64,000 bases of DNA, from NCBI RefSeq assembly GCF_002056795.1, contig NZ_CP020104.1:7759501-7823500 (forward strand). Direction: 5' to 3'. The notes beneath the pieces are model-generated. The model did not search any database. It was not told where the DNA came from and was given only the letters and a program-made list of their open reading frames with translations. The stretch comes from Spirosoma aerolatum (GTDB lineage: Bacteria > Bacteroidota > Bacteroidia > Cytophagales > Spirosomataceae). A program made the translations under genes and the position numbers. The first letter of the stretch is position 1. The number at the start of each line of letters is the position of its first letter. Shown piece by piece: positions 1-64,000 of the stretch.

Positions 1-3000
1 CTTAGTTCCTGCCGTGAAAAACCCTTGTTCGAACGGCTCGACTCGTCCGATACCGGCATCACGTTTGCCAACAACATTACCGATAGTGATACGCTCAACA
101 TCCTGAACTACCAATATATCTACAACGGTGGGGGCGTAGGCGTAGGCGATTTCAATGGCGACCAAAAACCGGATGTTTTCTTTGCCGGAAACCAGGTACC
201 CAACCGACTGTATATCAACGACACCGAAACGGGCAGCGGCAGTTTCCATTTCAAAGATGCAACCGAGTCGGCGGGTGTTGGCGGGGGCGGGCGCTGGTGT
301 TCGGGCGTATCGGTGGTCGATATCAATGCCGATGGCAAACTCGACGTATATATATCCAATACGCTCCACAAAAAAGGCAATCAGCGGGCTAACCTGCTAT
401 ACGTTAATCAGGGGAATAACACCGAAGGGCAACCCAAATTCCGGGAAATGGCCACGGATTACGGCATTGCCGACACCACCTACACCACACATTCTGCCTT
501 TTTCGATTACGATAACGACGGCGATTTAGACCTTTTTGTGCTGGTCGACCAGATTGCCGATCCCAAAAACCCCGGCTACCTGAAAAGACGTATCGACGAT
601 GGGACATCGCCCAATACGGACCGGCTCTACCGCAACGATTTCGACTCCACACGCGGCCATGCCTACTTTACCGATGTTACTAAACAGGCGGGCGTTATTG
701 CAGAAGGGTTTGGCCTGGGCGTAAATATCTGCGACATCAATCGCGATGGCTGGAAGGACATATTCGTCACCAACGACTTTGCGAGCAACGACGTACTCTA
801 CATCAATAACCATGATGGTACGTTTACCAACCGTGCTCACGACTCGTTTAAGCATACCAGCTCGTCGGCGATGGGTAACGATGTGGCCGACATCAATGGC
901 GATGGGCTGGCCGACATTGTATGTATGGACATGCTCCCCGAAGATAACCTTCGCAAAAAGAGCCTGATGGGGCCAAGCAGTTATTTTGCTTATCAAGAGT
1001 GGGACCGCCTAGGCTATGAGCATCAGTACGCCCGAAATACGCTCCAGCTCAATCAGGGCGTTCGGCCCACCGACACCTCGAAAACCCATGCCAACATGCC
1101 GGTTTTCAGTGAGATCAGTATGCTGGCGGGTGTGGCCGAAACCGAATGGAGCTGGTCGCCCCTGCTGGTCGATCTGGACCACGACGGCTACCGGGATTTA
1201 CTGGTCACGAATGGCTTTCCCCGCGACGTGACCGACCGTGATTTTACATCTTATTATAGCTCTGTCAATACGTACCTGAGCGATGCCCTGCGAAAAGAAC
1301 TGACCGATAAAATACCGCAGGTGAAAGTTAGCAATTATGCGTTTCGCAATCGGGGGAGTTCGGGAACGCCAGCTTTCGAAAATGTAACCGAACTCTGGGG
1401 TATGGCCGAACCCAGTTTCTCGAACGGCGCTGCTTATGCCGATTTCGATGGCGATGGCGATCTCGATTATGTAATCAACAATATCAACGACGAAGCGTTT
1501 GTTTACCGGAACAATCTCAACGACCGTAAACCCGAAAACGCCCATTACCTCCGCATTCAGTTTGAGGGCGATGGGTCCAATAGGCTGGGTTTAGGTGCTC
1601 TGGTTGAATACGAACTGCCCGATGGTCGCAAAGAATTTTACGAACATACCTTATACCGAGGCTTCCTGTCGAGCGTTGATCCAATTGCTCACTTCGGGTT
1701 AGGCAAGGAGAAAACGATTAAAAATCTGAAAGTGACCTGGCCCGGTGGCCGGGTGCAGATTATACCAACGGTAAATGCCGATCAGCTATTGGTTCTGAAA
1801 GCAGCCAATGCCCAGCCCGGTACCTCAGTTACAGAGCCAAAGCCTGTGGCAAGCCCCTTGATGAACGACGTAACATCTGCACTCGGCATCACCTATCGAC
1901 ATGAGGAAACCGACATTATTGATTTCAATCTCCAGAAAACGTTGTTGCATAAGCTCACCGAATATGGGCCTGCTCTGGCTGTTGGCGATGTAAATGGCGA
2001 TGGGCTTATGGATATGGTGGTGGGCGGTAGCGCGAAATTCTCGACCGACTTGCTACTACAGCAAGCCAATGGGCATTTCACCCGGAAATCGTTTCCGACC
2101 AAACTAGCGGAGGATACTGGCATCCTTTTGTTCGATGCCGATGCCGATGGCGACCTCGATTTATACGCAGCCAGTGGAAGCCCTGAAGTTGGCCAAAATC
2201 AGTTGGACGAAGCCCTGCTCCACCGGCTGTATGTAAACGACGGCAAAGGCAATTTTACGGCATCTACCACGGCTTTACCAAACTTCCGGCTGAATAGCTC
2301 ATGCGTTAAAGCCGCTGATGTTGACCGGGACGGTGACCTCGATCTGTTTGTCGGTGGCCGCGTCGAACCGTACAAATACCCAATGGGAGTTCGTAGTTAT
2401 CTGCTACGGAACGAAGGAGGCAGCAAGGATAAACCGCATTTTACGGATGCAACCGCTCAGATGGCCCCGGCCCTTACGAAGCAAAGCCTGACCTGCGATG
2501 CGCTCTGGACCGATTACGACAATGACGGTTATGTTGATTTGCTGTTGGCCGGTGAGTGGGCACCTTTAACAATGCTCCATAATGACAAAGGCCGCCTTAC
2601 CCCCGTCGAAAACAGCGGGTTAAGCGAGAAGTCAGGCTTCTGGAACTCTTTAACGCCCGGCGATTTCGATAATGATGGCGATATTGATTATCTGGCCGGA
2701 AATCTGGGGCAGAACAACCTGCTTCGCGCTACTCCCGAGCGACCTGTTCGGATCTATGCGGGCGACTTTGATAACAATGGTTTTTACGATGCATTCCCAA
2801 CGGTGTACTTCAAAAACGCCAAAGGCCAGTATGAAGAGTACCCGTATTTTGGCTGGGACGATATGGTGAAGCAGATGATCGGAATCAAAAAACGCTACCT
2901 CAAATACGCTCCCTTTGGTGAAGCAACCATTAATCAGATTCTGACCGACGACGAACGCAACCAGGCGCTAAAACTTACGGCCACCTATCTATCGACCAGT

Positions 3001-3519
3001 TATATTGAGAACAAGGGTAACGGAAAGTTTGAGGTTAAACCTTTACCGATTATGGCTCAGGCGGCCCCTGTTTTTGGGATGTTGGCCCAGGATATAGATG
3101 GTGATGGGAACCTGGATGCCGTCCTGATTGGGAATGAACACGGCAGCGACCTCGTGGCTGGTCGGATGGACGCCTTCAATGGGTTGGTCCTGAAAGGCGA
3201 CGGCAAAGGCGGTTTTCAGCCAGTAACCATCGCCCAAAGTGGTTTCTACATCCCAGGCAATGCCAGGGCTATGGTAAGTATTCCCGATGCGCAGGGGCAT
3301 TGCCGAATAGCTACTACTGAAAATCGAGGGCCATTACGTATGTTCGCCGTTCAACAGGCACAAACGTTTACGCCCGTCGACGCTAAAACGACCGTGGTAT
3401 CCCTTCGCCTGAAAAATGGCAAAACCCGTCGACAGGAGATCCCTTTTGGCAATACCTTTTACGGGCAATCGGCACGGGGGGTCTGGTTATTACCGGGTGA
3501 GCAGATCGTGAAAAAGTAG
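1..3519 (+). CDS. VCBS-repeat lipoprotein with ASPIC/UnbV domain (5' end cut)
   Basis: The frame is open to the window edge. Its first visible residues include LSSC, a lipobox with the acylated Cys at nucleotides 10-12, so the start codon lies a little upstream and the TTG at 25 is not the start. The protein carries two blocks of FG-GAP/VCBS calcium-loop repeats of the D-x-N/D-x-D-G type, such as DFNGDQKPD, DYDNDGDLD, DINRDGWKD, DVNGDGLMD and DFDNDGDID. Between them, at about codons 515-597, lies an ASPIC/UnbV domain containing FGLGKEKTIKNLKVTWPGG. Such proteins are probably anchored at the outer membrane, and in Bacteroidota they are often found near SusC/SusD-type systems. The substrate is unknown. 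About 1,170 codons are visible, so only the signal peptide is missing. Confidence 0.9.
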   Translation, partial: LSSCREKPLFERLDSSDTGITFANNITDSDTLNILNYQYIYNGGGVGVGDFNGDQKPDVFFAGNQVPNRLYINDTETGSGSFHFKDATESAGVGGGGRWCSGVSVVDINADGKLDVYISNTLHKKGNQRANLLYVNQGNNTEGQPKFREMATDYGIADTTYTTHSAFFDYDNDGDLDLFVLVDQIADPKNPGYLKRRIDDGTSPNTDRLYRNDFDSTRGHAYFTDVTKQAGVIAEGFGLGVNICDINRDGWKDIFVTNDFASNDVLYINNHDGTFTNRAHDSFKHTSSSAMGNDVADINGDGLADIVCMDMLPEDNLRKKSLMGPSSYFAYQEWDRLGYEHQYARNTLQLNQGVRPTDTSKTHANMPVFSEISMLAGVAETEWSWSPLLVDLDHDGYRDLLVTNGFPRDVTDRDFTSYYSSVNTYLSDALRKELTDKIPQVKVSNYAFRNRGSSGTPAFENVTELWGMAEPSFSNGAAYADFDGDGDLDYVINNINDEAFVYRNNLNDRKPENAHYLRIQFEGDGSNRLGLGALVEYELPDGRKEFYEHTLYRGFLSSVDPIAHFGLGKEKTIKNLKVTWPGGRVQIIPTVNADQLLVLKAANAQPGTSVTEPKPVASPLMNDVTSALGITYRHEETDIIDFNLQKTLLHKLTEYGPALAVGDVNGDGLMDMVVGGSAKFSTDLLLQQANGHFTRKSFPTKLAEDTGILLFDADADGDLDLYAASGSPEVGQNQLDEALLHRLYVNDGKGNFTASTTALPNFRLNSSCVKAADVDRDGDLDLFVGGRVEPYKYPMGVRSYLLRNEGGSKDKPHFTDATAQMAPALTKQSLTCDALWTDYDNDGYVDLLLAGEWAPLTMLHNDKGRLTPVENSGLSEKSGFWNSLTPGDFDNDGDIDYLAGNLGQNNLLRATPERPVRIYAGDFDNNGFYDAFPTVYFKNAKGQYEEYPYFGWDDMVKQMIGIKKRYLKYAPFGEATINQILTDDERNQALKLTATYLSTSYIENKGNGKFEVKPLPIMAQAAPVFGMLAQDIDGDGNLDAVLIGNEHGSDLVAGRMDAFNGLVLKGDGKGGFQPVTIAQSGFYIPGNARAMVSIPDAQGHCRIATTENRGPLRMFAVQQAQTFTPVDAKTTVVSLRLKNGKTRRQEIPFGNTFYGQSARGVWLLPGEQIVKK

Positions 3520-3531
3520 AAAAGATAAGTT

Positions 3532-3582
3532 AACGCGTCGGCCCGGCCTTGTCTTCTTGCGAGAGGGCCGGGCCGACGCGTT
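3532..3582. terminator. GC-rich stem-loop between convergent genes
   Basis: A 17-bp perfect inverted repeat (3532-3548 with 3566-3582, arm AACGCGTCGGCCCGGCC) encloses a 17-nt loop. It follows the VCBS gene stop by 12 nt and precedes the end of the opposing DUF4249 gene. No T-run follows on either strand, so it may be a bidirectional mRNA 3'-end stem rather than a classic intrinsic terminator. Confidence 0.5.
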
Positions 3583-3604
3583 GGCACAGAAGGGTAACAA
3601 CAGA

Positions 3605-4507
3605 TCAATCTTCCCGAACCCGGATATTGGCCTGGTTTACCGTAGCGGTCCGGCTGCGAACCGCCGATGTAATGAAAAAGCCGACAGCCGTTCGGCCCGA
3701 CGCATTCGTATTGATGATATTGGTTGGAATGTTGGCAGGTGGCGTAGCAAACAACCCTCCATTGGTAATCTGCGTTCGGAACTGCTGCCAGAAGTCGAAA
3801 GCTTCCGACGTAAGTGATTGCAACTCAACTTTCACTACATCATTCATAGCGTACAAACTATCGACATTAATTGACCGCCGGATAGGTACAATAAACATCA
3901 GTCCATCCGTAACGGAAGTACCACTACGGAATCCCCCATCCTGCGAGGTGACAATGTTGTTTGGCTTATTCTGCAGTTCACCATTTCGGAAAAAACGGAT
4001 CCGGTAATAGTCGGCCTGGTTGGGAATATCCATAGCGTAAAACTCGGCCCGGTACCCTTCATTTTTTGACAGGGGGTTCAGTTTACGCTTTACAAAAATG
4101 AGTGAATCAATGGGTGGCACCCGGTTCATTTTTGAAACAGCCCGATACGTCTCTCCCTGAAAACCAATGGTAAGCTGATAGGTCCGGCCTATATGTCCTA
4201 GTGTATCATTTCCCGTTGGTTGCCATACGTAATAGCCATCGTTGTCAGGGTCTAAAAACTTGTAGGTTTTTCCAGCATCGTCAATAACACTAACGGTGGC
4301 ACTGGTTGCGGCTGGCGGTGTACCGTTGTCAAAATAAGCGGCTGTTTGGGTTAGTCGAATCGTTTGCACACCAGGCTGATCGGTCAATAAAGCATCGACC
4401 GAAAGCTGGGTTGGACCCGTATCCAGCTTGGCATCAATGACCGTCGTGCAGCTATCGAGCAACAAAGCAGTACCTAGTAAAGCGAATAGTATTGAAAGTC
4501 GTGTCAT
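3605..4507 (-). CDS. DUF4249 domain-containing lipoprotein
   Basis: This 300-residue protein starts with a lipoprotein signal peptide ending in LLLDSC (Cys20), so it should be exported and lipid-anchored. The body fits DUF4249: an early beta-rich region with the TQLSVDALLTDQPG and IRLTQTAAYFD segments and a later RIRFFRNG region. DUF4249 genes commonly sit directly downstream of TonB-dependent receptors of the carboxypeptidase-regulatory type, as here, where the receptor gene ends 49 nt upstream on the same strand. It may work as a surface partner of that receptor. The substrate is not known. Confidence 0.85.
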   Translation of the reverse strand: MTRLSILFALLGTALLLDSCTTVIDAKLDTGPTQLSVDALLTDQPGVQTIRLTQTAAYFDNGTPPAATSATVSVIDDAGKTYKFLDPDNDGYYVWQPTGNDTLGHIGRTYQLTIGFQGETYRAVSKMNRVPPIDSLIFVKRKLNPLSKNEGYRAEFYAMDIPNQADYYRIRFFRNGELQNKPNNIVTSQDGGFRSGTSVTDGLMFIVPIRRSINVDSLYAMNDVVKVELQSLTSEAFDFWQQFRTQITNGGLFATPPANIPTNIINTNASGRTAVGFFITSAVRSRTATVNQANIRVRED

Positions 4508-4556
4508 TGTAGTAATGGCCTTTGCAAGGTGGGCGTTTGGCTACAGATTTGTTGTT

Positions 4557-6989
4557 CTAGAATTTGAAATTGTAAGTCACCGATGGGATGATGGTCGCAA
4601 AAACCGAATACTTAATGGCTTCGGTCACCCGTGGGTTGTCGGCATTGGGCTGGAAGTATACCGAGAACGGGTTTTTCCGGGCATAGACGTTATAGACCGA
4701 GAATACCCAGTTGTCTTCCTTTCGCTTACCAGGCCGTTTACGTCCTTGAAGTGTCGCTGCCAGGTCAAGCCGGTGGTAGGCCGGAATGCGGTAGTTGTTA
4801 CGCCCATCAATGATTGGAGCCACAAACCCTTCGTACTCAAAACGGTTTGTTGGGAATGTACCGGGCGTGCCACTGGCGAGTGTAAACGTTGCCGAGAAAT
4901 TCCAGCGCTTGGCTTGTGGTGGGTCGAAGAGCAACACCGAGGTCAGCGTATGCCGTTTATCGAAACGGGTAGGATACCAATCACCGTTGTTGATACCCGC
5001 TACCTGCCGCTCGGTTTTGGCCAGTGTATAGCTAATCCAGCCATTAACAACTCCTGTATTCCGTTTGACAAAAAATTCGGCTCCGTAGGCCCGGCCTTTT
5101 CCACTGAGTAAATCACCCTCCAGATACTTGTTCAGAATCAGGCTAGCCCCGTCGATGTAGTCAATCTGATTCTGTAGCCATTTATAATACACCTCCACCG
5201 ACGCTTCGAACTCACGACCAGTATGGCCAAAATTCTTGAAATACCCGGCGGCAATCTGGTCGGCAATCTGCGGTTTAATGTTGTTAGTCGATGGTGTCCA
5301 GATATCGAGTGGTGTCGAGGCTGTTGTGTTCGAAACCAGGTGGATGTACTGCGCCAGTCGGTTATAACTGACTTTTAACGAGCTATTGCCCGACAGTTCA
5401 TACTTAGCTGCCAGCCGTGGCTCCCAATTCCCATAGGTTTGGATAGTACTTCCACCTTTATAGGCTACCGTTGTCAGAACCTGCCGTCGGGTTCCTACGG
5501 GCACATCGGTTTGGAAAGTGTACGCTTCGCCCGGACCGGTGTAATTAAACAGCGAATAACGCAGGCCATATTGTAATTGAAGCTGTGGGGTTAGCTGTTG
5601 TTCATTCCCGACATACAATGCCGTTTCGAGCGCGTGTTTATTTTCTATTCCGAACGAACGTACGACTCCGGCACTAGCAGCCGTAGCCGTGCCCGGCTGA
5701 AAGTCATGAACAATCACCTGGCCGCCAAACGTAATCAGGTTTTTGCCGAGCGCCAGCGAAAAATCGGGCTTAAGGCTATAATCCACAATGCGGGAATCGG
5801 TACGGAAGAAATCGTTCGGCGTTTTTTGTTTTAAGTCGGTGTTCAGTGAGTAGTCGTAGTTGCTGTAATAAGCGGTTGTATTCAGAAACAATCGCTCACT
5901 AAAAATGTGGTTCCAGCGAGCCGATACGGTGGCATTTCCCCAGTTAAATCCAAAATCCGACCCAAATACATCTCGCCCTAAATAGCCCGACAGGAAAACG
6001 GTATTTTTGTCGTTGATCCGATAATTACCTTTGGCGGTCAGGTCATAGAAATAGAACTTCGCTCCTTTCAGGTCGCTATTCAGAAATGGTTGCGCCAGAA
6101 TATCGGCATACGAACGACGAGCCGCTACAATAAATGATCCCTTCCCTTTAAACAAAGGCCGTTCATACGATAGGCGGCTGAATATTAATCCAATCCCACC
6201 ATTCAACTCGGGCTTTTTCGCATTTCCTTCTTTTAGCCGAACGTCCAGAATCGACGCGATCCGACCACCATAGTTGGAGGGTATACCGCCCTTAATGAGT
6301 TTTACGTCCTTAACCGCATCAGGGTTGAACACTGAAAAGAAGCCAAACAGGTGAGATGAGTTATAAACGGGCGCTTCGTCGAGTAATACCAGATTCTGGT
6401 CGATGCTGCCTCCCCGAACGTTGAAGCCTGTTGCTCCCTCACCCACCGTTGTTACACCCGGCAACAATTGAATACTCCGAATCACATCGACCTCCCCAAG
6501 CAACGCTGGAATCCGCTGCAACGTTTTCACATCAATCCGATTGACGCTCATCTCGATGTTCTTCACGTTATCGTCTTCCCGATTGGCCGAAACAACCACT
6601 TCCTGGAGGTCTTTCCCTTCCTGTTTTAGTTCGAGGTCGAGCCGCACGTTTTTATCTGTAAGCTCTACCGTTCGCGTTTGCTTAGCATATCCGATATAAC
6701 TGATAACCAGACTATAACCGCCAGGAGGCAAGGTAATAGCGTAAAATCCATAACTATTGGTAACCGCACCTGTTCCGGTTTCTTTTACATAAACCGATAC
6801 ACCAATTAGCCCTTCGCCATTAGCGCCATCTTTTACATAGCCACTGATGGTCAGCCCGGCTGTTCGGGCTGGTTTTTCCGGAGTAGTTGCAAGTGTATTG
6901 GTTGTTGGTTGGGCCTGCGCTTCATCAGGCTGTAGCGACAGCAGGCCCATAAAAAGGCAGCATAGCCAAACAGGTAAGCCGTGTTTCAT
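4557..6989 (-). CDS. TonB-dependent receptor with carboxypeptidase-regulatory-like domain
   Basis: An outer-membrane active transporter of about 810 residues. I place the start at the ATG at 6989 because MKHGLPVWLCCLFMGLLSL followed by an AQA site makes a good signal peptide; the in-frame ATG at 7052 would add an unlikely leader. In order there are a carboxypeptidase D regulatory-like domain (about residues 45-130, ISGYVKDGANGEGLIGVSVYV region), a plug domain with LPGVTTVGEGATGFNVRGG and KGGIPSNYGGRIASILDVRLK, and a beta-barrel ending in aromatic YNFKF as usual for outer-membrane insertion. It is followed by the DUF4249 lipoprotein, probably in one transcript. The substrate cannot be read from the sequence. 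Confidence 0.92.
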   Translation of the reverse strand: MKHGLPVWLCCLFMGLLSLQPDEAQAQPTTNTLATTPEKPARTAGLTISGYVKDGANGEGLIGVSVYVKETGTGAVTNSYGFYAITLPPGGYSLVISYIGYAKQTRTVELTDKNVRLDLELKQEGKDLQEVVVSANREDDNVKNIEMSVNRIDVKTLQRIPALLGEVDVIRSIQLLPGVTTVGEGATGFNVRGGSIDQNLVLLDEAPVYNSSHLFGFFSVFNPDAVKDVKLIKGGIPSNYGGRIASILDVRLKEGNAKKPELNGGIGLIFSRLSYERPLFKGKGSFIVAARRSYADILAQPFLNSDLKGAKFYFYDLTAKGNYRINDKNTVFLSGYLGRDVFGSDFGFNWGNATVSARWNHIFSERLFLNTTAYYSNYDYSLNTDLKQKTPNDFFRTDSRIVDYSLKPDFSLALGKNLITFGGQVIVHDFQPGTATAASAGVVRSFGIENKHALETALYVGNEQQLTPQLQLQYGLRYSLFNYTGPGEAYTFQTDVPVGTRRQVLTTVAYKGGSTIQTYGNWEPRLAAKYELSGNSSLKVSYNRLAQYIHLVSNTTASTPLDIWTPSTNNIKPQIADQIAAGYFKNFGHTGREFEASVEVYYKWLQNQIDYIDGASLILNKYLEGDLLSGKGRAYGAEFFVKRNTGVVNGWISYTLAKTERQVAGINNGDWYPTRFDKRHTLTSVLLFDPPQAKRWNFSATFTLASGTPGTFPTNRFEYEGFVAPIIDGRNNYRIPAYHRLDLAATLQGRKRPGKRKEDNWVFSVYNVYARKNPFSVYFQPNADNPRVTEAIKYSVFATIIPSVTYNFKF

Positions 6990-7198
6990 TGCGTTATTGA
7001 TAATGAGTATCCGATGGGCTGGATACGTCAGGTTGTTCAAATGCTTACGCAAAGTTATGGCTACTAACCCAGAGCTTAGCTAAAATTAGATAAAGCTGCT
7101 AAAAACAAGGCTGAACGGCCTTACCTACAGGACAAAACCAATACTGAACGAAAAGTAGGGGCAGATTTAAGGGCCAATTTCCAGATTGGCCTTCACAG

Positions 7199-8080
7199 TT
7201 ACTGAGCTTTAATAACCGCAATGAGTTTCTGTAATTCTTTAAATCGCTTTTCATCGGGTTCAGGATTTTCGATCGGCAGTTTTTTCAACTCGTCGATGAT
7301 AATTCGCCCAACCAGCAACCGCATGTTTTTCTTATCGTCGGCCGGAATCACGTACCAGGGCGCTTTATCTGTAGCCGTTTCATTAATACAGGTTTCATAG
7401 GCATCCTGATAATCGTCCCAGAAATCCCGCTCTTTCACATCGCCCTCTTCAAACTTCCAGTTTTTTTCGATATCCTCAATTCGGGCAATCAGTCGATCAG
7501 CCTGCTCCTTTTTAGATACGTGCAGGTAAAACTTGATGGTTGGGAAGCCATTGCGGTGCAGAAACGTTTCCATATCGCGTATGGCTTCGTAGCGATGTTT
7601 AAAAAGCTTATCCAGGTCTTCCGTTATTTTTTCGGGCAGGCGCTGACTTTGGGTAAGGATTTCGGGATGAACTTTTACGACCAGCACCTCTTCATAGTAC
7701 GATCGGTTAAATATGCCGATCATGCCCCGTTCGGGCAATTCGCGCCAGCTTCGCCACAAAAAATCATGGTCCAGTTCCTGATCGGTTGGGCGTTTGAAAG
7801 AATACACCCGTACCCCGGCGGGATTAGTTCCGGTAAATACATGTTGAATTGTACCATCTTTCCCAGCGGCATCAAGGGCTTGAAATACAGTCAGAAGACC
7901 ATATCGGTTGTGCGCAAACATACGCTCCTGCCACTTATCGATTTCGGAAGCCTGCTGCCGAAGAATGGCTTCATAATGCGCATCATCTTCGTAAAGGTCA
8001 TCAACTTTGGTAGGCGCTTTTTTAATTTTCAGCGGTTTCTCTCCGTCATAACGGAAGCGTTCAGTGTTGAAATCAGTCAC
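7199..8080 (-). CDS. Polyphosphate kinase 2 family protein (polyphosphate:nucleotide phosphotransferase)
   Basis: A 293-residue cytoplasmic protein of the PPK2 family, which moves phosphate between polyphosphate and nucleotides. The Walker A motif DAAGKDG lies at residues 70-76, preceded by VFQAL. The Walker B region FNRSYYEEVLVVKVHPE follows, then the lid segment. The C-terminal EKNWKFEEGDVKERDFWDDY and APWYVIPADDKKNMRLL stretches are typical of PPK2. Length matches single-domain PPK2 enzymes. Whether it favours ADP, GDP or AMP cannot be decided by eye. It is monocistronic: its promoter region lies back to back with msrA. Confidence 0.9.
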   Translation of the reverse strand: MTDFNTERFRYDGEKPLKIKKAPTKVDDLYEDDAHYEAILRQQASEIDKWQERMFAHNRYGLLTVFQALDAAGKDGTIQHVFTGTNPAGVRVYSFKRPTDQELDHDFLWRSWRELPERGMIGIFNRSYYEEVLVVKVHPEILTQSQRLPEKITEDLDKLFKHRYEAIRDMETFLHRNGFPTIKFYLHVSKKEQADRLIARIEDIEKNWKFEEGDVKERDFWDDYQDAYETCINETATDKAPWYVIPADDKKNMRLLVGRIIIDELKKLPIENPEPDEKRFKELQKLIAVIKAQ

Positions 8081-8193
8081 GGTAATTGAAGGGTAAACTT
8101 TACGTTGGGAAGTTCTGTTAACCAGTTAGGCAAATTAACCGAATAAAACCTATAAGGTTTCAGGAACTCAACAGGTTTGTCGAAACAAATTAT

Positions 8194-8766
8194 ATGGCAA
8201 CAAATCAATCAGGCGCTTTGGCAAAAGCGACCTTTGGCACGGGCTGTTTCTGGTGTACCGAAGCCGTTTACGAATCACTAAGGGGCGTTGTTTCGGCCGT
8301 ATCGGGTTATGAAGGTGGCCACAAAGAAAATCCGACCTATAAGGAGGTTTGTACGGGTACAACCGGCCATGCCGAATGTGTAGAAGTGACGTATGACTCT
8401 ACGCAAATTACCTATCAGGAACTGCTTGAAGCGTTCTTTCGTAGTCATGATCCAACTTCTCTCAATCGACAGGGAAATGATATTGGCACGCAATACCGAT
8501 CGGTCATCTTTTATCACAACGACGAGCAGAAACAACTCGCTGAAACAGCTAAAGCAGAACTGGATAAATCGGGCGCTTATGACAGCCCCATTGTTACAGA
8601 AATTTCGCCGGCCAGTACATTTTACGAAGCTGAAGAATACCACCAAAGCTATTTTGCCAACAATCCAAATCAGGGTTACTGCGCTTTTGTCGTAGCGTCG
8701 AAAGTAGATAAATTCAGGAAAGTTTTTAAAGAAAAACTAAAACCTGATTTAAATCATTCTTATTAA
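8194..8766 (+). CDS. msrA: Peptide-methionine (S)-S-oxide reductase MsrA
   Basis: Reduces the S epimer of methionine sulfoxide in proteins and free methionine sulfoxide, repairing oxidative damage in the cytoplasm. The catalytic motif GCFWCTE puts the nucleophile at Cys18. Also visible are the VVSAVSGYEGGHKENPTY region, FFRSHDPTSLNRQGNDIGTQ and FYEAEEYHQSYF, all highly conserved in MsrA. A further Cys in the GYCAFVV segment could act in resolving. At 190 residues it is full length. It is transcribed away from the PPK2 gene and ends at a strong terminator. Confidence 0.95.
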   Translation: MATNQSGALAKATFGTGCFWCTEAVYESLRGVVSAVSGYEGGHKENPTYKEVCTGTTGHAECVEVTYDSTQITYQELLEAFFRSHDPTSLNRQGNDIGTQYRSVIFYHNDEQKQLAETAKAELDKSGAYDSPIVTEISPASTFYEAEEYHQSYFANNPNQGYCAFVVASKVDKFRKVFKEKLKPDLNHSY

Positions 8767-8790
8767 GTTCTATTAAAATTATAGTAGATA

Positions 8791-8816
8791 AGCTCCTCAA
8801 ATTGAGGAGCTTTTTA
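8791..8816 (+). terminator. Intrinsic terminator after msrA
   Basis: A 9-bp stem (AGCTCCTCA / TGAGGAGCT, 8791-8811) with a 3-nt loop is followed by TTTTTATTTA, 24 nt after the msrA stop. Confidence 0.85.
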
Positions 8817-8923
8817 TTTATCCAACGTACTAAACTTAAATTCAACCAAAAGCAACTTGTTGAAGACTAGATATTTAAACAATTTATTTCAGAGCCGACT
8901 ATAGGTTATAAATCCCCGTTTGC

Positions 8924-8931
8924 TATGTTTG
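8924..8931 (+). promoter_or_regulatory. Candidate Bacteroidota -7 box for the small barrel gene
   Basis: TATGTTTG matches TAnnTTTG, about 110 nt before the start at 9041. I do not see a clear TTG at the usual -33 spacing, so this is weak. Confidence 0.25.
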
Positions 8932-9040
8932 TCACAAAGTCAGTATTGACCGAATAATAAGAGGTCTGTTTAGGCGTTTGTGAGGCCCACAGATTCGCTT
9001 TTACTTTGTCTCAAATTTTAACACAAATCAGTTTCGTCAA

Positions 9041-9565
9041 ATGAAAAAAATCCACTTTTCTATCTTATTGGTTCTTGGTCTGTTAGTCGGCACCCAATCA
9101 TTTGCTCAATATAAAATTGACAAAGGAACCAAATTAATCAACCTTGGCATTGGTGTAGGTGGCTATGCTAGCGCTGGCGGTATCGCTTTCGGTGGCTCTG
9201 CCGATTTTGGCGTTGCACCGAGTATCACCGTTGGAGGTCAGGTAGCCTATCGTAGCTGGAATTATGGTTATCTTGGTTATAATGACAAAATTAATTATCT
9301 GTATTTCGCCGTTCGGGGATCATACCACTTCAATGAACTTCTGAACCTCACTACCGATAAAGCGGATCTGTATGCAGGTATTGGTTTGGGTTATGAAAGC
9401 GTTACGTACAGTAATAGCATTTATAGTGGTACATCATTTGGTAGCGGTATCTATCTGCCTATTCACCTGGGAGGCCGTTACTTCTTTAGCGAAAAAGTAG
9501 GTGCGTTTGCTGAATTAGGAACGGGTATTGCGCCACTGATGCTGGGGATTACCTTTGGCTTGTAA
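9041..9565 (+). CDS. Small outer-membrane beta-barrel protein
   Basis: A 174-residue protein with a clear signal peptide (MKKIHFSILLVLGLLVGTQS followed by FAQ). The rest alternates polar and hydrophobic residues with many Gly, Tyr and Phe, as in 8-stranded outer-membrane barrels: GIGVGGYASAGGIAFGGSAD, YFAVRGSYHFNELL, LYAGIGLGYESV, LPIHLGGRYFF and GAFAELGTGIAPLMLGITFG. It resembles outer-membrane beta-barrel domain proteins of Bacteroidota, but I cannot give it a specific function. It has its own terminator and stands alone between msrA and the peptidase gene. Confidence 0.8.
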   Translation: MKKIHFSILLVLGLLVGTQSFAQYKIDKGTKLINLGIGVGGYASAGGIAFGGSADFGVAPSITVGGQVAYRSWNYGYLGYNDKINYLYFAVRGSYHFNELLNLTTDKADLYAGIGLGYESVTYSNSIYSGTSFGSGIYLPIHLGGRYFFSEKVGAFAELGTGIAPLMLGITFGL

Positions 9566-9579
9566 GCCTGTTTTTGCAT

Positions 9580-9612
9580 AAAAAAAGGCAACCGCATGGG
9601 TTGCCTTTTTTT
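9580..9612. terminator. Bidirectional intrinsic terminator
   Basis: AAAAAAAGGCAACC, the loop GCAT and GGGTTGCCTTTTTTT form a hairpin with A-run and T-run flanks. It can end both the barrel gene and the convergent prolyl oligopeptidase gene. Confidence 0.9.
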
Positions 9613-9634
9613 ATGGCTTTTCGATTCGAAAATA

Positions 9635-11773
9635 TTACTTATCCGCCACTTCTTTCAGGTTGGCTATTCCCATATTCCAGAAGATAAACGAATAAATATC
9701 GGCCGTCTGCTCAATATTCTTCTTCGTATTACTTGCTCCGTGACCTGAGTTGGTATCAATCCGAATCAGGATAGGATTGTTCCCTTTATAAACCTCCTGA
9801 AGAGTTGCCGCATACTTAAATGAGTGCGCAGGTACTACCCGATCGTCGTGGTCGGCCGTTGTGATCAGTGTGGCCGGATAATTCAGGCCGGGCTTGATGT
9901 TCTGGATGGGCGAATAGGCATACAACGCCTTAAACTCTTCGGGATTGTCGCTGCTGCCATAATCAGCGATCCAGTTCCAGCCGATGGTAAATTTATGGAA
10001 CCGGAGCATGTCCATCACGCCTACCTGTGGGATGGCTACCCGAAATAGTTCGGGCCGCTGATTCATAACAGCCCCTACCAGTAATCCACCATTCGACCCA
10101 CCCTGAATAGCCAGTTTAGCGGGGCTTGTATATTTCTGAGCAATCAGGTATTCGGCTGCGGCAATAAAATCGTCGAATACATTCTGCTTCTTCAGCTTCA
10201 TACCCTGTTCATGCCATTTTTCGCCGTATTCACTCCCCCCGCGTAAGTTCGCCTGAGCATAAACACCTCCCTGCTCGAGAAAAGGAATCCGAAATGGACT
10301 GAATGAAGGGGGCAAACTTATATTGAAACCACCATACCCGTACAGCAAAGTCGGGTTTGTGCCATCCAGTTTCAGGCCTTTCCGGTAAGTCAGGAACATG
10401 GGCACTTTAGTACCATCTTTACTAGTATAAAAGACTTGCTTCGTCTCATACGCATCGGGTTTGAAATCAACTTCGGGAGCGCGAAAAACCGTGCTTTTTC
10501 GCGTAGCAATGTCGTAGCGGTAAATGGTTGGCGGAAATGTAAACGACGTAAATGTGTAGAATACGAACTTGTCGTCCTTCTCGCCACCAAATCCCCCAGC
10601 CGAACCCAAAGCAGGTAATTTTACTTCACTCTCCCATTTGCCGCTATAATCGTATACATCAATTTTTGAGGTAACGTCTTTACTGTACTCTACAAACAAT
10701 TTACCACCAGCCGCCTGTACACTACCTTCGGCAATTGGTTCTGGCTTCTCAGGAATAAGGTCGGCAAAGGTTTTCTTTTTTGTATCGAAAGCAATGACTT
10801 TGCTATTCGGCGCTTTTTCGTTCGTCAAAATCAGCAGTCGGTCTCCGTCATTATCCACCACGTCATAACTAAAGTCGGTAATGTCGGCAACAACAGGTGC
10901 GAAGGTTTTATTTCCTGATTTCGCATCCAGGAAAAACAGCGCATTGCCATCTTTCCCTTTGCCTCGGTCGCTCACCGATAGCAACGCAAATCGCTCATCA
11001 TCGGTGGTTCGTAGTGTATGAAACCGCTGGGGATTTTTGGTGTCTTCATACACCAGCTTATCGGCCGACTGCGGGGTGTTGAGTTTATGAAAGAATACCT
11101 GGTGATTTTCGTTTTTGGCAGCCAATGCACTACCTTCGGGTTTAGGATACCGGCTGTAATAAAACCCGTCGCCCTGCCAGGCTGCGCCTGACACTTTTAC
11201 CCATTCAATTTTTTCTGACAGATACTGCTTCGTAGCCAGATCCATAATCTGGTATTCCTGCCAGTCGGAACCGCCCTTCGACAACCCAACGACAGCATAT
11301 TTTCCATCTTTCGATAGTGAAAAAGCCCCAAGTCGGGTAGTTCCATCGGCCGATAGCTTATTCGGATCAAGGACTAGCTCGGGTTTTCCGTCAAGGCCTT
11401 TTTGTCGGTAAAGAACCGCCTGATTTTGCAGGCCGTCATTTTTCGAGAAATAGAACCAGTCGCCCTTCCGGCTAGGTGCCGAATATTTTGGATAATTATA
11501 GATCTGTTCCAGCCGATTTTGTAACTGTTTACGGTATGGAATCTGTGCCAGGTAGTCGAACGTTACTTTGTTTTCGGCTTTAACCCAGTCGGCCGTTTCG
11601 GCAGAACGGTCATCTTCGAGCCAACGATACGGATCAGCTACCTGCGTACCATGATAGGTATCGACCTGATCGGTTTTACGAGCGTGCGGATAGGTGAGCG
11701 GCTGCGTTGCCTGCCCCTGTGCACCCAGTGAACTTAGCATAAGACATACTTGAATAACCCCCAAATAACGCAT
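9635..11773 (-). CDS. Prolyl oligopeptidase family serine peptidase (S9A)
   Basis: A 712-residue enzyme with a signal peptide (MRYLGVIQVCLMLSSLGAQG), so probably periplasmic. The N-terminal S9 segment (YPHARKTDQVDTYHGTQVADPYRWLED) leads into a beta-propeller, then the alpha/beta hydrolase domain. The nucleophile is Ser560 in GGSNGG. The Asp lies in TTADHDDRVVPAHSFK and the His in SGHGAS near the C terminus. ANLRGGSEYGEKWHEQG is the conserved region that shapes the oxyanion site in this family. It cleaves short peptides after proline. It is monocistronic and ends at the bidirectional terminator. Confidence 0.93.
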   Translation of the reverse strand: MRYLGVIQVCLMLSSLGAQGQATQPLTYPHARKTDQVDTYHGTQVADPYRWLEDDRSAETADWVKAENKVTFDYLAQIPYRKQLQNRLEQIYNYPKYSAPSRKGDWFYFSKNDGLQNQAVLYRQKGLDGKPELVLDPNKLSADGTTRLGAFSLSKDGKYAVVGLSKGGSDWQEYQIMDLATKQYLSEKIEWVKVSGAAWQGDGFYYSRYPKPEGSALAAKNENHQVFFHKLNTPQSADKLVYEDTKNPQRFHTLRTTDDERFALLSVSDRGKGKDGNALFFLDAKSGNKTFAPVVADITDFSYDVVDNDGDRLLILTNEKAPNSKVIAFDTKKKTFADLIPEKPEPIAEGSVQAAGGKLFVEYSKDVTSKIDVYDYSGKWESEVKLPALGSAGGFGGEKDDKFVFYTFTSFTFPPTIYRYDIATRKSTVFRAPEVDFKPDAYETKQVFYTSKDGTKVPMFLTYRKGLKLDGTNPTLLYGYGGFNISLPPSFSPFRIPFLEQGGVYAQANLRGGSEYGEKWHEQGMKLKKQNVFDDFIAAAEYLIAQKYTSPAKLAIQGGSNGGLLVGAVMNQRPELFRVAIPQVGVMDMLRFHKFTIGWNWIADYGSSDNPEEFKALYAYSPIQNIKPGLNYPATLITTADHDDRVVPAHSFKYAATLQEVYKGNNPILIRIDTNSGHGASNTKKNIEQTADIYSFIFWNMGIANLKEVADK

Positions 11774-12002
11774 AGTTTGCTTGACGATTGATGGTAAGAA
11801 TCGTTACAGGCTACGAATTTCGACTTGAAATCGGAGAAACACTAGCTGTTTGTGATTTACTATGATTCACATCGGGTTCATCATTTACGTCATATGTCAA
11901 CATTAGCGCAACCTAACTGTATTTATTAGCTTACAAACTTGGATATTTACCAAATAAATAGCTCATTTACAAAGGCTTCCTCAACTACCACTCTTTGCCC
12001 CG

Positions 12003-15000
12003 ATGATACGCTCTGGCTATCTGTACCTAGTTGTGCTTTTCTGGAGTGTATGGACTCAGTTTGTATGGGCGCAATCAGTGACAACGCCTATTTTTCGGGT
12101 CGATCATATTGGCGTTAGTGACGGCCTTACGCAAGGCTCGGTCTACTACATACACAAAGACAGTCGCGGCTTTCTGTGGTTTGGAACACAGGATGGATTG
12201 AATCGCTACGATGGCCACCATTTTCATACGTACCGACCCGCCTTAACAAAAGACGGAACCGTACAGCAAGGCACCATTCGGGGCATTAATATCTTTGGTA
12301 TTGTCGAAGATACTGATGGCAACCTTTGGATAGGCACAGAGGTAGGCCTGAATCGCTATGATCGTCGGCATGACCGGTTCGATTGTTTTTTTGTCAATGG
12401 CTCAAAGCCAGGCCGTTCCCGGCTCACGAGCCGTACCATGCCTTTCTCTATTGACTCCACCAATCTGACTTACCTGAGCGATGCCGAAGGGCTGGTGCAG
12501 TTCAATTATCGAAATTTGCGCAAAACCATATTAGCGGCCAATCTGCATCCCACTCGCGAATATGATCTGCAAAGTTCCGCCGTTAAAAGCCCGTCAGGCG
12601 ACATCTGGCTCCATGGAACCACAGGCATCCAGCGCTACGAGCCCGATACCCATACACTATCCCGTTATTTTAGCAATCATCCCCACAATCTGGCGGGTTC
12701 AGCCCAGGCGGTTTCCTCCTTTTTTATTGAAGACAGTATCGCCTGGCTGGGTACCCATAAAGGCCTGATTCGATTCAATTATAAGAACGGCACCTTCCAG
12801 ACGTATGATCTGGTTGGCAACCATACGATTAGTTCAATCTATAGCCTGGCTTCCGACGATCGTGGCCGCCTGTGGCTTGGTACACAACAGGATGGTGTGT
12901 TGTATTTTGATAAACGGTCTCGTCTGTTTGGGCAGGTGACCGATTTCCTGAAAGCCACCCGGCAGCTCAATGAATTTAGGATCAGTAAAGTATACGTAGA
13001 TAACACGGGAATTGTTTGGGCAAATACAGACCCCGACGGTATGGCCCGTATTGTTCCCGATGCCTTTTTATTCGGTGGTTCGGTGAAAAGTCAGGCAAAT
13101 GATGGGCTGCCTACCAATCAGAAACTGACCAACTATACGATTCGGGGCTTTCTGGAGGAACGATTCGATCGGCTATGGGTGCTCACTCAGGGAGGCATCA
13201 ATGTGCTCAACCCACGTACCAACCTAATAACCGAGCGCTTTTTCACATCACCACCAACTGGTAATGGCCGCCCTCAGATCATCCCTAAGTGTTTATACCG
13301 TGATCCGCAACGCCGTATCTGGGTGGGTCATATTGGTGGGGTTCTGGCGTTTGATTCAAAAACACGAACGTTTACATCCATTCCTTTTTCTACCTCAACC
13401 AACCTCGTTAGCAGTAATTATATACGCAACCTGGTCAGTATCAGTGATAGCTTTTTACTGGCTGGCACTGAAGATGGCCTCTATGTACTGAATACTGTCA
13501 AACGCAACTGGTCTAAATTACCTATACTCGACGGACAGAATATTTTCAGTATCTGGTACGACACCACAGCGCATCAACTCTGGGTAGGCACTTATCTGAA
13601 CGGGTATTACTGTTATCAACTTTCCCAGCCAGAAGCCGGTAAACCCCTCAACTGGCACTTTCTTCGCTCTGGCCTGAAAGGGTTTATGATCTTACACATT
13701 CGGCCCGATGCCAGCCAACAAACAATCTGGCTTTCGTGCGATCGGGGATTAGTAGCGTTAAATGCACAGACGGGCCAATTCCGGCTTTATACCGAACAAC
13801 AGGGCCTGGCAAACTCCTTCGTCTACGGCACGATTAGCGACGTTCAGCGGAAAATCTGGATGAGTACAAACCGCGGAATTTCAAGACTAGATCCCGAAAC
13901 ACAGGTTATCAAAAATTTTACCCCGAAAGATGGCCTTCAGGGGTACGAGTTCAATGGGAATGCTTTTATGCGGGCAGCCAACGGTGAGCTTTATTTTGGG
14001 GGTGTTAATGGTTTCAATCGGTTTCGGCCCGATGCATTTCGGAGCAGCACTTTCAATCCATACGTTTATATCTACTCCCTCAGTATCAACGAGCAGCCCT
14101 ATCGTTCCGAGACCTATGTGGGTGAAACGAAAGAAATCCGTCTGAACCACTCCCAAAATACATTAGCCCTTGAATTTGCAGCCCTTGATTTCTTCAGCAA
14201 CGGCCATAATTCCTACCAGTATCAGCTTGCGGGTTACGACGACCAATGGGTTATGGCTGGAGAGCGTAACTATGTGCGTTATGCCAATTTGCCACCCGGC
14301 CATTATACGTTTCAGATTAAAGCCGCTAATCAGGATGGGCACTGGAGCCATCGGATTCGGAAACTGGTTATTCACATTGAGCCCCCATTCTGGAAAACGA
14401 TTCCATTTATGTTAAGTCTGATCGTACTGATTGTGCTAGGTGTCTGGATTTGGGTACGTCGCCGGGAAGACAGCATCCGCCAGCAGCAGATCGACCGACT
14501 TCGGTTGGCCTACGACATTCAGGAGCAGGTCAAAAAAGACATCGCCCGCGATTTACACGATGAAATTGGCACTCGCCTGGCCACCATCAAACTATATACG
14601 AACCAACTGACCAAACAGGCAGGTGAAACACCAAAAATCCTCTCCCTCAAATCGACGGTAAACCAGTTAATTAATGATACCATCAGCGATGTGCGTAACC
14701 TGCTTCGAAAGCTGAATCCTCAAACTCTGGAACGTCATGGGTATGTAGCGGCTGTCGACGAGCTATTCTCCCGAATAGGAGCCAGCGGGGGGATTGTTGC
14801 CCAATTTGATGGTGGAGAAACGTTGGAAAATACCGACCGACTCCCTTCTGAAACCGAAGTGATGCTTTACCGAATTACCCAGGAACTGGTTAGCAACTCA
14901 CTCAAGCACGCCAGTCCCCGACGGATCGGTTTACACTTAAAACCTCAGCAAGATCAACTTGTTCTGGTTTATCAGGACGACGGATCGGGCTTTAATTACG

Positions 15001-15191
15001 ACCAGATACGCAGCAAGGCGCCTGGGCTGGGCATGGGCAATATTGAATCGCGGGTAGCTTTACTCGGAGGACGCATCACCTGGGAAAGCAAGCCGGGCTT
15101 TGGTGTAAAAGTTACAATCGAAATACCGACTGACCCACTTAGCCACCAGCCAATCTACAAGGTGCTAATTAAGCAACCCCATGCCAATTAG
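12003..15191 (+). CDS. Sensor histidine kinase with Reg_prop propeller and Y_Y_Y domain
   Basis: A 1,062-residue membrane kinase. A signal peptide or first membrane segment is followed by Reg_prop beta-propeller repeats seen as LWFGTQDGLNRYDG, LWIGTEVGLNRYD and IWMSTNRGISRLD. A Y_Y_Y domain (YQYQLAGYDDQWVMAGERNY) precedes a membrane helix near residues 799-818. The kinase core is of the HisKA_3/NarX type: phospho-acceptor His852 in ARDLHDEIGTRLA, N box ELVSNSLKHA and G boxes DDGSGFN and GLGMGNIESRV. It lacks the receiver and AraC domains of hybrid two-component systems. No response regulator gene lies beside it, so it is an orphan. Its stop overlaps the convergent exonuclease gene by 4 nt. 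Confidence 0.93.
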   Translation: MIRSGYLYLVVLFWSVWTQFVWAQSVTTPIFRVDHIGVSDGLTQGSVYYIHKDSRGFLWFGTQDGLNRYDGHHFHTYRPALTKDGTVQQGTIRGINIFGIVEDTDGNLWIGTEVGLNRYDRRHDRFDCFFVNGSKPGRSRLTSRTMPFSIDSTNLTYLSDAEGLVQFNYRNLRKTILAANLHPTREYDLQSSAVKSPSGDIWLHGTTGIQRYEPDTHTLSRYFSNHPHNLAGSAQAVSSFFIEDSIAWLGTHKGLIRFNYKNGTFQTYDLVGNHTISSIYSLASDDRGRLWLGTQQDGVLYFDKRSRLFGQVTDFLKATRQLNEFRISKVYVDNTGIVWANTDPDGMARIVPDAFLFGGSVKSQANDGLPTNQKLTNYTIRGFLEERFDRLWVLTQGGINVLNPRTNLITERFFTSPPTGNGRPQIIPKCLYRDPQRRIWVGHIGGVLAFDSKTRTFTSIPFSTSTNLVSSNYIRNLVSISDSFLLAGTEDGLYVLNTVKRNWSKLPILDGQNIFSIWYDTTAHQLWVGTYLNGYYCYQLSQPEAGKPLNWHFLRSGLKGFMILHIRPDASQQTIWLSCDRGLVALNAQTGQFRLYTEQQGLANSFVYGTISDVQRKIWMSTNRGISRLDPETQVIKNFTPKDGLQGYEFNGNAFMRAANGELYFGGVNGFNRFRPDAFRSSTFNPYVYIYSLSINEQPYRSETYVGETKEIRLNHSQNTLALEFAALDFFSNGHNSYQYQLAGYDDQWVMAGERNYVRYANLPPGHYTFQIKAANQDGHWSHRIRKLVIHIEPPFWKTIPFMLSLIVLIVLGVWIWVRRREDSIRQQQIDRLRLAYDIQEQVKKDIARDLHDEIGTRLATIKLYTNQLTKQAGETPKILSLKSTVNQLINDTISDVRNLLRKLNPQTLERHGYVAAVDELFSRIGASGGIVAQFDGGETLENTDRLPSETEVMLYRITQELVSNSLKHASPRRIGLHLKPQQDQLVLVYQDDGSGFNYDQIRSKAPGLGMGNIESRVALLGGRITWESKPGFGVKVTIEIPTDPLSHQPIYKVLIKQPHAN

Positions 15192-15730
15192 TTCGGAAAC
15201 TCAATACGGGGAACCACGCGGGGAATTAGTCCGCGCGAATCGTGCTGGAGCAACATCTCGAATAAAAGAACAGTAGCTGCGGCATCGCCCTGCGCCCGAT
15301 GGCGCCCATGCAATGGAATTCCTAACGATTTACAGAGCTTTCCGAGACTATAAGAGGGATAGCCAGGAATTACTTTCCGACTTGTGCGAACCGTACAGAG
15401 TGTACGCCGACAAAAATCGTATCCCAGCCAATTCAACTCTTTTTTGACGAAGTTAAAGTCGAAACTGACGTTGTGCGCCACAAAAATAGCATCTTCGGTA
15501 ATTCGCAGGACCGATTCAGCAACATCGGCAAACGTTGGAGCATCCTGAACCATCTCATCCGAAATTCCTGTCAGATACTGAATAAACGGCGGAATAGGGC
15601 AACCCGGATTAAGAAGCGAATGAAACGAATCAACAACCTGCTGGCCGTCGTGACGAAAGATGGCTATTTCAGTAAGACGCGTAGGGCCATTTATGCCTCC
15701 AGTTGTTTCAACGTCGACGATGCAATACAC
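15188..15730 (-). CDS. DEDDh 3'-5' exonuclease, DNA polymerase III epsilon-like
   Basis: A 180-residue exonuclease domain protein. The ExoI motif is VDVETTGG near the N terminus. ExoII is seen in FVAHNVSFDFNFVKKEL and ExoIII in HRAQGDAAAT, which gives the DEDDh metal-binding set. It starts with GTG at 15730: upstream in frame there is a stop and no ATG. The size fits a stand-alone exonuclease or the N-terminal part of DinG/UvrC-like fusions; no helicase or GIY-YIG domain follows here. It probably proofreads or trims DNA 3' ends. It overlaps the 3' end of the sensor kinase gene by 4 nt. Confidence 0.88.
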   Translation of the reverse strand: MYCIVDVETTGGINGPTRLTEIAIFRHDGQQVVDSFHSLLNPGCPIPPFIQYLTGISDEMVQDAPTFADVAESVLRITEDAIFVAHNVSFDFNFVKKELNWLGYDFCRRTLCTVRTSRKVIPGYPSYSLGKLCKSLGIPLHGRHRAQGDAAATVLLFEMLLQHDSRGLIPRVVPRIEFPN

Positions 15731-15805
15731 AAAAAATTCGTTATCAGTTACCCCATAAACAGCGAACGGTTAATAATGAGTTCGCCACCGACGGATTGAA
15801 ATCTA

Positions 15806-17311
15806 TTATTCCTGCAACGCCGATACCTGTACCGGCTGCGCTTGACCGGGTCTTCGGGCCACTACACCCTGCCGAATCAGTTGGAGGGTATAATCCAGAA
15901 TATAATCCCGGTTAGTCATCAGATCGTTGTAACTACGCGAAACGGTGAAATCGGGTTCTACGGTGAACCCATTTGATCGGTCAGCACTTACAGAATGAGT
16001 CAATTTTTTGAGCGGGATACGAACCTGAATTCGTGAATTGGGCAAAATGACTGTTTTAAAATGCCCAGCAAAATCGCCCCAATACGCACTCCCGCTGGAT
16101 TCGCCGACAAACGTACCCATGCCCGCATCGAGCGTTTTGGCCAGTACAGTAGTAGTTGCCGAGAAGGAAGCGCCATTCAGCAGAAAATACAGATTTCCCG
16201 TAAACGCATCTTTACGTCGTGGACGGTATTTATGCCGTAACGAGCGACTCGTAAAGCCTCCCCCTTTTTCTGATTTATATTGTAAGCTGAAATTAAGCGC
16301 CGAAAATGGATTCCAGGGGGTAACCAGTTCGGCCCGGGCCTCCCGTTTCATATCCTCATGCTCCATCATTCGGAACGACTTAGGCATCCAGTAGCGCAGC
16401 AGCCGAGCCGAGTTAAGCACAATACCGCCCCCATTGCCCTGCATATCGACAACCAGATTTTTTATATTCTCCTCCTTGATCTGCTTAAAAGCCCGTTTCA
16501 GCCGTCGGTTAAATGCCAGTTGAAACGGATCTTTCTTCTTTAACCCCATAAACGAAGAAACCCTCAAAACAGCCGTGTGAGTGAGCGTATCAACTACTTT
16601 GACAGACAGATTTGGACGCCGATCAATATCTACCCCATATCGACGCTGGATCGTCCGCCGAAAATCCTGAAGCGACAGACAGGCAATTCGCTCTTCACGG
16701 GTTAGCGTATCTGTAGTCAGCCGATAGGTAATTCGAACGGAATCGGCTGAACCAAACCAGGCTGCGTAATAATCAGCAAACTGCACCATACTCCAGAACC
16801 GGCGCCCCGTCAGGTTATCGCCGTCAGAGCCAGACCGATCGGCATCCATCAGTTCGCGATGCAGATCAGCCACTGCCCGACCATTGATCATCAGCAATTC
16901 GGTGCCACGTTGAAGCGACGTATCCGACGACACATTATGGCTGATATAATACCGATTATCGACGGGCCGGATGTAAAAGGGCAAATACCGCGTTTGCTTC
17001 CCAATATAATTTCGGCGGTGATTCAAATTGGTATGGCCGTCTTTCAAAGCTGTTACCAACGGGCTAACATGACGGTAAAACGCCAGATAGCTTATGGGGG
17101 CTGTTAGCCGGTTATACAGCGAATCGTAAAGGTGCTCCATACGAGCCTGCGGTGTATAATACCCCATACCCGGGTGCAAACCGTCGAGTTTATGTTTTAG
17201 AAACGAAATATCAGCCCGTGCCTGAGCAGGGGTTAACTCCTGGGCTGTAGCTATGCGATTACTAAGGTGGAGTAAGATGCTTATGATAAGCAGAATTCGG
17301 CCAATCTTCAT
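15806..17311 (-). CDS. S41 family peptidase (C-terminal processing protease-like)
   Basis: A 501-residue exported protein (signal peptide MKIGRILLIISILLHLSNRI then ATAQE). The N-terminal part has LTPAQARADISFLKHKLDGL and ALKDGHTNLNHRRNY, which are common in Bacteroidota S41 proteins. The S41 core shows NLVVDMQGNGGG and the nucleophile region LLNGASFSATTTVLA, in which the Ser of GASFSA is the likely catalytic residue. No PDZ domain is obvious. It probably degrades or processes periplasmic proteins. It lies upstream of the exonuclease gene on the same strand with a 75-nt gap, so it may share a transcript with it. Confidence 0.87.
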   Translation of the reverse strand: MKIGRILLIISILLHLSNRIATAQELTPAQARADISFLKHKLDGLHPGMGYYTPQARMEHLYDSLYNRLTAPISYLAFYRHVSPLVTALKDGHTNLNHRRNYIGKQTRYLPFYIRPVDNRYYISHNVSSDTSLQRGTELLMINGRAVADLHRELMDADRSGSDGDNLTGRRFWSMVQFADYYAAWFGSADSVRITYRLTTDTLTREERIACLSLQDFRRTIQRRYGVDIDRRPNLSVKVVDTLTHTAVLRVSSFMGLKKKDPFQLAFNRRLKRAFKQIKEENIKNLVVDMQGNGGGIVLNSARLLRYWMPKSFRMMEHEDMKREARAELVTPWNPFSALNFSLQYKSEKGGGFTSRSLRHKYRPRRKDAFTGNLYFLLNGASFSATTTVLAKTLDAGMGTFVGESSGSAYWGDFAGHFKTVILPNSRIQVRIPLKKLTHSVSADRSNGFTVEPDFTVSRSYNDLMTNRDYILDYTLQLIRQGVVARRPGQAQPVQVSALQE

Positions 17312-17475
17312 CGATACAAGTTACGGTAGACGACGGCCTCCCTCCGACCGTATCATTCGTTAAGTGAAGATACGATCAGGCGTAACTATAACCAATGAAA
17401 TTTGTTTAAAACTTCCTTAAAATTTCGCTTATGCCCCCTTAAACAGCATAACTAATCGATTTAGTTACTAATTTA

Positions 17476-17685
17476 TTAACTATCCTTTCGGTGAGGGATA
17501 ACCGTCCAGTGTTTTACACCGGGCATATGCTCCCCAGCAATAGCGTCGGCTACTTCTTCCAGATTTTCCTCGTTCGTAGTAAAAAAAAGGCTTTTAGGCT
17601 CGCCATCGGTTTGAGTAGGGCGTACCTCATAGTATTCATTGTGATGCTCGATAGCGTGTTTTTCAACAAGTTGGTATTGTGCCAT
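17476..17685 (-). CDS. Small protein of unknown function
   Basis: I do not recognise this protein. From the ATG at 17685 it has 69 residues, is soluble and rich in Glu and His (MAQYQLVEKHAIEHHNEYYE at the start), and ends in HWTVIPHRKDS. An upstream in-frame ATG at 17778 would add a 31-residue leader of poor quality, so I prefer the internal start. It stands alone between the S41 peptidase and the EamA gene, all on the minus strand. Confidence 0.6.
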   Translation of the reverse strand: MAQYQLVEKHAIEHHNEYYEVRPTQTDGEPKSLFFTTNEENLEEVADAIAGEHMPGVKHWTVIPHRKDS

Positions 17686-17791
17686 AATTAGTCCATTCTG
17701 TTTAGTAACGTTAACCTGGTTTATTAAAGGATGTTTACAGCTTATCATACCAATTGTCCTGAAGCAACCCAATACCATAAGCTACTAATGA

Positions 17792-18686
17792 TTAACCCAA
17801 AACTGTAATCAATATGGCCCCTGTGACCATTACGCTCGCGCCGATAAGTTTACGGACAATTCCCTGCTCTCGAAAAAACTGATAGCCAAACAACACACTA
17901 AATAAGGCCGACGTTTGAAACAGAGCCAACGCATAACCCACAGGCATACCAGCCAGTGCAACATTACTCGCCACCTGGGTAAGCCCAACGGACATACATA
18001 GCGCTATAAAAATGATCCGTTGATCTACCAGAAGTCCCATCTGCTGCCGCCACTGCTTTCGCATGGTTAGCATAATCCAAATTAGCGTACAGCCAAAGCC
18101 CAGCAGACACCAATAAAAAAAACGCGATGACGGGTGTTGATAGTAAAATAGCCTTCTTTAAAAATACGCCATCAATAGCCGAAAAAACCAGTGCAGCCAG
18201 TCGTAGCCTCACTTCAGGCCGCTCAAAAATCTGCCATGAAAACCCTTTGCGCTGCTGCCTGTCGGCCAACACAATATAACTGCCTGAAATGATAAGCAAT
18301 ACGCCCAACAATCCCCACAAGCCTGGAATTTCATGTAATACGAATACACCCATGATCAGACCAACCACCGATTTATACGCATTGATAGGCCCCAGCACCG
18401 ACAAATCGCCAACGTGTAGCGCCTTTACCAGAAATACATTACCAAACATAGCTAATACACTAGCAACCAACATACTCAACCAGAATTCATCACACAACCC
18501 CAGAACCCGTAGCTGAGGCCAGAAAACCAGACAAACCAATGCCAGAAAGCCATACGTGGCTGAAATCACGAACAAAGGATCGGTCGCACGTTGTGTCAAC
18601 TGCTTTTGAAACACGTTTGAAAGTGGATTGGCAAAAATCCGAACCAGAACGGCCAGGGAAGTCAGGGTTATAATGGTCAGTAGCAT
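17792..18686 (-). pseudogene. EamA/DMT family transporter, interrupted by a frameshift at a T8 run
   Basis: Two overlapping minus-strand frames make one membrane protein. The first (18686 down) gives five to six hydrophobic helices and reads to PVIAFF at the homopolymer at 18115-18122 (eight A on the plus strand). It then runs into charged, non-membrane sequence and stops at 17964. Removing one base of the run restores a single frame of about 297 residues through YWCLLGFGCTLIWIMLTMRK to the end at 17792 with FSVLFGYQFFREQG. About 300 residues and ten helices are typical of EamA exporters. It may be a real mutation, a phase-variable tract, slippage-based recoding, or a sequencing error. The substrate is unknown. 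Confidence 0.85.
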
Positions 18687-18813
18687 AGTTCATTGGCGCT
18701 GTATAAGCAAAGCCATTGTAGGACTCTTCATCAAGCTTTATATCTGTTAAGTTATTTTTATGCCTAATGCAGCATCAAACCCTCAACTTCACAGCTTTTT
18801 TTTCAACATTCAC

Positions 18814-18844
18814 TTTCCTGATTCACAAATGTTTCGTACCTTTG
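18814..18844 (+). promoter_or_regulatory. Bacteroidota promoter of the DUF177-rpmF-plsX operon
   Basis: TACCTTTG at 18837-18844 matches the -7 consensus TAnnTTTG exactly. TTTC at 18814-18817 stands 19 nt upstream at the -33 place. Transcription would begin near 18850, and a purine-rich GGAGAGGAGGAACG stretch lies before the GTG start at 18876. Confidence 0.65.
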
Positions 18845-18875
18845 CGCTCCTATTTTTGGAGAGGAGGAACGAAAG

Positions 18876-19421
18876 GTGAACGCATTACGCGCATACGACA
18901 TTCACATTGTCGGTCTGGACAATAAACGGCACGAATACGACTTTACGCCGGACGATGCGTTTTTTGCTGCGCTGGATCAGGATTTGATTGAGAAAGGAAA
19001 TGTACATACACATTTGCTGCTTGACAAATCGGAAACCATGATTCGGCTCGATTTTCAGATCAAAGGCACCGTCGAACAAGTCTGTGATCGTAGCCTTGAG
19101 GAGTATGATGAACCAGTTGATACACGGCATACCATGCTGCTAAAATTTGGCGATCATAACGAAGAACTGACCGACGAGATTGAACTTATTGAACGAAACA
19201 CGGCCACAATTAATGTAGCCCGTTACATCTTTGAGTTTATCAGCCTATCTCTTCCTATGAAACGTTTGCATCCGCGTTTCCGGGCAGAGGAGGATTCGGA
19301 CGACGATGATCAGAATGGTAAAGTAATTTACCGTACGGATGCTGAAGCTGACGACGTAGACGAGCAACAACCTGAGATTGATCCTCGCTGGGCAGCTCTA
19401 CGAAAATTAAATAACAATTAA
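18876..19421 (+). CDS. DUF177 (YceD-like) domain protein
   Basis: A 181-residue cytoplasmic protein of the DUF177/YceD family, whose gene usually precedes rpmF, as here. It starts with GTG at 18876, set by the purine-rich GAGGAGGAACG upstream. Features are the N-terminal MNALRAYDIHIVGLDNKRHE, a central DFQIKGTVEQVCDRSLEEYD as in other YceD proteins, and an acidic C-terminal tail (EEDSDDDDQ) followed by the conserved IDPRWAALRKL. In other bacteria the family is linked to 23S rRNA accumulation; that is family knowledge, not seen here. It is the first gene of the operon with rpmF, plsX and fabH. Confidence 0.88.
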   Translation: MNALRAYDIHIVGLDNKRHEYDFTPDDAFFAALDQDLIEKGNVHTHLLLDKSETMIRLDFQIKGTVEQVCDRSLEEYDEPVDTRHTMLLKFGDHNEELTDEIELIERNTATINVARYIFEFISLSLPMKRLHPRFRAEEDSDDDDQNGKVIYRTDAEADDVDEQQPEIDPRWAALRKLNNN

Positions 19422-19528
19422 ATGACGTTGTAGAGAGATGGTGCTGTGTGGTTATCCGGTTTCATTTTTAACTGTTGCCTCCATTACCTCTATAGCTAAA
19501 TAACCAGACAACTTTATACCTTAAGACA

Positions 19529-19723
19529 ATGGCACACCCCAAACGACGCCACTCAAGCACCCGACGCGATAAGCGCAGAACACACTACGTTGCTACACCT
19601 GTAGCGCTCTCGACCGACGCGCAAACTGGCGAAGTACACCAGCGCCACCATGCTCACGTTTTTGAAGGCAATCTGTTCTATAAAGGACAAATGATTGTTG
19701 AGAATTACGCCAAAACGGCATAA
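19529..19723 (+). CDS. rpmF: 50S ribosomal protein L32
   Basis: A 64-residue basic protein with the L32 signature MAHPKRRHSSTRRDKRRTHY at the N terminus, followed by the conserved HHAHVFEGNLFYKGQ-type end. The four-Cys zinc ribbon of some L32 proteins is absent, so this is the zinc-free form. It is a structural protein of the large ribosomal subunit. Placement between DUF177 and plsX is the usual bacterial arrangement. Confidence 0.96.
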   Translation: MAHPKRRHSSTRRDKRRTHYVATPVALSTDAQTGEVHQRHHAHVFEGNLFYKGQMIVENYAKTA

Positions 19724-19742
19724 AACTTGACCATTTATGAAG

Positions 19743-19789
19743 AGTATTTCGCCGACGTCTTTCCGAAGATGAACGCGAAATACTTTTTT
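19743..19789 (+). terminator. Terminator or attenuator between rpmF and plsX
   Basis: The arms AGTATTTCGC (19743-19752) and GCGAAATACT (19775-19784) are followed by TTTTT. It would end or reduce transcription after rpmF. A second set of overlapping inverted repeats lies just downstream. Confidence 0.6.
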
Positions 19790-19914
19790 ATTGCCTGTCA
19801 CCTGCCTATTTTTACGCATAGATAAGTAGGCAGGCAATTTGTGTCAGGCATTGCCAGGAAGCGCTAGTCGTTTACTATCAATTACTTATAGGCATAATTG
19901 CCTACTGACAGGCC
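19790..19914 (+). promoter_or_regulatory. Possible structured leader of plsX
   Basis: Several short segments can pair with one another: ATTGCCTGTCACCTGCCTA (19790-19808) with TAGGCAGGCAAT (near 19826-19837), and GCCTGTCA with TGACAGGC (near 19907-19914). The pairings exclude each other in part, as in attenuators, but no known riboswitch is recognised. Confidence 0.3.
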
Positions 19915-19963
19915 CTTAATTTACAACCCCGACGAACAGGGAAGTATTGAACAAACCGAGTCA

Positions 19964-20905
19964 ATGAAAATTGCAGTGGACGCAATGGGTGGCGATTTTG
20001 CCCCCGAAGCAATTGTGGAAGGAGTAATTCAGGCCGCTGCTGAATTGCCGGAGGATGTGGCTATTGTGTTGATCGGTAAGCAGGCCATTATACAAGCCCT
20101 GCTTGACAAACATAATGCCAGTGCATTGACCAGCATTGAGTTGGTAAATGCCGATGATATTATTGACATGAGTGAGCACCCTACCAAGGCGCTCTCCCAA
20201 AAACCCAATTCCAGCATTGGAATTGGGTTTAAGCTTTTGAAAGACAAACAGGTTGATGCGTTTTGTAGTGCAGGCAATACGGGTGCCATGCACGTCGGAG
20301 CTCTGTTTAGCATCAAAGCGATTGAAGGCATTATGCGGCCCTGTATTGCTGGCTTTGTTCCACAAATTACAGGTGGTCATGCCGTAATGCTCGACATTGG
20401 CGCCAATGCGGATTGCAAACCCGAAATGTTGGCGCAGTTTGGCGAAATAGGCTCTATTTACGCCCAATATACATTTGGTATAGATCAGCCCCGCGTGGCT
20501 CTAATGAACATTGGTTCTGAAGAACAGAAAGGATCATTGGTTGCTCAGGCTGCCCATCAACTTCTTAAAGACAATCGTCGGATTAACTTTGTAGGCAATA
20601 TTGAAGGGGGTGACTTCTTCGATGGAAAAGCAGACGTCATCATTACGGATGGCTTCACTGGAAACGCCATGTTTAAATTGGGCGAGTCCTTTTATGATAT
20701 TGCCAGCCGACGAGGTATTCGTGATGAGTTTCTGGACAAAACCAACTACGAATCGGTAGGGGGTAGCCCAATATTGGGCGTCAATGGCAATGTAATTATT
20801 GCTCACGGGATCTCATCACCTTTAGCGATTAAAAACATGATTGGCCTGGCCATTCGACAGGTTGAGTCCAACGCATATATAAAAATTGCACAAGCATTGA
20901 GTTAG
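19964..20905 (+). CDS. plsX: Phosphate acyltransferase PlsX
   Basis: Makes acyl-phosphate from acyl-ACP and phosphate for membrane phospholipid synthesis; peripheral at the inner membrane. I start it at the ATG at 19964, giving [20 protein letters not shown], the exact family N terminus; the TTG at 19898 would add a poor leader. Also seen are [63 protein letters not shown]-type segment [21 protein letters not shown] and [12 protein letters not shown]. The length of 313 residues is usual. It is followed by fabH after an inverted repeat. Confidence 0.96.
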
Positions 20906-20972
20906 TTTTCTGTTTACAGTATTCGGTTTATCAGTAGCTGATGTGTGAACTGGATACTGTAAACAGAAAACT
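20904..20972. repeat. 19-bp inverted repeat between plsX and fabH
   Basis: AGTTTTCTGTTTACAGTAT at 20904-20922 and its exact complement at 20954-20972 flank a 31-nt loop. The left arm overlaps the plsX stop codon, and the right arm ends 15 nt before the fabH start. There is no terminal T-run, so it probably acts at the RNA level on stability or translation. Confidence 0.75.
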
Positions 20973-20987
20973 TTGTAAATACCACTT

Positions 20988-21971
20988 ATGAGTAAAGCTG
21001 CCATAACAGGAGTCCACGGCTACGTTCCCGACTATGTGCTGACCAATGCTGAATTGGAGCGTATGGTGGATACAAATGATGAATGGATTACAAGCCGTAC
21101 AGGCATTAAGGAACGGCACATTCTCAAGGGTGAAGGTATGGGCTCGTCGCACATGGGGGCAAAAGCCGTAACCGGTCTGCTGGAAAAAACGAACACCAAA
21201 CCCGAAGAAGTCGATTTACTGATTTGCGCGACAACAACCCCCGACTATGTGTTTCCATGCACAGCTAACCTTATCTGCGACATGGTCGGCATCCGTAATG
21301 TAGGAAGCTTTGATATTCAGGCTGCTTGCTCTGGCTTTGTGTATGCGCTCACAGTAGGTTCTCAATTTATTGAGACCGGCAAATACAAAAAAGTAGTTAT
21401 TGTCGGGGCAGACAAGATGTCGGCGATTGTTGATTATACTGATCGCACTACTTGTGTACTGTTCGGTGATGGAGCTGGCGCAGTCCTTCTTGAACCGAAT
21501 GACGAAGGGAATGGCGTGCTGGATTCGATTATCAAATCGGATGGCGTCGGACAAAATCACCTGTTTCAGAAAGCAGGCGGAAGCCGCTATCCGCCTACCC
21601 ACGAAACCGTCGAAAAACGCTGGCATTACGTGTATCAGGACGGCCCTTCGGTATTTAAGTTTGCAGTGAAAAATATGGCCGATGTGTCTGCCGAAATTAT
21701 GGAACGGAACCACCTGAAAGGCGCTGATGTGGCCTGGCTGGTTCCACACCAGGCCAACAAACGCATCATCGACGCGACAGCCCATCGGATGGGCATTGAG
21801 TCGGATAAGGTCATGATGAATATTTACCGGTACGGCAATACCACAGCCGCAACGATCCCGCTTTGCTTATTCGATTATGAAGCACAGTTAAAAAAGGGAG
21901 ATAACCTGGTACTGGCCGCTTTTGGGGGTGGTTTTACCTGGGGAGCCGCCTATGTAAAGTGGGCCTATTAA
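20988..21971 (+). CDS. fabH: 3-oxoacyl-[acyl-carrier-protein] synthase III (FabH)
   Basis: Condenses an acyl-CoA starter with malonyl-ACP to begin fatty acid synthesis. The catalytic triad is complete: Cys114 in [10 protein letters not shown], His254 in VPHQANKRI and Asn284 in [10 protein letters not shown]. The N-terminal motif [16 protein letters not shown] and the C-terminal [10 protein letters not shown] are conserved. At 327 residues it is full length. It lies after plsX and before efp and accBC, so lipid synthesis genes are grouped here. Confidence 0.96.
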
Positions 21972-22055
21972 TTTCATATATGAGGTATGATATAGGATAT
22001 ATTTTGCCGATTATCTACGTCATACATCATACACCTAACATCATATAGTTTAAAT

Positions 22056-22619
22056 ATGGCAACGACCGCAGACATCCGCAACGGACTAGTCTTAAACTTC
22101 AACAACGACCTTTTTCAAATCACTGAATTTCAGCATGTAAAGCCAGGAAAAGGCGCTGCATTTGTCCGTACTAAGCTAAAAAGCCTGACTACAGGCCGTG
22201 TTATTGACAACACCTTTAACTCAGGAGTAACCATTTACCCTGTACGCGTCGAGCGTCGGAAATTTCAATATTTGTACAAGGATGAAGCGGGTTATAACTT
22301 CATGGATCAGGAAACGTTCGACCAGATCAACCTTGACGAGAAAATAGTTGACAGCGCCGATCTGATGAAAGAAGGACAGGAAGTTGAAATGCTGATCAAT
22401 GCTGAAAACGAAACTCCTCTTTCGTGCGAACTTCCTCCGTTTGTTGAACTGGAAGTAACATATGCTGAGCCAGGTATTAAAGGCGACACAGCCAACAGTC
22501 CCAAAAAACGGGTTGAAGTCGAATCGGGTGCTAAAATTATGGTCCCGCTTTTTATTGATTCTGGCGAGAAAATTCGGGTCGATACCCGTACCCGTGAATA
22601 CGTTGAACGAGTGAAATAG
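22056..22619 (+). CDS. efp: Elongation factor P
   Basis: Helps the ribosome past polyproline stretches. The three-domain fold is seen in sequence: domain I with the loop HVKPGKGAAFVRTK, whose tip Lys32 is the site that is modified in many species, then the middle OB domain (VERRKFQYLYKDE) and the C-terminal signature region VEVESGAKIMVPLFIDSGEK and IRVDTRTREYVERV. Length 187 is normal. No modifying enzyme gene (EpmA/EpmB type) is in the window. It sits between fabH and accB on the same strand, with 84-nt and 92-nt gaps. Confidence 0.96.
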   Translation: MATTADIRNGLVLNFNNDLFQITEFQHVKPGKGAAFVRTKLKSLTTGRVIDNTFNSGVTIYPVRVERRKFQYLYKDEAGYNFMDQETFDQINLDEKIVDSADLMKEGQEVEMLINAENETPLSCELPPFVELEVTYAEPGIKGDTANSPKKRVEVESGAKIMVPLFIDSGEKIRVDTRTREYVERVK

Positions 22620-22711
22620 CTATCATCAAACAGTTAGTCCCCAATACAGTTAGAGAGTAAATTTCTTTCCTAAACTACCAATCACTCATTCAACTGTGTG
22701 ACTACCAAACT

Positions 22712-23203
22712 ATGACAACCCAAGACATACAGCAACTTATTGACTTCATTTCTCAGTCTGGTCTGGACGAAGTCAATATCGAAACAAATGACCTCAAAAT
22801 CAGCGTCAAGCGATATGGTTCGGGTGCTCCGGCAGCTGGTGCAGCAGTACCAGCCATTGCCCCTGTTGCACCAGCTGCTCCTGTAGCACAACCTCAGGCG
22901 GTTGCCCCAACAGCGACATCGGCCCCAACGCCAGTAGCAACGCCTAAGGCAGACACTTCAAACTACGTTACCATTAAGTCGCCCATGATCGGTACGTTCT
23001 ATCGGTCATCAAACCCTGAAACCCCTTCGTTTGTCGAAGTAGGCGACAGTGTGACCGAAGGCAAAGTGGTTTGCATCATTGAAGCCATGAAGCTCTTCAA
23101 CGAAATTGAATCCGAAGTATCGGGCCGCATTGTGAAAGTGCTCGTTGAAAATGCGACGCCTGTTGAGTATGACCAGCCGCTGTTCCTGGTAGAACCCATC
23201 TAA
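22712..23203 (+). CDS. accB: Acetyl-CoA carboxylase biotin carboxyl carrier protein
   Basis: Carries biotin between the biotin carboxylase and carboxyltransferase parts of acetyl-CoA carboxylase, the first step of fatty acid synthesis. The N-terminal MTTQDIQQLIDFISQSGLDE is typical. An Ala/Pro-rich linker runs at residues 38-80. The biotinyl domain begins with VTIKSPMIGTFYRSSNPE and holds the biotinylation motif EAMKLFNEI with Lys127. Length 163 is normal. It is followed by accC after an octamer-repeat hairpin. Confidence 0.96.
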   Translation: MTTQDIQQLIDFISQSGLDEVNIETNDLKISVKRYGSGAPAAGAAVPAIAPVAPAAPVAQPQAVAPTATSAPTPVATPKADTSNYVTIKSPMIGTFYRSSNPETPSFVEVGDSVTEGKVVCIIEAMKLFNEIESEVSGRIVKVLVENATPVEYDQPLFLVEPI

Positions 23204-23206
23204 ACC

Positions 23207-23293
23207 AAAGAGTGAAAGAGTGAAAGAGTGAAAGAGCGAAAAGCAGACGCCCGCTTTTTCTCACTCTTTCGCTCTTTCACTCTTTCACTCTTT
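23207..23293. repeat. Octamer-repeat hairpin between accB and accC
   Basis: The left arm at 23207-23244 is built of tandem AAAGAGTG octamers ending in AAAGAGCG. The right arm at 23253-23293 is its complement with a few mismatches (mostly T/C changes that still allow G-U pairs) and a small length difference. The loop is 8 nt. The right arm ends directly before the accC ATG. A second copy of the same design lies at 62316-62401. Confidence 0.85.
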
Positions 23294-24637
23294 ATGTTCA
23301 AGAAAATTCTTATCGCCAACCGGGGGGAAATCGCTCTGCGAATTATCCGTACCTGCCGCGAAATGGGCATTAAAACGGTGGCCGTCTTTTCAACGGCCGA
23401 CCGCGATAGTTTGCATGTACGTTTTGCCGATGAGGCTGTTTGCATTGGTCCGCCGGTGAGCAAACAATCGTATCTTAGTATCCCTAATATTATTTCGGCG
23501 GCCGAAGTAACCGGGGCCGATGCTATCCATCCGGGCTACGGCTTTTTGTCGGAAAACGCCGAATTCTCGCAAATCTGCGCTGATTACGGTATTAAATTTA
23601 TCGGGGCTACCGCCGATCAAATCAACAGCATGGGCGACAAAGCAACTGCTAAAGCGACCATGAAACTGGCTGGAGTTCCAGTCATTCCAGGCTCCGAGGG
23701 TCTGCTCGAATCCATTGAGCAGGGTAAAAAGCTTTCGGCCGAAATGGGCTATCCGGTCATTATCAAGGCAACGGCTGGTGGTGGAGGTCGTGGTATGCGG
23801 ATTATCCGGGCCGAAAGTGAGTTTGAAAAAGCCTGGAACGATGCCCGTACTGAAGCGGGTGCTGCGTTCGGCAACGACGGACTGTATCTGGAAAAATACG
23901 TTGAGGAACCTCGCCACATCGAAATTCAGATTGTGGGTGATCAGTACGGTAAAGTTTGCCACTTATCCGAACGAGACTGCTCCATTCAGCGTCGTCACCA
24001 GAAGTTGGTCGAAGAAACCCCCTCTCCTATCGTTTCGGATGAACTTCGGCAACAAATGGGCGAAGCGGCCATTAAGGGCGCTCAGGCCATTGGGTACGAA
24101 GGAGCTGGAACAATTGAGTTTCTGGTCGATAAACACGGGAAGTTTTATTTCATGGAAATGAACACCCGAATTCAGGTAGAGCACCCGATTACGGAAGAGG
24201 TAACCGACTTCGACCTGATCAAAGAGCAGATTAAAGTAGCTGCCGGAACCGAAATTTCGGGCCGGAACTACACACCGAAGCTGTATGCTATGGAATGCCG
24301 CATTAACGCAGAAGACCCTGCCAACGGTTTCCGCCCTTCGCCCGGTAAAATTACCAATCTGCATTTTCCTGGCGGTCACGGTGTTCGGATCGACAGCCAC
24401 GTATACAGCGGCTATACCATTCCACCAAACTACGACTCGATGATTGCCAAACTAATTGTTTCGGGCCAGTCGCGGGAGGAAGTGATTACCCGTATGAAAC
24501 GGGCATTGCAGGAATTTGTCATCGAAGGGATCAAAACCACGATTCCATTCCATATCAAGCTGATGGACGATCCAGGTTTCCGATCTGGGAAATTCACGAC
24601 CGCTTTCCTCGAAACGTTTGATTTCAGCAAGCTGTAG
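23294..24637 (+). CDS. accC: Acetyl-CoA carboxylase biotin carboxylase subunit
   Basis: ATP-dependent carboxylation of biotin on AccB. The start at 23294 gives [20 protein letters not shown], the exact family N terminus; an upstream in-frame GTG/ATG reading lies inside the hairpin and is rejected. ATP-grasp motifs are [49 protein letters not shown] and [17 protein letters not shown]. The C-terminal part has the [19 protein letters not shown] region. Length of 447 residues is normal. It ends at a strong palindromic terminator. Confidence 0.97.
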
Positions 24638-24702
24638 TGTAACGCCGGGGTTAGCCCGTAAGTACAAGTAGCTGATGCATGGGTTGTCACCTGTGTTACA
24701 TT

Positions 24703-24748
24703 AAAAAACCGAGGTGTCTTGCTTTAAAGCAAGACACCTCGGTTTTTT
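24703..24748. terminator. 46-bp perfect palindrome, terminator after accC
   Basis: Arms 24703-24725 and 24726-24748 are exact complements with no spacer, starting AAAAAACCGAGGTGTCTTGC and ending in TTTTTT. The A-run and T-run make it a bidirectional intrinsic terminator that separates the acc operon from the transporter gene. Confidence 0.88.
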
Positions 24749-24765
24749 ATTACCCACTGTACTAC

Positions 24766-26403
24766 ATGAATCACCTCGCTACGGCCGATTACATTGTTTT
24801 TCTAGTTTATTTCATTGTTGTTGTCGGATATGGCTACTGGGTATACCAGCGAAAGCGGTCGGCCCAAATGAATACCACTGATTTTTTTCTGGCCGAGGGG
24901 TCGTTAACTTGGTGGGCTATCGGTGCATCGCTGATTGCCTCAAATATTTCGGCTGAGCACTTCATCGGCATGGCTGGTTCGGGTTTCGCTATGGGCTTAG
25001 CCATTTCTTCTTATGAGTGGTTTGCCGCAGCCGTATTGATCATTGTCGCCGTCTTTTTCATTCCCATCTATCTGCGTAATCATATCTACACCATGCCTCA
25101 GTTTCTGGCGCAACGGTATAGCGACACCGTAAGTACTATTCTGGCTATATTCTGGCTAGTGGTCTACGTGTTGGTTAACCTCACCTCAATACTGTATCTG
25201 GGTGCCATCGCCATTGAATCGTTGGTGGGCATTTCCTTCACGACCTGTACCATCGGGTTAGCCATTTTCGCCATCTTTATCACCCTGGGCGGCATGAAGG
25301 TAATTGGCTATACCGATGTTATTCAGGTGATCGTCCTGATTTTCGGCGGTTTAGTCATCACATATCTAGCCCTGGAATTAGTAGGGAAAGAGACCGGAAC
25401 GAGTACAATCTGGGGAAGTTTAGTCTCACTTCGGAAACAGGCCGACACCCATTTCCATATGTTTCTTCCCAAAGGCCATCCCTACTACGATGCACTACCC
25501 GGTATGGCCTTAGTGACGGGCGGTATGTGGCTGAACAATCTATATTACTGGGGATGTAATCAATACATTGTTCAGCGTGCCCTGGGTGCCGATTTGAAAA
25601 CGGCCCGTAGTGGTATTCTGTTTGCCGCTTTACTGAAGCTGATGATTCCGCTCATTGTGGTCATACCAGGCATTGCCGCTTTCGTTCTTTTTCAGACAGG
25701 CTCTTTCCGCGAAGCCATGACTGATGCATCGGGCGTTGTAAAACCCGATCATGCGTACCCTGTGCTCATGAATTTATTGCCAATCGGAATGAAAGGGCTA
25801 GCGTTTGCCGCTCTGACAGCCGCTATTGTGGCCTCACTGGCGGGTAAATGCAATTCCATTTCAACCATTTTTACACTCGATCTTTACAAAAAATACGTCG
25901 ATAAAAACGCGTCGGAACAAAAGCTGGTCAATGTAGGGCGCTGGGCGGTTGTTGTGTCATTTGTTATTGCCATTGCATTGGCCCCCATGCTTCGTTCACT
26001 CGATCAGGTGTATCAGTACATTCAGGAATACACCAATTTCATTACACCGGGCATCTTCGCCATTTTCCTGCTGGGTTTTTTCTGGAAACGCGCTACCAAC
26101 CGGGCGGCTCTGACGGTCGCAATCCTGACATTGCCCTTCTCAACACTGCTTAAATTCTGGCCCGATATCATGAATCTGTTCGGTGTTCAGGCCGAATCCA
26201 TTCCATTTTTGCACCGCACTACCTGGGTTTTTTGCATCGATGTTGCTCTGATGGTTCTCGTATCGCTTACCGATCCGGCCAGCCACCGAACGGGTGATGA
26301 AATCATTGTTGATCGGAGTATGTTCCGAGTAACGCCTTCATTTGTGATTGGCTCCGTCGGAATTTTTGGTATTTTGGCTGTATTGTATACGGTCTTCTGG
26401 TAG
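24766..26403 (+). CDS. Sodium:solute symporter (SSS/SLC5 family)
   Basis: A multi-pass inner-membrane symporter of 545 residues. The start at 24766 (MNHLATADYIVFLVYFIVVV) is chosen because the longer reading from 24679 would be translated through the terminator palindrome. Family motifs are DFFLAEGSLTWWAIGASLIA, SNISAEHFIGMAGSGFAMGL, YTMPQFLAQRYS, and GGMKVIGYTDVIQV. MWLNNLYYWGCNQYIVQRAL is typical of the SGLT-like sugar and inositol branch. The myo-inositol oxygenase gene two genes downstream suggests inositol or a related polyol as substrate, but this is inference. Confidence 0.9.
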   Translation: MNHLATADYIVFLVYFIVVVGYGYWVYQRKRSAQMNTTDFFLAEGSLTWWAIGASLIASNISAEHFIGMAGSGFAMGLAISSYEWFAAAVLIIVAVFFIPIYLRNHIYTMPQFLAQRYSDTVSTILAIFWLVVYVLVNLTSILYLGAIAIESLVGISFTTCTIGLAIFAIFITLGGMKVIGYTDVIQVIVLIFGGLVITYLALELVGKETGTSTIWGSLVSLRKQADTHFHMFLPKGHPYYDALPGMALVTGGMWLNNLYYWGCNQYIVQRALGADLKTARSGILFAALLKLMIPLIVVIPGIAAFVLFQTGSFREAMTDASGVVKPDHAYPVLMNLLPIGMKGLAFAALTAAIVASLAGKCNSISTIFTLDLYKKYVDKNASEQKLVNVGRWAVVVSFVIAIALAPMLRSLDQVYQYIQEYTNFITPGIFAIFLLGFFWKRATNRAALTVAILTLPFSTLLKFWPDIMNLFGVQAESIPFLHRTTWVFCIDVALMVLVSLTDPASHRTGDEIIVDRSMFRVTPSFVIGSVGIFGILAVLYTVFW

Positions 26404-26409
26404 AGATAC

Positions 26410-27498
26410 ATGCTAAAATTTTTGATGATGGGGTTTCTGCTGGCATCGACAGTGGCCAAGGCACAGTTGCGTGAGCGGCTCGATTCACTTATGCAGGCAA
26501 CAACACAATCAGGTCAGCCGGGCGCAGCCCTATTAGTCGAAATCAACGGGAAAGCCATTTATCAGTCAGGAAAAGGCCTCGCCAATGTAGCCACTAAAAC
26601 GTCGATTACGTCCGAAACGAACTTTCGAATGGCATCAGTCTCCAAGCAGTTTACCGCTATGGGTATTCTATTGCTGGAGAAAGATGGTAAACTCTCCCTG
26701 GATGACCCAATCATTCGTTTTTTCCCGGAGTTCAATGGACAGGTTGGCCGGAAAGTACAGATCCGAAATCTACTGACTCACTCATCGGGTTTACTGGATT
26801 ACGAATCTGTCATGAACCCCAATCAGCGGGAGCAGCTTCTGGATACAGATGTGCTTACGCTTCTGAAAGATCGCGATTCACTGTATTTCGAGCCGGGCAG
26901 TACGTTTCGTTACAGCAACTCGGGTTATTGCCTGCTCGCGCTGATTATCGAACGGGTATCCGGGCAACCATTTTCTGCTTTCATCCGGGAACGGATTTTT
27001 AAACCCCTTCACATGACGCAGTCGGTTGTTTATGAAGCCAGAAAATTGATTGTCAACCGGGCTATGGGCTACCGTAAACAAGGAGGGGCTTATGTTTTTT
27101 CGGACCAGAGCGTAACCAGCGCCACGAAAGGGGATGGCGGAATATATACATCATTAACCGATTACAAGAAATGGATTGATGGCTTACATAACCATACGCT
27201 CATTGATCTTAAGGCTGCGCTGGCCCGAACCGGGCAGGCCATTCGGGCTAATCCGGGTAGCTATTATGGTGCAGGCTGGTTCTTCCGACAGCCTTCCAAT
27301 CCCGTTCTTTTCCATTCGGGCAGCACGTGCGGCTTCAACAATTTTGTCGTGGCAATTCCGGAGAAAAAGGTTTTAATGGCCTACTTTTCCAACAAGGCGG
27401 ATAATAAAACCAACGCGGCTGCCTTACTAAAGATTCTGGACAGTACATACCCCAACGAATTAGCCGATATACTGACGCTGGACGAGCTAACCCAATAA
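26410..27498 (+). CDS. Serine hydrolase, class C beta-lactamase family
   Basis: A 362-residue exported enzyme (MLKFLMMGFLLASTVAKAQL is a signal peptide). The beta-lactamase/transpeptidase-like motifs are present: SVSKQF (S-x-x-K with the nucleophile Ser), YSNSGY (Y-x-N) and HSGSTCGF in place of KTG. Such proteins are mostly esterases or D-aminopeptidases rather than resistance enzymes, and HSG instead of KTG supports that view. It starts 6 nt after the symporter stop, so the two are surely cotranscribed. Its substrate is unknown. Confidence 0.88.
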   Translation: MLKFLMMGFLLASTVAKAQLRERLDSLMQATTQSGQPGAALLVEINGKAIYQSGKGLANVATKTSITSETNFRMASVSKQFTAMGILLLEKDGKLSLDDPIIRFFPEFNGQVGRKVQIRNLLTHSSGLLDYESVMNPNQREQLLDTDVLTLLKDRDSLYFEPGSTFRYSNSGYCLLALIIERVSGQPFSAFIRERIFKPLHMTQSVVYEARKLIVNRAMGYRKQGGAYVFSDQSVTSATKGDGGIYTSLTDYKKWIDGLHNHTLIDLKAALARTGQAIRANPGSYYGAGWFFRQPSNPVLFHSGSTCGFNNFVVAIPEKKVLMAYFSNKADNKTNAAALLKILDSTYPNELADILTLDELTQ

Positions 27499-27582
27499 TA
27501 GGTTCTGGCTCAACCTTTGCTCTATCGTATTGGTTTACAGGAATAAATTTTCGAGATTTGTTAGTTAAATTTTTTATCGATC

Positions 27583-28437
27583 ATGATTAGCGAAACAGCC
27601 CCACTTGCCAGCCTTGATGTATGGGAAGACGACGTACTGAGTCGTTACCCCCAACCCGAGCACAAATCGAAAGATGATTATCGCAACTACGACACGCCCG
27701 AGCGTGATACAGTTCGGGAGTTCTATCGACTGAATCATACCTACCAGACGTATGATTTTGTGCTGGAAAAAGAGCGGGAGTTTCTGAAATTCGATAAGAA
27801 AGAATTACCTGTTTGGGGCGTTGCGGAGTTTTTGAATACACTGGTCGATGATTCGGACCCCGATACCGACCTGGACCAGCTTCAGCACCTGCTACAAACC
27901 TCCGAAGCCATACGTGCCGATGGGCATCCCGATTGGTTCGTTCTGACGGGCTTCCTGCACGATATGGGTAAGGTACTGTGCCTCTTTGGCGAACCCCAAT
28001 GGGCGGTTGTAGGCGATACGTTCCCGGTTGGTTGTAAGCATTCGGATAAAATTGTTTATCCAGAGTTCTTCGCTAACAATCCCGATAGTCAGGACGAGCG
28101 GTATAATACGAAGTATGGCGTTTATGAGCCCAATTGTGGCCTTCGCAACGTGCATATGTCGTGGGGGCATGACGAGTATCTGTATCAGATGATGAAAAAC
28201 TACATGCCCGAACCGGCGCTATATATGATGCGGTATCACTCGTTCTATTCGCAGCACCGCGAAGAATCGTACAACCACCTGATGGACGAGCATGACCATG
28301 AGATGTTCAAATGGGTTCGGAAGTTCAATCCCTATGATCTGTACTCCAAAAGCCCCAAGCCACCCGTTGTAAGCGAATTGAAGCCTTACTACGAAGACCT
28401 AATTGCGAAGTATTTGCCAGCTACGTTGAAGTTATAA
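27583..28437 (+). CDS. Myo-inositol oxygenase (MIOX) family protein
   Basis: Opens the myo-inositol ring with O2 to give D-glucuronate, using a mixed-valent diiron site. The full set of iron ligands seen in the animal enzyme can be placed by spacing: His102 (LQHLLQTSEAIR), His126 and Asp127 (GFLHDMGK), His196 (SWGHDEY), His219 (RYHSFY) and Asp252 (PYDLYSK). Other conserved parts are DTVREFYRLNHTYQTYDFV and FPVGCKHSDKIVYPEFF. At 284 residues it is full length with no export signal. It follows the symporter and hydrolase genes. MIOX is uncommon in bacteria but known in this phylum. Confidence 0.93.
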   Translation: MISETAPLASLDVWEDDVLSRYPQPEHKSKDDYRNYDTPERDTVREFYRLNHTYQTYDFVLEKEREFLKFDKKELPVWGVAEFLNTLVDDSDPDTDLDQLQHLLQTSEAIRADGHPDWFVLTGFLHDMGKVLCLFGEPQWAVVGDTFPVGCKHSDKIVYPEFFANNPDSQDERYNTKYGVYEPNCGLRNVHMSWGHDEYLYQMMKNYMPEPALYMMRYHSFYSQHREESYNHLMDEHDHEMFKWVRKFNPYDLYSKSPKPPVVSELKPYYEDLIAKYLPATLKL

Positions 28438-28495
28438 AAACAGATAAGTAAACTTGCTCTAAGAAATAGTACCCATCGTTCCTTAAGTTTTGATT

Positions 28496-28777
28496 ATGTA
28501 CTTAGAAGAACGTATTGAGCAAGTTGAACGCCAAAACGCGACGACCGCCCGAGCAGTAGCAGAGCTTACTGTCGATGTACGAACCATTCGTCGTGACTTG
28601 ACCGAAGGTTTTAAACAGGTTAACACCCGGTTAGACAAAGTAGAACAACGACTTGATAAAGTCGAAAGCGATATTGTCGAATTAAAGCAGGAGGTAGCTG
28701 AACTAAAACAGGATATGGGCACAATTAAGCAAACCCTACAACTAGTTTTGGCTTACCTCCATGAGAAATTGCCTTGA
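28496..28777 (+). CDS. Small coiled-coil protein
   Basis: A 93-residue protein made almost wholly of heptads: EERIEQVERQN, VNTRLDKVEQRLDKVESDIV, and ELKQEVAELKQDMGTIKQTL. I start it at the ATG at 28496 rather than the TTG six bases before. It has no signal peptide or membrane segment. Similar short coiled-coil proteins are common in Cytophagales and cyanobacteria, with no known role. It follows the oxygenase gene by 58 nt, and the next gene is a symporter, so it may be in the same transcript. Confidence 0.7.
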   Translation: MYLEERIEQVERQNATTARAVAELTVDVRTIRRDLTEGFKQVNTRLDKVEQRLDKVESDIVELKQEVAELKQDMGTIKQTLQLVLAYLHEKLP

Positions 28778-28808
28778 TCGAAGCAGATTTAGCACAGCGA
28801 GGAGTTGT

Positions 28809-28867
28809 AAAACAGAAATGCACAACGTATGTAAAAATTCTTTATGTACTTTGTGCATTTCTGTTTT
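28809..28867. repeat. 17-bp inverted repeat before the second symporter
   Basis: AAAACAGAAATGCACAA at 28809-28825 and its exact complement at 28851-28867, with some further imperfect pairing inside. It ends 11 nt before the symporter start at 28879. The right arm ends in TTTT, so it could weakly terminate, or it may shape the mRNA leader. Confidence 0.7.
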
Positions 28868-28878
28868 AATGAACAGCT

Positions 28879-30282
28879 ATGCTCCTCTTTTTCATTGCAC
28901 TCTATCTTCTTTCCAATGTGGCGGTTGGTGCCTGGGCGGCCCGACGCGTAACAACTTCACAGGATTTCATTCTGGCCGGTCGGGGGCTCCCCTTGTTTTT
29001 AGCCGCTTCCGTAACCTTCGCTACCTGGTTCGGTTCGGAAACCATCATGGGCGCACCGGCTATGTTTGTAGAAGGTGGTTTTCTGGCTGTTATTGAAGAG
29101 CCTTTTGGTTCGGCCCTATGTCTGTTTCTGGTCGGTGCTTTTTTTGCCCGACCGTTGTACCGGCTCAACATCACAACTTTCTGCGATTATTTCCGTATTC
29201 GCTACGGACGCGCTGCCGAGCTGCTCTCAGCCGTTATGGTGATTCCATCCTATTTTAGCTGGATTGCGGCTCAACTGGTGGCGATTGGTATAGTATTGAG
29301 CGTCGTGACCGATGTACCGCGTGAATACTGCATCATAGCCAGTGCCGCCATTGTTATGATTTATACGCTATTGGGTGGTATGTGGTCAATTTCTGTAACG
29401 GACTTTTTTCACAACTTGATCATCATTCTGGCGCTGGCTGTTCTGGCGGTTTTACTCTGGAACGAAGTAGGTGGTTTGGCAACCATTCAGCAGCGTACGT
29501 CGGTCGGATTCTTTCGCTTATTACCCGATAATACCGGCAAGGATTGGCTGGCGTATATAGCTGCCTGGATAACTATCGGTCTGGGATCTATCCCGCAGCA
29601 GGACGTTTTTCAACGGGTGATGTCAGCGAAATCAGAGACGATTTCAGTCCGTGCTTCCTATCTGGCTTCGGGTATGTATCTGACCATTGCCATGCTTCCG
29701 CTCTTTATCGCCTTAAGTGCCAAGATACTCCACCCCGATTTACCCAAAGATAATCAGCTCATTATTCCCAATATGGTAATGCGGCATGGGAGTTTACCTT
29801 TACAAATTCTGTTTTTTGGCGCTGTTACCTCGGCCATTTTGAGTGTATCGAGCGGAGCCATACTGGCCCCATCAACCGTTTTTGGCGAGAACGTCGTGAA
29901 ATTTTTCCGGCCTGGTATCAGCGATGCTAATCTATTGAAAACCATTCGTTGGGCAGTAGTAGTGATCACAGTGATCTGCGTACTGATGAGCACAACCCGC
30001 GATACCAATATTTTTGATCTCGTTGGTGAATCATCCGCTTTCAGTCTGGTATCGCTATTTGTACCCTTAGCGGCTGGTATTTACTGGAAACGCGCTACGC
30101 TGATTGGCTGCCTTTGCTCAATGACCATTGGCTTTTTAGTTTGGCTATTCTGCCTCTGGCAACAAAGTGAACATCCGCCCCTACTTTGGGGGTTACTAGC
30201 CAGCACACTTGGTATGGTCGCCGGAAGCTTATTGAGTACGCCATCTGCTGTTATACATCAAGCAACCGCCGATGATAATTGA
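28879..30282 (+). CDS. Sodium:solute symporter (SSS family)
   Basis: A 467-residue inner-membrane symporter with about 12-13 hydrophobic helices. The N terminus MLLFFIALYLLSNVAVGAWA is the first helix, and RRVTTSQDFILAGRGLPLFL is the family loop. Further motifs are TFATWFGSETIMGAPAMFVE, TFCDYFRIRYGR, LGGMWSISVTDFFHN and GLGSIPQQDVFQRVMSAK. The QQDVFQRVMSAK motif is of the pantothenate/proline-like SSS branch, different from the first symporter here. The substrate is unknown. Its 3' end overlaps the convergent DinB gene by 32 nt. Confidence 0.9.
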   Translation: MLLFFIALYLLSNVAVGAWAARRVTTSQDFILAGRGLPLFLAASVTFATWFGSETIMGAPAMFVEGGFLAVIEEPFGSALCLFLVGAFFARPLYRLNITTFCDYFRIRYGRAAELLSAVMVIPSYFSWIAAQLVAIGIVLSVVTDVPREYCIIASAAIVMIYTLLGGMWSISVTDFFHNLIIILALAVLAVLLWNEVGGLATIQQRTSVGFFRLLPDNTGKDWLAYIAAWITIGLGSIPQQDVFQRVMSAKSETISVRASYLASGMYLTIAMLPLFIALSAKILHPDLPKDNQLIIPNMVMRHGSLPLQILFFGAVTSAILSVSSGAILAPSTVFGENVVKFFRPGISDANLLKTIRWAVVVITVICVLMSTTRDTNIFDLVGESSAFSLVSLFVPLAAGIYWKRATLIGCLCSMTIGFLVWLFCLWQQSEHPPLLWGLLASTLGMVAGSLLSTPSAVIHQATADDN

Positions 30283-30697
30283 TCTGGCCGAGATGATAGG
30301 TAAGGTGGGTGGTTAAGTGAACCAGAAAGTATTCTGTAGATGTAGGTTTGTCGAAAACCAGCATAGGATACTCCTCGGCAAGTTTTTCTTCCGTTACCTT
30401 CGTAAGTCCTTCCTCAACGACAACCCTAGTTTCGTCAATTTTTGCCAGCAGTTCGGTGCGGGGTATGTCTTTGAGGGAAAATTCAAGATCACGATGGCGG
30501 ATGTAGCCCGTTTTGCCTAACTCAGCGCCGATGTATGTATTCAGATTACCAATCAGATGCAGGCACAGATTACCCGCCGAATTGGCAATATTTTTGTCAA
30601 CTATCCAAAGATTTCGCTCGTCTTTATATGCGCTGATTTCCTGCCTAAGTTTAGCCAGATCACGCTGAAATAGGGTGTTTAAAACCTCCAGAAGCAT
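30251..30697 (-). CDS. DinB-like (DUF1572) protein
   Basis: A four-helix DinB/YfiT-type protein of about 148 residues from the ATG at 30697 (MLLEVLNTLFQRDLAKLRQE). Another in-frame ATG at 30748 would overlap the NUDIX gene, and the family normally begins as chosen. Metal-binding His residues fit the DinB pattern: CLHLIGNLNTYIG, VHLTTHLTYHLGQINYHR. Members are putative metal-dependent hydrolases or thiol transferases without a settled function. It is transcribed together with the NUDIX gene and overlaps the end of the symporter gene. Confidence 0.85.
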   Translation of the reverse strand: MLLEVLNTLFQRDLAKLRQEISAYKDERNLWIVDKNIANSAGNLCLHLIGNLNTYIGAELGKTGYIRHRDLEFSLKDIPRTELLAKIDETRVVVEEGLTKVTEEKLAEEYPMLVFDKPTSTEYFLVHLTTHLTYHLGQINYHRRLLDV

Positions 30698-30725
30698 AGT
30701 GTACTGATTTATAGTCTTTAGAGAA

Positions 30726-31178
30726 TCAACCAAAATACTGTTGTTCAATCCTTCCTACATAGCCCAAATCTACAGCGCGCTCAAACCATTGCTGAAGCTG
30801 CTTTCCGACGTTTGGATATAAATTAAGCATATGTAGCTCAGCAATAGGTCTCCAGACCAGTTCAAGTGCAGTGGTTTCAACAGGGTTTAAGGCAGGGATA
30901 CCCTGAAGATTTCGACCAGCAAAAACGACATGCAATACATCGTCGTTTCGCTGCGTGAGGAGCATTTCACCCGCCAGAACCATTTCTCCGATGTCGACCG
31001 AAACGCCTAGTTCTTCCTGAATTTCCCGGATAATCGTTTCTGGTAACGTTTCATTGCGGTCGGGGCTACCGCCGGGCAAAGCAAATACATCATGTCCTCC
31101 ATAGGAGTAACGCATGAACAATACCTCGGTCTGATTGGCATTCTGCCGCCAGATTAGTGCGGATGGGCGAACTTTCAT
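30726..31178 (-). CDS. NUDIX hydrolase
   Basis: A 150-residue hydrolase of nucleoside diphosphate-linked compounds. The NUDIX box G-x5-E-x7-R-E-x2-E-E-x-G reads GSPDRNETLPETII then REIQEELGV, complete. The preceding LPGG segment and following MVLAGEMLLTQ strand fit the fold. The substrate cannot be told from sequence; the enzyme could be a house-cleaning or ADP-ribose type. It lies between dps and the DinB gene, all on the minus strand. Confidence 0.9.
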   Translation of the reverse strand: MKVRPSALIWRQNANQTEVLFMRYSYGGHDVFALPGGSPDRNETLPETIIREIQEELGVSVDIGEMVLAGEMLLTQRNDDVLHVVFAGRNLQGIPALNPVETTALELVWRPIAELHMLNLYPNVGKQLQQWFERAVDLGYVGRIEQQYFG

Positions 31179-31197
31179 GCCGCCAACTTAAACAAAG

Positions 31198-31236
31198 CGG
31201 TCGTCTTTCCCAATTTATCTCCGGAAAAGACGACCG
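31198..31236 (-). terminator. Weak terminator-like stem below dps
   Basis: CGGTCGTCTTTCC (31198-31210) pairs with GGAAAAGACGACCG (31223-31236) with one bulge. In the minus direction it is followed by GCTTTGTTT. It may end the dps transcript. Confidence 0.4.
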
Positions 31237-31247
31237 TAAAAAATTTA

Positions 31248-31327
31248 GTCAAGTGTGGTCAGGTACTGTCAAGAGTCGCTTAGTGAAATTCTTGACCACT
31301 CTTGACAATTATCTGACAATCCTTGAC
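31248..31327. repeat. Imperfect inverted repeat of GTCAAG-type units
   Basis: The segment at 31248-31276 is an imperfect complement of 31298-31327. Both are made of GTCAAG/GTCAG units, with GTCAAGAGT at the inner ends perfectly matched to ACTCTTGAC. It sits between the end of dps and the start of the NUDIX gene. Confidence 0.5.
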
Positions 31328-31336
31328 CCTTAACAT

Positions 31337-31843
31337 TTAACTCAAATCCCGGCTAGTTTCGAACAGGAACCAGGTGCGTCGTTCGGTTTCGTCGATGAAA
31401 TTTTCGAGTAAGCTGGCTGTGGCTACGTCTTCCGCATCATCAGCAATCTGGTGCGCATCGCGCATGTTCTTGGCCATTTTCCGATTTTCTTCTTCGAGGT
31501 CTTTCAGCATATCGATTGGCTTCACAAAGTCTTCATCGTTGTCTTTCACCCGCTGCAACTGCGCGATATGCGCCACCGAACGAATGGTATTGGCCCCAAT
31601 TTTCCGTACCCGTTCGGCTAATGGATCGATGGTCGCAAAAATCTGATCAGCCTGTTCATCGAGGAGCAGATGGTAGTCGCGGAAGTGACGGCCCGATACG
31701 TGCCAGTGATAATTTTTGGTCTTGATATAAAGGGCAAAGGCATCAGCAACTAGCCGATTCAACGCTTCAGCCACTTTTTCCCGCCCTTTCTCCTTTAAAT
31801 CGGAAGGGGTATCCAGTTCTTCAATTTGATTGATAGCTTTCAT
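31337..31843 (-). CDS. Dps family DNA-binding ferritin-like protein
   Basis: Stores iron and protects DNA under oxidative stress; forms a 12-subunit shell. From the ATG at 31843 it has 168 residues; the longer ORF to 31903 adds an unlikely leader. The ferroxidase site segments are KTKNYHWHVSGRHFRDYHLL and DEQADQIFATIDPLAERVRK, with His, Asp and Glu in the usual order. The C-terminal LLENFIDETERRTWFLFET is conserved. The N terminus has no long Lys-rich tail. It is probably expressed alone. Confidence 0.9.
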   Translation of the reverse strand: MKAINQIEELDTPSDLKEKGREKVAEALNRLVADAFALYIKTKNYHWHVSGRHFRDYHLLLDEQADQIFATIDPLAERVRKIGANTIRSVAHIAQLQRVKDNDEDFVKPIDMLKDLEEENRKMAKNMRDAHQIADDAEDVATASLLENFIDETERRTWFLFETSRDLS

Positions 31844-31966
31844 GAATGATATGCGGTTTTGGACAAACATCTGTTTTCTGGACAACCTCAATCCACTCCC
31901 CATTGTTTGCTTAAATGAGCAGAACCTCCCAACCTAATCCACTGTTACTATATTTGTAAAAATGCG

Positions 31967-32167
31967 ATGGCTATGACAACAACGGAGAAAGAGGAGGTTA
32001 AGGGGATTATCCGCGAAATGATGCAGGAAAACAAAGATTTTTTCAAAGACATTATCCGCGAAATTATTGAAGAAGATACTGGCCGATCCGACCGAAAAGC
32101 AAAAATTGACGCGATTATCAAACGGGATTTTAAACGCTACGAAAACGTATTTAAAGCCCTGGCTTAA
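31967..32167 (+). CDS. Putative antitoxin of a Doc-type module
   Basis: A 66-residue charged helical protein with repeats of the form IIREMMQENKDFFKDIIREI followed by a basic stretch (DRKAKIDAIIKRDFKRYENV). It has no recognised DNA-binding fold. Its stop overlaps the next gene start as TAATG, and the next gene is Doc-like. This position and size point to an antitoxin, by inference only. A second in-frame ATG six bases downstream is also possible as start. Confidence 0.65.
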   Translation: MAMTTTEKEEVKGIIREMMQENKDFFKDIIREIIEEDTGRSDRKAKIDAIIKRDFKRYENVFKALA

Positions 32168-32568
32168 TGGAGTATCTGGAGAAGGAAGATATATTGTACA
32201 TTAACTTCTTAACTATTCAGCATGTGGGTGGCAATTTCGTCCCACCCTGCAATTTTCTACACGAAGAAAATTTAGACTACTTGTTGGAAGCGGTACAGGC
32301 GGAGATGTTTGGTCAGCCTCTTTACCCAGAAATTTATCAGAAAGCAGGTTTGTATATGTACAATATCATCTGCAACCACATTTTTCAGGATGGCAATAAG
32401 CGAACAAGGCTAGAAGCTGCTCTACTCTTCCTACAACTTAATGGTTACGATTTGGTCATAGCCGATGATCTGTTAACCCAATTCACGCTCGATGTCGCAT
32501 CAGGCAACCATTCGCTTGAAACGGTACAGGCGTGGTTTCAAGCAAACAGTCAGCCACTAAACGCATAA
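32167..32568 (+). CDS. Doc-like Fic-fold toxin (death-on-curing family)
   Basis: A 133-residue Fic-fold protein. The active-site motif HIFQDGNKRTRLEAALLFL fits HxFxDGNKR of Doc, which phosphorylates elongation factor Tu; the His and Lys needed are present. The N-terminal part begins with MEYLEKEDILYINFL. Length is as in Doc of phage P1. Its start overlaps the antitoxin stop by one base (TAATG), so they are translationally coupled. Its gene ends 18 nt before the end of the convergent lhgO gene. Confidence 0.87.
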   Translation: MEYLEKEDILYINFLTIQHVGGNFVPPCNFLHEENLDYLLEAVQAEMFGQPLYPEIYQKAGLYMYNIICNHIFQDGNKRTRLEAALLFLQLNGYDLVIADDLLTQFTLDVASGNHSLETVQAWFQANSQPLNA

Positions 32569-32586
32569 TCAATCGCGGAATGCGGT

Positions 32587-33783
32587 TTAGAAACGAGCCA
32601 ATACTTTCTCCGAAACCGTTTTCCCAATTGACAACGACGAGGTTGCCGCTGGCGAAGGGGCATTCAATACATTTATGGCCTTGTCGGCTTCCAGAATAGC
32701 GAAATCGTCGAGCAATCCACCCGTACGGTCACAGGCTTGAGCACGAACCCCTGCCCCACCGGGTTCCAGATCAGCTTCCTGAATTTCGGGAATCAGTGCC
32801 TGTAAGGCTTTGGTGAAGGCAGCTTTGGAGAATGAACGGTACATTTCACCCAGACCCGTTTCCCAGTATTTGGCGGCAACTTTCTGAAAACCCGGCCAGG
32901 AGAGCGTTTCAAACAACTCTTTCAGATTAATGTCGGACTTTTTGTAGCCTTCGCGCTGAAACGCCAACACAGCATTTGGGCCAGCTTCTACCCCACCGTG
33001 AATCATACGGGTAAAGTGAACCCCCAGGAAGGGGAAGTTAGGATCTGGAACGGGATAAATCAGGTTTTTGACAAGATGCTCCTTTTGTGGCTTGATCTGA
33101 TAATACTCTCCCCGAAACGGCACAATCCGCACATCGACGGGCTCACGTTGGGTAAGTTGGGCAATCTTGTCAGAATAAAGCCCGGCACAGTTTACAACGA
33201 GTCTGGTTTCGTAGCGACCTTTGTCCGTTACAACAATGCTCAGACTAGTACCGGGCGTAACCTGCTCCACGCGCTCATTAAACCGGATTTCACCGCCTAA
33301 CTGCTGAAATTTATAGGCATATTTCTCGGCTACCTGCTTGTAATCGATAATACCCGTTTGCGGTACGAACATACCCGCTACCCCATTGATATGCGGTTCT
33401 ATTTCCCGCATTTCGGCCAGCGATAGCTTTTTTAGTCCACCTAATCCATTTTGCTGTCCACGCTGATACAAGGTTTCCAACTGAGAAATCTCTTCCTGCT
33501 TCGTGGCTACCACTATTTTGCCACACAATTCATAGGAAATCCCTTCGGCATCACAGAAATCAATCAGCATCTGATAGCCCCGAATACAATTGGTTGCTTT
33601 CAGACTACCCGGTTTGTAATACAGTCCCGAATGGATAACTCCACTGTTGTGCCCGGTTTGATGACGCGCCACAAACGGCTCCTTTTCCAGTAGAACGACC
33701 GTCAGTCCGGGGCGTTGCTGTTTCAACTGCAAAGCGGTAGCCAATCCAACAATTCCACCGCCAATGATTACTACGTCTGTCAT
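32587..33783 (-). CDS. lhgO: L-2-hydroxyglutarate oxidase
   Basis: FAD enzyme that oxidises L-2-hydroxyglutarate to 2-oxoglutarate and passes electrons to the membrane quinone pool in E. coli. I start at 33783, giving MTDVVIIGGGIVGLATALQL with the GxGxxG FAD-binding motif; the ORF could run to 33849 but that part overlaps a terminator. Conserved segments are ARHQTGHNSGVIHSGLYYKP, PHINGVAGMFVPQTGIIDYK, and FPFLGVHFTRMIHGGVEAGPN. Length of 398 is typical. It may be transcribed from a promoter close to its start. Confidence 0.92.
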   Translation of the reverse strand: MTDVVIIGGGIVGLATALQLKQQRPGLTVVLLEKEPFVARHQTGHNSGVIHSGLYYKPGSLKATNCIRGYQMLIDFCDAEGISYELCGKIVVATKQEEISQLETLYQRGQQNGLGGLKKLSLAEMREIEPHINGVAGMFVPQTGIIDYKQVAEKYAYKFQQLGGEIRFNERVEQVTPGTSLSIVVTDKGRYETRLVVNCAGLYSDKIAQLTQREPVDVRIVPFRGEYYQIKPQKEHLVKNLIYPVPDPNFPFLGVHFTRMIHGGVEAGPNAVLAFQREGYKKSDINLKELFETLSWPGFQKVAAKYWETGLGEMYRSFSKAAFTKALQALIPEIQEADLEPGGAGVRAQACDRTGGLLDDFAILEADKAINVLNAPSPAATSSLSIGKTVSEKVLARF

Positions 33784-33789
33784 AATACG

Positions 33790-33797
33790 CAAAGGTA
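33790..33797 (-). promoter_or_regulatory. Candidate promoter -7 box close to lhgO start
   Basis: On the minus strand TACCTTTG stands only 6 nt before the ATG at 33783, so the transcript would be nearly leaderless. No clear TTG at -33 spacing is seen, as this is the terminator T-run. Confidence 0.35.
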
Positions 33798-33810
33798 CGG
33801 TGGAACAACA

Positions 33811-33844
33811 AAAAAAAGGGCGCAACGAGATTTTCGTTGCGCCC
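33811..33844 (-). terminator. Intrinsic terminator after the TrpD2-like gene
   Basis: GGGCGCAACGA (33818-33828) pairs with TCGTTGCGCCC (33834-33844), and on the minus strand a run of eight T follows. It closes the TrpD2-like gene, whose stop is at 33992, and insulates lhgO. Confidence 0.88.
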
Positions 33845-33991
33845 ATCATCCTTTAGCTGTCGTTTACTGTTCCAATATCTTACTCCTTAAACGGGAATAA
33901 CCAGGTTGTATTTTATCCAAAGATGTGCTTTTGGAGCGTTTCCGGGGCTATTCTGGATGAATGGATGATTTTAAACGACAAGCGGCTGAAT

Positions 33992-35251
33992 TTACCGAAG
34001 TTGGCCTTCAATCCAGTCGAGACCACGTCGGTAGAGTGCATGGGCAAAGTGGACGCGATTATCGAAATCGGCATCTGTAGTATGCCCTTCCTGCATAAAC
34101 TGACGAACCAGCCGAGCGTTGTCAAGCGCCTGGGGTTGATCATACTCCGTTTCGGTCTGGGTACGGAACGAGGCAAAGGCAGGAGAATCGCCTTCAAAGT
34201 GCTGAAAAAACAAATGGCCGCGTGGGGTTCTGACAGCGCACAATACCCCACTAGCCCGGCTGGTAGACGGGGCCAGACTTCCTTCCAGCCCACGCTTGAG
34301 TACTATAACCCCATCGAAGCCTGCCAGTAGAGCCAGCTCGGCCATTTTCATCTGATAGGTGATGTGAAAAACCGATGTGACTAAAATTTGGGCATGGCAT
34401 GGATTGAGCACTTTTTCGAGCGTAGCCAGAAACGGACGTTTAATAATAATCTGTCGACGCTCGACCCACCGATTCAGGGCAGGCGACAGGGCTTTCTGAT
34501 CCAGTACCCAGCCATAGTTGGCCAACGGCGTATCCAGTTCATGGTTGCTTTGTAGAAACTGGCAACCCAGGTTCATGTACAGATCCAGCGCATTGAGGGT
34601 AAACTTGGGTCCGCCCGACCGCCCAACCAACGAGACGGCTCCATAGCCCCGCTTCTGAAAAAACTGAGCCAGCAACGGCGTAATCAGGTAACTATGCTCC
34701 ACCCCATCGAACGGTTCGGCTAACTGCACCAATGGCCGGTCGGCACAACTCATCGACCCAAATCCAGGCGAAAATGTCCGTTCGGCAGCCCGCATGAGCC
34801 CCAAATACTCGTCGTTGGTTTCGTGCCGGACGCGCAGTATACTAGCCGCCAATGCCCGAAATACTTCGCAATCGCTCTGGCCGAATAAATAATCGCCCAG
34901 TTGCTCAGCCTCAGTCACCTGTAGGTGTCCACCACGTACTAGTTTGGTGGCTATGGGCAACAAGCGATCGGGCAAACCGGGGCAAATTTTATTGATAAAA
35001 AATGTTGGGTGCGAAAAAGCGCCCTTGCCGATAAGCTCTTCCAGGGTTCGTTCTTCTGGTGTAGGTCCTTTTGCCAGCAATGCCCCCCAGAAAGCCCCAC
35101 GCTGCAAGGGATGGCTCATCGGGTCGGCCAATGCTGTACGACATTCGGCCAGTAAATCGGGGGGAAGGGGTTTGCTGCCGTATTTTCCAATTCCAATGTG
35201 TTTAATCCCTCGGCCCAATGGCGTATCAGTAGCTGGAGTGTTCAGAACCAT
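33992..35251 (-). CDS. Anthranilate phosphoribosyltransferase-like protein (TrpD2/YbiB type)
   Basis: A 419-residue protein of the glycosyltransferase family 3 fold. The N-terminal helical bundle has GRGIKHIGIGKYGSKPLP and QRGAFWGALLAKGPTPEE. The later part has RGYGAVSLVGRSGGPKFTLN and ELALLAGFDGVIVLKRGLEG, which correspond to phosphate and Mg-binding regions of TrpD, but with changes. The TrpD2 (YbiB) branch does not make tryptophan; the E. coli member binds nucleic acids. No trp genes are nearby. It is transcribed divergently from the SWIM-SNF2 helicase gene. Confidence 0.7.
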   Translation of the reverse strand: MVLNTPATDTPLGRGIKHIGIGKYGSKPLPPDLLAECRTALADPMSHPLQRGAFWGALLAKGPTPEERTLEELIGKGAFSHPTFFINKICPGLPDRLLPIATKLVRGGHLQVTEAEQLGDYLFGQSDCEVFRALAASILRVRHETNDEYLGLMRAAERTFSPGFGSMSCADRPLVQLAEPFDGVEHSYLITPLLAQFFQKRGYGAVSLVGRSGGPKFTLNALDLYMNLGCQFLQSNHELDTPLANYGWVLDQKALSPALNRWVERRQIIIKRPFLATLEKVLNPCHAQILVTSVFHITYQMKMAELALLAGFDGVIVLKRGLEGSLAPSTSRASGVLCAVRTPRGHLFFQHFEGDSPAFASFRTQTETEYDQPQALDNARLVRQFMQEGHTTDADFDNRVHFAHALYRRGLDWIEGQLR

Positions 35252-35689
35252 ACAAAATACGGGTTTGACTGACGAACGTACCTAGGTAAAAGTAAACAAA
35301 AAGTACTACGAACCGATGAGAAAGTCTCAGGAAAGTGAGCGAACTGCCATCTAATTCTTGTCTCGTTTATGCCAAATCCGAATACTGTCCAAAAAATGAC
35401 CTGCAAACCTGCCTTCTAACTGACTATCTGCTAGTTATAAACTTTTACACTAACTTGCTGTGCATCAATTTTCGCTTTTGTCGATGACCAGTCCAACTTT
35501 ACGAATCCATCTGACAGAATACCATCGCATTAATAAAAGAAATCTTGCTTATTGATACACAATTACGCGATTTTGGTTGTTCAATCGTTACACAAAGAGC
35601 CGTGCGAGGTCGAAGACAATACAGCATGGCTCTTTGTGAAGTCCTGAATAACCTACTTTTGTACCCGAATTAATTGTTTTTCGGCATAA
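35252..35689. other. Divergent intergenic region of 438 bases
   Basis: Lies between the divergent TrpD2-like and SNF2 genes. It is A+T-rich, with short ORFs of at most about 16 codons and no repeat or RNA gene that I recognise. A promoter for the helicase is proposed at its right end. Confidence 0.7.
35633..35661 (+). promoter_or_regulatory. Candidate promoter of the SNF2 helicase gene
   Basis: TTTG at 35633-35636 and TACTTTTG at 35654-35661 (matches TAnnTTTG) with a 17-nt spacer, 28 nt before the start at 35690. Confidence 0.5.
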
Positions 35690-38600
35690 ATGGCAGAACG
35701 GATCGCTTACGGCAAAACGTGGTGGGGTCAGAAATGGCTTAATGCTTTGGCAAGCATTGATATGGCAAACCGCCTGCCACGCGGAAAAAGCTATGCCAAC
35801 AAGGGGGCCGTCATGGGCCTGCTTATTTCGGGCAATCAGATTAGTGCCTCCGTAAAAGGTACGGCGCCCCGGCCCTATAAAATTAAGCTGTCGGTACCGC
35901 TTTTTACGGAGCAGGAACGAACCTGGCTGTTAACCGAAATTCGCGAAAATCCGGCAACACTGGCTCAACTTCTGAACCGGCAATTACCTCCTGAACTGAT
36001 CGAATTTGTCAATCGACGAGGTATCCAACTATTTCCGGCATCATTCCGGGATTTGTCGATGGGGTGCTCCTGCCCTGATTTTGCCGTTCCGTGCAAGCAC
36101 GTTGCCGCCGTTATTTACATTATTGCCAACGAGATCGACCGAAATCCGTTTCTGGTTTTTCAGCTAAAAGGGCTGGACATTCTGGAGGAGTTACAAAAAG
36201 ATCAGATCGATGTTGGCGGGGGTAGTATGAGTCAGGTATTGTCGTTCAAAGACATTTGCACCGACGAACTGCCCGACGATGAAGATTGGCAACCTTCCGA
36301 AACTGCCCGTACCCACCTGGATTATGCCACAATCCCAGCCTTGTCGGAACAACTGTTAGGCTTGCTGTCACCGGATGTTACGTTCACCAAAGGGGATTTC
36401 CATAAATCATTAACCCGCGCCTATAAATTATTCAGCAAACTCTTATCCGACGAGAAACCGTTACCGCCTGACGAACGGCCCGACTTCAGCGATAGCATCG
36501 AACTCCAGCTCGATGAAGTAATGTCGGTCAAAAAGATCAACATTTTTAGCGAGCATGGCGAACCTCGTCCGCTTAGCGGGTTCAAAATGAGCGATCTGGT
36601 GGGCTGGATTAGTACGCTTACTGAAGCCGACTGGCCCGAAATGAGCGATTCGGTCCGAGCGTTGTACCTTACCCATCAATTTTCGGCTGCGCTGTTGCGC
36701 CGGGGAGCTGTAGTGCCACAATTGTTACGGGTAACGCCCGGTGAAGATCAATACCGGGTACGCTGGATTCCGGCCATGCTCAACGAATTCGTAAAACAGC
36801 AAACCGAACTCCTGGCTTCGCAAATTCCACCTACCTTGCTGACGGTCCGCTGGCAAAAAGAATGGCTGGCTCTGCCCGGCCAGCAGTTGGTCTTAACCCT
36901 TTGTTCGCTCTTTTTACGGCGGGTTATCAAGCCAACGACCATCGAACTTTGGGAACGCTGGCCACTGGAAGATGCCGACCGCCTGTTTTTCGGCATCGAA
37001 ACGCTGCGATTTGAAGGATTCGGACGGAAGGAGATGCCCCTTGCCATCCAGCTTTGGCTCAACGACTTCTTCCTGACCCACAAACGATTTGTGCCCATTG
37101 TTGCCGTTGAAGACAATGAATTCGGTGATGAGTTTCGCCTAAGCCTGCTCATCCGCGACCGCGAATCGAAAACCGCGAAAGGCGCACTCGATCCCCCTAT
37201 TCCACTGCCTGACCTCCTGATCAAAAAGAAACACCAGGGCATACGGATGGCTGTTTTGCAGGATTTGCTGGTTCTGTCGCGGCATTTTCCGGATTTAGCC
37301 CGATTGACCAAAATGGGTGGCCCGGCGTATCTGACCTACTCGCCCAGCCTGTTTGTCGATGTGCTGCTTGAAACCTTACCCCGTATGCAGTTGCTGGGCA
37401 TTTCGCTCTGGCTGCCCAAATCCTTACAACACTGGGTCCGTCCGCAGGCAGGTGGTCGATTGAAGGCCAAAGTAACCGCCGACAATGCCTTTATGCGGCT
37501 GGATGATATGCTGACGTTCGACTGGCAGGTGGCACTTGGCGAAGAGATGATTAGTGTAAACGAATTTCAGAAGTTGGTAGGTCGAACAACGGGCCTAGTC
37601 AAGATCAAAGACCAGTACGTGTTGATCGACCCGAACGAACTGACAAAACTCTACAAGCAACTCGAAAATCCGCCCGAACTGACAGGCTCAGATTTACTCA
37701 AAGCAGCGCTGTCCGAAGAGTACAAAGGTGGCCGACTGGGTATATCGGCCGAAGTCAGAACGCTCGTCAAACAGTTTACTGAAAGTGCGTCGCAACCGCT
37801 CCCCGATGCCCTGAACGCTACATTACGGCCCTACCAGCAACGCGGTTACGACTGGCTGATGAAAAATACATCCCTCGGAATGGGAAGCCTGCTGGCCGAC
37901 GACATGGGTTTGGGCAAAACACTTCAGATTATTGCGTTGCTGCTCAAGTTCAAGCAGGATGGTCGATTTAAAAAGCAAAAAGGGCTGGTAGTATTGCCAA
38001 CCACCCTACTGACCAACTGGCAAAAAGAAATTGCCCGCTTTGCGCCCGATCTTCGCCCCACGATTTATCACGGTTCGAGTCGCAAGCTTCCCGATGATAA
38101 GACCAAAGATTATGACCTATTGCTAACCACCTATGGAGTAGTACGTTCCGATCTCGATAAGTTAAAAAAAACTAACTGGGCAGTTGTGATCATCGATGAA
38201 GCGCAAAACATTAAAAACTCCGATACCGAGCAAACCAAAGCGGTAAAAGCCTTAAAAGCACCGATTCGCATTGCTCTCAGCGGTACGCCCGTCGAAAACC
38301 GGCTATCGGAGTTCTGGAGTATCATGGACTTTGTGAACAAAGGGTATTTGGGTGGAGTGGGCAAGTTTAACGAAGAGTTTGGCAAGCCCATTCAGCAGGA
38401 ACGCGACCACCAGAAGCTTGACAAGTTCCGGCGCATAACGAGCCCCTTCCTGCTTCGTCGGGTCAAAACCGACCGGAGTATCATCAGCGACCTACCTGAT
38501 AAGATTGAGAATAACCAGTTCTGTACGCTCACCACTGAACAGGCTGCGTTGTATGAAAGTGTGGTGCAGGAAAGCTTGCGGGCCATTCAGCAAAAAGAGG

Positions 38601-39226
38601 GTATTGCCCGCCGGGGTCTGGTGCTGAAATTAATGACCGCTCTCAAGCAAATTGGGAACCACCCGCGCCAGTATCTGAAACAAGGAGCCGATGCCCCAGC
38701 TTTATCTGGCAAAACTACGCTGCTGCTGAATCTGCTGGAGAACATCTATGCCAGCCACGAAAAAGTGCTCATTTTTACCCAATACCAGGAAATGGGCCAG
38801 TTACTGGTGCAGTTTATCCAGCAAGCCTTTGGAACTCCTCCCCTGTTTCTGCATGGCGGAACATCCCGTGACGAGCGCGACCGGATGGTTGAGCAATTCC
38901 AGAAAAACCGGAGCGATCACACCTTTATCCTGTCGCTTAAAGCGGGCGGGACCGGACTTAACCTCACGCAGGCCAACCACGTTATCCATTACGATTTATG
39001 GTGGAATCCAGCCGTAGAAGCGCAGGCCACCGACCGGGCGTTCCGAATAGGCCAGACGAAAAACGTGCTGGTATATCGGCTCATCAATCAGGGAACCATG
39101 GAAGAGAAAATCGATGCTATGATCCGCAACAAAAAAGAACTGGCCGATCTCAGCGTCAAAACCGGCGAAACTTGGCTGGGAGACTTGAGCGACGCAGAAC
39201 TGAAAGAATTAGTGACCCTAGGCTAA
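35690..39226 (+). CDS. SNF2-family ATP-dependent helicase with SWIM zinc finger
   Basis: A 1,178-residue protein. The N terminus MAERIAYGKTWWGQKWLNAL leads to a SWIM zinc finger near residues 125-137 (CSCPDFAVPCKH, C-x-C-xn-C-x-H). A long middle region without known motif follows. The SNF2 motor starts near residue 710: LRPYQQRGYDWL, Walker A DDMGLGKT, DEAQNIKN (DExx box), LSGTPVENRLSEFWSIMDF, and in the helicase C domain LHGGTSRDERDRMVEQFQ and QATDRAFRIGQ (arginine finger region). Proteins of this type probably move or remodel DNA-protein complexes in transcription or repair. It is monocistronic and ends at a long palindrome. Confidence 0.94.
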   Translation: MAERIAYGKTWWGQKWLNALASIDMANRLPRGKSYANKGAVMGLLISGNQISASVKGTAPRPYKIKLSVPLFTEQERTWLLTEIRENPATLAQLLNRQLPPELIEFVNRRGIQLFPASFRDLSMGCSCPDFAVPCKHVAAVIYIIANEIDRNPFLVFQLKGLDILEELQKDQIDVGGGSMSQVLSFKDICTDELPDDEDWQPSETARTHLDYATIPALSEQLLGLLSPDVTFTKGDFHKSLTRAYKLFSKLLSDEKPLPPDERPDFSDSIELQLDEVMSVKKINIFSEHGEPRPLSGFKMSDLVGWISTLTEADWPEMSDSVRALYLTHQFSAALLRRGAVVPQLLRVTPGEDQYRVRWIPAMLNEFVKQQTELLASQIPPTLLTVRWQKEWLALPGQQLVLTLCSLFLRRVIKPTTIELWERWPLEDADRLFFGIETLRFEGFGRKEMPLAIQLWLNDFFLTHKRFVPIVAVEDNEFGDEFRLSLLIRDRESKTAKGALDPPIPLPDLLIKKKHQGIRMAVLQDLLVLSRHFPDLARLTKMGGPAYLTYSPSLFVDVLLETLPRMQLLGISLWLPKSLQHWVRPQAGGRLKAKVTADNAFMRLDDMLTFDWQVALGEEMISVNEFQKLVGRTTGLVKIKDQYVLIDPNELTKLYKQLENPPELTGSDLLKAALSEEYKGGRLGISAEVRTLVKQFTESASQPLPDALNATLRPYQQRGYDWLMKNTSLGMGSLLADDMGLGKTLQIIALLLKFKQDGRFKKQKGLVVLPTTLLTNWQKEIARFAPDLRPTIYHGSSRKLPDDKTKDYDLLLTTYGVVRSDLDKLKKTNWAVVIIDEAQNIKNSDTEQTKAVKALKAPIRIALSGTPVENRLSEFWSIMDFVNKGYLGGVGKFNEEFGKPIQQERDHQKLDKFRRITSPFLLRRVKTDRSIISDLPDKIENNQFCTLTTEQAALYESVVQESLRAIQQKEGIARRGLVLKLMTALKQIGNHPRQYLKQGADAPALSGKTTLLLNLLENIYASHEKVLIFTQYQEMGQLLVQFIQQAFGTPPLFLHGGTSRDERDRMVEQFQKNRSDHTFILSLKAGGTGLNLTQANHVIHYDLWWNPAVEAQATDRAFRIGQTKNVLVYRLINQGTMEEKIDAMIRNKKELADLSVKTGETWLGDLSDAELKELVTLG

Positions 39227-39235
39227 AAAAACTTG

Positions 39236-39297
39236 TAAATTCCGGGGTTGTATTCAACGAATTAACGTTAATTCGTTGAATACAACCCCGGAATTTA
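39236..39297. terminator. 62-bp perfect palindrome between convergent genes
   Basis: 31-nt arms with no loop, centred between 39266 and 39267 (inner sequence ATTAAC / GTTAAT; outer TAAATTCCGGGG / CCCCGGAATTTA). It stands 9 nt after the SNF2 gene stop and 24 nt before the end of the opposing Gfo/Idh gene. It has no T-run but is placed as a bidirectional terminator. Confidence 0.7.
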
Positions 39298-39321
39298 TAG
39301 GTTTCTGGCTATCCGATAGCC

Positions 39322-40698
39322 TTATACTTTTTTCGGATCGGGGTGAACGTATGGTGAACGATATTCGCGGGCAAGCATTTTGGTTGCCTCTTTATCGCCC
39401 ACTACTTCACGTTTAACGGGGTCGTATACCATCGGGCGACCCGTTTTCATCGACATATTGGCTAGTATGCAACTTGCGGTCGAAATGTGGCCTTCTTCAA
39501 TATCGGCAACTGGCCGTGAATTTTTCTCGATGGCGTCCAGGAAGTTGAGCATGTGCAAGCGCGTAGCTGGAGCCGCGTTCAACTCAATTTTAGGGTTGGT
39601 ATCTTCCGTAACGTCTTCTGGATATTTCTCTTTTTCGTACACGACGTCGAAGTGAATCTTTTCCCCTTTTCCATCCGGAATAAAATCGGCCTGCATGGTG
39701 CTACCCCACAGCGTACCTTTTTCACCATACAGCGTGAACGACCAGGGATAATCGGGGTTGTTGGCGGTACCCCAGGTTTTATGGTGCCAAACACAATTCA
39801 GTTCATCGTATTCGAACAGAGCCGACTGTGTATCGGAAATGTTCGACTTACCTTCTTTTTGTACGTAGATACCGCCATGTGAGGTAATTCGTTTTGGCCA
39901 GCCGAGTTTCAGCATCCAGCGAACGGTATCGAGCATGTGTACGCACATATCGCCCGTGATGCCATTACCATACTCCATAAACGTCCGCCACCAACGCACG
40001 TGAGGCAGGCCATCGTAGGGGCGAAGGGGCGCCGGGCCAGTCCACATATTGTAGTCGAGGAAGTCAGGAACGGCCTGTACGGGTGGGTTGCCGTTGTTGC
40101 GCATATGCAGATCGCAGGACATCTCTACGTGCGATATTTTTCCGAGCAAGCCGGCATCAACGATTCGTTTCTTGGCTTCGATCAGGTGCGGGGTACTTTT
40201 GCGTTGTGTACCGACCTGTACGACTTTGTTGTATTTACGGGCAGCTGCTACCATCGCTTCGCCCTCCATTACGTCGACACTAATCGGCTTTTGCACATAC
40301 ACGTGAGCGCCCGCTTTCACACAGTCGATCATTTGGAGTGCATGCCAGTGGTCGGGTGTACCGATCAGAACAATATCCAACTGGTTTTCAGCCAGCATTT
40401 TCTGATAATCGCCGTACAGTTTGGGGGTTTTACCCGATTTCTGCCGCTGACTGACCATTTTAGCTGCGTAATCAAGCATATGTTTGTCAACGTCACACAG
40501 GGCCACTACTTCAACGGGGGCTACCTGAATCAGCCGAAACAAATCACTTTTACCGTACCACCCGGTACCAATTAACGCTACTCGATACGCTTTGGGTGGG
40601 TTAATTAAATCCAGTCCTCGGGCACCAAAGGTCGATAGTGCCAGCGAAGCGGTAGAGCCTTGTATAAATTGACGGCGATTGATATTAAAATTATCCAT
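39322..40698 (-). CDS. Gfo/Idh/MocA family oxidoreductase with Tat-type leader
   Basis: A 458-residue NAD(P)-dependent oxidoreductase. The N terminus NINRRQFIQGSTASLALSTF is a twin-arginine signal, so it is probably periplasmic. The Rossmann motif is VALIGTGWYGKSDL. Catalytic region motifs are VQKPISVDVMEGEAMVAAA (the conserved E-K-P is Q-K-P here) and VQVGTQRKSTPHLIEA. A conserved MLDTVRWMLKLGWPKRITSHG follows. Such enzymes act on sugars or sugar derivatives. It is the last gene of a three-gene run with a hydrolase and a GMC oxidoreductase on the same strand. Confidence 0.9.
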   Translation of the reverse strand: MDNFNINRRQFIQGSTASLALSTFGARGLDLINPPKAYRVALIGTGWYGKSDLFRLIQVAPVEVVALCDVDKHMLDYAAKMVSQRQKSGKTPKLYGDYQKMLAENQLDIVLIGTPDHWHALQMIDCVKAGAHVYVQKPISVDVMEGEAMVAAARKYNKVVQVGTQRKSTPHLIEAKKRIVDAGLLGKISHVEMSCDLHMRNNGNPPVQAVPDFLDYNMWTGPAPLRPYDGLPHVRWWRTFMEYGNGITGDMCVHMLDTVRWMLKLGWPKRITSHGGIYVQKEGKSNISDTQSALFEYDELNCVWHHKTWGTANNPDYPWSFTLYGEKGTLWGSTMQADFIPDGKGEKIHFDVVYEKEKYPEDVTEDTNPKIELNAAPATRLHMLNFLDAIEKNSRPVADIEEGHISTASCILANMSMKTGRPMVYDPVKREVVGDKEATKMLAREYRSPYVHPDPKKV

Positions 40699-40743
40699 GC
40701 AAGTTGAGGATTTAGGCTGCTAGAGCTGGGTTTGTATGAGAGT

Positions 40744-41910
40744 TTATTTGAGAAGCGCCATCACGGCATCGTCGCCCACAACAGCGCGGGTAGGTCGTGG
40801 GTGTTCGGCCGTAAAGACTTGTAAATCGGTTGGGTCCAGTATTGTATTGGGAGCTTCGTCGATCTGGCCATTTTTCTGCACACGCGCCAGATCGAGTTTC
40901 AGATGCTTCGCCAGGAATTGATAGGCGGCTAATCGTTTGTTAGGACCATAATCGTGACCTTCGGTAGGCAAATGGACATTTTCGACCCGGTCTTTTACTC
41001 CGTAATAACCGTAAATGTTCTGGATGTACGGATACTCGACCGATGGCGTGTTTTTAGTCCAGTCTTTTCCGTCCGAAACCAGCAACATGGGCCGGGGAGC
41101 CGCCAGGGCTGCTATCTCGACATTGCTAGTCTGGTGAGTAGGTCGTTTATGAATTGGCATACCACTCTCACAAACGCAGCCGCCGAAGAAATGGGCCGAT
41201 ACCATCACCACGGGCACTGAGACTTTAATACGCGGATCAAGTGCCGTCAGTACAAACGTTTGCGTTCCTCCTCCTGATTCGCCCGACATAGCAATCCGGT
41301 CCGTATCGACATTAGGCAGGCTGGTCAGAAAATCCAGCGACCGCATTCCATTCAATGTCTGTAAGGTCAACGCTTCGGCAATCTTATGGTCGGTCTGCTT
41401 CGAATCGCCATAGCCCAGCATATCATACGCAAACACAACAGCCCCCATCCGCGCCAGTGTTGCGCAACGCTGCTGGGTGTATTCCATCAGGCGGTTGTTC
41501 TGACTGCCTCCGTGCCCATGGGGGCAAAGAATACCCGGCACTCGGCCTTTGACGTTCAATGGACGGTATAGATTCCCCGTTACGAAAAGTCCGGGCAAGC
41601 TTTCAAATGCGACGTTTTCAACGGTGTACCCATTCATTTGCCGGAGACTATGCCGGATGGGTTGAAGCGGAGCAAACTTCGGCTTGTCGGGTAGTTTCAT
41701 CCCTTCCCGAATGCCTTTTCGGATCAACGCTGCACGAGCTTCCCAACTGGCGCGATCATGATAGGTACCGGCGAAGGTCTGTAACGCTTTGGCCCCTTCC
41801 TCCTCCGTAAAATAGGCTCCCTGGCACAAATCGGGTCGGGCAGGGTTGGGTTGTGCCATCACACCCACCAGCCCTGTCAGGTAACAGATCAATAAATTTT
41901 GGATACGCAT
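40744..41910 (-). CDS. Exported alpha/beta hydrolase (acetyl xylan esterase-like)
   Basis: About 388 residues from the ATG at 41910 (MRIQNLLICYLTGLVGVMAQ is a signal peptide); the longer frame to 41949 is less likely. The nucleophile elbow is GESGGGTQ, the oxyanion region is CPHGHGGSQNN, and the His is in LPTEGHDYGPNKR. Similar Bacteroidota enzymes belong to the acetyl xylan esterase / dienelactone hydrolase group and act on carbohydrate esters. Flanked by Gfo/Idh and GMC oxidoreductases, it probably belongs to a sugar-degrading set. Confidence 0.83.
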   Translation of the reverse strand: MRIQNLLICYLTGLVGVMAQPNPARPDLCQGAYFTEEEGAKALQTFAGTYHDRASWEARAALIRKGIREGMKLPDKPKFAPLQPIRHSLRQMNGYTVENVAFESLPGLFVTGNLYRPLNVKGRVPGILCPHGHGGSQNNRLMEYTQQRCATLARMGAVVFAYDMLGYGDSKQTDHKIAEALTLQTLNGMRSLDFLTSLPNVDTDRIAMSGESGGGTQTFVLTALDPRIKVSVPVVMVSAHFFGGCVCESGMPIHKRPTHQTSNVEIAALAAPRPMLLVSDGKDWTKNTPSVEYPYIQNIYGYYGVKDRVENVHLPTEGHDYGPNKRLAAYQFLAKHLKLDLARVQKNGQIDEAPNTILDPTDLQVFTAEHPRPTRAVVGDDAVMALLK

Positions 41911-42014
41911 GGTTCTTCTTGACAGCGAACGGATTGAATAGGGTAGCAAAACCCAAAGAAGGCTTTTGTAAACTCTTACTCCTTCGCCTGCCCGAAGACG
42001 CTAAAAAACCCGAT

Positions 42015-43748
42015 TTAGCGCGGAATATCACCCCGTTTTAGCGCTTTCACAGCATAATCGGCAGCCCGTGCCGAAAGAGCCATGTAGGTCAATGACGGAT
42101 TCTGACAGGGCGACGAGGTCATACTGGCTCCGTCGGTACAGAATACATTCTTTATGGCATGGTGCTGATTGAATTTGTTGAAGACCGAGTTTTTAGGTGA
42201 TGTACCCATGCGTGCCGTTCCCATTTCGTGAATACTCAGCCCCGGATGCGCCTGACTGTCGAAACCACTAATGTTGGAGAAACCCGCTTTTTCGAGCATC
42301 AGTACAGCCTGATCGTGTGCATCTTTTCGCATAAGGGTTTCGTTCTCGCGGTAATGAACATCCATTTTCAGAACCGGCTGGCCCCATTTGTCCTTAACTT
42401 CATCGGTCAAAGAAACCCGGTTGTCTTCGTAGGGCATACACTCGCCAAAAGCATCCAGCGTGATTTTCCACTGGCCAAACTGCGTGGCCTTCTCTTTAAA
42501 GTCAGCCCCGAAACCGTCGAGCTGAAACGCGTGATCCCAATTTTCGCGGCCCGTATATACTTCAAAGCCATACCCACGTTTGAACGACTGGCCTGCCTGA
42601 CCAGGTAAGTTGCGAAAGCGCGGAATATAGAGCCCGGCCGGATGCCGCCCGTAGTAGTACTTATCCAGATCGTGGTCGTAATCGGCGGTGGCTCCTACGT
42701 GGAAATGATGGTCCATCAGGTTTCGGCCCAACTGACCGCTATCGTCCATCCCGTTCGGAAACCGCTTCGACTTCGAGTTCATCAGGATGTAGGTTGAGCC
42801 TAATGCCGATGCATTCAGAAAAATAATACTCGCCCTGAATTCATGCCATTGGTGGGTTTGCTCATCGATCACCCGAACGCCCGTTGCCCGGCCGGTTTTA
42901 TCATCATAGATAATGGAGTTGACAATCGAATGTGGCCGAACGGTGAGCCGTTTTGTACGTCGGGCAGCGGGTAAGGTTGCCGACTGAGTACTAAAATAGG
43001 CCCCATACGGACAGCCCCGCATACACAGGTTCCGGTATTGGCATTTGGCCCGGCCTAAAGCCATTTGCTCTGGTGTAGGGGCCGTCAGGTGAGCTGCCCG
43101 TGCTGAGATCACTTTCCGATCCGCAAACTGGCCATTGACTGATTTCCGGAAATGCTGCTCGACACAATTATCGGGCATAGCTGGCTGAAACTGACCATCG
43201 GGCAAATGCGGCAGGCCATCGCGGTTTCCGGCAATACCGGCAAACTTCTCGACATAATCGTACCAGGGAGCGATATCTTTATAGCGAATTGGCCAATCGG
43301 TTCCGATACCTTCTTTGGCATTCGCTTCAAAATCGAGATCCGAGAATCGGAATGAGTAGCGCCCCCACATGAGCGAACGCCCGCCGACATGATACCCGCG
43401 AATCCAGTCGAACGGTTTTTCTTCGACATAGGGATTGTCCAGATCATTGACAAAATGCTGGTGCGTCGCTTCGGTTATGGTAAAACCCGTTCGATTCTGA
43501 ATGGGGTATTGTTTAAGCGTCTCCAGGGGTACCGACAGGTTATGATGCGGAAACTCCCAGGGCGCTTTGGTAGCGGTATGATAATCCGTGACATGCTCGA
43601 TCATGCGGCCCCGTTCGAGGAGCAGCACAGTCAAACCTTTCTCAGCAAGTTCCTTGGCCGACCATCCTCCGCTAATACCTGACCCTACGACGATTGCATC
43701 GAATTTTTTACCCGATGGAATGGGCGGCTGTTGATGAAAGGAACTCAT
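42015..43748 (-). CDS. GMC family FAD oxidoreductase
   Basis: A 577-residue oxidoreductase of the glucose-methanol-choline type. The FAD-binding motif is AIVVGSGISGGWSAKELAEK, followed by VLLLERG. The conserved GGRSLMWGRYSFRFSDLDF and the C-terminal segment with SSPCQNPSLTYMALSARAAD hold the catalytic region. No signal peptide is obvious; some relatives depend on a small Tat-exported partner subunit (gluconate 2-dehydrogenase subunit 3 type), and I do not see that gene here. It probably oxidises sugars or sugar acids, and heads the run with the esterase and Gfo/Idh genes. Confidence 0.9.
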   Translation of the reverse strand: MSSFHQQPPIPSGKKFDAIVVGSGISGGWSAKELAEKGLTVLLLERGRMIEHVTDYHTATKAPWEFPHHNLSVPLETLKQYPIQNRTGFTITEATHQHFVNDLDNPYVEEKPFDWIRGYHVGGRSLMWGRYSFRFSDLDFEANAKEGIGTDWPIRYKDIAPWYDYVEKFAGIAGNRDGLPHLPDGQFQPAMPDNCVEQHFRKSVNGQFADRKVISARAAHLTAPTPEQMALGRAKCQYRNLCMRGCPYGAYFSTQSATLPAARRTKRLTVRPHSIVNSIIYDDKTGRATGVRVIDEQTHQWHEFRASIIFLNASALGSTYILMNSKSKRFPNGMDDSGQLGRNLMDHHFHVGATADYDHDLDKYYYGRHPAGLYIPRFRNLPGQAGQSFKRGYGFEVYTGRENWDHAFQLDGFGADFKEKATQFGQWKITLDAFGECMPYEDNRVSLTDEVKDKWGQPVLKMDVHYRENETLMRKDAHDQAVLMLEKAGFSNISGFDSQAHPGLSIHEMGTARMGTSPKNSVFNKFNQHHAIKNVFCTDGASMTSSPCQNPSLTYMALSARAADYAVKALKRGDIPR

Positions 43749-44165
43749 AAATAATGCTAAGTAGATTAATGAAAATACATTAGGTTATTTTCTGTCATCC
43801 CGAGGAACGAGGGATCTTCGGAGACTAGCTAAAAGAGAATCTCCGAAGATCCCTCGTTCCTCGGGATGACAGAAACGTCCTTGCAGCATACGCTAAACTA
43901 TTTTCGTTTGAGTACTTATTAGAAATTAGATACGTTACAAAAACAGTACAAAGATCGCATTCGAGCCAGATAAACCAGCAACTTCTACTGTATATAACGT
44001 TCGAGTCTGGGTTATTCATGCCAGTGTTTTTCCAGCCTGAAATGGGCAAGCAGAAAAAGCCAAATAAACACCTGTTTATCAAGACGTTATTACTATAATA
44101 ATTATAAAAGTAAATAGATAAGGCAGCAAACTATTGGTATCTTTACGGGGAGAAATTATAGGCTA
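43749..44165. other. Divergent regulatory region with a 36-bp inverted repeat
   Basis: 417 bases between the GMC gene (minus) and the AraC gene (plus). Apart from the inverted repeat listed separately it is A+T-rich. TATCTTTA at 44138-44145, 21 nt before the AraC start, resembles the TAnnTTTG box with one mismatch. Confidence 0.5.
43789..43875. repeat. 36-bp perfect inverted repeat
   Basis: Arms 43789-43824 and 43840-43875 are exact complements with a 15-nt loop. The arm contains CTGTCATCCCGAGGAACGAG, which I recall as a dispersed-repeat type motif in this phylum. It lies 41 nt upstream of the GMC start. Confidence 0.85.
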
Positions 44166-44948
44166 ATGCCCACCGCCAGAATGAGATTTGACAAGGTTAT
44201 ACCAGTTGATCCCCTGAAGCCTTATATAAAACACTTTGTCATTTCAGAAAGTACACTGGAGAGTACCTATAAAATCTTTCCATCGACCAGTCTGGTCATT
44301 GGATTTCAGTATCAGGGGCAATTAACCACTATTACCGAGAGCCAGTCAAAAATCCTATCGACAGCAGGTATAACGGGGCTTTCCGACCATGTTCAGGTGT
44401 TCAAAAACTCGGCCGATATAGGAACGATTCTCGTCTTTTTCACAGAAGTTGGTCTGGCTTTTTTTACATCCTGCCCGGCCAATGAGCTATTTAACCAAAG
44501 TATTTCGCTCGATACCCTTTTCAGCAGACAGACGATTAGCGAAACGGAAGAGAAATTAGCACAGGCCCAAGCGGATAGCGAACGCATACAGGTTGTTGAA
44601 CGCTTCCTGCTTTCTCAACTCAAGATGATTCAAGGCGATAAGCTGGTTATTGAAGCAGTGAGGCTTATTTATCAATCAAAAGGCACGATCAGGATTTCGG
44701 AACTCAACCAAAAATTAGCGACTAGCCAAAGTCCTTTGGAAAAACGGTTTAGGAAACTGGTAGGTACAACACCTAAAAAATTTGCCTCCCTCGTTCGCTT
44801 CAATACCGTCCTCAATGACCTGACAACCAGCATAAAATCGCTGAGCGAAATTTGCTACGAGCATAATTTTTTCGATCAGGCGCACTTTATCAAAGACTTT
44901 AAGCAATACACAGGCGAAACCCCCGAACGGATTAAACGAGCCGATTAG
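44166..44948 (+). CDS. AraC family transcriptional regulator
   Basis: A 260-residue regulator. The N-terminal half (about 1-140) is a beta-rich sensing domain with PLKPYIKHFVISESTLES, as in DUF6597-type AraC proteins. The C-terminal AraC helix-turn-helix pair shows SQSPLEKRFRKLVGTTPKKF and the second HTH FFDQAHFIKDFKQYTGETPE. It probably controls the downstream DUF1398 gene and perhaps the divergent oxidoreductase run. The inducer is unknown. Confidence 0.9.
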   Translation: MPTARMRFDKVIPVDPLKPYIKHFVISESTLESTYKIFPSTSLVIGFQYQGQLTTITESQSKILSTAGITGLSDHVQVFKNSADIGTILVFFTEVGLAFFTSCPANELFNQSISLDTLFSRQTISETEEKLAQAQADSERIQVVERFLLSQLKMIQGDKLVIEAVRLIYQSKGTIRISELNQKLATSQSPLEKRFRKLVGTTPKKFASLVRFNTVLNDLTTSIKSLSEICYEHNFFDQAHFIKDFKQYTGETPERIKRAD

Positions 44949-45038
44949 ATAAACGATTTTTTACAATTCCAGCCCTCCTGTTTGTTAGACCTTTGTGCCA
45001 GACTAATCATTCAGGCAATCGTTTAACAGCAACGAATC

Positions 45039-45428
45039 ATGTTTACAGTAGCGCAAATTAAAGCAGCTCATGCTAAGGTTCAATCAGGGGCCGACTTCCC
45101 TAACTACATTCAGGAAATCAAACAATTAGGTGTGAAGGCTTTTGAAACCTGGGTCGTTGACAGCCATACCGATTACGTTGGCGACGACCACTACCAGACA
45201 TCATCGTATCCTATGTATGCTGAACTATCCATTACAGATACCGTCAATAAAGAAACGTTTGCCTATGCCCTGCGTATCCATCAGCAAGGCCAGACTGACT
45301 ACTATTCGTTTTGTAGGGCTTGCGCCGACACGGGCATCGAAAAATGGTTTGTCAATCTGGAGACCATGACCTGCACCTATTTCGACAAATTCGGTAACCA
45401 AGTACTGGTAGAACAAATTCCGGCCTAA
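45039..45428 (+). CDS. DUF1398 family protein
   Basis: A 129-residue cytoplasmic protein that matches DUF1398: MFTVAQIKAAHAKVQSGADF at the start, QEIKQLGVKAFETWVVDSHT, the FCRACADTGIEKWFV segment and the CTYFDKFGNQVLVEQIP end. The family has no settled role; members were once called phage envelope-like proteins. It follows an AraC gene by 90 nt on the same strand. That is a common pairing and suggests control by that regulator. Confidence 0.82.
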   Translation: MFTVAQIKAAHAKVQSGADFPNYIQEIKQLGVKAFETWVVDSHTDYVGDDHYQTSSYPMYAELSITDTVNKETFAYALRIHQQGQTDYYSFCRACADTGIEKWFVNLETMTCTYFDKFGNQVLVEQIPA

Positions 45429-45457
45429 ACCGACGTTGCGATATGAGAAGGATGTGC

Positions 45458-45488
45458 TTAGTCAGCACTTTATCTGACTGTTGACTAA
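45458..45488. terminator. Weak stem between convergent genes
   Basis: TTAGTCAGCA pairs with TGTTGACTAA with one G-U pair across an 11-nt loop. There is no T-run. It sits between the ends of the DUF1398 and CPBP genes. Confidence 0.3.
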
Positions 45489-45520
45489 ACCAAGGTTTGC
45501 AAACATTTTTTACAAGTGAA

Positions 45521-46456
45521 TTAGTGGTTTGCCCCTTGCAAAAAGGCGGCAATCTCCATACCCCAGGCAATGCCTATGTGAATCAGCAATCCCCCCCAGA
45601 TGCTACGCGTGCTAAGGGCCAGCACACCCAGTAAATAGCCGCCGAATATGGAGGAAACGGCCTCTCCCAACGGTCGCCCGAAGTGGATAGTGCAATACCA
45701 GACTACCATCGGTAACACGGCACCATGCCCCAGCACCCGGCTCATGCCAATGACCAGAAAACCCCGGAAAAGGAGTTCGGTAGGCACAAAATCCCAGCCG
45801 TAGCAGAGTTCATAAACAAGAGCCGTAACCCACTCAGGCACCCCGAAAAATTCATTGGCATTGGTATCCCGATAGGTTGGGTACGACTCCAGGAAGTCAG
45901 GCTGAAAAGATGCCAAGGTAATCAGTGGAATCATCAGCGCCAGCATGAGGGCATACAGCGCTAACCCTTTCCGTTTGGGGGCCATACCATAAAAACTACT
46001 TGGATAAGGGTCAAGGAATTTGTAGAACAGCGCTAGCGGCAACACAATCGTTAGCAGCGATTGCAGGTTATGCAGGCAATAATAGGCAAAGACGTATATC
46101 TGTCCGCCAAAAAGCTGCTGGCTCCATTGACTATGGGCATAGAATCCGGCATATATGGAATAGAAAACCAACGCCACTCCGCTACGAAGCCAGAACGCAC
46201 GATTACGCCAGATATCAGGTCGGCGGTTAAAATACGTCCAGAGCCAGACACTCCCGTAATAAGCCGTTGCATATAAGCCCAAATAGAGTACTGGCCAGAT
46301 GGGTTTACCCTGAAACGAATCGATGTATGAATCTTCGAGATCGAGCGAGAAATTGACGGTGAGGAGTATAGCCAGCCAAAGGGCAGTAACTGCGTACAGA
46401 CCAGGCCGAAAGTTGATGCGAAAATGGGTGCGAAGGTCTTGCCAAAGGGCTTTCAC
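45521..46456 (-). CDS. CPBP-like membrane protein with altered active-site motif
   Basis: A 311-residue membrane protein with about eight hydrophobic helices. The C-terminal half resembles CPBP (Rce1/Abi-like) intramembrane metalloproteases. The first motif, normally EExxxR, reads TELLFRG here with Thr226 in place of the first Glu and Glu227 and Arg231 kept. The second motif has His258 in WYCTIHFGRPLGEA, and the third has His293 in GGLLIHIGIAWGM, without the usual Asn/Asp partner. It may therefore be inactive as a protease. It stands alone; the next gene (46542 on) is separated by a short gap on the same strand. Confidence 0.78.
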   Translation of the reverse strand: MKALWQDLRTHFRINFRPGLYAVTALWLAILLTVNFSLDLEDSYIDSFQGKPIWPVLYLGLYATAYYGSVWLWTYFNRRPDIWRNRAFWLRSGVALVFYSIYAGFYAHSQWSQQLFGGQIYVFAYYCLHNLQSLLTIVLPLALFYKFLDPYPSSFYGMAPKRKGLALYALMLALMIPLITLASFQPDFLESYPTYRDTNANEFFGVPEWVTALVYELCYGWDFVPTELLFRGFLVIGMSRVLGHGAVLPMVVWYCTIHFGRPLGEAVSSIFGGYLLGVLALSTRSIWGGLLIHIGIAWGMEIAAFLQGANH

Positions 46457-46541
46457 GGGGTTAATTTTAGGGACTAGCGCAAGTAACTGGAAAGATTGAT
46501 ATGATCCAACCTCCTATTCATTTCTAAAGACATCTGCCCCT

Positions 46542-48890
46542 TCATCGAAGCGGGAGACTTAGATTCAGAAGCTGCTGATTTCGCATAACGCGAACGGGTA
46601 AGGTATGCATGTAATGGAGTTGTTGCTGAACAGACATCAATTCCGCAACTGTCGTTACAGTCATGCCGTTGGCAGTTCGGATAACATCGCCCTTTTGCAA
46701 TCCCGAACTAGCCAATTTACTAGTTTTCGGCACATCCAGCACGACAACGCCCGACTCGTCGGGAAGCCCAAAAGCCGACCGATCGCCCAGGCCATGTATA
46801 CTGCGGACTACTATACCCAGCCAGCTTGTTTCAGCGTTTTTTTCCTCCTGAACAGTAGTCGTTATGTTGGGAAGTCTGGGCGAACGCGCCAGCGAACGCA
46901 ACGCTTGATTTTGAACGCCAAACTGGTTCATGGGAAAGTTTTTGAAACCCAGAGCAATGGCCCGACTCGCTGTGCGAACCCGGTAATCGCCCTGGCTGGG
47001 CTGAAGAAACTCAGGCTCCCCAAACTGACTGTGCGCGTCGGTACCGTTTTGCCGGGCATTCTGAAGCGCTGCCTGATCGGGGAACAGATTGTAGTCCAAT
47101 TCTTTCCCCCAATCATTGACCTGAATCGGAAAGTAGGGGCGCATGACAATATTATGCCGAAAAACATCACCACTGTTTCTGAACCACACGTGTGGGTGAA
47201 ACGAGTTATTGACAATCACATTGTTTTCGGCAATGCGGTAAAATCCCTCCCGGAACTTCAGCCCGCCATTGAGTAGTACGTTGTTATAAATGAGGTAATT
47301 ACTACTCCCATCGTCCAGGTCGATGTCCCAGCCATGATCGCAGCGGAACCGATTGTTTCGAATAATGACTGGCTTTAGGGCATCGAGCCGAACCAGTTCG
47401 GGGTGAGCCGCAACCAGGCTATCCATCGTTTTTCGGTTGGGATGCCAAAACCGATCCCGTCCCCAGGAGTTGAACGAACCATGATCGCCCGTTTCGAGGA
47501 CCGTGTCAAACACGTCGTTGTACTCGATTACATGCCCTCCCCAAGTGCCATCACCAATGTTGATACCGGCTCTGGGCAACTGGTAAATCGTATTATAGCG
47601 CACGGTAATGTCGGAAGCCATCGAAATTTCGACACCTGTTGCCTGTTTTTCGATTTCGCCAATATGGTGAATGAGGTTATTGTCGGCTGTACATTGGGCC
47701 GGGTAGCGATTCGTTTTAGGGCCAGGCCGCAAATCCATAGCCGTGTAAGGCACAAACCATTCATACCGGAATGCGGGCGACCGAACGGCTGATGTATCGC
47801 CCACAAAACCAATAGCCGTGGCACCTATATGATGAATGTGGCAACCTTCGATCAGGGCACGTCGGTTAAACCCGCTCACCAGCACGGCATTGCCACCGAG
47901 GTTGGTCAATTCACAATCCTCCAGGTGACAATTATCGGTATTTTCCAGATAGACGGCCGCTCCCCGGTAGATCATCCAGTCGCTGCGTACTAATGGTTCG
48001 TAGCTTTCCATAAACGTGCGCTCGGTGTTGACCAGGCGAAGCCCTCGGATACGTACACTACGCACCGGTGAATCAGGCAGGCCAACCAGTTCGATAAGTG
48101 CCTTCAGATGGGATACCTCTACCGTCGCTTTCGTCAGATCGAGGCCGACGGGTGGTATAAAGGAAAGCTGTTGGGCGGTTCTGTCGTAAAACCATTCGCC
48201 GGGAGCATCCAGCTCTTCAGCAATATTCTCAACAAACCGCTCTTTGGGGTGCATTCCCATTGGGCGGTTATTCTGCCAGCCCCCTTCGTAGGTCAGTGTA
48301 TCCCTGTATTTACCAGTGATTCGATAGTGGAAACCACCCCATTCGTACCGATGAAGCGCGTGCATGTATCCACCAACCGGATTGCTCCACCGACGAACCC
48401 GCTCTGGAATCGTTGCACTGGAATCGGTTCCGTTGAACACATGAGCCGTAGAGTCGTAGTTGGGATAGCGGGCCAGAATTTGCTTTTGCCCGTTGATAAA
48501 TAGCTGTTCAAACGGCTCGCCCGGCACCTGAGCCACCCAAACCTTATCGTCTTTTTTCTGCCACTGTAGGGTCAACTGTCGCCCACCATTCAACTCCACC
48601 CGTTCGTTCTGATAGGCGCTGATTAGCAACTGTCTGTTGCCAAGCGTTCGGGCATCGATGCGTAGGGTTCGGGGCAAATAATAGACACCCTGCCGCAAAC
48701 GGATCTGAACCTGCTTCTTGGGAGCCTTTTTTACTTTTTCGAGTGCTTTTTCGAGCGTAGCCAAGGGGGCGGCCAATGTACCTGGTTGTGCATCGTTTCC
48801 CGTTGGAGAAATGTAAATCGTCGTCTGGGCATGTAGTAGGCCAAAAGCCCAGACAATAACGATGATTACCAGCACAATGCGTTTGCTCAT
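46542..48890 (-). CDS. Parallel beta-helix protein with C-terminal PDZ domain
   Basis: A 782-residue exported protein (MSKRIVLVIIVIVWAFGLLH then AQ). The N-terminal TTIYISPTGNDAQPGTLAAP and LATLEKALEKVKK are the pectate-lyase-like entry into a right-handed parallel beta-helix, with turns such as LEDCELTNLGGNAVLV, IEGCHIHHIGATAIGF and VIEYNDVFDTVLETGDHGSF. The C-terminal about 110 residues hold a PDZ domain (VVVLDVPKTSKLASSGLQKG followed by DVIRTANGMTV). Beta-helix proteins of this kind are often polysaccharide lyases or glycosidases; no catalytic residues can be assigned here. The PDZ domain might hold it to the cell surface or to a partner. Confidence 0.85.
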   Translation of the reverse strand: MSKRIVLVIIVIVWAFGLLHAQTTIYISPTGNDAQPGTLAAPLATLEKALEKVKKAPKKQVQIRLRQGVYYLPRTLRIDARTLGNRQLLISAYQNERVELNGGRQLTLQWQKKDDKVWVAQVPGEPFEQLFINGQKQILARYPNYDSTAHVFNGTDSSATIPERVRRWSNPVGGYMHALHRYEWGGFHYRITGKYRDTLTYEGGWQNNRPMGMHPKERFVENIAEELDAPGEWFYDRTAQQLSFIPPVGLDLTKATVEVSHLKALIELVGLPDSPVRSVRIRGLRLVNTERTFMESYEPLVRSDWMIYRGAAVYLENTDNCHLEDCELTNLGGNAVLVSGFNRRALIEGCHIHHIGATAIGFVGDTSAVRSPAFRYEWFVPYTAMDLRPGPKTNRYPAQCTADNNLIHHIGEIEKQATGVEISMASDITVRYNTIYQLPRAGINIGDGTWGGHVIEYNDVFDTVLETGDHGSFNSWGRDRFWHPNRKTMDSLVAAHPELVRLDALKPVIIRNNRFRCDHGWDIDLDDGSSNYLIYNNVLLNGGLKFREGFYRIAENNVIVNNSFHPHVWFRNSGDVFRHNIVMRPYFPIQVNDWGKELDYNLFPDQAALQNARQNGTDAHSQFGEPEFLQPSQGDYRVRTASRAIALGFKNFPMNQFGVQNQALRSLARSPRLPNITTTVQEEKNAETSWLGIVVRSIHGLGDRSAFGLPDESGVVVLDVPKTSKLASSGLQKGDVIRTANGMTVTTVAELMSVQQQLHYMHTLPVRVMRNQQLLNLSLPLR

Positions 48891-48924
48891 TTCCGGTACG
48901 AAGTCGATACGTATGATTAAAGAG

Positions 48925-48932
48925 CAAACATA
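48925..48932 (-). promoter_or_regulatory. Candidate -7 box for the beta-helix gene
   Basis: On the minus strand TATGTTTG fits TAnnTTTG, 34 nt before the start at 48890. No convincing -33 box. Confidence 0.3.
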
Positions 48933-48956
48933 CTTTTAAAGTACGAAACAGGCGTT

Positions 48957-49036
48957 TTTTCGACAGGATTTACAGGATTATCGGAACGGGACATTTTCAA
49001 CACTAATCCTCTTCACCCTGTAAATCCTGTCGAAAA
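48957..49036. repeat. 20-bp inverted repeat with ACAGGATTTACAGG motif
   Basis: TTTTCGACAGGATTTACAGG at 48957-48976 and its exact complement at 49017-49036 enclose a 40-nt loop. It lies between the end of the giant gene (49047) and the beta-helix gene, both minus. Confidence 0.8.
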
Positions 49037-49046
49037 CGAACAGGCG

Positions 49047-52000
49047 CTAAAAGCCTTCTTTTTCAGCTTCTTTGTCTTTTTTCTTCTCGTCTTTCTTTTT
49101 CTCTTCCTTCACCACCTTTTGCCCTGGCTGGAGTTTGGGTTTTGGGGCAGGTTTAGCTTTTGTTTTATACTGATCGAGATAGCGATCAACAAAAAGCGTT
49201 TTTTCATCGACCGTTGCCGGAACAACTTCCAAAGCGACTTTACTGGAGTTTTTTGAACCTGCCAAAAGTCGGTCGTTGATTTCCTGCTCTGAGGTGATGA
49301 TGGCTAATTGACCAATAGCGCCCGGTCCATTACCGCCTTTGTAATCGTAGTACACCCAAACATCTGGCGATGATTCGAGATAGATGCTGAACTCATCGCC
49401 ATTGCCTGTTTTGCGAATTTCGACGAACCCATCCATCTGCGCGTTAATATCCGTGGCCATGATGTTGGAAACTCCCAACTGACCTGTACTGTAAAAGGCG
49501 TTGTATTTGGGAGACCAGCGCAAATTGGCGTTGGCCAGAACCAGCATGGCGTTCAGTTTGGGCGATGCCTGATTGAGCGGCACGTGCTGATTCTGGGCCT
49601 TAACCCGATAGGCATCCACCGCTTGCTGACCAATCAGGGGTACTAACTTATCAGAAAGACGGTTCAGATCGTCGTCCGCAGCTTCGTCGTTCTTCTCTTC
49701 CAGGTTTGTTTTGACGATCTTATCGGCAATGCTCGCAGTGACCAGATCGGGTACGGGCAACGCAAAAACCATGAGCGTATTGAACCGATAGAGGCTGCTG
49801 TCGATATTGATCCGTGCCGACCCTGACGATAGCAGATACTCTTGCGGAGCCGTATTCATGAAGTTCATCTTACCTTTATAGGTCATCAGCCCACGCGCAT
49901 CGTTGAAGGTATAGGCATTTTCGACATCGGCGTCTTCCGAACTATCCGCTTTGGCTACCGAATCGACCGTAGCCACCGCATCGCTACCTTTCGAGGCAAT
50001 CCGATACACTTTGTCCTTTTCGTCGTAACGCATGATGCCCGTAGCACTAAACAGATCATCGTCGCGGGAATCTTCTTTCGGCGACAGGAAGGTTGGATAT
50101 ACGCCAGCCCCACCAGCCCGGAAGTGAATACCCGCTACCAGTTGTTGTCCGCCGTCGTTTTTAAGATTCTTATCGACCTTGATTTCCAGCCGCTCGGCTA
50201 CCTTTTCTTTGAACGGAATCCAGTCACTAATCAGGTCTTTGCGTTTTTTGAGTGCAGGTTTGATAAAGCCATCCATCGACAAATCCTGCTTAGGCGCTTC
50301 CATCACAATGCCCCCCCGGAAGAGCATTTTGGGAGCCAGTTGCAGGTTATCGGCCTCATCAACTTCAGCACGAGCTACGGTAAAATAGGTTGTCATGGGT
50401 TTAGATGGCCCACTGCGCTTATTACGGGGAGCACTCCGATTCGTTTTCTTGGCATCGGCTGTTAAGGACGCTGTTTCGGAATTCGTAGCCGCCACAACCG
50501 GGGCTTCTTTTAACTCGAAACTGCCCATTTTGATGCTGGCGGTGTCGCCTTTAGCCGTTGCAAACTGGTAGGTAGCATCACCCGCAAACCGCGTCCGCGA
50601 CAGCACCTGAATATTACCATTTTTGAGCCGGTGAAACAGGTTGATGGTATCCAGTTCGAGCCGGGCATTTTTCAGCGCCATCATTTCACCATTACGCCGG
50701 ATAGCCACCAATCCTTTATCGGGGTAAATCCGGGCATCGGCCGCCGTAATATAAGGTACTCCACTAATGTTTAGGGTCCGCTTTTCCACATCGTACAAAG
50801 CCGCCGACCCATTGAACGTCAACCCTTCCTGTTCTTCGGCGGTGGCCGTAAAGAGTGAGGTTTTCACATCGCCCTTCATGGCAATGGTTTTAGCATTTAC
50901 ATTCCATTGCGCCCGGCTAATATTGGTTTTGTAGGCAGCAAACGGGAACTCTATACTTGGCGATACAGTATCGCTGACGCTTTCCTTTTTATTGATCGCC
51001 AGTCCGACAAGGCCTTTGGTCTGGTTGAAATCGACATCGACGTCATTTCCTAACAGAATCGGTTTGCCGGCGGGCGTTCCGGGCGCTTCTTTATCCGAAA
51101 CGATTTTGAATTGGGCTCCACTGGCCAGGAAACCGTCTTTATTAAATTTGATGCTATTGGAGATTGTCTCGGAGTCTTTCCGACGCAGGGTTCCGTGCCC
51201 GAATAAGCCAGACGAACGCACCAGTAATCCGCCTTCCAGATTGGTCGTAGCGCTGTAGAAATTGAAGTTATTTTTCTGCGTGTTGATGACCATGCTATCG
51301 GTTTTCGGCCACCATTTCATGCTGAAATTATTGAGCTGAACCTGCGGGAAATAGCCTTTCCCAACCAGCCCTTCTTTGATCTCCCCTTTATCGCCCGATG
51401 CCAGCAGGGAGTCCGTCATAAACAGAATTCCTTTGGTAGTAAGCGTAGTAGTCAGGTGATTGAGTACGCCCTCGGCCCGGAGCCCGCTTTTGTCCATGAC
51501 CAGATCGCCCGTAAACTTGACGGTCGATGGTGCTGTTCCTTTCTTTCCGGCATAGACCGGATAGCCTGTTGCAGGAGCCTTATGAACAAAACCTAACGTA
51601 TTGTCGGGCATAGTGACGAGCTGCGCTTTAAAGGGCGGGAAGATACCATCTGAGTAGAACGTCCCCATAAACGCAATATCGCCCTTGCCCAGACTATCGT
51701 TGTCGATGGCCGGGATTTTGAAGTAAACTTTCTGGTTGTACGTGATATTTCCCCGGTTTGGCTGATTAAAATAGACCGTCATCCCTTCGGGCATGACCAG
51801 ACGCTGGGTGGTTTTCTTGCCCTTCATCTGACCCGACTTGTTATCTGAGCCCGCCAGAAAAACCGTTCCTGGGTTTTCATACTTAATATCCCCCCCGATT
51901 TCACCCTCTTTCCCCTGAGCGGCCAACTTCTGCGACTGGAAGGTAATGGAGTCAATCTTATTAAGACTCATCGAGAACTTATCGTAGTTGAATTTCAGGT

Positions 52001-54059
52001 CGCGACCCGCATACCGTAGCGTACCGGCTTTAAGCTGTCCGTTGAGGGTAAAATCACGACCTTTACCTACCCGGAGTATTTTGTCAGAAGGATAACCGAA
52101 AATTTTCAACGAGTCAGACATCGTGAACTGACGAACTCCCCGAATGGTCAGAATTTTGTCGTTGAGGTCGATGGTTGCGTTTTTTACGCTGTCGTTCGAC
52201 ACAAAGAGCGACTGTACCTGGAAATTGTCGTAGTCCTGCTTGTGGGCATAGGCCAGCACGTATAACACTCCTTTGCGGCTCAGGCGCATCATACTGGTTT
52301 TAGGGTCACGGTCGATGTAGCCTTCCAGCACCATTCGATTTAGCGCACCCCGCAACGCACCCGCATTTACATTTTTGGCAAACTGGGTGATATCGTCATC
52401 CAGGAAGGTCTGCTGTTTTTTGGTAGAAACGAAGTTAGCAACAATCTGTAAGGGGTGGAAGCCATAATCGACGGTCAGATCAGAGTAACGTTGGGGATGG
52501 AAATAATCGAACGATTCAAAGCGTACAGGCACCTCCCGTTTGGCCCCTACCTGATAGAAATCCACTTTCCGACGGGGTAAATCCCAACGCACCACTTCGG
52601 GCATGATGTAAAATTTGTGATACCAGTCGGCATAGGGAACTCGGGCGTAATCGGTGTGCTGCTCACGGTCGAGCCAGGCAATGCGCTGAGCTTTATCGTA
52701 CCGGAATTTTACAGACTGATGGGTAATTGAATCGGTATCGATGTACCCGACAAAGGCAGCCGAATTAGCCGAAATCATGGGCCTTGCCTGAGTAGAACGA
52801 GTACCCGTTGTTTTAACAGGTTCGGTTGTATTAAAGCCCGATGCAGCCAGACCAGCCTGAGTAGAATCGGCAGGAGGCATATCGTTGACGGCAAAATCGA
52901 ACCGACGGCTGGTCGCTTTGAGGGCGGGTTTACCGTTGTATTTGACGGTTAGCTGAGCCGGAAATCCACTGGCCGACGCCCCAACCATTTGCGTACCCGA
53001 CAGCGCTAACCCGCCTTTGTACTCAACATCGGGCCCTAAATCGGGCAGTTTGACATCGTTTTGCCACGACATAAACCGGGGATAAGTAACGGGCCCGCCT
53101 TTTTTCCTGCTGACATACTCGAATACCCCTTTGATTGGGGGTGTTTTCTCATAGGTCAGCGTCACATCGTCGGCTTGCAGACGCGGACTCATGGTCGTCA
53201 GGGCGTAGTCGCTCAACGTCACAAAAATATCCGGTCGTCCGGCGGTAGCCCAGGTAAATTTGCCGCCCTGCCCAACCAGCACGCCATCTTTCAGCATCAT
53301 ATCGCCATTGGTATTAGCCAGAATAGCCGAGTCGCCATTGGCCACAATAGCCAGCGATACATCTTTGAGTGTAATCAGCACGCCCGATACTGAGGGCAAT
53401 GGCCGACGCTGCGGGATATACTGGGGCCCGGCCGAACGCGGCTGGCTTGAATCGGAGGGAGCTGGCGTATCCCACCCATCGAAGCGAGAGCGTTCGGCAG
53501 CCGCTTTTGCCGCTGCAATGGAGTCCTCTGCCGTTTTGATGTCGGTTGGTTTCAGCGATTTTAGCCCTTCGACAAACCGAAACTCAAATGTACCACCCTG
53601 CGCATACAACTTGTTGTAATTACTGGCATATAGCTCTCGACGATCCATAAACCGCCGAACCGTTTCCAGACTCCGGGCAAACACCTTGGCATCGGTAGTT
53701 TCGAACAGCTTTTCCGAGATCGTTAGCAGGCCATCGACGTTGGTAGCAGGTTGTTGCTGAGTGGCCAGATACAGTGATTCGTAAAATGGTGTAAAAATAG
53801 TAGCCGCTGGTAAACGCTTCTGGTTCATTTTACGGCTCAAGGCCATAACACGCTCCTGCTGCTGGGCCGACAGGCGGTTTTCGGACCAGATGGCCTGTAA
53901 GTTGGTGCCCGCCCGGACTCCTGCAGGACCGCCCGTAGCCATTAGTTTCTGAACATCGGCCACAAACTGATCGGGTTTATCCGAAATTCGAACCGCCTGG
54001 CCGAACGAAGCTGTCAGCATTAGTAGTGTTAAAATCAGGCTGTAATAAATACGATTCAT
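49047..54059 (-). CDS. Giant exported protein of unknown function (about 1,670 residues)
   Basis: I do not recognise a family with certainty. From the ATG at 54059 (MNRIYYSLILTLLMLTASFG then QA, a signal peptide) it has about 1,670 residues; the ORF could begin at 54089 but that overlaps prmA. The body is rich in beta strands and contains many short repeats with alternating hydrophobic residues, for example LITLKDVSLAIVANGDSAIL, WNVNAKTIAMKGDVKTSL and GVPYITAADARIYPDKG. These look like the strand ladders of beta-helix, beta-taco or OstA-type envelope proteins. The last 40 residues are Lys/Glu/Pro-rich (KTKAKPAPKPKLQPGQKVVK). It follows prmA by 29 nt and should be cotranscribed with it. Confidence 0.85.
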   Translation of the reverse strand: MNRIYYSLILTLLMLTASFGQAVRISDKPDQFVADVQKLMATGGPAGVRAGTNLQAIWSENRLSAQQQERVMALSRKMNQKRLPAATIFTPFYESLYLATQQQPATNVDGLLTISEKLFETTDAKVFARSLETVRRFMDRRELYASNYNKLYAQGGTFEFRFVEGLKSLKPTDIKTAEDSIAAAKAAAERSRFDGWDTPAPSDSSQPRSAGPQYIPQRRPLPSVSGVLITLKDVSLAIVANGDSAILANTNGDMMLKDGVLVGQGGKFTWATAGRPDIFVTLSDYALTTMSPRLQADDVTLTYEKTPPIKGVFEYVSRKKGGPVTYPRFMSWQNDVKLPDLGPDVEYKGGLALSGTQMVGASASGFPAQLTVKYNGKPALKATSRRFDFAVNDMPPADSTQAGLAASGFNTTEPVKTTGTRSTQARPMISANSAAFVGYIDTDSITHQSVKFRYDKAQRIAWLDREQHTDYARVPYADWYHKFYIMPEVVRWDLPRRKVDFYQVGAKREVPVRFESFDYFHPQRYSDLTVDYGFHPLQIVANFVSTKKQQTFLDDDITQFAKNVNAGALRGALNRMVLEGYIDRDPKTSMMRLSRKGVLYVLAYAHKQDYDNFQVQSLFVSNDSVKNATIDLNDKILTIRGVRQFTMSDSLKIFGYPSDKILRVGKGRDFTLNGQLKAGTLRYAGRDLKFNYDKFSMSLNKIDSITFQSQKLAAQGKEGEIGGDIKYENPGTVFLAGSDNKSGQMKGKKTTQRLVMPEGMTVYFNQPNRGNITYNQKVYFKIPAIDNDSLGKGDIAFMGTFYSDGIFPPFKAQLVTMPDNTLGFVHKAPATGYPVYAGKKGTAPSTVKFTGDLVMDKSGLRAEGVLNHLTTTLTTKGILFMTDSLLASGDKGEIKEGLVGKGYFPQVQLNNFSMKWWPKTDSMVINTQKNNFNFYSATTNLEGGLLVRSSGLFGHGTLRRKDSETISNSIKFNKDGFLASGAQFKIVSDKEAPGTPAGKPILLGNDVDVDFNQTKGLVGLAINKKESVSDTVSPSIEFPFAAYKTNISRAQWNVNAKTIAMKGDVKTSLFTATAEEQEGLTFNGSAALYDVEKRTLNISGVPYITAADARIYPDKGLVAIRRNGEMMALKNARLELDTINLFHRLKNGNIQVLSRTRFAGDATYQFATAKGDTASIKMGSFELKEAPVVAATNSETASLTADAKKTNRSAPRNKRSGPSKPMTTYFTVARAEVDEADNLQLAPKMLFRGGIVMEAPKQDLSMDGFIKPALKKRKDLISDWIPFKEKVAERLEIKVDKNLKNDGGQQLVAGIHFRAGGAGVYPTFLSPKEDSRDDDLFSATGIMRYDEKDKVYRIASKGSDAVATVDSVAKADSSEDADVENAYTFNDARGLMTYKGKMNFMNTAPQEYLLSSGSARINIDSSLYRFNTLMVFALPVPDLVTASIADKIVKTNLEEKNDEAADDDLNRLSDKLVPLIGQQAVDAYRVKAQNQHVPLNQASPKLNAMLVLANANLRWSPKYNAFYSTGQLGVSNIMATDINAQMDGFVEIRKTGNGDEFSIYLESSPDVWVYYDYKGGNGPGAIGQLAIITSEQEINDRLLAGSKNSSKVALEVVPATVDEKTLFVDRYLDQYKTKAKPAPKPKLQPGQKVVKEEKKKDEKKKDKEAEKEGF

Positions 54060-54088
54060 ATCCGAAGGCCGACCGGGATACATCCCCA

Positions 54089-54919
54089 TCAGCGTTTAAT
54101 AAATGCTAAAGAAGTCCATTGGTTTTTGGTTAGCTGCTTAATCAGCGTCAATCCCGACTCTATGGCTTTCTGCTCGATATCCGGCGCATCGTTGTCATAG
54201 AAACCACTGACAATCAGGTATCCATTTTGCATTAACCGTGTTGTGTAGGTAGGAATTTCGGCTAGCAATACATTCCGATTGATATTCGCCAGAATGATAT
54301 CGAAGGGCTCGACGGCCTTTACATCAGCAATCGTCCCCTGAAATACGGTAACCTGCGAGCAGTCGTTAAGTTCGGCGTTTTCGCGGGCATTTTCAACCGC
54401 CCATTCTTCAATATCGAAGGCCAGTGCAGCGCTAGCCCCCATCTTAACCGCCAGAATCGCCAGAATCCCCGTTCCACTACCCACGTCGAGTACCGTTTTT
54501 CCGGCAAAATCGAGGCTAAGCTGTTGCTCCAGCATCATAGCCGTGGTTTCGTGGTGGCCCGTTCCGAACGACATTTTCGGGTTAATGACAATGTCGTAAC
54601 GAAATCGGGCGTCCAACGAATGGAAGGACGCCCGGACCCGGACCTGGCCCGCCACTTCGATCGGCTCGTAATCGCGCTCCCACTCGGCGTTCCAGTTTCG
54701 TTTCTCTAACGAACTAACTTCATAGGCTATTGCAGTCTGGGCTGCGTATTTCTCAATCAATTCCTGGATGGCTAATTCCTCAAAATCAGATTCAACGATA
54801 TAGGCGTTTAACCCTTCGTCGGTTTCCACAAACGATTCAAAACCTAGCTCAGCTAATTCGGCTGTAAGAATGTCGAAATAATCGGGCGACAGATGCAGTT
54901 GTAGTTCAATATAATTCAT
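54089..54919 (-). CDS. prmA: Ribosomal protein L11 methyltransferase
   Basis: Transfers methyl groups from S-adenosylmethionine to ribosomal protein L11. The motif I region is TVLDVGSGTGILAILAVKMG, preceded by the substrate loop NPKMSFGTGHHETTAMMLEQ. Motif IV is FDIILANINRNVL. The N-terminal domain starts MNYIELQLHLSPDYFDILTA. At 276 residues it is normal. It lies first in a minus-strand operon with the giant exported protein. Confidence 0.94.
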   Translation of the reverse strand: MNYIELQLHLSPDYFDILTAELAELGFESFVETDEGLNAYIVESDFEELAIQELIEKYAAQTAIAYEVSSLEKRNWNAEWERDYEPIEVAGQVRVRASFHSLDARFRYDIVINPKMSFGTGHHETTAMMLEQQLSLDFAGKTVLDVGSGTGILAILAVKMGASAALAFDIEEWAVENARENAELNDCSQVTVFQGTIADVKAVEPFDIILANINRNVLLAEIPTYTTRLMQNGYLIVSGFYDNDAPDIEQKAIESGLTLIKQLTKNQWTSLAFIKR

Positions 54920-55053
54920 ACCTCAAAGTAACGAAAAAGGCTAACTTGTTCGCGTTACAAGACCCGTATCTGCCTGCTTCTCTTTATTTTTTGACTTACT
55001 TTCCAACCATTTCAACCTCCAGCATCACTTTAGTCTGAAGCACCTCTAAAACC

Positions 55054-55584
55054 ATGTTCCGCTTGGCCATACCGACCGATCTATCTGAACACGAGCTTGT
55101 CGACCGCTGTCGGGCCAACGACCGGATTGCCCAGCGGCTTCTGTTTGAACGGTATAAGCGGGCTATGTTTTCGACGGCCTACCGAATTATTAACGACTAC
55201 GACCACGCCAGCGATGCCTTGCAGGACGCTTTCGTTGAGGTATTTCGAAACCTGGATCAATTCGCCTTCCGGTCAACATTAGGGGCCTGGATCAAAACCA
55301 TTGTGGTTCGTCAGACGCTCCGAAAACAACAGCTTGAAGGTCGATTTTTACCATTAGACGAACACGTACATGACTACCCAGCACCATTTCGCGATACACT
55401 TACGGGCGATGAATTAGACGCGGCAATTCGTACGCTACCCGATGGGGCTCGCACGGTGTTCTTACTCACTGAAGTAGAAGGATATACCCATAAAGAAGTG
55501 GCTGACCTGCTCAGCATAACGGAGGGCACCTCGAAATCGCAGACGAGTTATGCGAAGAAGCTATTAAGACAACGACTATCATGA
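55054..55584 (+). CDS. ECF-type RNA polymerase sigma factor
   Basis: A 176-residue sigma-70 family protein. Region 2 has LFERYKRAMFSTAYRIINDY and ASDALQDAFVEVFRNLDQF, and region 4 has LPDGARTVFLLTEVEGYTHK followed by EVADLLSITEGTSKSQTSYA. It probably directs transcription of its own operon, in which the next genes are a membrane protein, an adhesin-like protein and two exported proteins. It overlaps the next gene as ATGA. Confidence 0.93.
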   Translation: MFRLAIPTDLSEHELVDRCRANDRIAQRLLFERYKRAMFSTAYRIINDYDHASDALQDAFVEVFRNLDQFAFRSTLGAWIKTIVVRQTLRKQQLEGRFLPLDEHVHDYPAPFRDTLTGDELDAAIRTLPDGARTVFLLTEVEGYTHKEVADLLSITEGTSKSQTSYAKKLLRQRLS

Positions 55585-56192
55585 ACGACTCACTGCCTCA
55601 ACTCCCCGAATACGACCCAGCCGATAACTTGTGGGATCGCATCGAAGCCAATTTGCAGGCCGATGAGCTTTTTACTCGGTTGAGCCATGAACTACCCTTG
55701 CATGAGCCTAACCCTGATCTGTGGAATTCCATTGAAGCGAATCTATCTGTCAGCGATACTGTCAAAATTCGCCCACTTTGGCAGGATGTACGCGTTCAAT
55801 GGGCTAGTCTGGCCGCTACAGTTGCATTGCTTATGGTAGGAATATGGTCCGTATGGCCCGCCGAAATGCCCGAAAAAGTCCATATCGAATATGCCACGGA
55901 ATCGATCAAGCCTGTTTCAACCCAAAAATCGACAAACACCAACTGGCCAGCTACAACCAGCCGAACCGAAGCCCTTATTGCGAAGCGGTGCGCCCAACAA
56001 AAATCCGTCTGCCAGCGGCCCGAAGTTCATGAGTTGCGGAAACAACTTACAGCACTGACACTTAAACAGCAACGTATTGAACAGGAACGGGAAATTTTTG
56101 GTGACGATCCAACCTTACTACGCGCCCAAACCAAACTGGAAACACAGCGAGCCGAAGTGACTAAAGAACTGCTAACCCTACTGGAGTCATGA
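55581..56192 (+). CDS. Single-pass membrane protein, probable anti-sigma factor
   Basis: A 203-residue protein with one membrane helix near residues 73-92 (WASLAATVALLMVGIWSVW). The N-terminal cytoplasmic part has a repeated D-LW-IEANL motif: DNLWDRIEANLQADE and PDLWNSIEANLSVSD. This duplication is unusual. The C-terminal half is a charged coiled coil (LKQQRIEQEREIFG). The position, starting within the sigma gene stop (ATGA overlap), and the layout suggest an anti-sigma factor. This is inference because no zinc site or known anti-sigma domain is seen. Confidence 0.75.
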   Translation: MNDSLPQLPEYDPADNLWDRIEANLQADELFTRLSHELPLHEPNPDLWNSIEANLSVSDTVKIRPLWQDVRVQWASLAATVALLMVGIWSVWPAEMPEKVHIEYATESIKPVSTQKSTNTNWPATTSRTEALIAKRCAQQKSVCQRPEVHELRKQLTALTLKQQRIEQEREIFGDDPTLLRAQTKLETQRAEVTKELLTLLES

Positions 56193-57145
56193 ATACGGGC
56201 GTTTTTAGGCTGGCACGACTACCCGCTTTAGCTGTTTGGTCAACCCGGTGGTTTATCTGGCTGATTGGCTGCATCAATTTGGGCGTAAATGGCTATGCGC
56301 AGTCGGTGCAGGTTATTACAAAAATCATCGACAAGGAGCTTCCTTATATAGAAAATCAGCCTGTTTTACTGACCGCCCAAAAAGCCGATGTCATGATTAA
56401 GGGCTGGGCCCGGCCAACAATTTCGGTACGGTTACGGCTTATTGCCAAACACCCCGACCGCGCTACAGCCGAACGAGAATTAGCCTATCACCAATATGCT
56501 CTGCAGTCTGTCAATGGGCAGGTTGACTTGTCGAATCGCTTCGTCATTCCTCAATCGGTTGGAAAACTAAAAAGTCAGTTGAAAGCCGTTTATGAAATCA
56601 GTCTTCCGGCCAAAGCCTTTTTAACCGTAACCAACTCGTTTGGTGATATTAATCTGACGAATCTGGATGGTAACACCAGTCTGACTTTTGATTTTGGCAA
56701 ACTCACGCTGGATGACATCCGAGGCAAACTCACCATAAAATCAGACTATGGGGATATTGATGGCCGGGGGCTTGATGCGATGCTAAACGTAAAGGCCGAA
56801 AAAGCAGAGATATCCCTACAGGATGTAAGCGGAAATGTAACGCTCCAGACCAGCTTTGGAAAGTTGACGCTTCTGCCAAGCCCTACGCTCGATGCCCTGA
56901 ACGTTGATGCAACACGCACCGATATCCTGGTCGCCACGAAACGCCTGACCGATTTCTGGTTCGATGTCACCAGCTTAGGAGCCGACATTCGTGTCCCTGA
57001 AAACTTCGCCGATCAGCTTGTCAAGGCTAAAAACAAGCAGACTTTCCGGTATCAAACTTCGGCTAAAAAACCCGAGATCGTCATTCAGAACCGTTACAGC
57101 CCGATTGTTATCCAGGGCGAAAAAACACTCGTCGACCGACGTTAA
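56189..57145 (+). CDS. DUF4097-like beta-helical exported protein
   Basis: A 318-residue protein. Its N terminus has a hydrophobic segment (WFIWLIGCINLGVNGYAQ) that can serve as a signal peptide. From residue 145 there are short repeats of the type FGDINLTNLDGNTSLTFDFG, LTIKSDYGDIDGRGL and VTLQTSFGKLTLLP, as in DUF4097 proteins with a beta-helix or beta-roll. These often stand next to ECF sigma and anti-sigma genes in this phylum. It overlaps the previous gene by 4 nt (ATGA). It may be an envelope sensor or adhesin. Confidence 0.85.
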   Translation: MNTGVFRLARLPALAVWSTRWFIWLIGCINLGVNGYAQSVQVITKIIDKELPYIENQPVLLTAQKADVMIKGWARPTISVRLRLIAKHPDRATAERELAYHQYALQSVNGQVDLSNRFVIPQSVGKLKSQLKAVYEISLPAKAFLTVTNSFGDINLTNLDGNTSLTFDFGKLTLDDIRGKLTIKSDYGDIDGRGLDAMLNVKAEKAEISLQDVSGNVTLQTSFGKLTLLPSPTLDALNVDATRTDILVATKRLTDFWFDVTSLGADIRVPENFADQLVKAKNKQTFRYQTSAKKPEIVIQNRYSPIVIQGEKTLVDRR

Positions 57146-57157
57146 GCCACAAACCCC

Positions 57158-57826
57158 ATGAACCCATCCCTACCCTTTTTAATACTCCTGATCAGCTTGA
57201 TGGCGTGCGGAAGTTTGGCGCAGTCAGCCGATTCCATACGCGTTGTGTACAGCGAGGAAATTGCAAGCCAACCGACATCATCGAACACGAAACGGATCAA
57301 GGCCCTTTATAATCGGTTCATCCGGTCCCAGATTGAAGAAAAAACACTGATCAAGCTGGGTGGTATGCCGACGAGTTTTGGAGCAACCCCAGATCCTATA
57401 TGGTCAATTCGAAACGAGGTTGCTGTTGAACAAAAGCTGACACCTGCTTTTTCTATCCTTATTTCGGTTCGTTCCTACTATCGGCGGCTGGCAAAAACCC
57501 TTACAGAAGCCAGTGTATCGGGAGAAGTAGCTGGACGGTGGTACTTTGTCATGAATCGCCGAATACGGCAGGGCAAGAGCGCGAACAATTTTTCGGGGCA
57601 ATACCTAACCCTGCATCTGATTAAACCGCTTTGGGCATCGAATTCTCTCGACCCTCCGGCTAGCGGCTTAACCCATGCCTGGTTGGGTGTTGGACTGGGC
57701 ACTCAGCGTCGGTTAAGCCGCTTTGGGTATCTGGATGCTAACATCGGTCCTGGCTATACCATCCGTAGTCTCAATCCCATGCCTGTTGGCATTCAGGCGT
57801 CTATTCTGATAGGCTTCGGTTTGTAA
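57158..57826 (+). CDS. Exported protein, paralogue of the next gene
   Basis: A 222-residue protein with a signal peptide (MNPSLPFLILLISLMACGSL). It begins MNPSLPFLILLISLM and contains ADSIRVVYSEEIAS, an Arg-rich stretch and the RRIRQGKSANNFSGQYLTL segment. The same QGKSANNF-like motif is in the next gene as KGQSANNFYRQF. The end is YLDANIGPGYTIRSL, like an outer-membrane barrel end. I cannot name it. It belongs to the ECF sigma operon. Confidence 0.75.
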   Translation: MNPSLPFLILLISLMACGSLAQSADSIRVVYSEEIASQPTSSNTKRIKALYNRFIRSQIEEKTLIKLGGMPTSFGATPDPIWSIRNEVAVEQKLTPAFSILISVRSYYRRLAKTLTEASVSGEVAGRWYFVMNRRIRQGKSANNFSGQYLTLHLIKPLWASNSLDPPASGLTHAWLGVGLGTQRRLSRFGYLDANIGPGYTIRSLNPMPVGIQASILIGFGL

Positions 57827-57857
57827 TTGTTATACCCTTCTCACCAATTTATAAACC

Positions 57858-58604
57858 ATGAAAACGTGGTATGCTTGTTGTATTGCTTGCTGGACTATTG
57901 TCTGTTTAACCCTAAACAGCTACGGACAGGCCGACTCCACGCGAGTCGAAATCTCACAGGAAAAATTATCGTCTGATTCGACATTACAGCTTGATCCTGA
58001 ACGTACCGGCAAAGAGAAGAAGTTAATGAAAGAACTTTTTCGACGCAGTCGTCAGGAAGTCACGTTGATTGAAATCGGCGTGGAATACCCATACAGGGCA
58101 GGTATTGTTCTTTTTAAAGATCCTCGCCCGGTTACCGAACAAACAAGTCTGTTTAGCTTATGGGCTGGTATTGAGCATAAGCTGACACCTGCCTGGGCGC
58201 TCATGGGTGGAGTAGGCTGGCAGTTTTCTCCCGGAACACCGCAGAACCCTATATCAGGAAGTAGTTGGCTCAGCCAGGCCGGAATCAATTATTATCCACT
58301 TATTAACAAAGCGATCCAAAAAGGCCAATCTGCCAACAATTTCTATCGCCAATTTTATATCACGACACGAGCCCTTCTGCCTTTTCATGACAAGCTATCC
58401 ATAGAAGGTACGGGGCCGAGCCAGAAAATAACCGTTAATCCGTTTCGGCAGGCTACCTTACTGGGAATAGGTATCCATAGTATACGAACTCGCTTTTACT
58501 TCTATAATCTGGTTGCAGGCGCGGCTTATCTATATGGGCGCGATGAGGGAATCCGGTATCCAGTACAGGCGATGGTACGCTTTTCGTTCGGCCTGGGTCT
58601 ATAA
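57858..58604 (+). CDS. Exported protein, paralogue of the previous gene
   Basis: A 248-residue protein with signal peptide MKTWYACCIACWTIVCLTLN and a likely cleavage after YGQA. It shares with the previous gene the ADSTRVEISQEKLSSDS start, the Arg-rich RRSRQEVTLIEIG stretch, the SANNFYRQF motif, and a beta-barrel-like end (AMVRFSFGLGL). The two are therefore paralogues in tandem. It starts 31 nt after the previous stop and probably ends the sigma operon. Confidence 0.75.
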   Translation: MKTWYACCIACWTIVCLTLNSYGQADSTRVEISQEKLSSDSTLQLDPERTGKEKKLMKELFRRSRQEVTLIEIGVEYPYRAGIVLFKDPRPVTEQTSLFSLWAGIEHKLTPAWALMGGVGWQFSPGTPQNPISGSSWLSQAGINYYPLINKAIQKGQSANNFYRQFYITTRALLPFHDKLSIEGTGPSQKITVNPFRQATLLGIGIHSIRTRFYFYNLVAGAAYLYGRDEGIRYPVQAMVRFSFGLGL

Positions 58605-58623
58605 GTTTTCGTGTGTTATACCT

Positions 58624-58631
58624 TACCTTTG
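58624..58631 (+). promoter_or_regulatory. Candidate promoter of the nicotinamidase-like gene
   Basis: TACCTTTG is an exact TAnnTTTG match 38 nt before the ATG at 58670. A -33 box is not clear. Confidence 0.4.
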
Positions 58632-58669
58632 AGTATCGTTAAACATGATTCTGATGACGGTACTCCCCA

Positions 58670-59455
58670 ATGAAAAATGCGTTTCTGATTATCGATGCCC
58701 AGTTTGATTTCTGCCATCCAGAGGGTGCTTTGTTTGTGCCAGGAGCCGAGCAGGATATCACCCGAATAGCGACTCTAATTCGAGCCCATGCCCAGCAAAT
58801 TGACCATATTGTTGTAACACTCGACACCCACCACATTCTGGACATTGCCCATCCCGGATTCTGGCAGGATGCGAACGGGACTCATCCGGCACCCTTCACA
58901 CGTATTACGGGCGATGCTGTTGACACGGGTCGCTGGATTCCCCGATTTTCGGCCGAGAAAGCAAAAAAATACGTACACGATCTTGAAGCGGATGGACAAT
59001 TCGATCACTTCATCTGGCCCGAACACTGTTTGATTGGATCACACGGTGCCGCCCTCCACGATACATTGCTGGATGCGCTGAAAGACTGGTCGCATCAACG
59101 GAATCGCGATTATGTAGCCGTACAAAAAGGCCTCTACTCGCTCTCCGAGCATTTTGGTATTTTTCGGGCACAGGTTCCAGATCCGGCCATTTCCGAAACC
59201 CAACTGAATACGTCTCTAATTGCTGACTTAGCCCGGTTTGATACCATTTACCTGATGGGCGAAGCCAAGTCGCACTGTGTAGCCAATAGTTTGAAACAAA
59301 TCCTGGATTTCGCCCCCGAACTGGTTCCGAAGCTAGTCGTTTTAACGGATTGCATGTCGGATGTAACAGGCCTGGGCCACCTCGCCGATCCAATTTATAC
59401 TGAAGCGCGAACCCGTTCTGTCCGTTTTATGGAATCGAATACGGTTTTTAAGTAA
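58670..59455 (+). CDS. Isochorismatase-family cysteine hydrolase, nicotinamidase-like
   Basis: A 261-residue hydrolase of the nicotinamidase/isochorismatase fold. The triad can be placed at Asp9 (IIDAQFDF), Lys153 (VQKGLYSL) and Cys203 (GEAKSHCVANS). Metal ligands are likely in LDTHHILD. A PncA-like enzyme would turn nicotinamide into nicotinic acid for NAD salvage, but the extra length over 200-residue PncA proteins and the WPEHCLIGSHGAALHD segment leave other amide substrates open. It starts a short plus-strand group with the Lon-N domain gene 21 nt downstream. Confidence 0.85.
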   Translation: MKNAFLIIDAQFDFCHPEGALFVPGAEQDITRIATLIRAHAQQIDHIVVTLDTHHILDIAHPGFWQDANGTHPAPFTRITGDAVDTGRWIPRFSAEKAKKYVHDLEADGQFDHFIWPEHCLIGSHGAALHDTLLDALKDWSHQRNRDYVAVQKGLYSLSEHFGIFRAQVPDPAISETQLNTSLIADLARFDTIYLMGEAKSHCVANSLKQILDFAPELVPKLVVLTDCMSDVTGLGHLADPIYTEARTRSVRFMESNTVFK

Positions 59456-59476
59456 AAAGCTGTACTTTTCGGACCT

Positions 59477-60106
59477 ATGCAAAAAGTGCTCTCACTGTTT
59501 CCGCTCAATCTGGTTGTGTATCCTGGCGAGGATTTGAATCTGCATATTTTCGAACCCCGTTACCGGCAGCTTATCGACGAATGCCTTGAAGAAGAGCGCA
59601 CATTTGGCATTCCAGCCTTCATCAATAACAAACTTCCGGGCTTTGGTACAGAAATGCACGTTACGACCCTGCATAAACGCTACCCAGACGGTCGGATGGA
59701 TATAAAAACGAAAGGGTTACGGATTTTCCGACTGGTCAATTTTGAAAACCCCGTTGCCGGTAAACTGTATGCGGGTGGCGAAGTAGAACTGATCGAGTCG
59801 GGAGATAATTTTAGTGCACATGCATCCGCCCTGGCCGAACGTTTGGAGCGGTTGTACAAGTTGCTCCAGATCGAGACAGATTATAACCCCAGGGCCGAAA
59901 ACTTATCGTATAAAGTAGCGCACAAAGTAGGTTTATCAATCGAGCAGGAATATGAACTGCTAACCCTGGAAAGTGAGGCCGAACGGCAGCTTTTCCTGAT
60001 CCAGCATCTGAATACCGTATTGCCTGTAGTGTCCGACATGGAACGCACGAAGCAACGTATTCGTATGAACGGTCATTTCAAAAACCTCGATCCGCTCAAT
60101 TTTTAA
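59477..60106 (+). CDS. LON peptidase substrate-binding domain protein
   Basis: A 209-residue stand-alone Lon N-terminal domain protein. LSLFPLNLVVYPGEDLNLHI and FEPRYRQLIDECLEE are the domain hallmarks, followed by TKGLRIFRLVNFENP. There is no ATPase or Ser/Lys protease part. Such proteins probably bind unfolded or specific protein substrates; the role is unknown. It starts 21 nt after the nicotinamidase-like gene and should be cotranscribed with it. Confidence 0.9.
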   Translation: MQKVLSLFPLNLVVYPGEDLNLHIFEPRYRQLIDECLEEERTFGIPAFINNKLPGFGTEMHVTTLHKRYPDGRMDIKTKGLRIFRLVNFENPVAGKLYAGGEVELIESGDNFSAHASALAERLERLYKLLQIETDYNPRAENLSYKVAHKVGLSIEQEYELLTLESEAERQLFLIQHLNTVLPVVSDMERTKQRIRMNGHFKNLDPLNF

Positions 60107-60159
60107 TGAGCGATTGAGTGAATAAAAAGCTCATAGTAGTAATTCGCTAATCGCTCATT
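60105..60159. terminator. Inverted repeat between convergent ends
   Basis: AATGAGCGATT (60105-60115) and AATCGCTCATT (60149-60159) pair across a 33-nt loop, overlapping both stops. On the plus strand the right arm is followed by TTT. It may be a bidirectional 3'-end signal. Confidence 0.35.
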
Positions 60160-61306
60160 TTTTCTCCTCCACTTTGCCAATTTTCTTGGTTCGTTTTGGT
60201 AATTGTTCGGCTAGTTCCTGAAGATTTTTTATAGGTGGGCGTGGCTTTTCGGCTTCACCAATCAGGAATCCATAGGGCTTTAGCGAATCGATGGCATCAA
60301 AAATCACTTTTATAATGGCCGTCATAGGCAGGGCCAATACCAGCCCTGGCAGCCCCCACACATTTTCCCAGAGAATGAGTGCAATAATAGCGGCTAATGG
60401 GTTGATACTCACCTTTGATCCGACGATATAAGGTGTAATAAAATTCCCCTCCAAGGCCTGCACAAACAGGAAAACGCCAACAACACCCAGCGCCTTAAAC
60501 GGATTGTCCTGCGTAACCAGCGTGTACGCTGCTGGAATCAGCGAACCCAGCGAAAGGCCAAAGTAGGGAATCAAGACCAGACAGGCCCCAAAGAAGCCAA
60601 AGAACACCGCATAATCGACTCCAAGTATCAACAGACCGACCGTCATCAGCGTACCGATTATGATAATGACCAAAAACAATCCAGCCATGTAATCTTTTAC
60701 GACCTCATAAATGCCACTCATCACGCCATCGACCTTAGAGCGACGGGCATCGCTGAAAATTTTATAGAAGAAGGTTCGGAAAAAATCGCGGTAAAGCAGG
60801 AAGAAAAAGGCGAACAGCAGAATCAGGAAAAGCGTGCTTATAATATTTGTTGTAGTGAGCAGGGTGGTTGTCACAATCACACCGGCTTCGGAAAGGGCCT
60901 GATTGAGGTACTTCCGTATTTCATCGACCTGACGTTGTTTGTCGATGTTTAAGTGTTCATCAGCGAACTTTTGTATGCTATTGATGTATTCATTGCCGCG
61001 CTGAACAAACTTAGGCACCACTTCGCTAAAATTGCTGAGCTGAATTGAAATGCCATAGAACAAACCGGTCAGGATGGTCAGCGCCAATAATAAACAAAGG
61101 ACTATAGCGATTATTCGAGGCACTTTCCAATTTTCGAGCCGTTTTACGAGCGGAAAAAGCAGTACCGCAAACAGGATGGCAAAAACTAATGGAATCAACA
61201 GGTTTTCCAGTACATGCAAACCATATACAATTACCACTAAGGATAATAATATACATGTAACTTTAGCGTAGAAAGGCAATTGAATTTCAGGAGAACGTGT
61301 GTCCAT
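60155..61306 (-). CDS. AI-2E family transporter (PerM-like)
   Basis: A 383-residue membrane protein with about eight helices. The N-terminal pair VTCILLSLVVIVYGLHVLEN and LLIPLVFAILFAVLLFPLVK is typical. The middle has the YINSIQKFADEHLNIDKQRQ stretch outside the membrane. Later helices include FFGACLVLIPYFGLSLGSLI. Family members export the signal AI-2 or work as other exporters or Na+/H+ antiporters; the substrate here is not known. A Lys-rich tail (LPKRTKKIGKVEEKK) ends it. It is convergent with the Lon-N gene and divergent from the response regulator. Confidence 0.88.
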   Translation of the reverse strand: MDTRSPEIQLPFYAKVTCILLSLVVIVYGLHVLENLLIPLVFAILFAVLLFPLVKRLENWKVPRIIAIVLCLLLALTILTGLFYGISIQLSNFSEVVPKFVQRGNEYINSIQKFADEHLNIDKQRQVDEIRKYLNQALSEAGVIVTTTLLTTTNIISTLFLILLFAFFFLLYRDFFRTFFYKIFSDARRSKVDGVMSGIYEVVKDYMAGLFLVIIIIGTLMTVGLLILGVDYAVFFGFFGACLVLIPYFGLSLGSLIPAAYTLVTQDNPFKALGVVGVFLFVQALEGNFITPYIVGSKVSINPLAAIIALILWENVWGLPGLVLALPMTAIIKVIFDAIDSLKPYGFLIGEAEKPRPPIKNLQELAEQLPKRTKKIGKVEEKK

Positions 61307-61609
61307 AGTAGTGAATGTAAATCAAACTAATCCCGCAATCGGTTTATTGGTTACAGGATCAACTATTCCCCCAACCACCAATTACCCACTTTAGTTTGAG
61401 TACTTATACACTTTAGGGCTTATCTAATTATCTTAGTATCAGACAGGAACAGCAGCTATTAATTGCGGTTAAGGCTGTTAAGTTTTTGTTAAGGATGCAT
61501 TTAGAGTTGGTAACGTTGTGGATAAGTCATGTAACTTCGGGCTGCCAAATAGGAGGCAACTACTAAACGCCACAAGTGAAGTAGATCATTCTCAACAATT
61601 TAACTTCGC
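61307..61609. other. Divergent intergenic region of 303 bases
   Basis: Between the AI-2E transporter and response regulator genes. A+T-rich; no RNA gene, repeat or exact TAnnTTTG box was found. It should hold the promoters of both. Confidence 0.6.
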
Positions 61610-62317
61610 ATGAGTGCTGCAAAAGCTGCTCAACCCCTTCATCGCGTTTTAGTCGTAGACGACGACGCCGACATCGTAGAGATGCTCGAATACAACCTTC
61701 TTAAAGAAGGCTACGAAGTTCGTACAGCGTTCGATGGCCGGAAAGCTATTGACGTCGCTAAAAGCTATCTCCCCGAATTGGTTTTACTGGATATTATGAT
61801 GCCTCAGCTAGATGGCATCGAAACGGGTCGCCAGCTCCGGGAGATCGCTGAGTTACGCCAGACCTACATCCTCTATCTGACGGCCCGCTCGGAAGAGTAT
61901 TCCGAAGTAGCGGCTTTCGATGTAGGTGCCGACGATTACATTACTAAACCCATCAAGCCCCGAGCGCTGATGAGTCGAATCAATGCCCTATTTCGGCGCG
62001 AAGCCCAGAAGGCCGATCCGGGTGAGCAAATTACCATTGCCGATCTGCTGATCAACCGCAAAAACTACTCGGTTACGCAGAACGACAAATCGGTTATACT
62101 GCCTAAGAAAGAATTTGAACTTTTGTTCTTTTTAGCGCAACATCCCAATAAGGTATGCAGCCGGGAAGAGTTACTTCAGAAAATCTGGGGAGCCGATATT
62201 TATGTGCTTGAGCGCACTGTAGATGTTCATATTCGCAAGCTCCGCGAAAAAATCGGTGATACCCACATCCGAACGCTGAAAGGTGTAGGCTACATGTTTA
62301 CCGACCAGCCTGAATAA
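61610..62317 (+). CDS. OmpR/PhoB family response regulator
   Basis: A 235-residue DNA-binding response regulator. Receiver: acidic pocket VVDDDADIVE, phospho-acceptor Asp61 in ELVLLDIMMPQLDG, and Lys113 in DDYITKPIKPRALM. The winged-helix output domain has KKEFELLFFLAQHPNKVCSR and YVLERTVDVHIRKLREKIGD, ending in RTLKGVGYMF. It pairs with the histidine kinase gene downstream, separated by an octamer-repeat hairpin. The target regulon is unknown; the domain set is like PhoB. Confidence 0.95.
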   Translation: MSAAKAAQPLHRVLVVDDDADIVEMLEYNLLKEGYEVRTAFDGRKAIDVAKSYLPELVLLDIMMPQLDGIETGRQLREIAELRQTYILYLTARSEEYSEVAAFDVGADDYITKPIKPRALMSRINALFRREAQKADPGEQITIADLLINRKNYSVTQNDKSVILPKKEFELLFFLAQHPNKVCSREELLQKIWGADIYVLERTVDVHIRKLREKIGDTHIRTLKGVGYMFTDQPE

Positions 62318-62401
62318 AGAGCGAAAGAGTGAAAGAGCGAAAGAGTGAAAATGGCCTCTGCTGAATTTTCACTCTTTCGCTCTTTCACTCTTTCGCTCTT
62401 T
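62316..62401. repeat. Octamer-repeat hairpin between response regulator and kinase genes
   Basis: A 37-nt arm (62316-62352) of alternating AAAGAGCG and AAAGAGTG units is an exact complement of 62365-62401, with a 12-nt loop. The left arm overlaps the regulator stop, and the right arm ends 13 nt before the kinase ATG. Same design as 23207-23293. Confidence 0.9.
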
Positions 62402-62414
62402 TTATCTTTACACA

Positions 62415-63452
62415 ATGTCCCTCAGTCCCCGCATTATTGCTCTTTTACTGGCTTGCCTGATTTCGGCATTGACACTCGCTTTCCTCACATTTGTCGAAGG
62501 CGTTACGAGCAGTATGTTGTTTGTAGTCGGGCTTTCGTCGTTTGCCATTTCGTTCTTCCTGGTACTCTACGCCATTGAGTTATTGGTTTTTCGGGAAGTC
62601 AACAAGATGTATAAAACCATCCACCAGCTCAAAATTCGCGACTTTAGTATTTCCCGAAAATCGATTATCAAGAACAGCAATCCGTTTAAGAAGCTCAACG
62701 ACGAAATCTTCGTTTACGTCGCCAAGAAGCAGAAAGAGATCGATGAGCTAAAACGGCTGGAACAATTTCGCCGGGAGTTTCTGGCCGATGTGTCGCATGA
62801 GTTGAAAACCCCCATTTTTGCCGCGCAGGGCTTTATTCACACCTTGATTGATGGGGCCGTCGATGACGAGCAGGTTCGAGATAAATTTCTGTCGAAAGCC
62901 GCCAAAAGTCTCGATGGGCTGGATGCGCTGGTAAAAGATCTGGTGGCGCTGTCGCAACTGGAAACGGGCGAAGTAAAAATGAGCTTCGAACGCGTCAACT
63001 TCACGCAGGTAATTCAGGAAATCTTTGACCAGCTCGAAACCATTGCTAAAGCCAAAAATACATCGCTTTCTCTCAAGACCTCACAGCCGGGCCCTGTCTG
63101 GGTAAAAGCTGATGTTCAGCGCATTATGCAGGTTATGACCAATTTGATCGAAAATGCAGTGAAGTATGGAAATGACAACGGCAAAGTGATCGTGCATCTT
63201 GAAGAAGACAAAAAGCACATTATCGTATCGGTCCGCGACAATGGCCCTGGTATCCCCCCCGAACACTTAAGCCGGATATTTGAGCGATTTTACCGGGTTG
63301 AAAAAAGCCGCTCGAAAGAACGTGGAGGAACTGGTCTGGGCCTGGCTATTGTAAAGCACATTCTGAATGCACATAAATCGAAAATTACCGTAATGAGTAA
63401 GGTCGAAAAAGGCACTACCTTTCGATTCAAGCTCGACAAAATGGACGTGTAA
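62415..63452 (+). CDS. PhoR-like sensor histidine kinase
   Basis: A 345-residue membrane kinase with two N-terminal helices (about residues 6-29 and 33-59), no large sensory domain between them, and a short linker. HisKA: His128 in EFLADVSHELKTPIFAAQGF. HATPase: N box NLIENAVKYGN, G1 VRDNGPGIPPE, F box IFERFYRV and G2 GGTGLGLAIVKHI. It is the natural partner of the response regulator in front of it. The lack of a sensing domain suggests that it responds to a membrane or intracellular partner protein. Confidence 0.94.
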   Translation: MSLSPRIIALLLACLISALTLAFLTFVEGVTSSMLFVVGLSSFAISFFLVLYAIELLVFREVNKMYKTIHQLKIRDFSISRKSIIKNSNPFKKLNDEIFVYVAKKQKEIDELKRLEQFRREFLADVSHELKTPIFAAQGFIHTLIDGAVDDEQVRDKFLSKAAKSLDGLDALVKDLVALSQLETGEVKMSFERVNFTQVIQEIFDQLETIAKAKNTSLSLKTSQPGPVWVKADVQRIMQVMTNLIENAVKYGNDNGKVIVHLEEDKKHIIVSVRDNGPGIPPEHLSRIFERFYRVEKSRSKERGGTGLGLAIVKHILNAHKSKITVMSKVEKGTTFRFKLDKMDV

Positions 63453-63456
63453 TTTT

Positions 63457-64000
63457 CTAAATCAACCGCTTGAGGGCAAAATGGGCAATAATAAGCTGCC
63501 CATTTCTACGGGCAACCAGTGATATTTCTCTGCCCTCGCCTTTCTGTAGTATTTTGTAGATTTCACTGATGGTCATATCTCTGGCCGATGTATTATTGAT
63601 AAACAATAGCTCATCTCCTTCTACCAGCCCAGCCGCTGCGGCTGGTGACCCATCCAGAATTTTATCGACATAATAGGTACGGAAGCTCTCTCCTTTGGCA
63701 CGAAGCTCCAGACCGCTCATATCGTGCTCGAAGCTCTCGCGCATCAGTCGCTTAACGGGCTTCATCACGATGTACTGATCGGGATAATTGAAGGTGACGT
63801 TAAACCGACGTAACAACTCGCAGCCTACGTTACCCTGTCGCTCGGGCATATTGACGAGCTTCATCCCAAAAGCCATACTGTCGGGAAACGACGCCAGAAT
63901 ATTATCCATTTCGTAACGCCCAAACCGAATTTTCTGAATCCGCCCTACGCTCCCATTGATGACCCCGTTTAACCCGCGACCCAGTTGCGCCCGAATGCTT
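63457..64000 (-). CDS. Aspartyl protease (retropepsin-like) with C-terminal PDZ domain, 5' end cut
   Basis: The frame is open to the window edge, so the ATG at 63909 is internal and the start lies outside. About 180 residues of the C-terminal part are visible. The segment GCELLRRFNVTFNYPDQYIV is the usual end of the second retropepsin-like domain in Bacteroidota aspartyl proteases. A PDZ domain follows (GSPAAAAGLVEGDELLFINN and ISEIYKILQKGEGREISLVA). The catalytic Asp residues are not in the visible part. It is convergent with the kinase gene, with only 4 nt between them. Confidence 0.85.
   Translation of the reverse strand, partial: SIRAQLGRGLNGVINGSVGRIQKIRFGRYEMDNILASFPDSMAFGMKLVNMPERQGNVGCELLRRFNVTFNYPDQYIVMKPVKRLMRESFEHDMSGLELRAKGESFRTYYVDKILDGSPAAAAGLVEGDELLFINNTSARDMTISEIYKILQKGEGREISLVARRNGQLIIAHFALKRLI

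Follow-up and report, generated by a model that had tools for sequence, protein, structure and literature searches.

Gene-junction palindromes of Spirosoma that mostly keep their sites while units, arms and loops change

The window analysed here (64,000 nucleotides of the Spirosoma aerolatum contig NZ_CP020104.1, positions 7,759,501 to 7,823,500) contains two gene pairs whose spacers are filled by long palindromes; the genes and palindrome arms concerned are read on the + strand. In the first pair, the gene of a PhoB-like response regulator (61610..62317) precedes that of a PhoR-like sensor histidine kinase (62415..63452), both names being best matches below the model cut-offs. Their spacer carries a 37-nt inverted repeat with fully complementary (100%) arms 12 nt apart: the 5' arm (62316..62352) shares its first two bases with the end of the upstream TAA stop codon, the loop GGCCTCTGCTGA occupies 62353..62364, and the 3' arm (62365..62401) ends 13 nt upstream of the kinase start codon. 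The second pair consists of accB (biotin carboxyl carrier protein, 22712..23203) and accC (biotin carboxylase, 23294..24637), both identified by NCBIfam equivalog models. Here the repeat is near-perfect, with 36-nt arms that are 92% complementary and 15 nt apart; the 5' arm (23207..23242) begins 3 nt past the accB stop codon and the 3' arm (23258..23293) runs up to the accC ATG, at a distance of 0 nt. The predicted RNA fold of the response regulator/kinase hairpin has an energy of -64.1 kcal/mol (z = -13.9 vs shuffles) and that of the accB/accC hairpin, with an 8-nt terminal loop, one of -55.5 kcal/mol (z = -12.4). The original prediction for this DNA had described these two spacers as inverted repeats of tandem octamers, placed between the genes named above and filling the space from the stop of one gene to the start of the next. 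These points hold, including the tandem arrangement: the doubled octamer matches 12 times in the window, every match being exact, against 0.21 expected from shuffled sequences with up to 2 mismatches allowed. A search of the window against Rfam 15 at the gathering score returned 0 matches.

The gene run of the accB/accC hairpin contains further palindromes made of other units. The plsX/fabH spacer holds one of GTTTTCTGTTTACAGT-type sequence (20904..20972, + strand), whose stem begins within the plsX stop codon, and the fabH/efp spacer holds a weaker edge-to-edge palindrome of TATGAT-type units (21969..22055, + strand; score 12). Past accC, a hairpin with a T-run (24702..24749, + strand), containing GGTGTCTTGCTTT and having by eye the shape of an intrinsic terminator, lies outside the family and provides a contrast to it; similar hairpins are found 3' of accC in several relatives. 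At the other site, the tail between palindrome and kinase start (62402-62414, TTATCTTTACACA) is TATCTTTGCCCC-like and conserved in several Spirosoma. It resembles TAnnTTTG, a Bacteroidota promoter element, and the kinase may therefore also have a promoter of its own.

As had been predicted from the two window copies, the octamers are dispersed, and a search of the genome and its relatives found many copies, so that the window pair is not the only one. The 16-mer AAAGAGYGAAAGAGYG has 272 matches (133 + 139) in the 7,959,595-base contig (7.96 Mb), with 0 matches for its reversed control in the whole genome, and it is present in 36/36 Spirosoma genomes, with 1 to 326 matches each. A two-octamer hairpin was detected in 38/200 sampled genomes of the family, belonging to 7/36 genera, and in a scan of the phylum in 2/395 sampled genomes, both of them Spirosoma. 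The AAAGAG/AATGAG units are thus local, although the palindrome design is wider (see below). The AAAGAG hairpin was also seen once (L229:5002-5082) in a contig labelled Flavobacterium sp. SUN052, by transfer, contamination or mislabelling.

To describe the copies of S. aerolatum, 72 stretches around 16-mer matches were taken and genes were called by a hexamer score trained on that DNA. They contain 83 distinct octamer clusters, of which 69 reach a stem score of 14 and were mapped, while the 14 without such a stem were dropped; the copy list is incomplete, as copies beyond 3.58 Mb were seeded by a pattern blind to arms with a G in front. In fifteen of the 69 hairpins more than 20 nt lie within a called gene, in some cases since the reading frame enters the arm. 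The loops of the two window copies had been judged unrelated, which is not so genome-wide: GCTGACGC or its complement occurs in 14/68 loops, against 0.04 in base-shuffled loops, and the accB/accC loop itself contains GCAGACGC, by eye 1 mismatch away from it. In the fetched S. aerolatum DNA, 15 of the 32 occurrences of GCTGACGC lie within 60 nt of an octamer. Ten proteins encoded beside 7 hairpins, a small sample, include SusC-/SusD-like proteins, MacB-type permeases, Cas1 and uronate enzymes, and no functional theme stands out among them. Octamer palindromes precede SusD-like genes at three loci (L014, L023 and L061), the upstream gene being SusC-like in the one scanned, and another (L026:3070-3151, at genome position 2528169) separates cas1 from a short gene downstream (88 codons) that is probably cas2.

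The mapped hairpins are not placed at random with respect to genes. By the gene calls, the flanking genes are codirectional at 60, divergent at 8 and convergent at 1 of them, and the 352 non-overlapping gene pairs of the same DNA comprise 248, 51 and 53, respectively. By orientation, most hairpins may thus sit inside operons, as had been claimed; set against the background, the codirectional enrichment (60/69 vs 248/352, p = 0.0045) is real yet moderate. Sharper than this enrichment are the near absence between convergent genes (1/69 vs 53/352, p = 0.0006) and the fit of the hairpins between stop and start codons. Among the 60 codirectional hairpins, the onset of the stem precedes the end of the stop codon by a median of 2 nt, and its other end precedes the next start by a median of 4 nt. 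The gap to the start is -3 to 15 nt in 49 of them, the gap to the stop is -6 to 15 nt in 41, both gaps fall in these ranges in 34, and in 14 exactly 4 nt separate the stem from the start. Immediately 5' of the outermost AAAGAG, 59 left ends have T in 32, G in 12, A in 9 and C in 6 cases; immediately 3' of CTCTTT, 39 of 64 right ends have A and 2 have T. A TA target duplication, for which ends of the form TAAAGAG...CTCTTTA could be taken, was considered and rejected: only 32/59 left ends have the T and 39/64 right ends the A, and the three presence/absence junctions described below show by eye no constant duplication.

The octamer is one among many units in which the junction palindrome is built. 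In a sample drawn from the window and the stretches around octamer copies, 153 codirectional spacers of 40-220 nt contain no octamer array; the stem score reaches at least 12 in 56 of them (0.4% of shuffled sequences), and 22 carry edge-to-edge palindromes with a score of at least 10 (shuffled, 0.4%). Their units include AATGATTG, AATGGATAATGAACAATG, GTATGAT and GATTGACT. An over-representation of inverted repeats between genes has been reported for prokaryotes in general, in a survey of their genomes (PMC4060949). Edge-to-edge spacers with a score of at least 12 were counted in samples of 60-200 kb, which give rough rates: 4/21, 10/71, 10/49, 4/27 and 4/29 in five Spirosoma samples (four of which share DNA with the region orthologous to the window; one region was chosen for its many hairpins), 0/21, 7/23, 3/28, 0/26 and 1/24 in five other genera of the family (samples surrounding accC), and 3/24, 0/16, 0/15, 2/24 (0.4 expected) and 0/20 in five genomes further out. 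The palindrome design is wider than the octamer, and patchy. The class as we delimit it comprises palindromes of about 55-150 bp in which a short loop separates two inverted arrays of near-repeats, 7-8 nt each, and which begin at one gene's stop codon and leave a few nt in front of the next gene's start codon.

Comparison of orthologous spacers showed that most palindromes keep their site between species. The accB/accC and response regulator/kinase sites, both chosen because they bear hairpins in the window, were followed furthest. An edge-to-edge palindrome separates accB from accC in 29/29 parsed Spirosoma genomes (30 were taken of the 34 with a close match, 1 was unparsed, and 2/36 had no match). 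In other genera a stem was found there in 21/36 parsed genomes, edge-to-edge in 20 (40 of 99 matching genomes had been taken by nearness plus one per further genus, and 4/40 were unparsed). The response regulator/kinase site has a stem in 28/30 genomes, edge-to-edge in 22, built of several units. In a second region (S. aerolatum positions 1793700-1901000, picked for its density), comparison by eye found a hairpin at all 7 octamer sites in Spirosoma sp. 48-14 (G021) and at all 6 sites covered by the contig of S. panaciterrae (G014). Orthologous codirectional spacers were compared in the two regions. In 21 comparisons of edge-to-edge spacers of S. aerolatum with a relative, the relative is edge-to-edge in 17, has only a stem in 2 and has neither in 2; S. 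aerolatum spacers with neither feature face an edge-to-edge spacer of the relative in 4/126 comparisons, one of them a threshold case. These comparisons share sites and are not independent.

At these retained sites, the sequence of the arms, the unit and the loop change while the arms remain complementary. The accB/accC palindrome is built of AAAGAGYG, AATGAGTG, GATTGAATGATTG or GCGTGAAC within Spirosoma, with heptamers in one degraded case, and of GTTTACGG, GATAGTC or GGTCATTG in other genera, and the palindrome at S. aerolatum position 1835136 has both a different unit and a different loop in S. panaciterrae. The suggestion that the elements are selected gains from this retention (29/29 and 28/30 genomes at the two window sites, and by eye 7/7 octamer sites of the second region), but a mutational process that keeps the arms alike is a live alternative.

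Within single hairpins, too, the arms are coupled: facing octamers agree on C or T in 82/111 cases (34 hairpins), against 52% between octamers of different hairpins, and changes such as AATGGGTG occur in both arms of a single copy (L068). We asked whether the remaining mismatches betray pairing in RNA. The stems of 192 pooled hairpins have 179 G.U and 142 A.C mismatches in the sense RNA (p = 0.044), and a first count on 42 S. aerolatum hairpins had given the opposite direction, with 23 G.U and 28 A.C. Since the p value is 0.044 and related sequences are not independent, selection on sense-RNA pairing is marginal at best: wobble-pair counts would support it at most weakly and leave room for a process acting on DNA. 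Loops have also been inverted. By eye, the loop in Spirosoma sp. 48-14 is the reverse complement of that of S. aerolatum (G000) at 2 of 9 compared sites, namely at window positions 62353-62364 and at genome position 1796715, and two S. aerolatum hairpins 4.8 kb apart have one loop in opposite orientations. Such inversion suggests that the arms exchange sequence or switch templates. In E. coli, a process is known by which imperfect palindromes become more perfect (PMC7202029).

At some junctions, one species has a whole palindrome where its near relatives have a short orthologous spacer without one. Junction 1 measures 17 nt in one and 5 nt in the other of S. aerolatum and S. panaciterrae, and 89 nt, with a palindrome, in Spirosoma sp. 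48-14. Junctions 2 and 3 measure 13 and 13 nt, and 9 and 9 nt, in S. aerolatum and Spirosoma sp. 48-14, and 127 and 84 nt, respectively, with a palindrome, in S. panaciterrae. The flanking genes match by eye except for the last codons of one gene. Over one 6-kb stretch, Spirosoma sp. 48-14 is 91% identical to S. aerolatum and S. panaciterrae 83-85%; as the former is thus the nearer relative, the palindrome at junction 1 is a gain by parsimony. Those at junctions 2 and 3 may be gains in S. panaciterrae, or clean losses before S. aerolatum and Spirosoma sp. 48-14 split. Elsewhere in the S. panaciterrae genome, the insert of junction 3 has one relative (79% over 71 nt) and a second, partial one; a search of 7 other genomes found none. 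At its three places the 5' arms begin alike, after TAA or TAG triplets that are putative stop codons. Sequence is therefore common to different sites, though the copies are not identical. The proposal that the element is mobile is partly borne out by these data: three junctions differ by a whole palindrome between close species, one of them, by parsimony, through a gain, but none of the three palindromes belongs to the AAAGAG class, and no transposase could be linked to the copies by copy number or in the 4 Y1_Tnp loci examined.

Taken together, we propose that these palindromes form a large class in Spirosoma and its kin, whose members are refreshed by copying of one arm from the other at the DNA level and are kept because they act as hairpins in mRNA; we put the probability of this reading at about one half (0.5), and its RNA part is inferred. 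The arms would likely be refreshed by quasipalindrome template switching, or else by an exchange between arms, which would also flip the loop. With less certainty, the untranslated spacer would fold in the mRNA into one stable hairpin reaching from the stop codon to about 4 nt before the next start. This hairpin might protect the spacer or lead to its processing, for instance as a substrate of RNase III, or might hold stop and start close together, and could in this way set the expression of the two cistrons. Position, a long stable stem, freedom of sequence and retention of the site would all fit a role of the fold in intercistronic mRNA, and the odds given above are carried by retention and arm coupling. 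Going further, and only tentatively, it is possible that at operon junctions of Spirosoma and related Bacteroidota the fold and not the sequence is what a site inherits, arm copying allowing the unit to drift or to be swapped while pairing persists, so that a structure could be conserved across a family that shares no letters, and that the palindrome is an RNA zipper free of sequence that packs the spacer and brings the stop beside the start; we rate this more specific picture below even odds. Several observations limit the hairpin reading. Eight of the 69 hairpins lie, by the gene calls, between divergent genes, where an intercistronic role makes no sense. As many junctions have no palindrome, one is dispensable at a junction; as junctions 2 and 3 could be clean losses, loss may not be rare; and retention could also reflect the lack of a means to excise palindromes.

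The strongest rival is a family of dispersed palindromes without any role, selfish or neutral, which arise by self-copying or by replication accidents, survive where they do not disturb codons, and have arms kept alike by replication errors. It accounts for the arms and for the presence or absence of whole palindromes at short junctions. The similar but non-identical palindromes of S. panaciterrae with their like 5' arms, the loop found in both orientations 4.8 kb apart, and the nearly equal numbers of G.U and A.C mismatches are likewise what it would lead one to expect. It accounts less easily for an accB/accC palindrome kept in 29/29 parsed genomes of the genus, or for S. aerolatum edge-to-edge spacers being edge-to-edge in the relative in 17 of 21 comparisons (with a stem in 2 more), and the avoidance of convergent junctions (1/69 vs 53/352) is not readily predicted by neutral insertion. 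We therefore regard a roleless family as a serious but less probable account.

That the palindromes act as DNA, by extruding a cruciform or by binding a nucleoid or repair protein, seems improbable to us. The arms are symmetric between strands and alike at the DNA level, and the loop inversions would suit such a site, but a protein that reads sequence is unlikely where no sequence is fixed, and the stop-to-start fit and the codirectional bias would be left unexplained.

Still less probable is a family of REP elements moved by a RAYT, a Y1 transposase. GTGGCTGACGCA, exact in 3/68 loops, recalls the tags of REPs, and 29/36 genomes have Y1_Tnp matches, which are candidate RAYTs. However, the 7/36 genomes without a Y1_Tnp match still have 3 to 72 matches to the 16-mer, and the two counts correlate poorly over the 36 genomes (Spearman 0.29, p = 0.09). 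None of the 4 Y1_Tnp loci examined (L200, L218, L219 and L220, 3.4-5.5 kb each), a minority of those of the genus, contains an octamer array, and RAYT genes are described as flanked by REPs (PMC2817692). REP stems measure 5-13 bp and bear a GTAG or CGTC end tag (PMC3733652); the 69 hairpins have stem scores of 15-40, and no GTAG/GTGG or CGTC end tag was found, the base 5' of AAAGAG being variable.

A role as intrinsic terminators or attenuators finds its support in strong hairpins that end in CTCTTT, followed by two more T at the response regulator/kinase copy, and we consider it as improbable as the REP reading, since the stem is not G+C-rich, 2 of 64 right ends continue past CTCTTT with T against 39 with A, and a single one of 69 hairpins lies between convergent genes, where 25/34 background spacers carry strong stems; terminator scans list none of the hairpins and are uninformative, as they also miss the T-run hairpin at 24702-24749.

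We looked for known systems to which the class might belong. REP and BIME elements are likewise short dispersed palindromes outside genes, present in many copies and plausibly transcribed, and roles in mRNA stability have been proposed for them. The Spirosoma stems differ in being mostly 20-40 bp long and made of tandem 7-8-mers, and in having different sequences at the same site in different species; a survey of REPs does not name Spirosoma in its main text, as judged by a term search (PMC12306157). Heptamers also make up the short tandem repeats (STRR) found between genes of cyanobacteria. The TAACTGA heptamers of Beggiatoaceae and some Bacteroidetes resemble the present units in length (7-8 nt), in lying between genes, frequently with a start codon a few nt downstream, and in containing stops. 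Each Spirosoma arm by itself is such a head-to-tail run of 7-8 nt units outside genes, to which the second array is added in inverse orientation: TAACTGA arrays are described as direct repeats with no particular RNA structure predicted (PMC4679880), whereas the two facing arrays of Spirosoma form one near-perfect palindrome. MITEs, exemplified by a minisatellite-bearing one of Porphyromonas gingivalis (PMC4596501), are also dispersed non-coding elements with inverted repeats; the Spirosoma elements are palindromic throughout, their units vary with site and species, and they lack a constant terminal repeat and, by eye in the three presence/absence cases, a constant duplication of the flank. The template-switch mutagenesis of quasipalindromes in E. 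coli resembles the process proposed here in perfecting imperfect palindromes, but is introduced in the source as a mutation hotspot rather than as a means by which junction palindromes persist while their units turn over (PMC7202029). Translational coupling by termination and reinitiation would be the context if the hairpin holds stop and start close together; the account of it in PMC6728339 speaks of stop and start codons that overlap and not of a spacer looped out between them. No description of comparable junction palindromes was found in the open-licence literature, searched mostly at the level of titles and abstract openings. What appears to be new is thus a set of dispersed intergenic palindromes with arms of tandem units and a stop-to-start fit, in which fold and place are inherited rather than sequence.

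Searches for conserved RNA and DNA structures normally depend on conserved letters or covarying columns. In the present class, place and fold persist across the genus but unit, length, loop and orientation vary, so that family models will probably miss it. A selected fold would make the palindromes a sequence-independent device at the gene junctions of an important phylum. If they are purely mutational, they would document arm-to-arm copying in nature, at many sites within one genome, and the correction of palindromes would become measurable in comparative data.

Further palindromes were noted in passing. Loci of S. arboris (G002, L190-L193) and of another Spirosoma (G022, L194-L198) carry a spacer palindrome of CACGGAGA-type units (GTAAACACGGAGATAACGGAGATT...). 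A G+C-rich module like GACCGGnCCGCCGGnGCGGTGA is found repeatedly within palindromes, across several species and genera, including the accB/accC spacers of four genomes (G035, G022, G042 and G088) and two loci of S. aerolatum (L019 and L036). In the window, positions 43789-43875 hold a perfect 36-nt inverted repeat with TGTCATCCCGAGGAACGAGGGATCT, a palindrome of a different class, reminiscent of dispersed repeats of other bacteria. Finally, a loopless 38-nt palindrome lies between convergent genes at 39229-39304, a place that is occupied by a longer version in S. panaciterrae and by a different palindrome in S. arboris.
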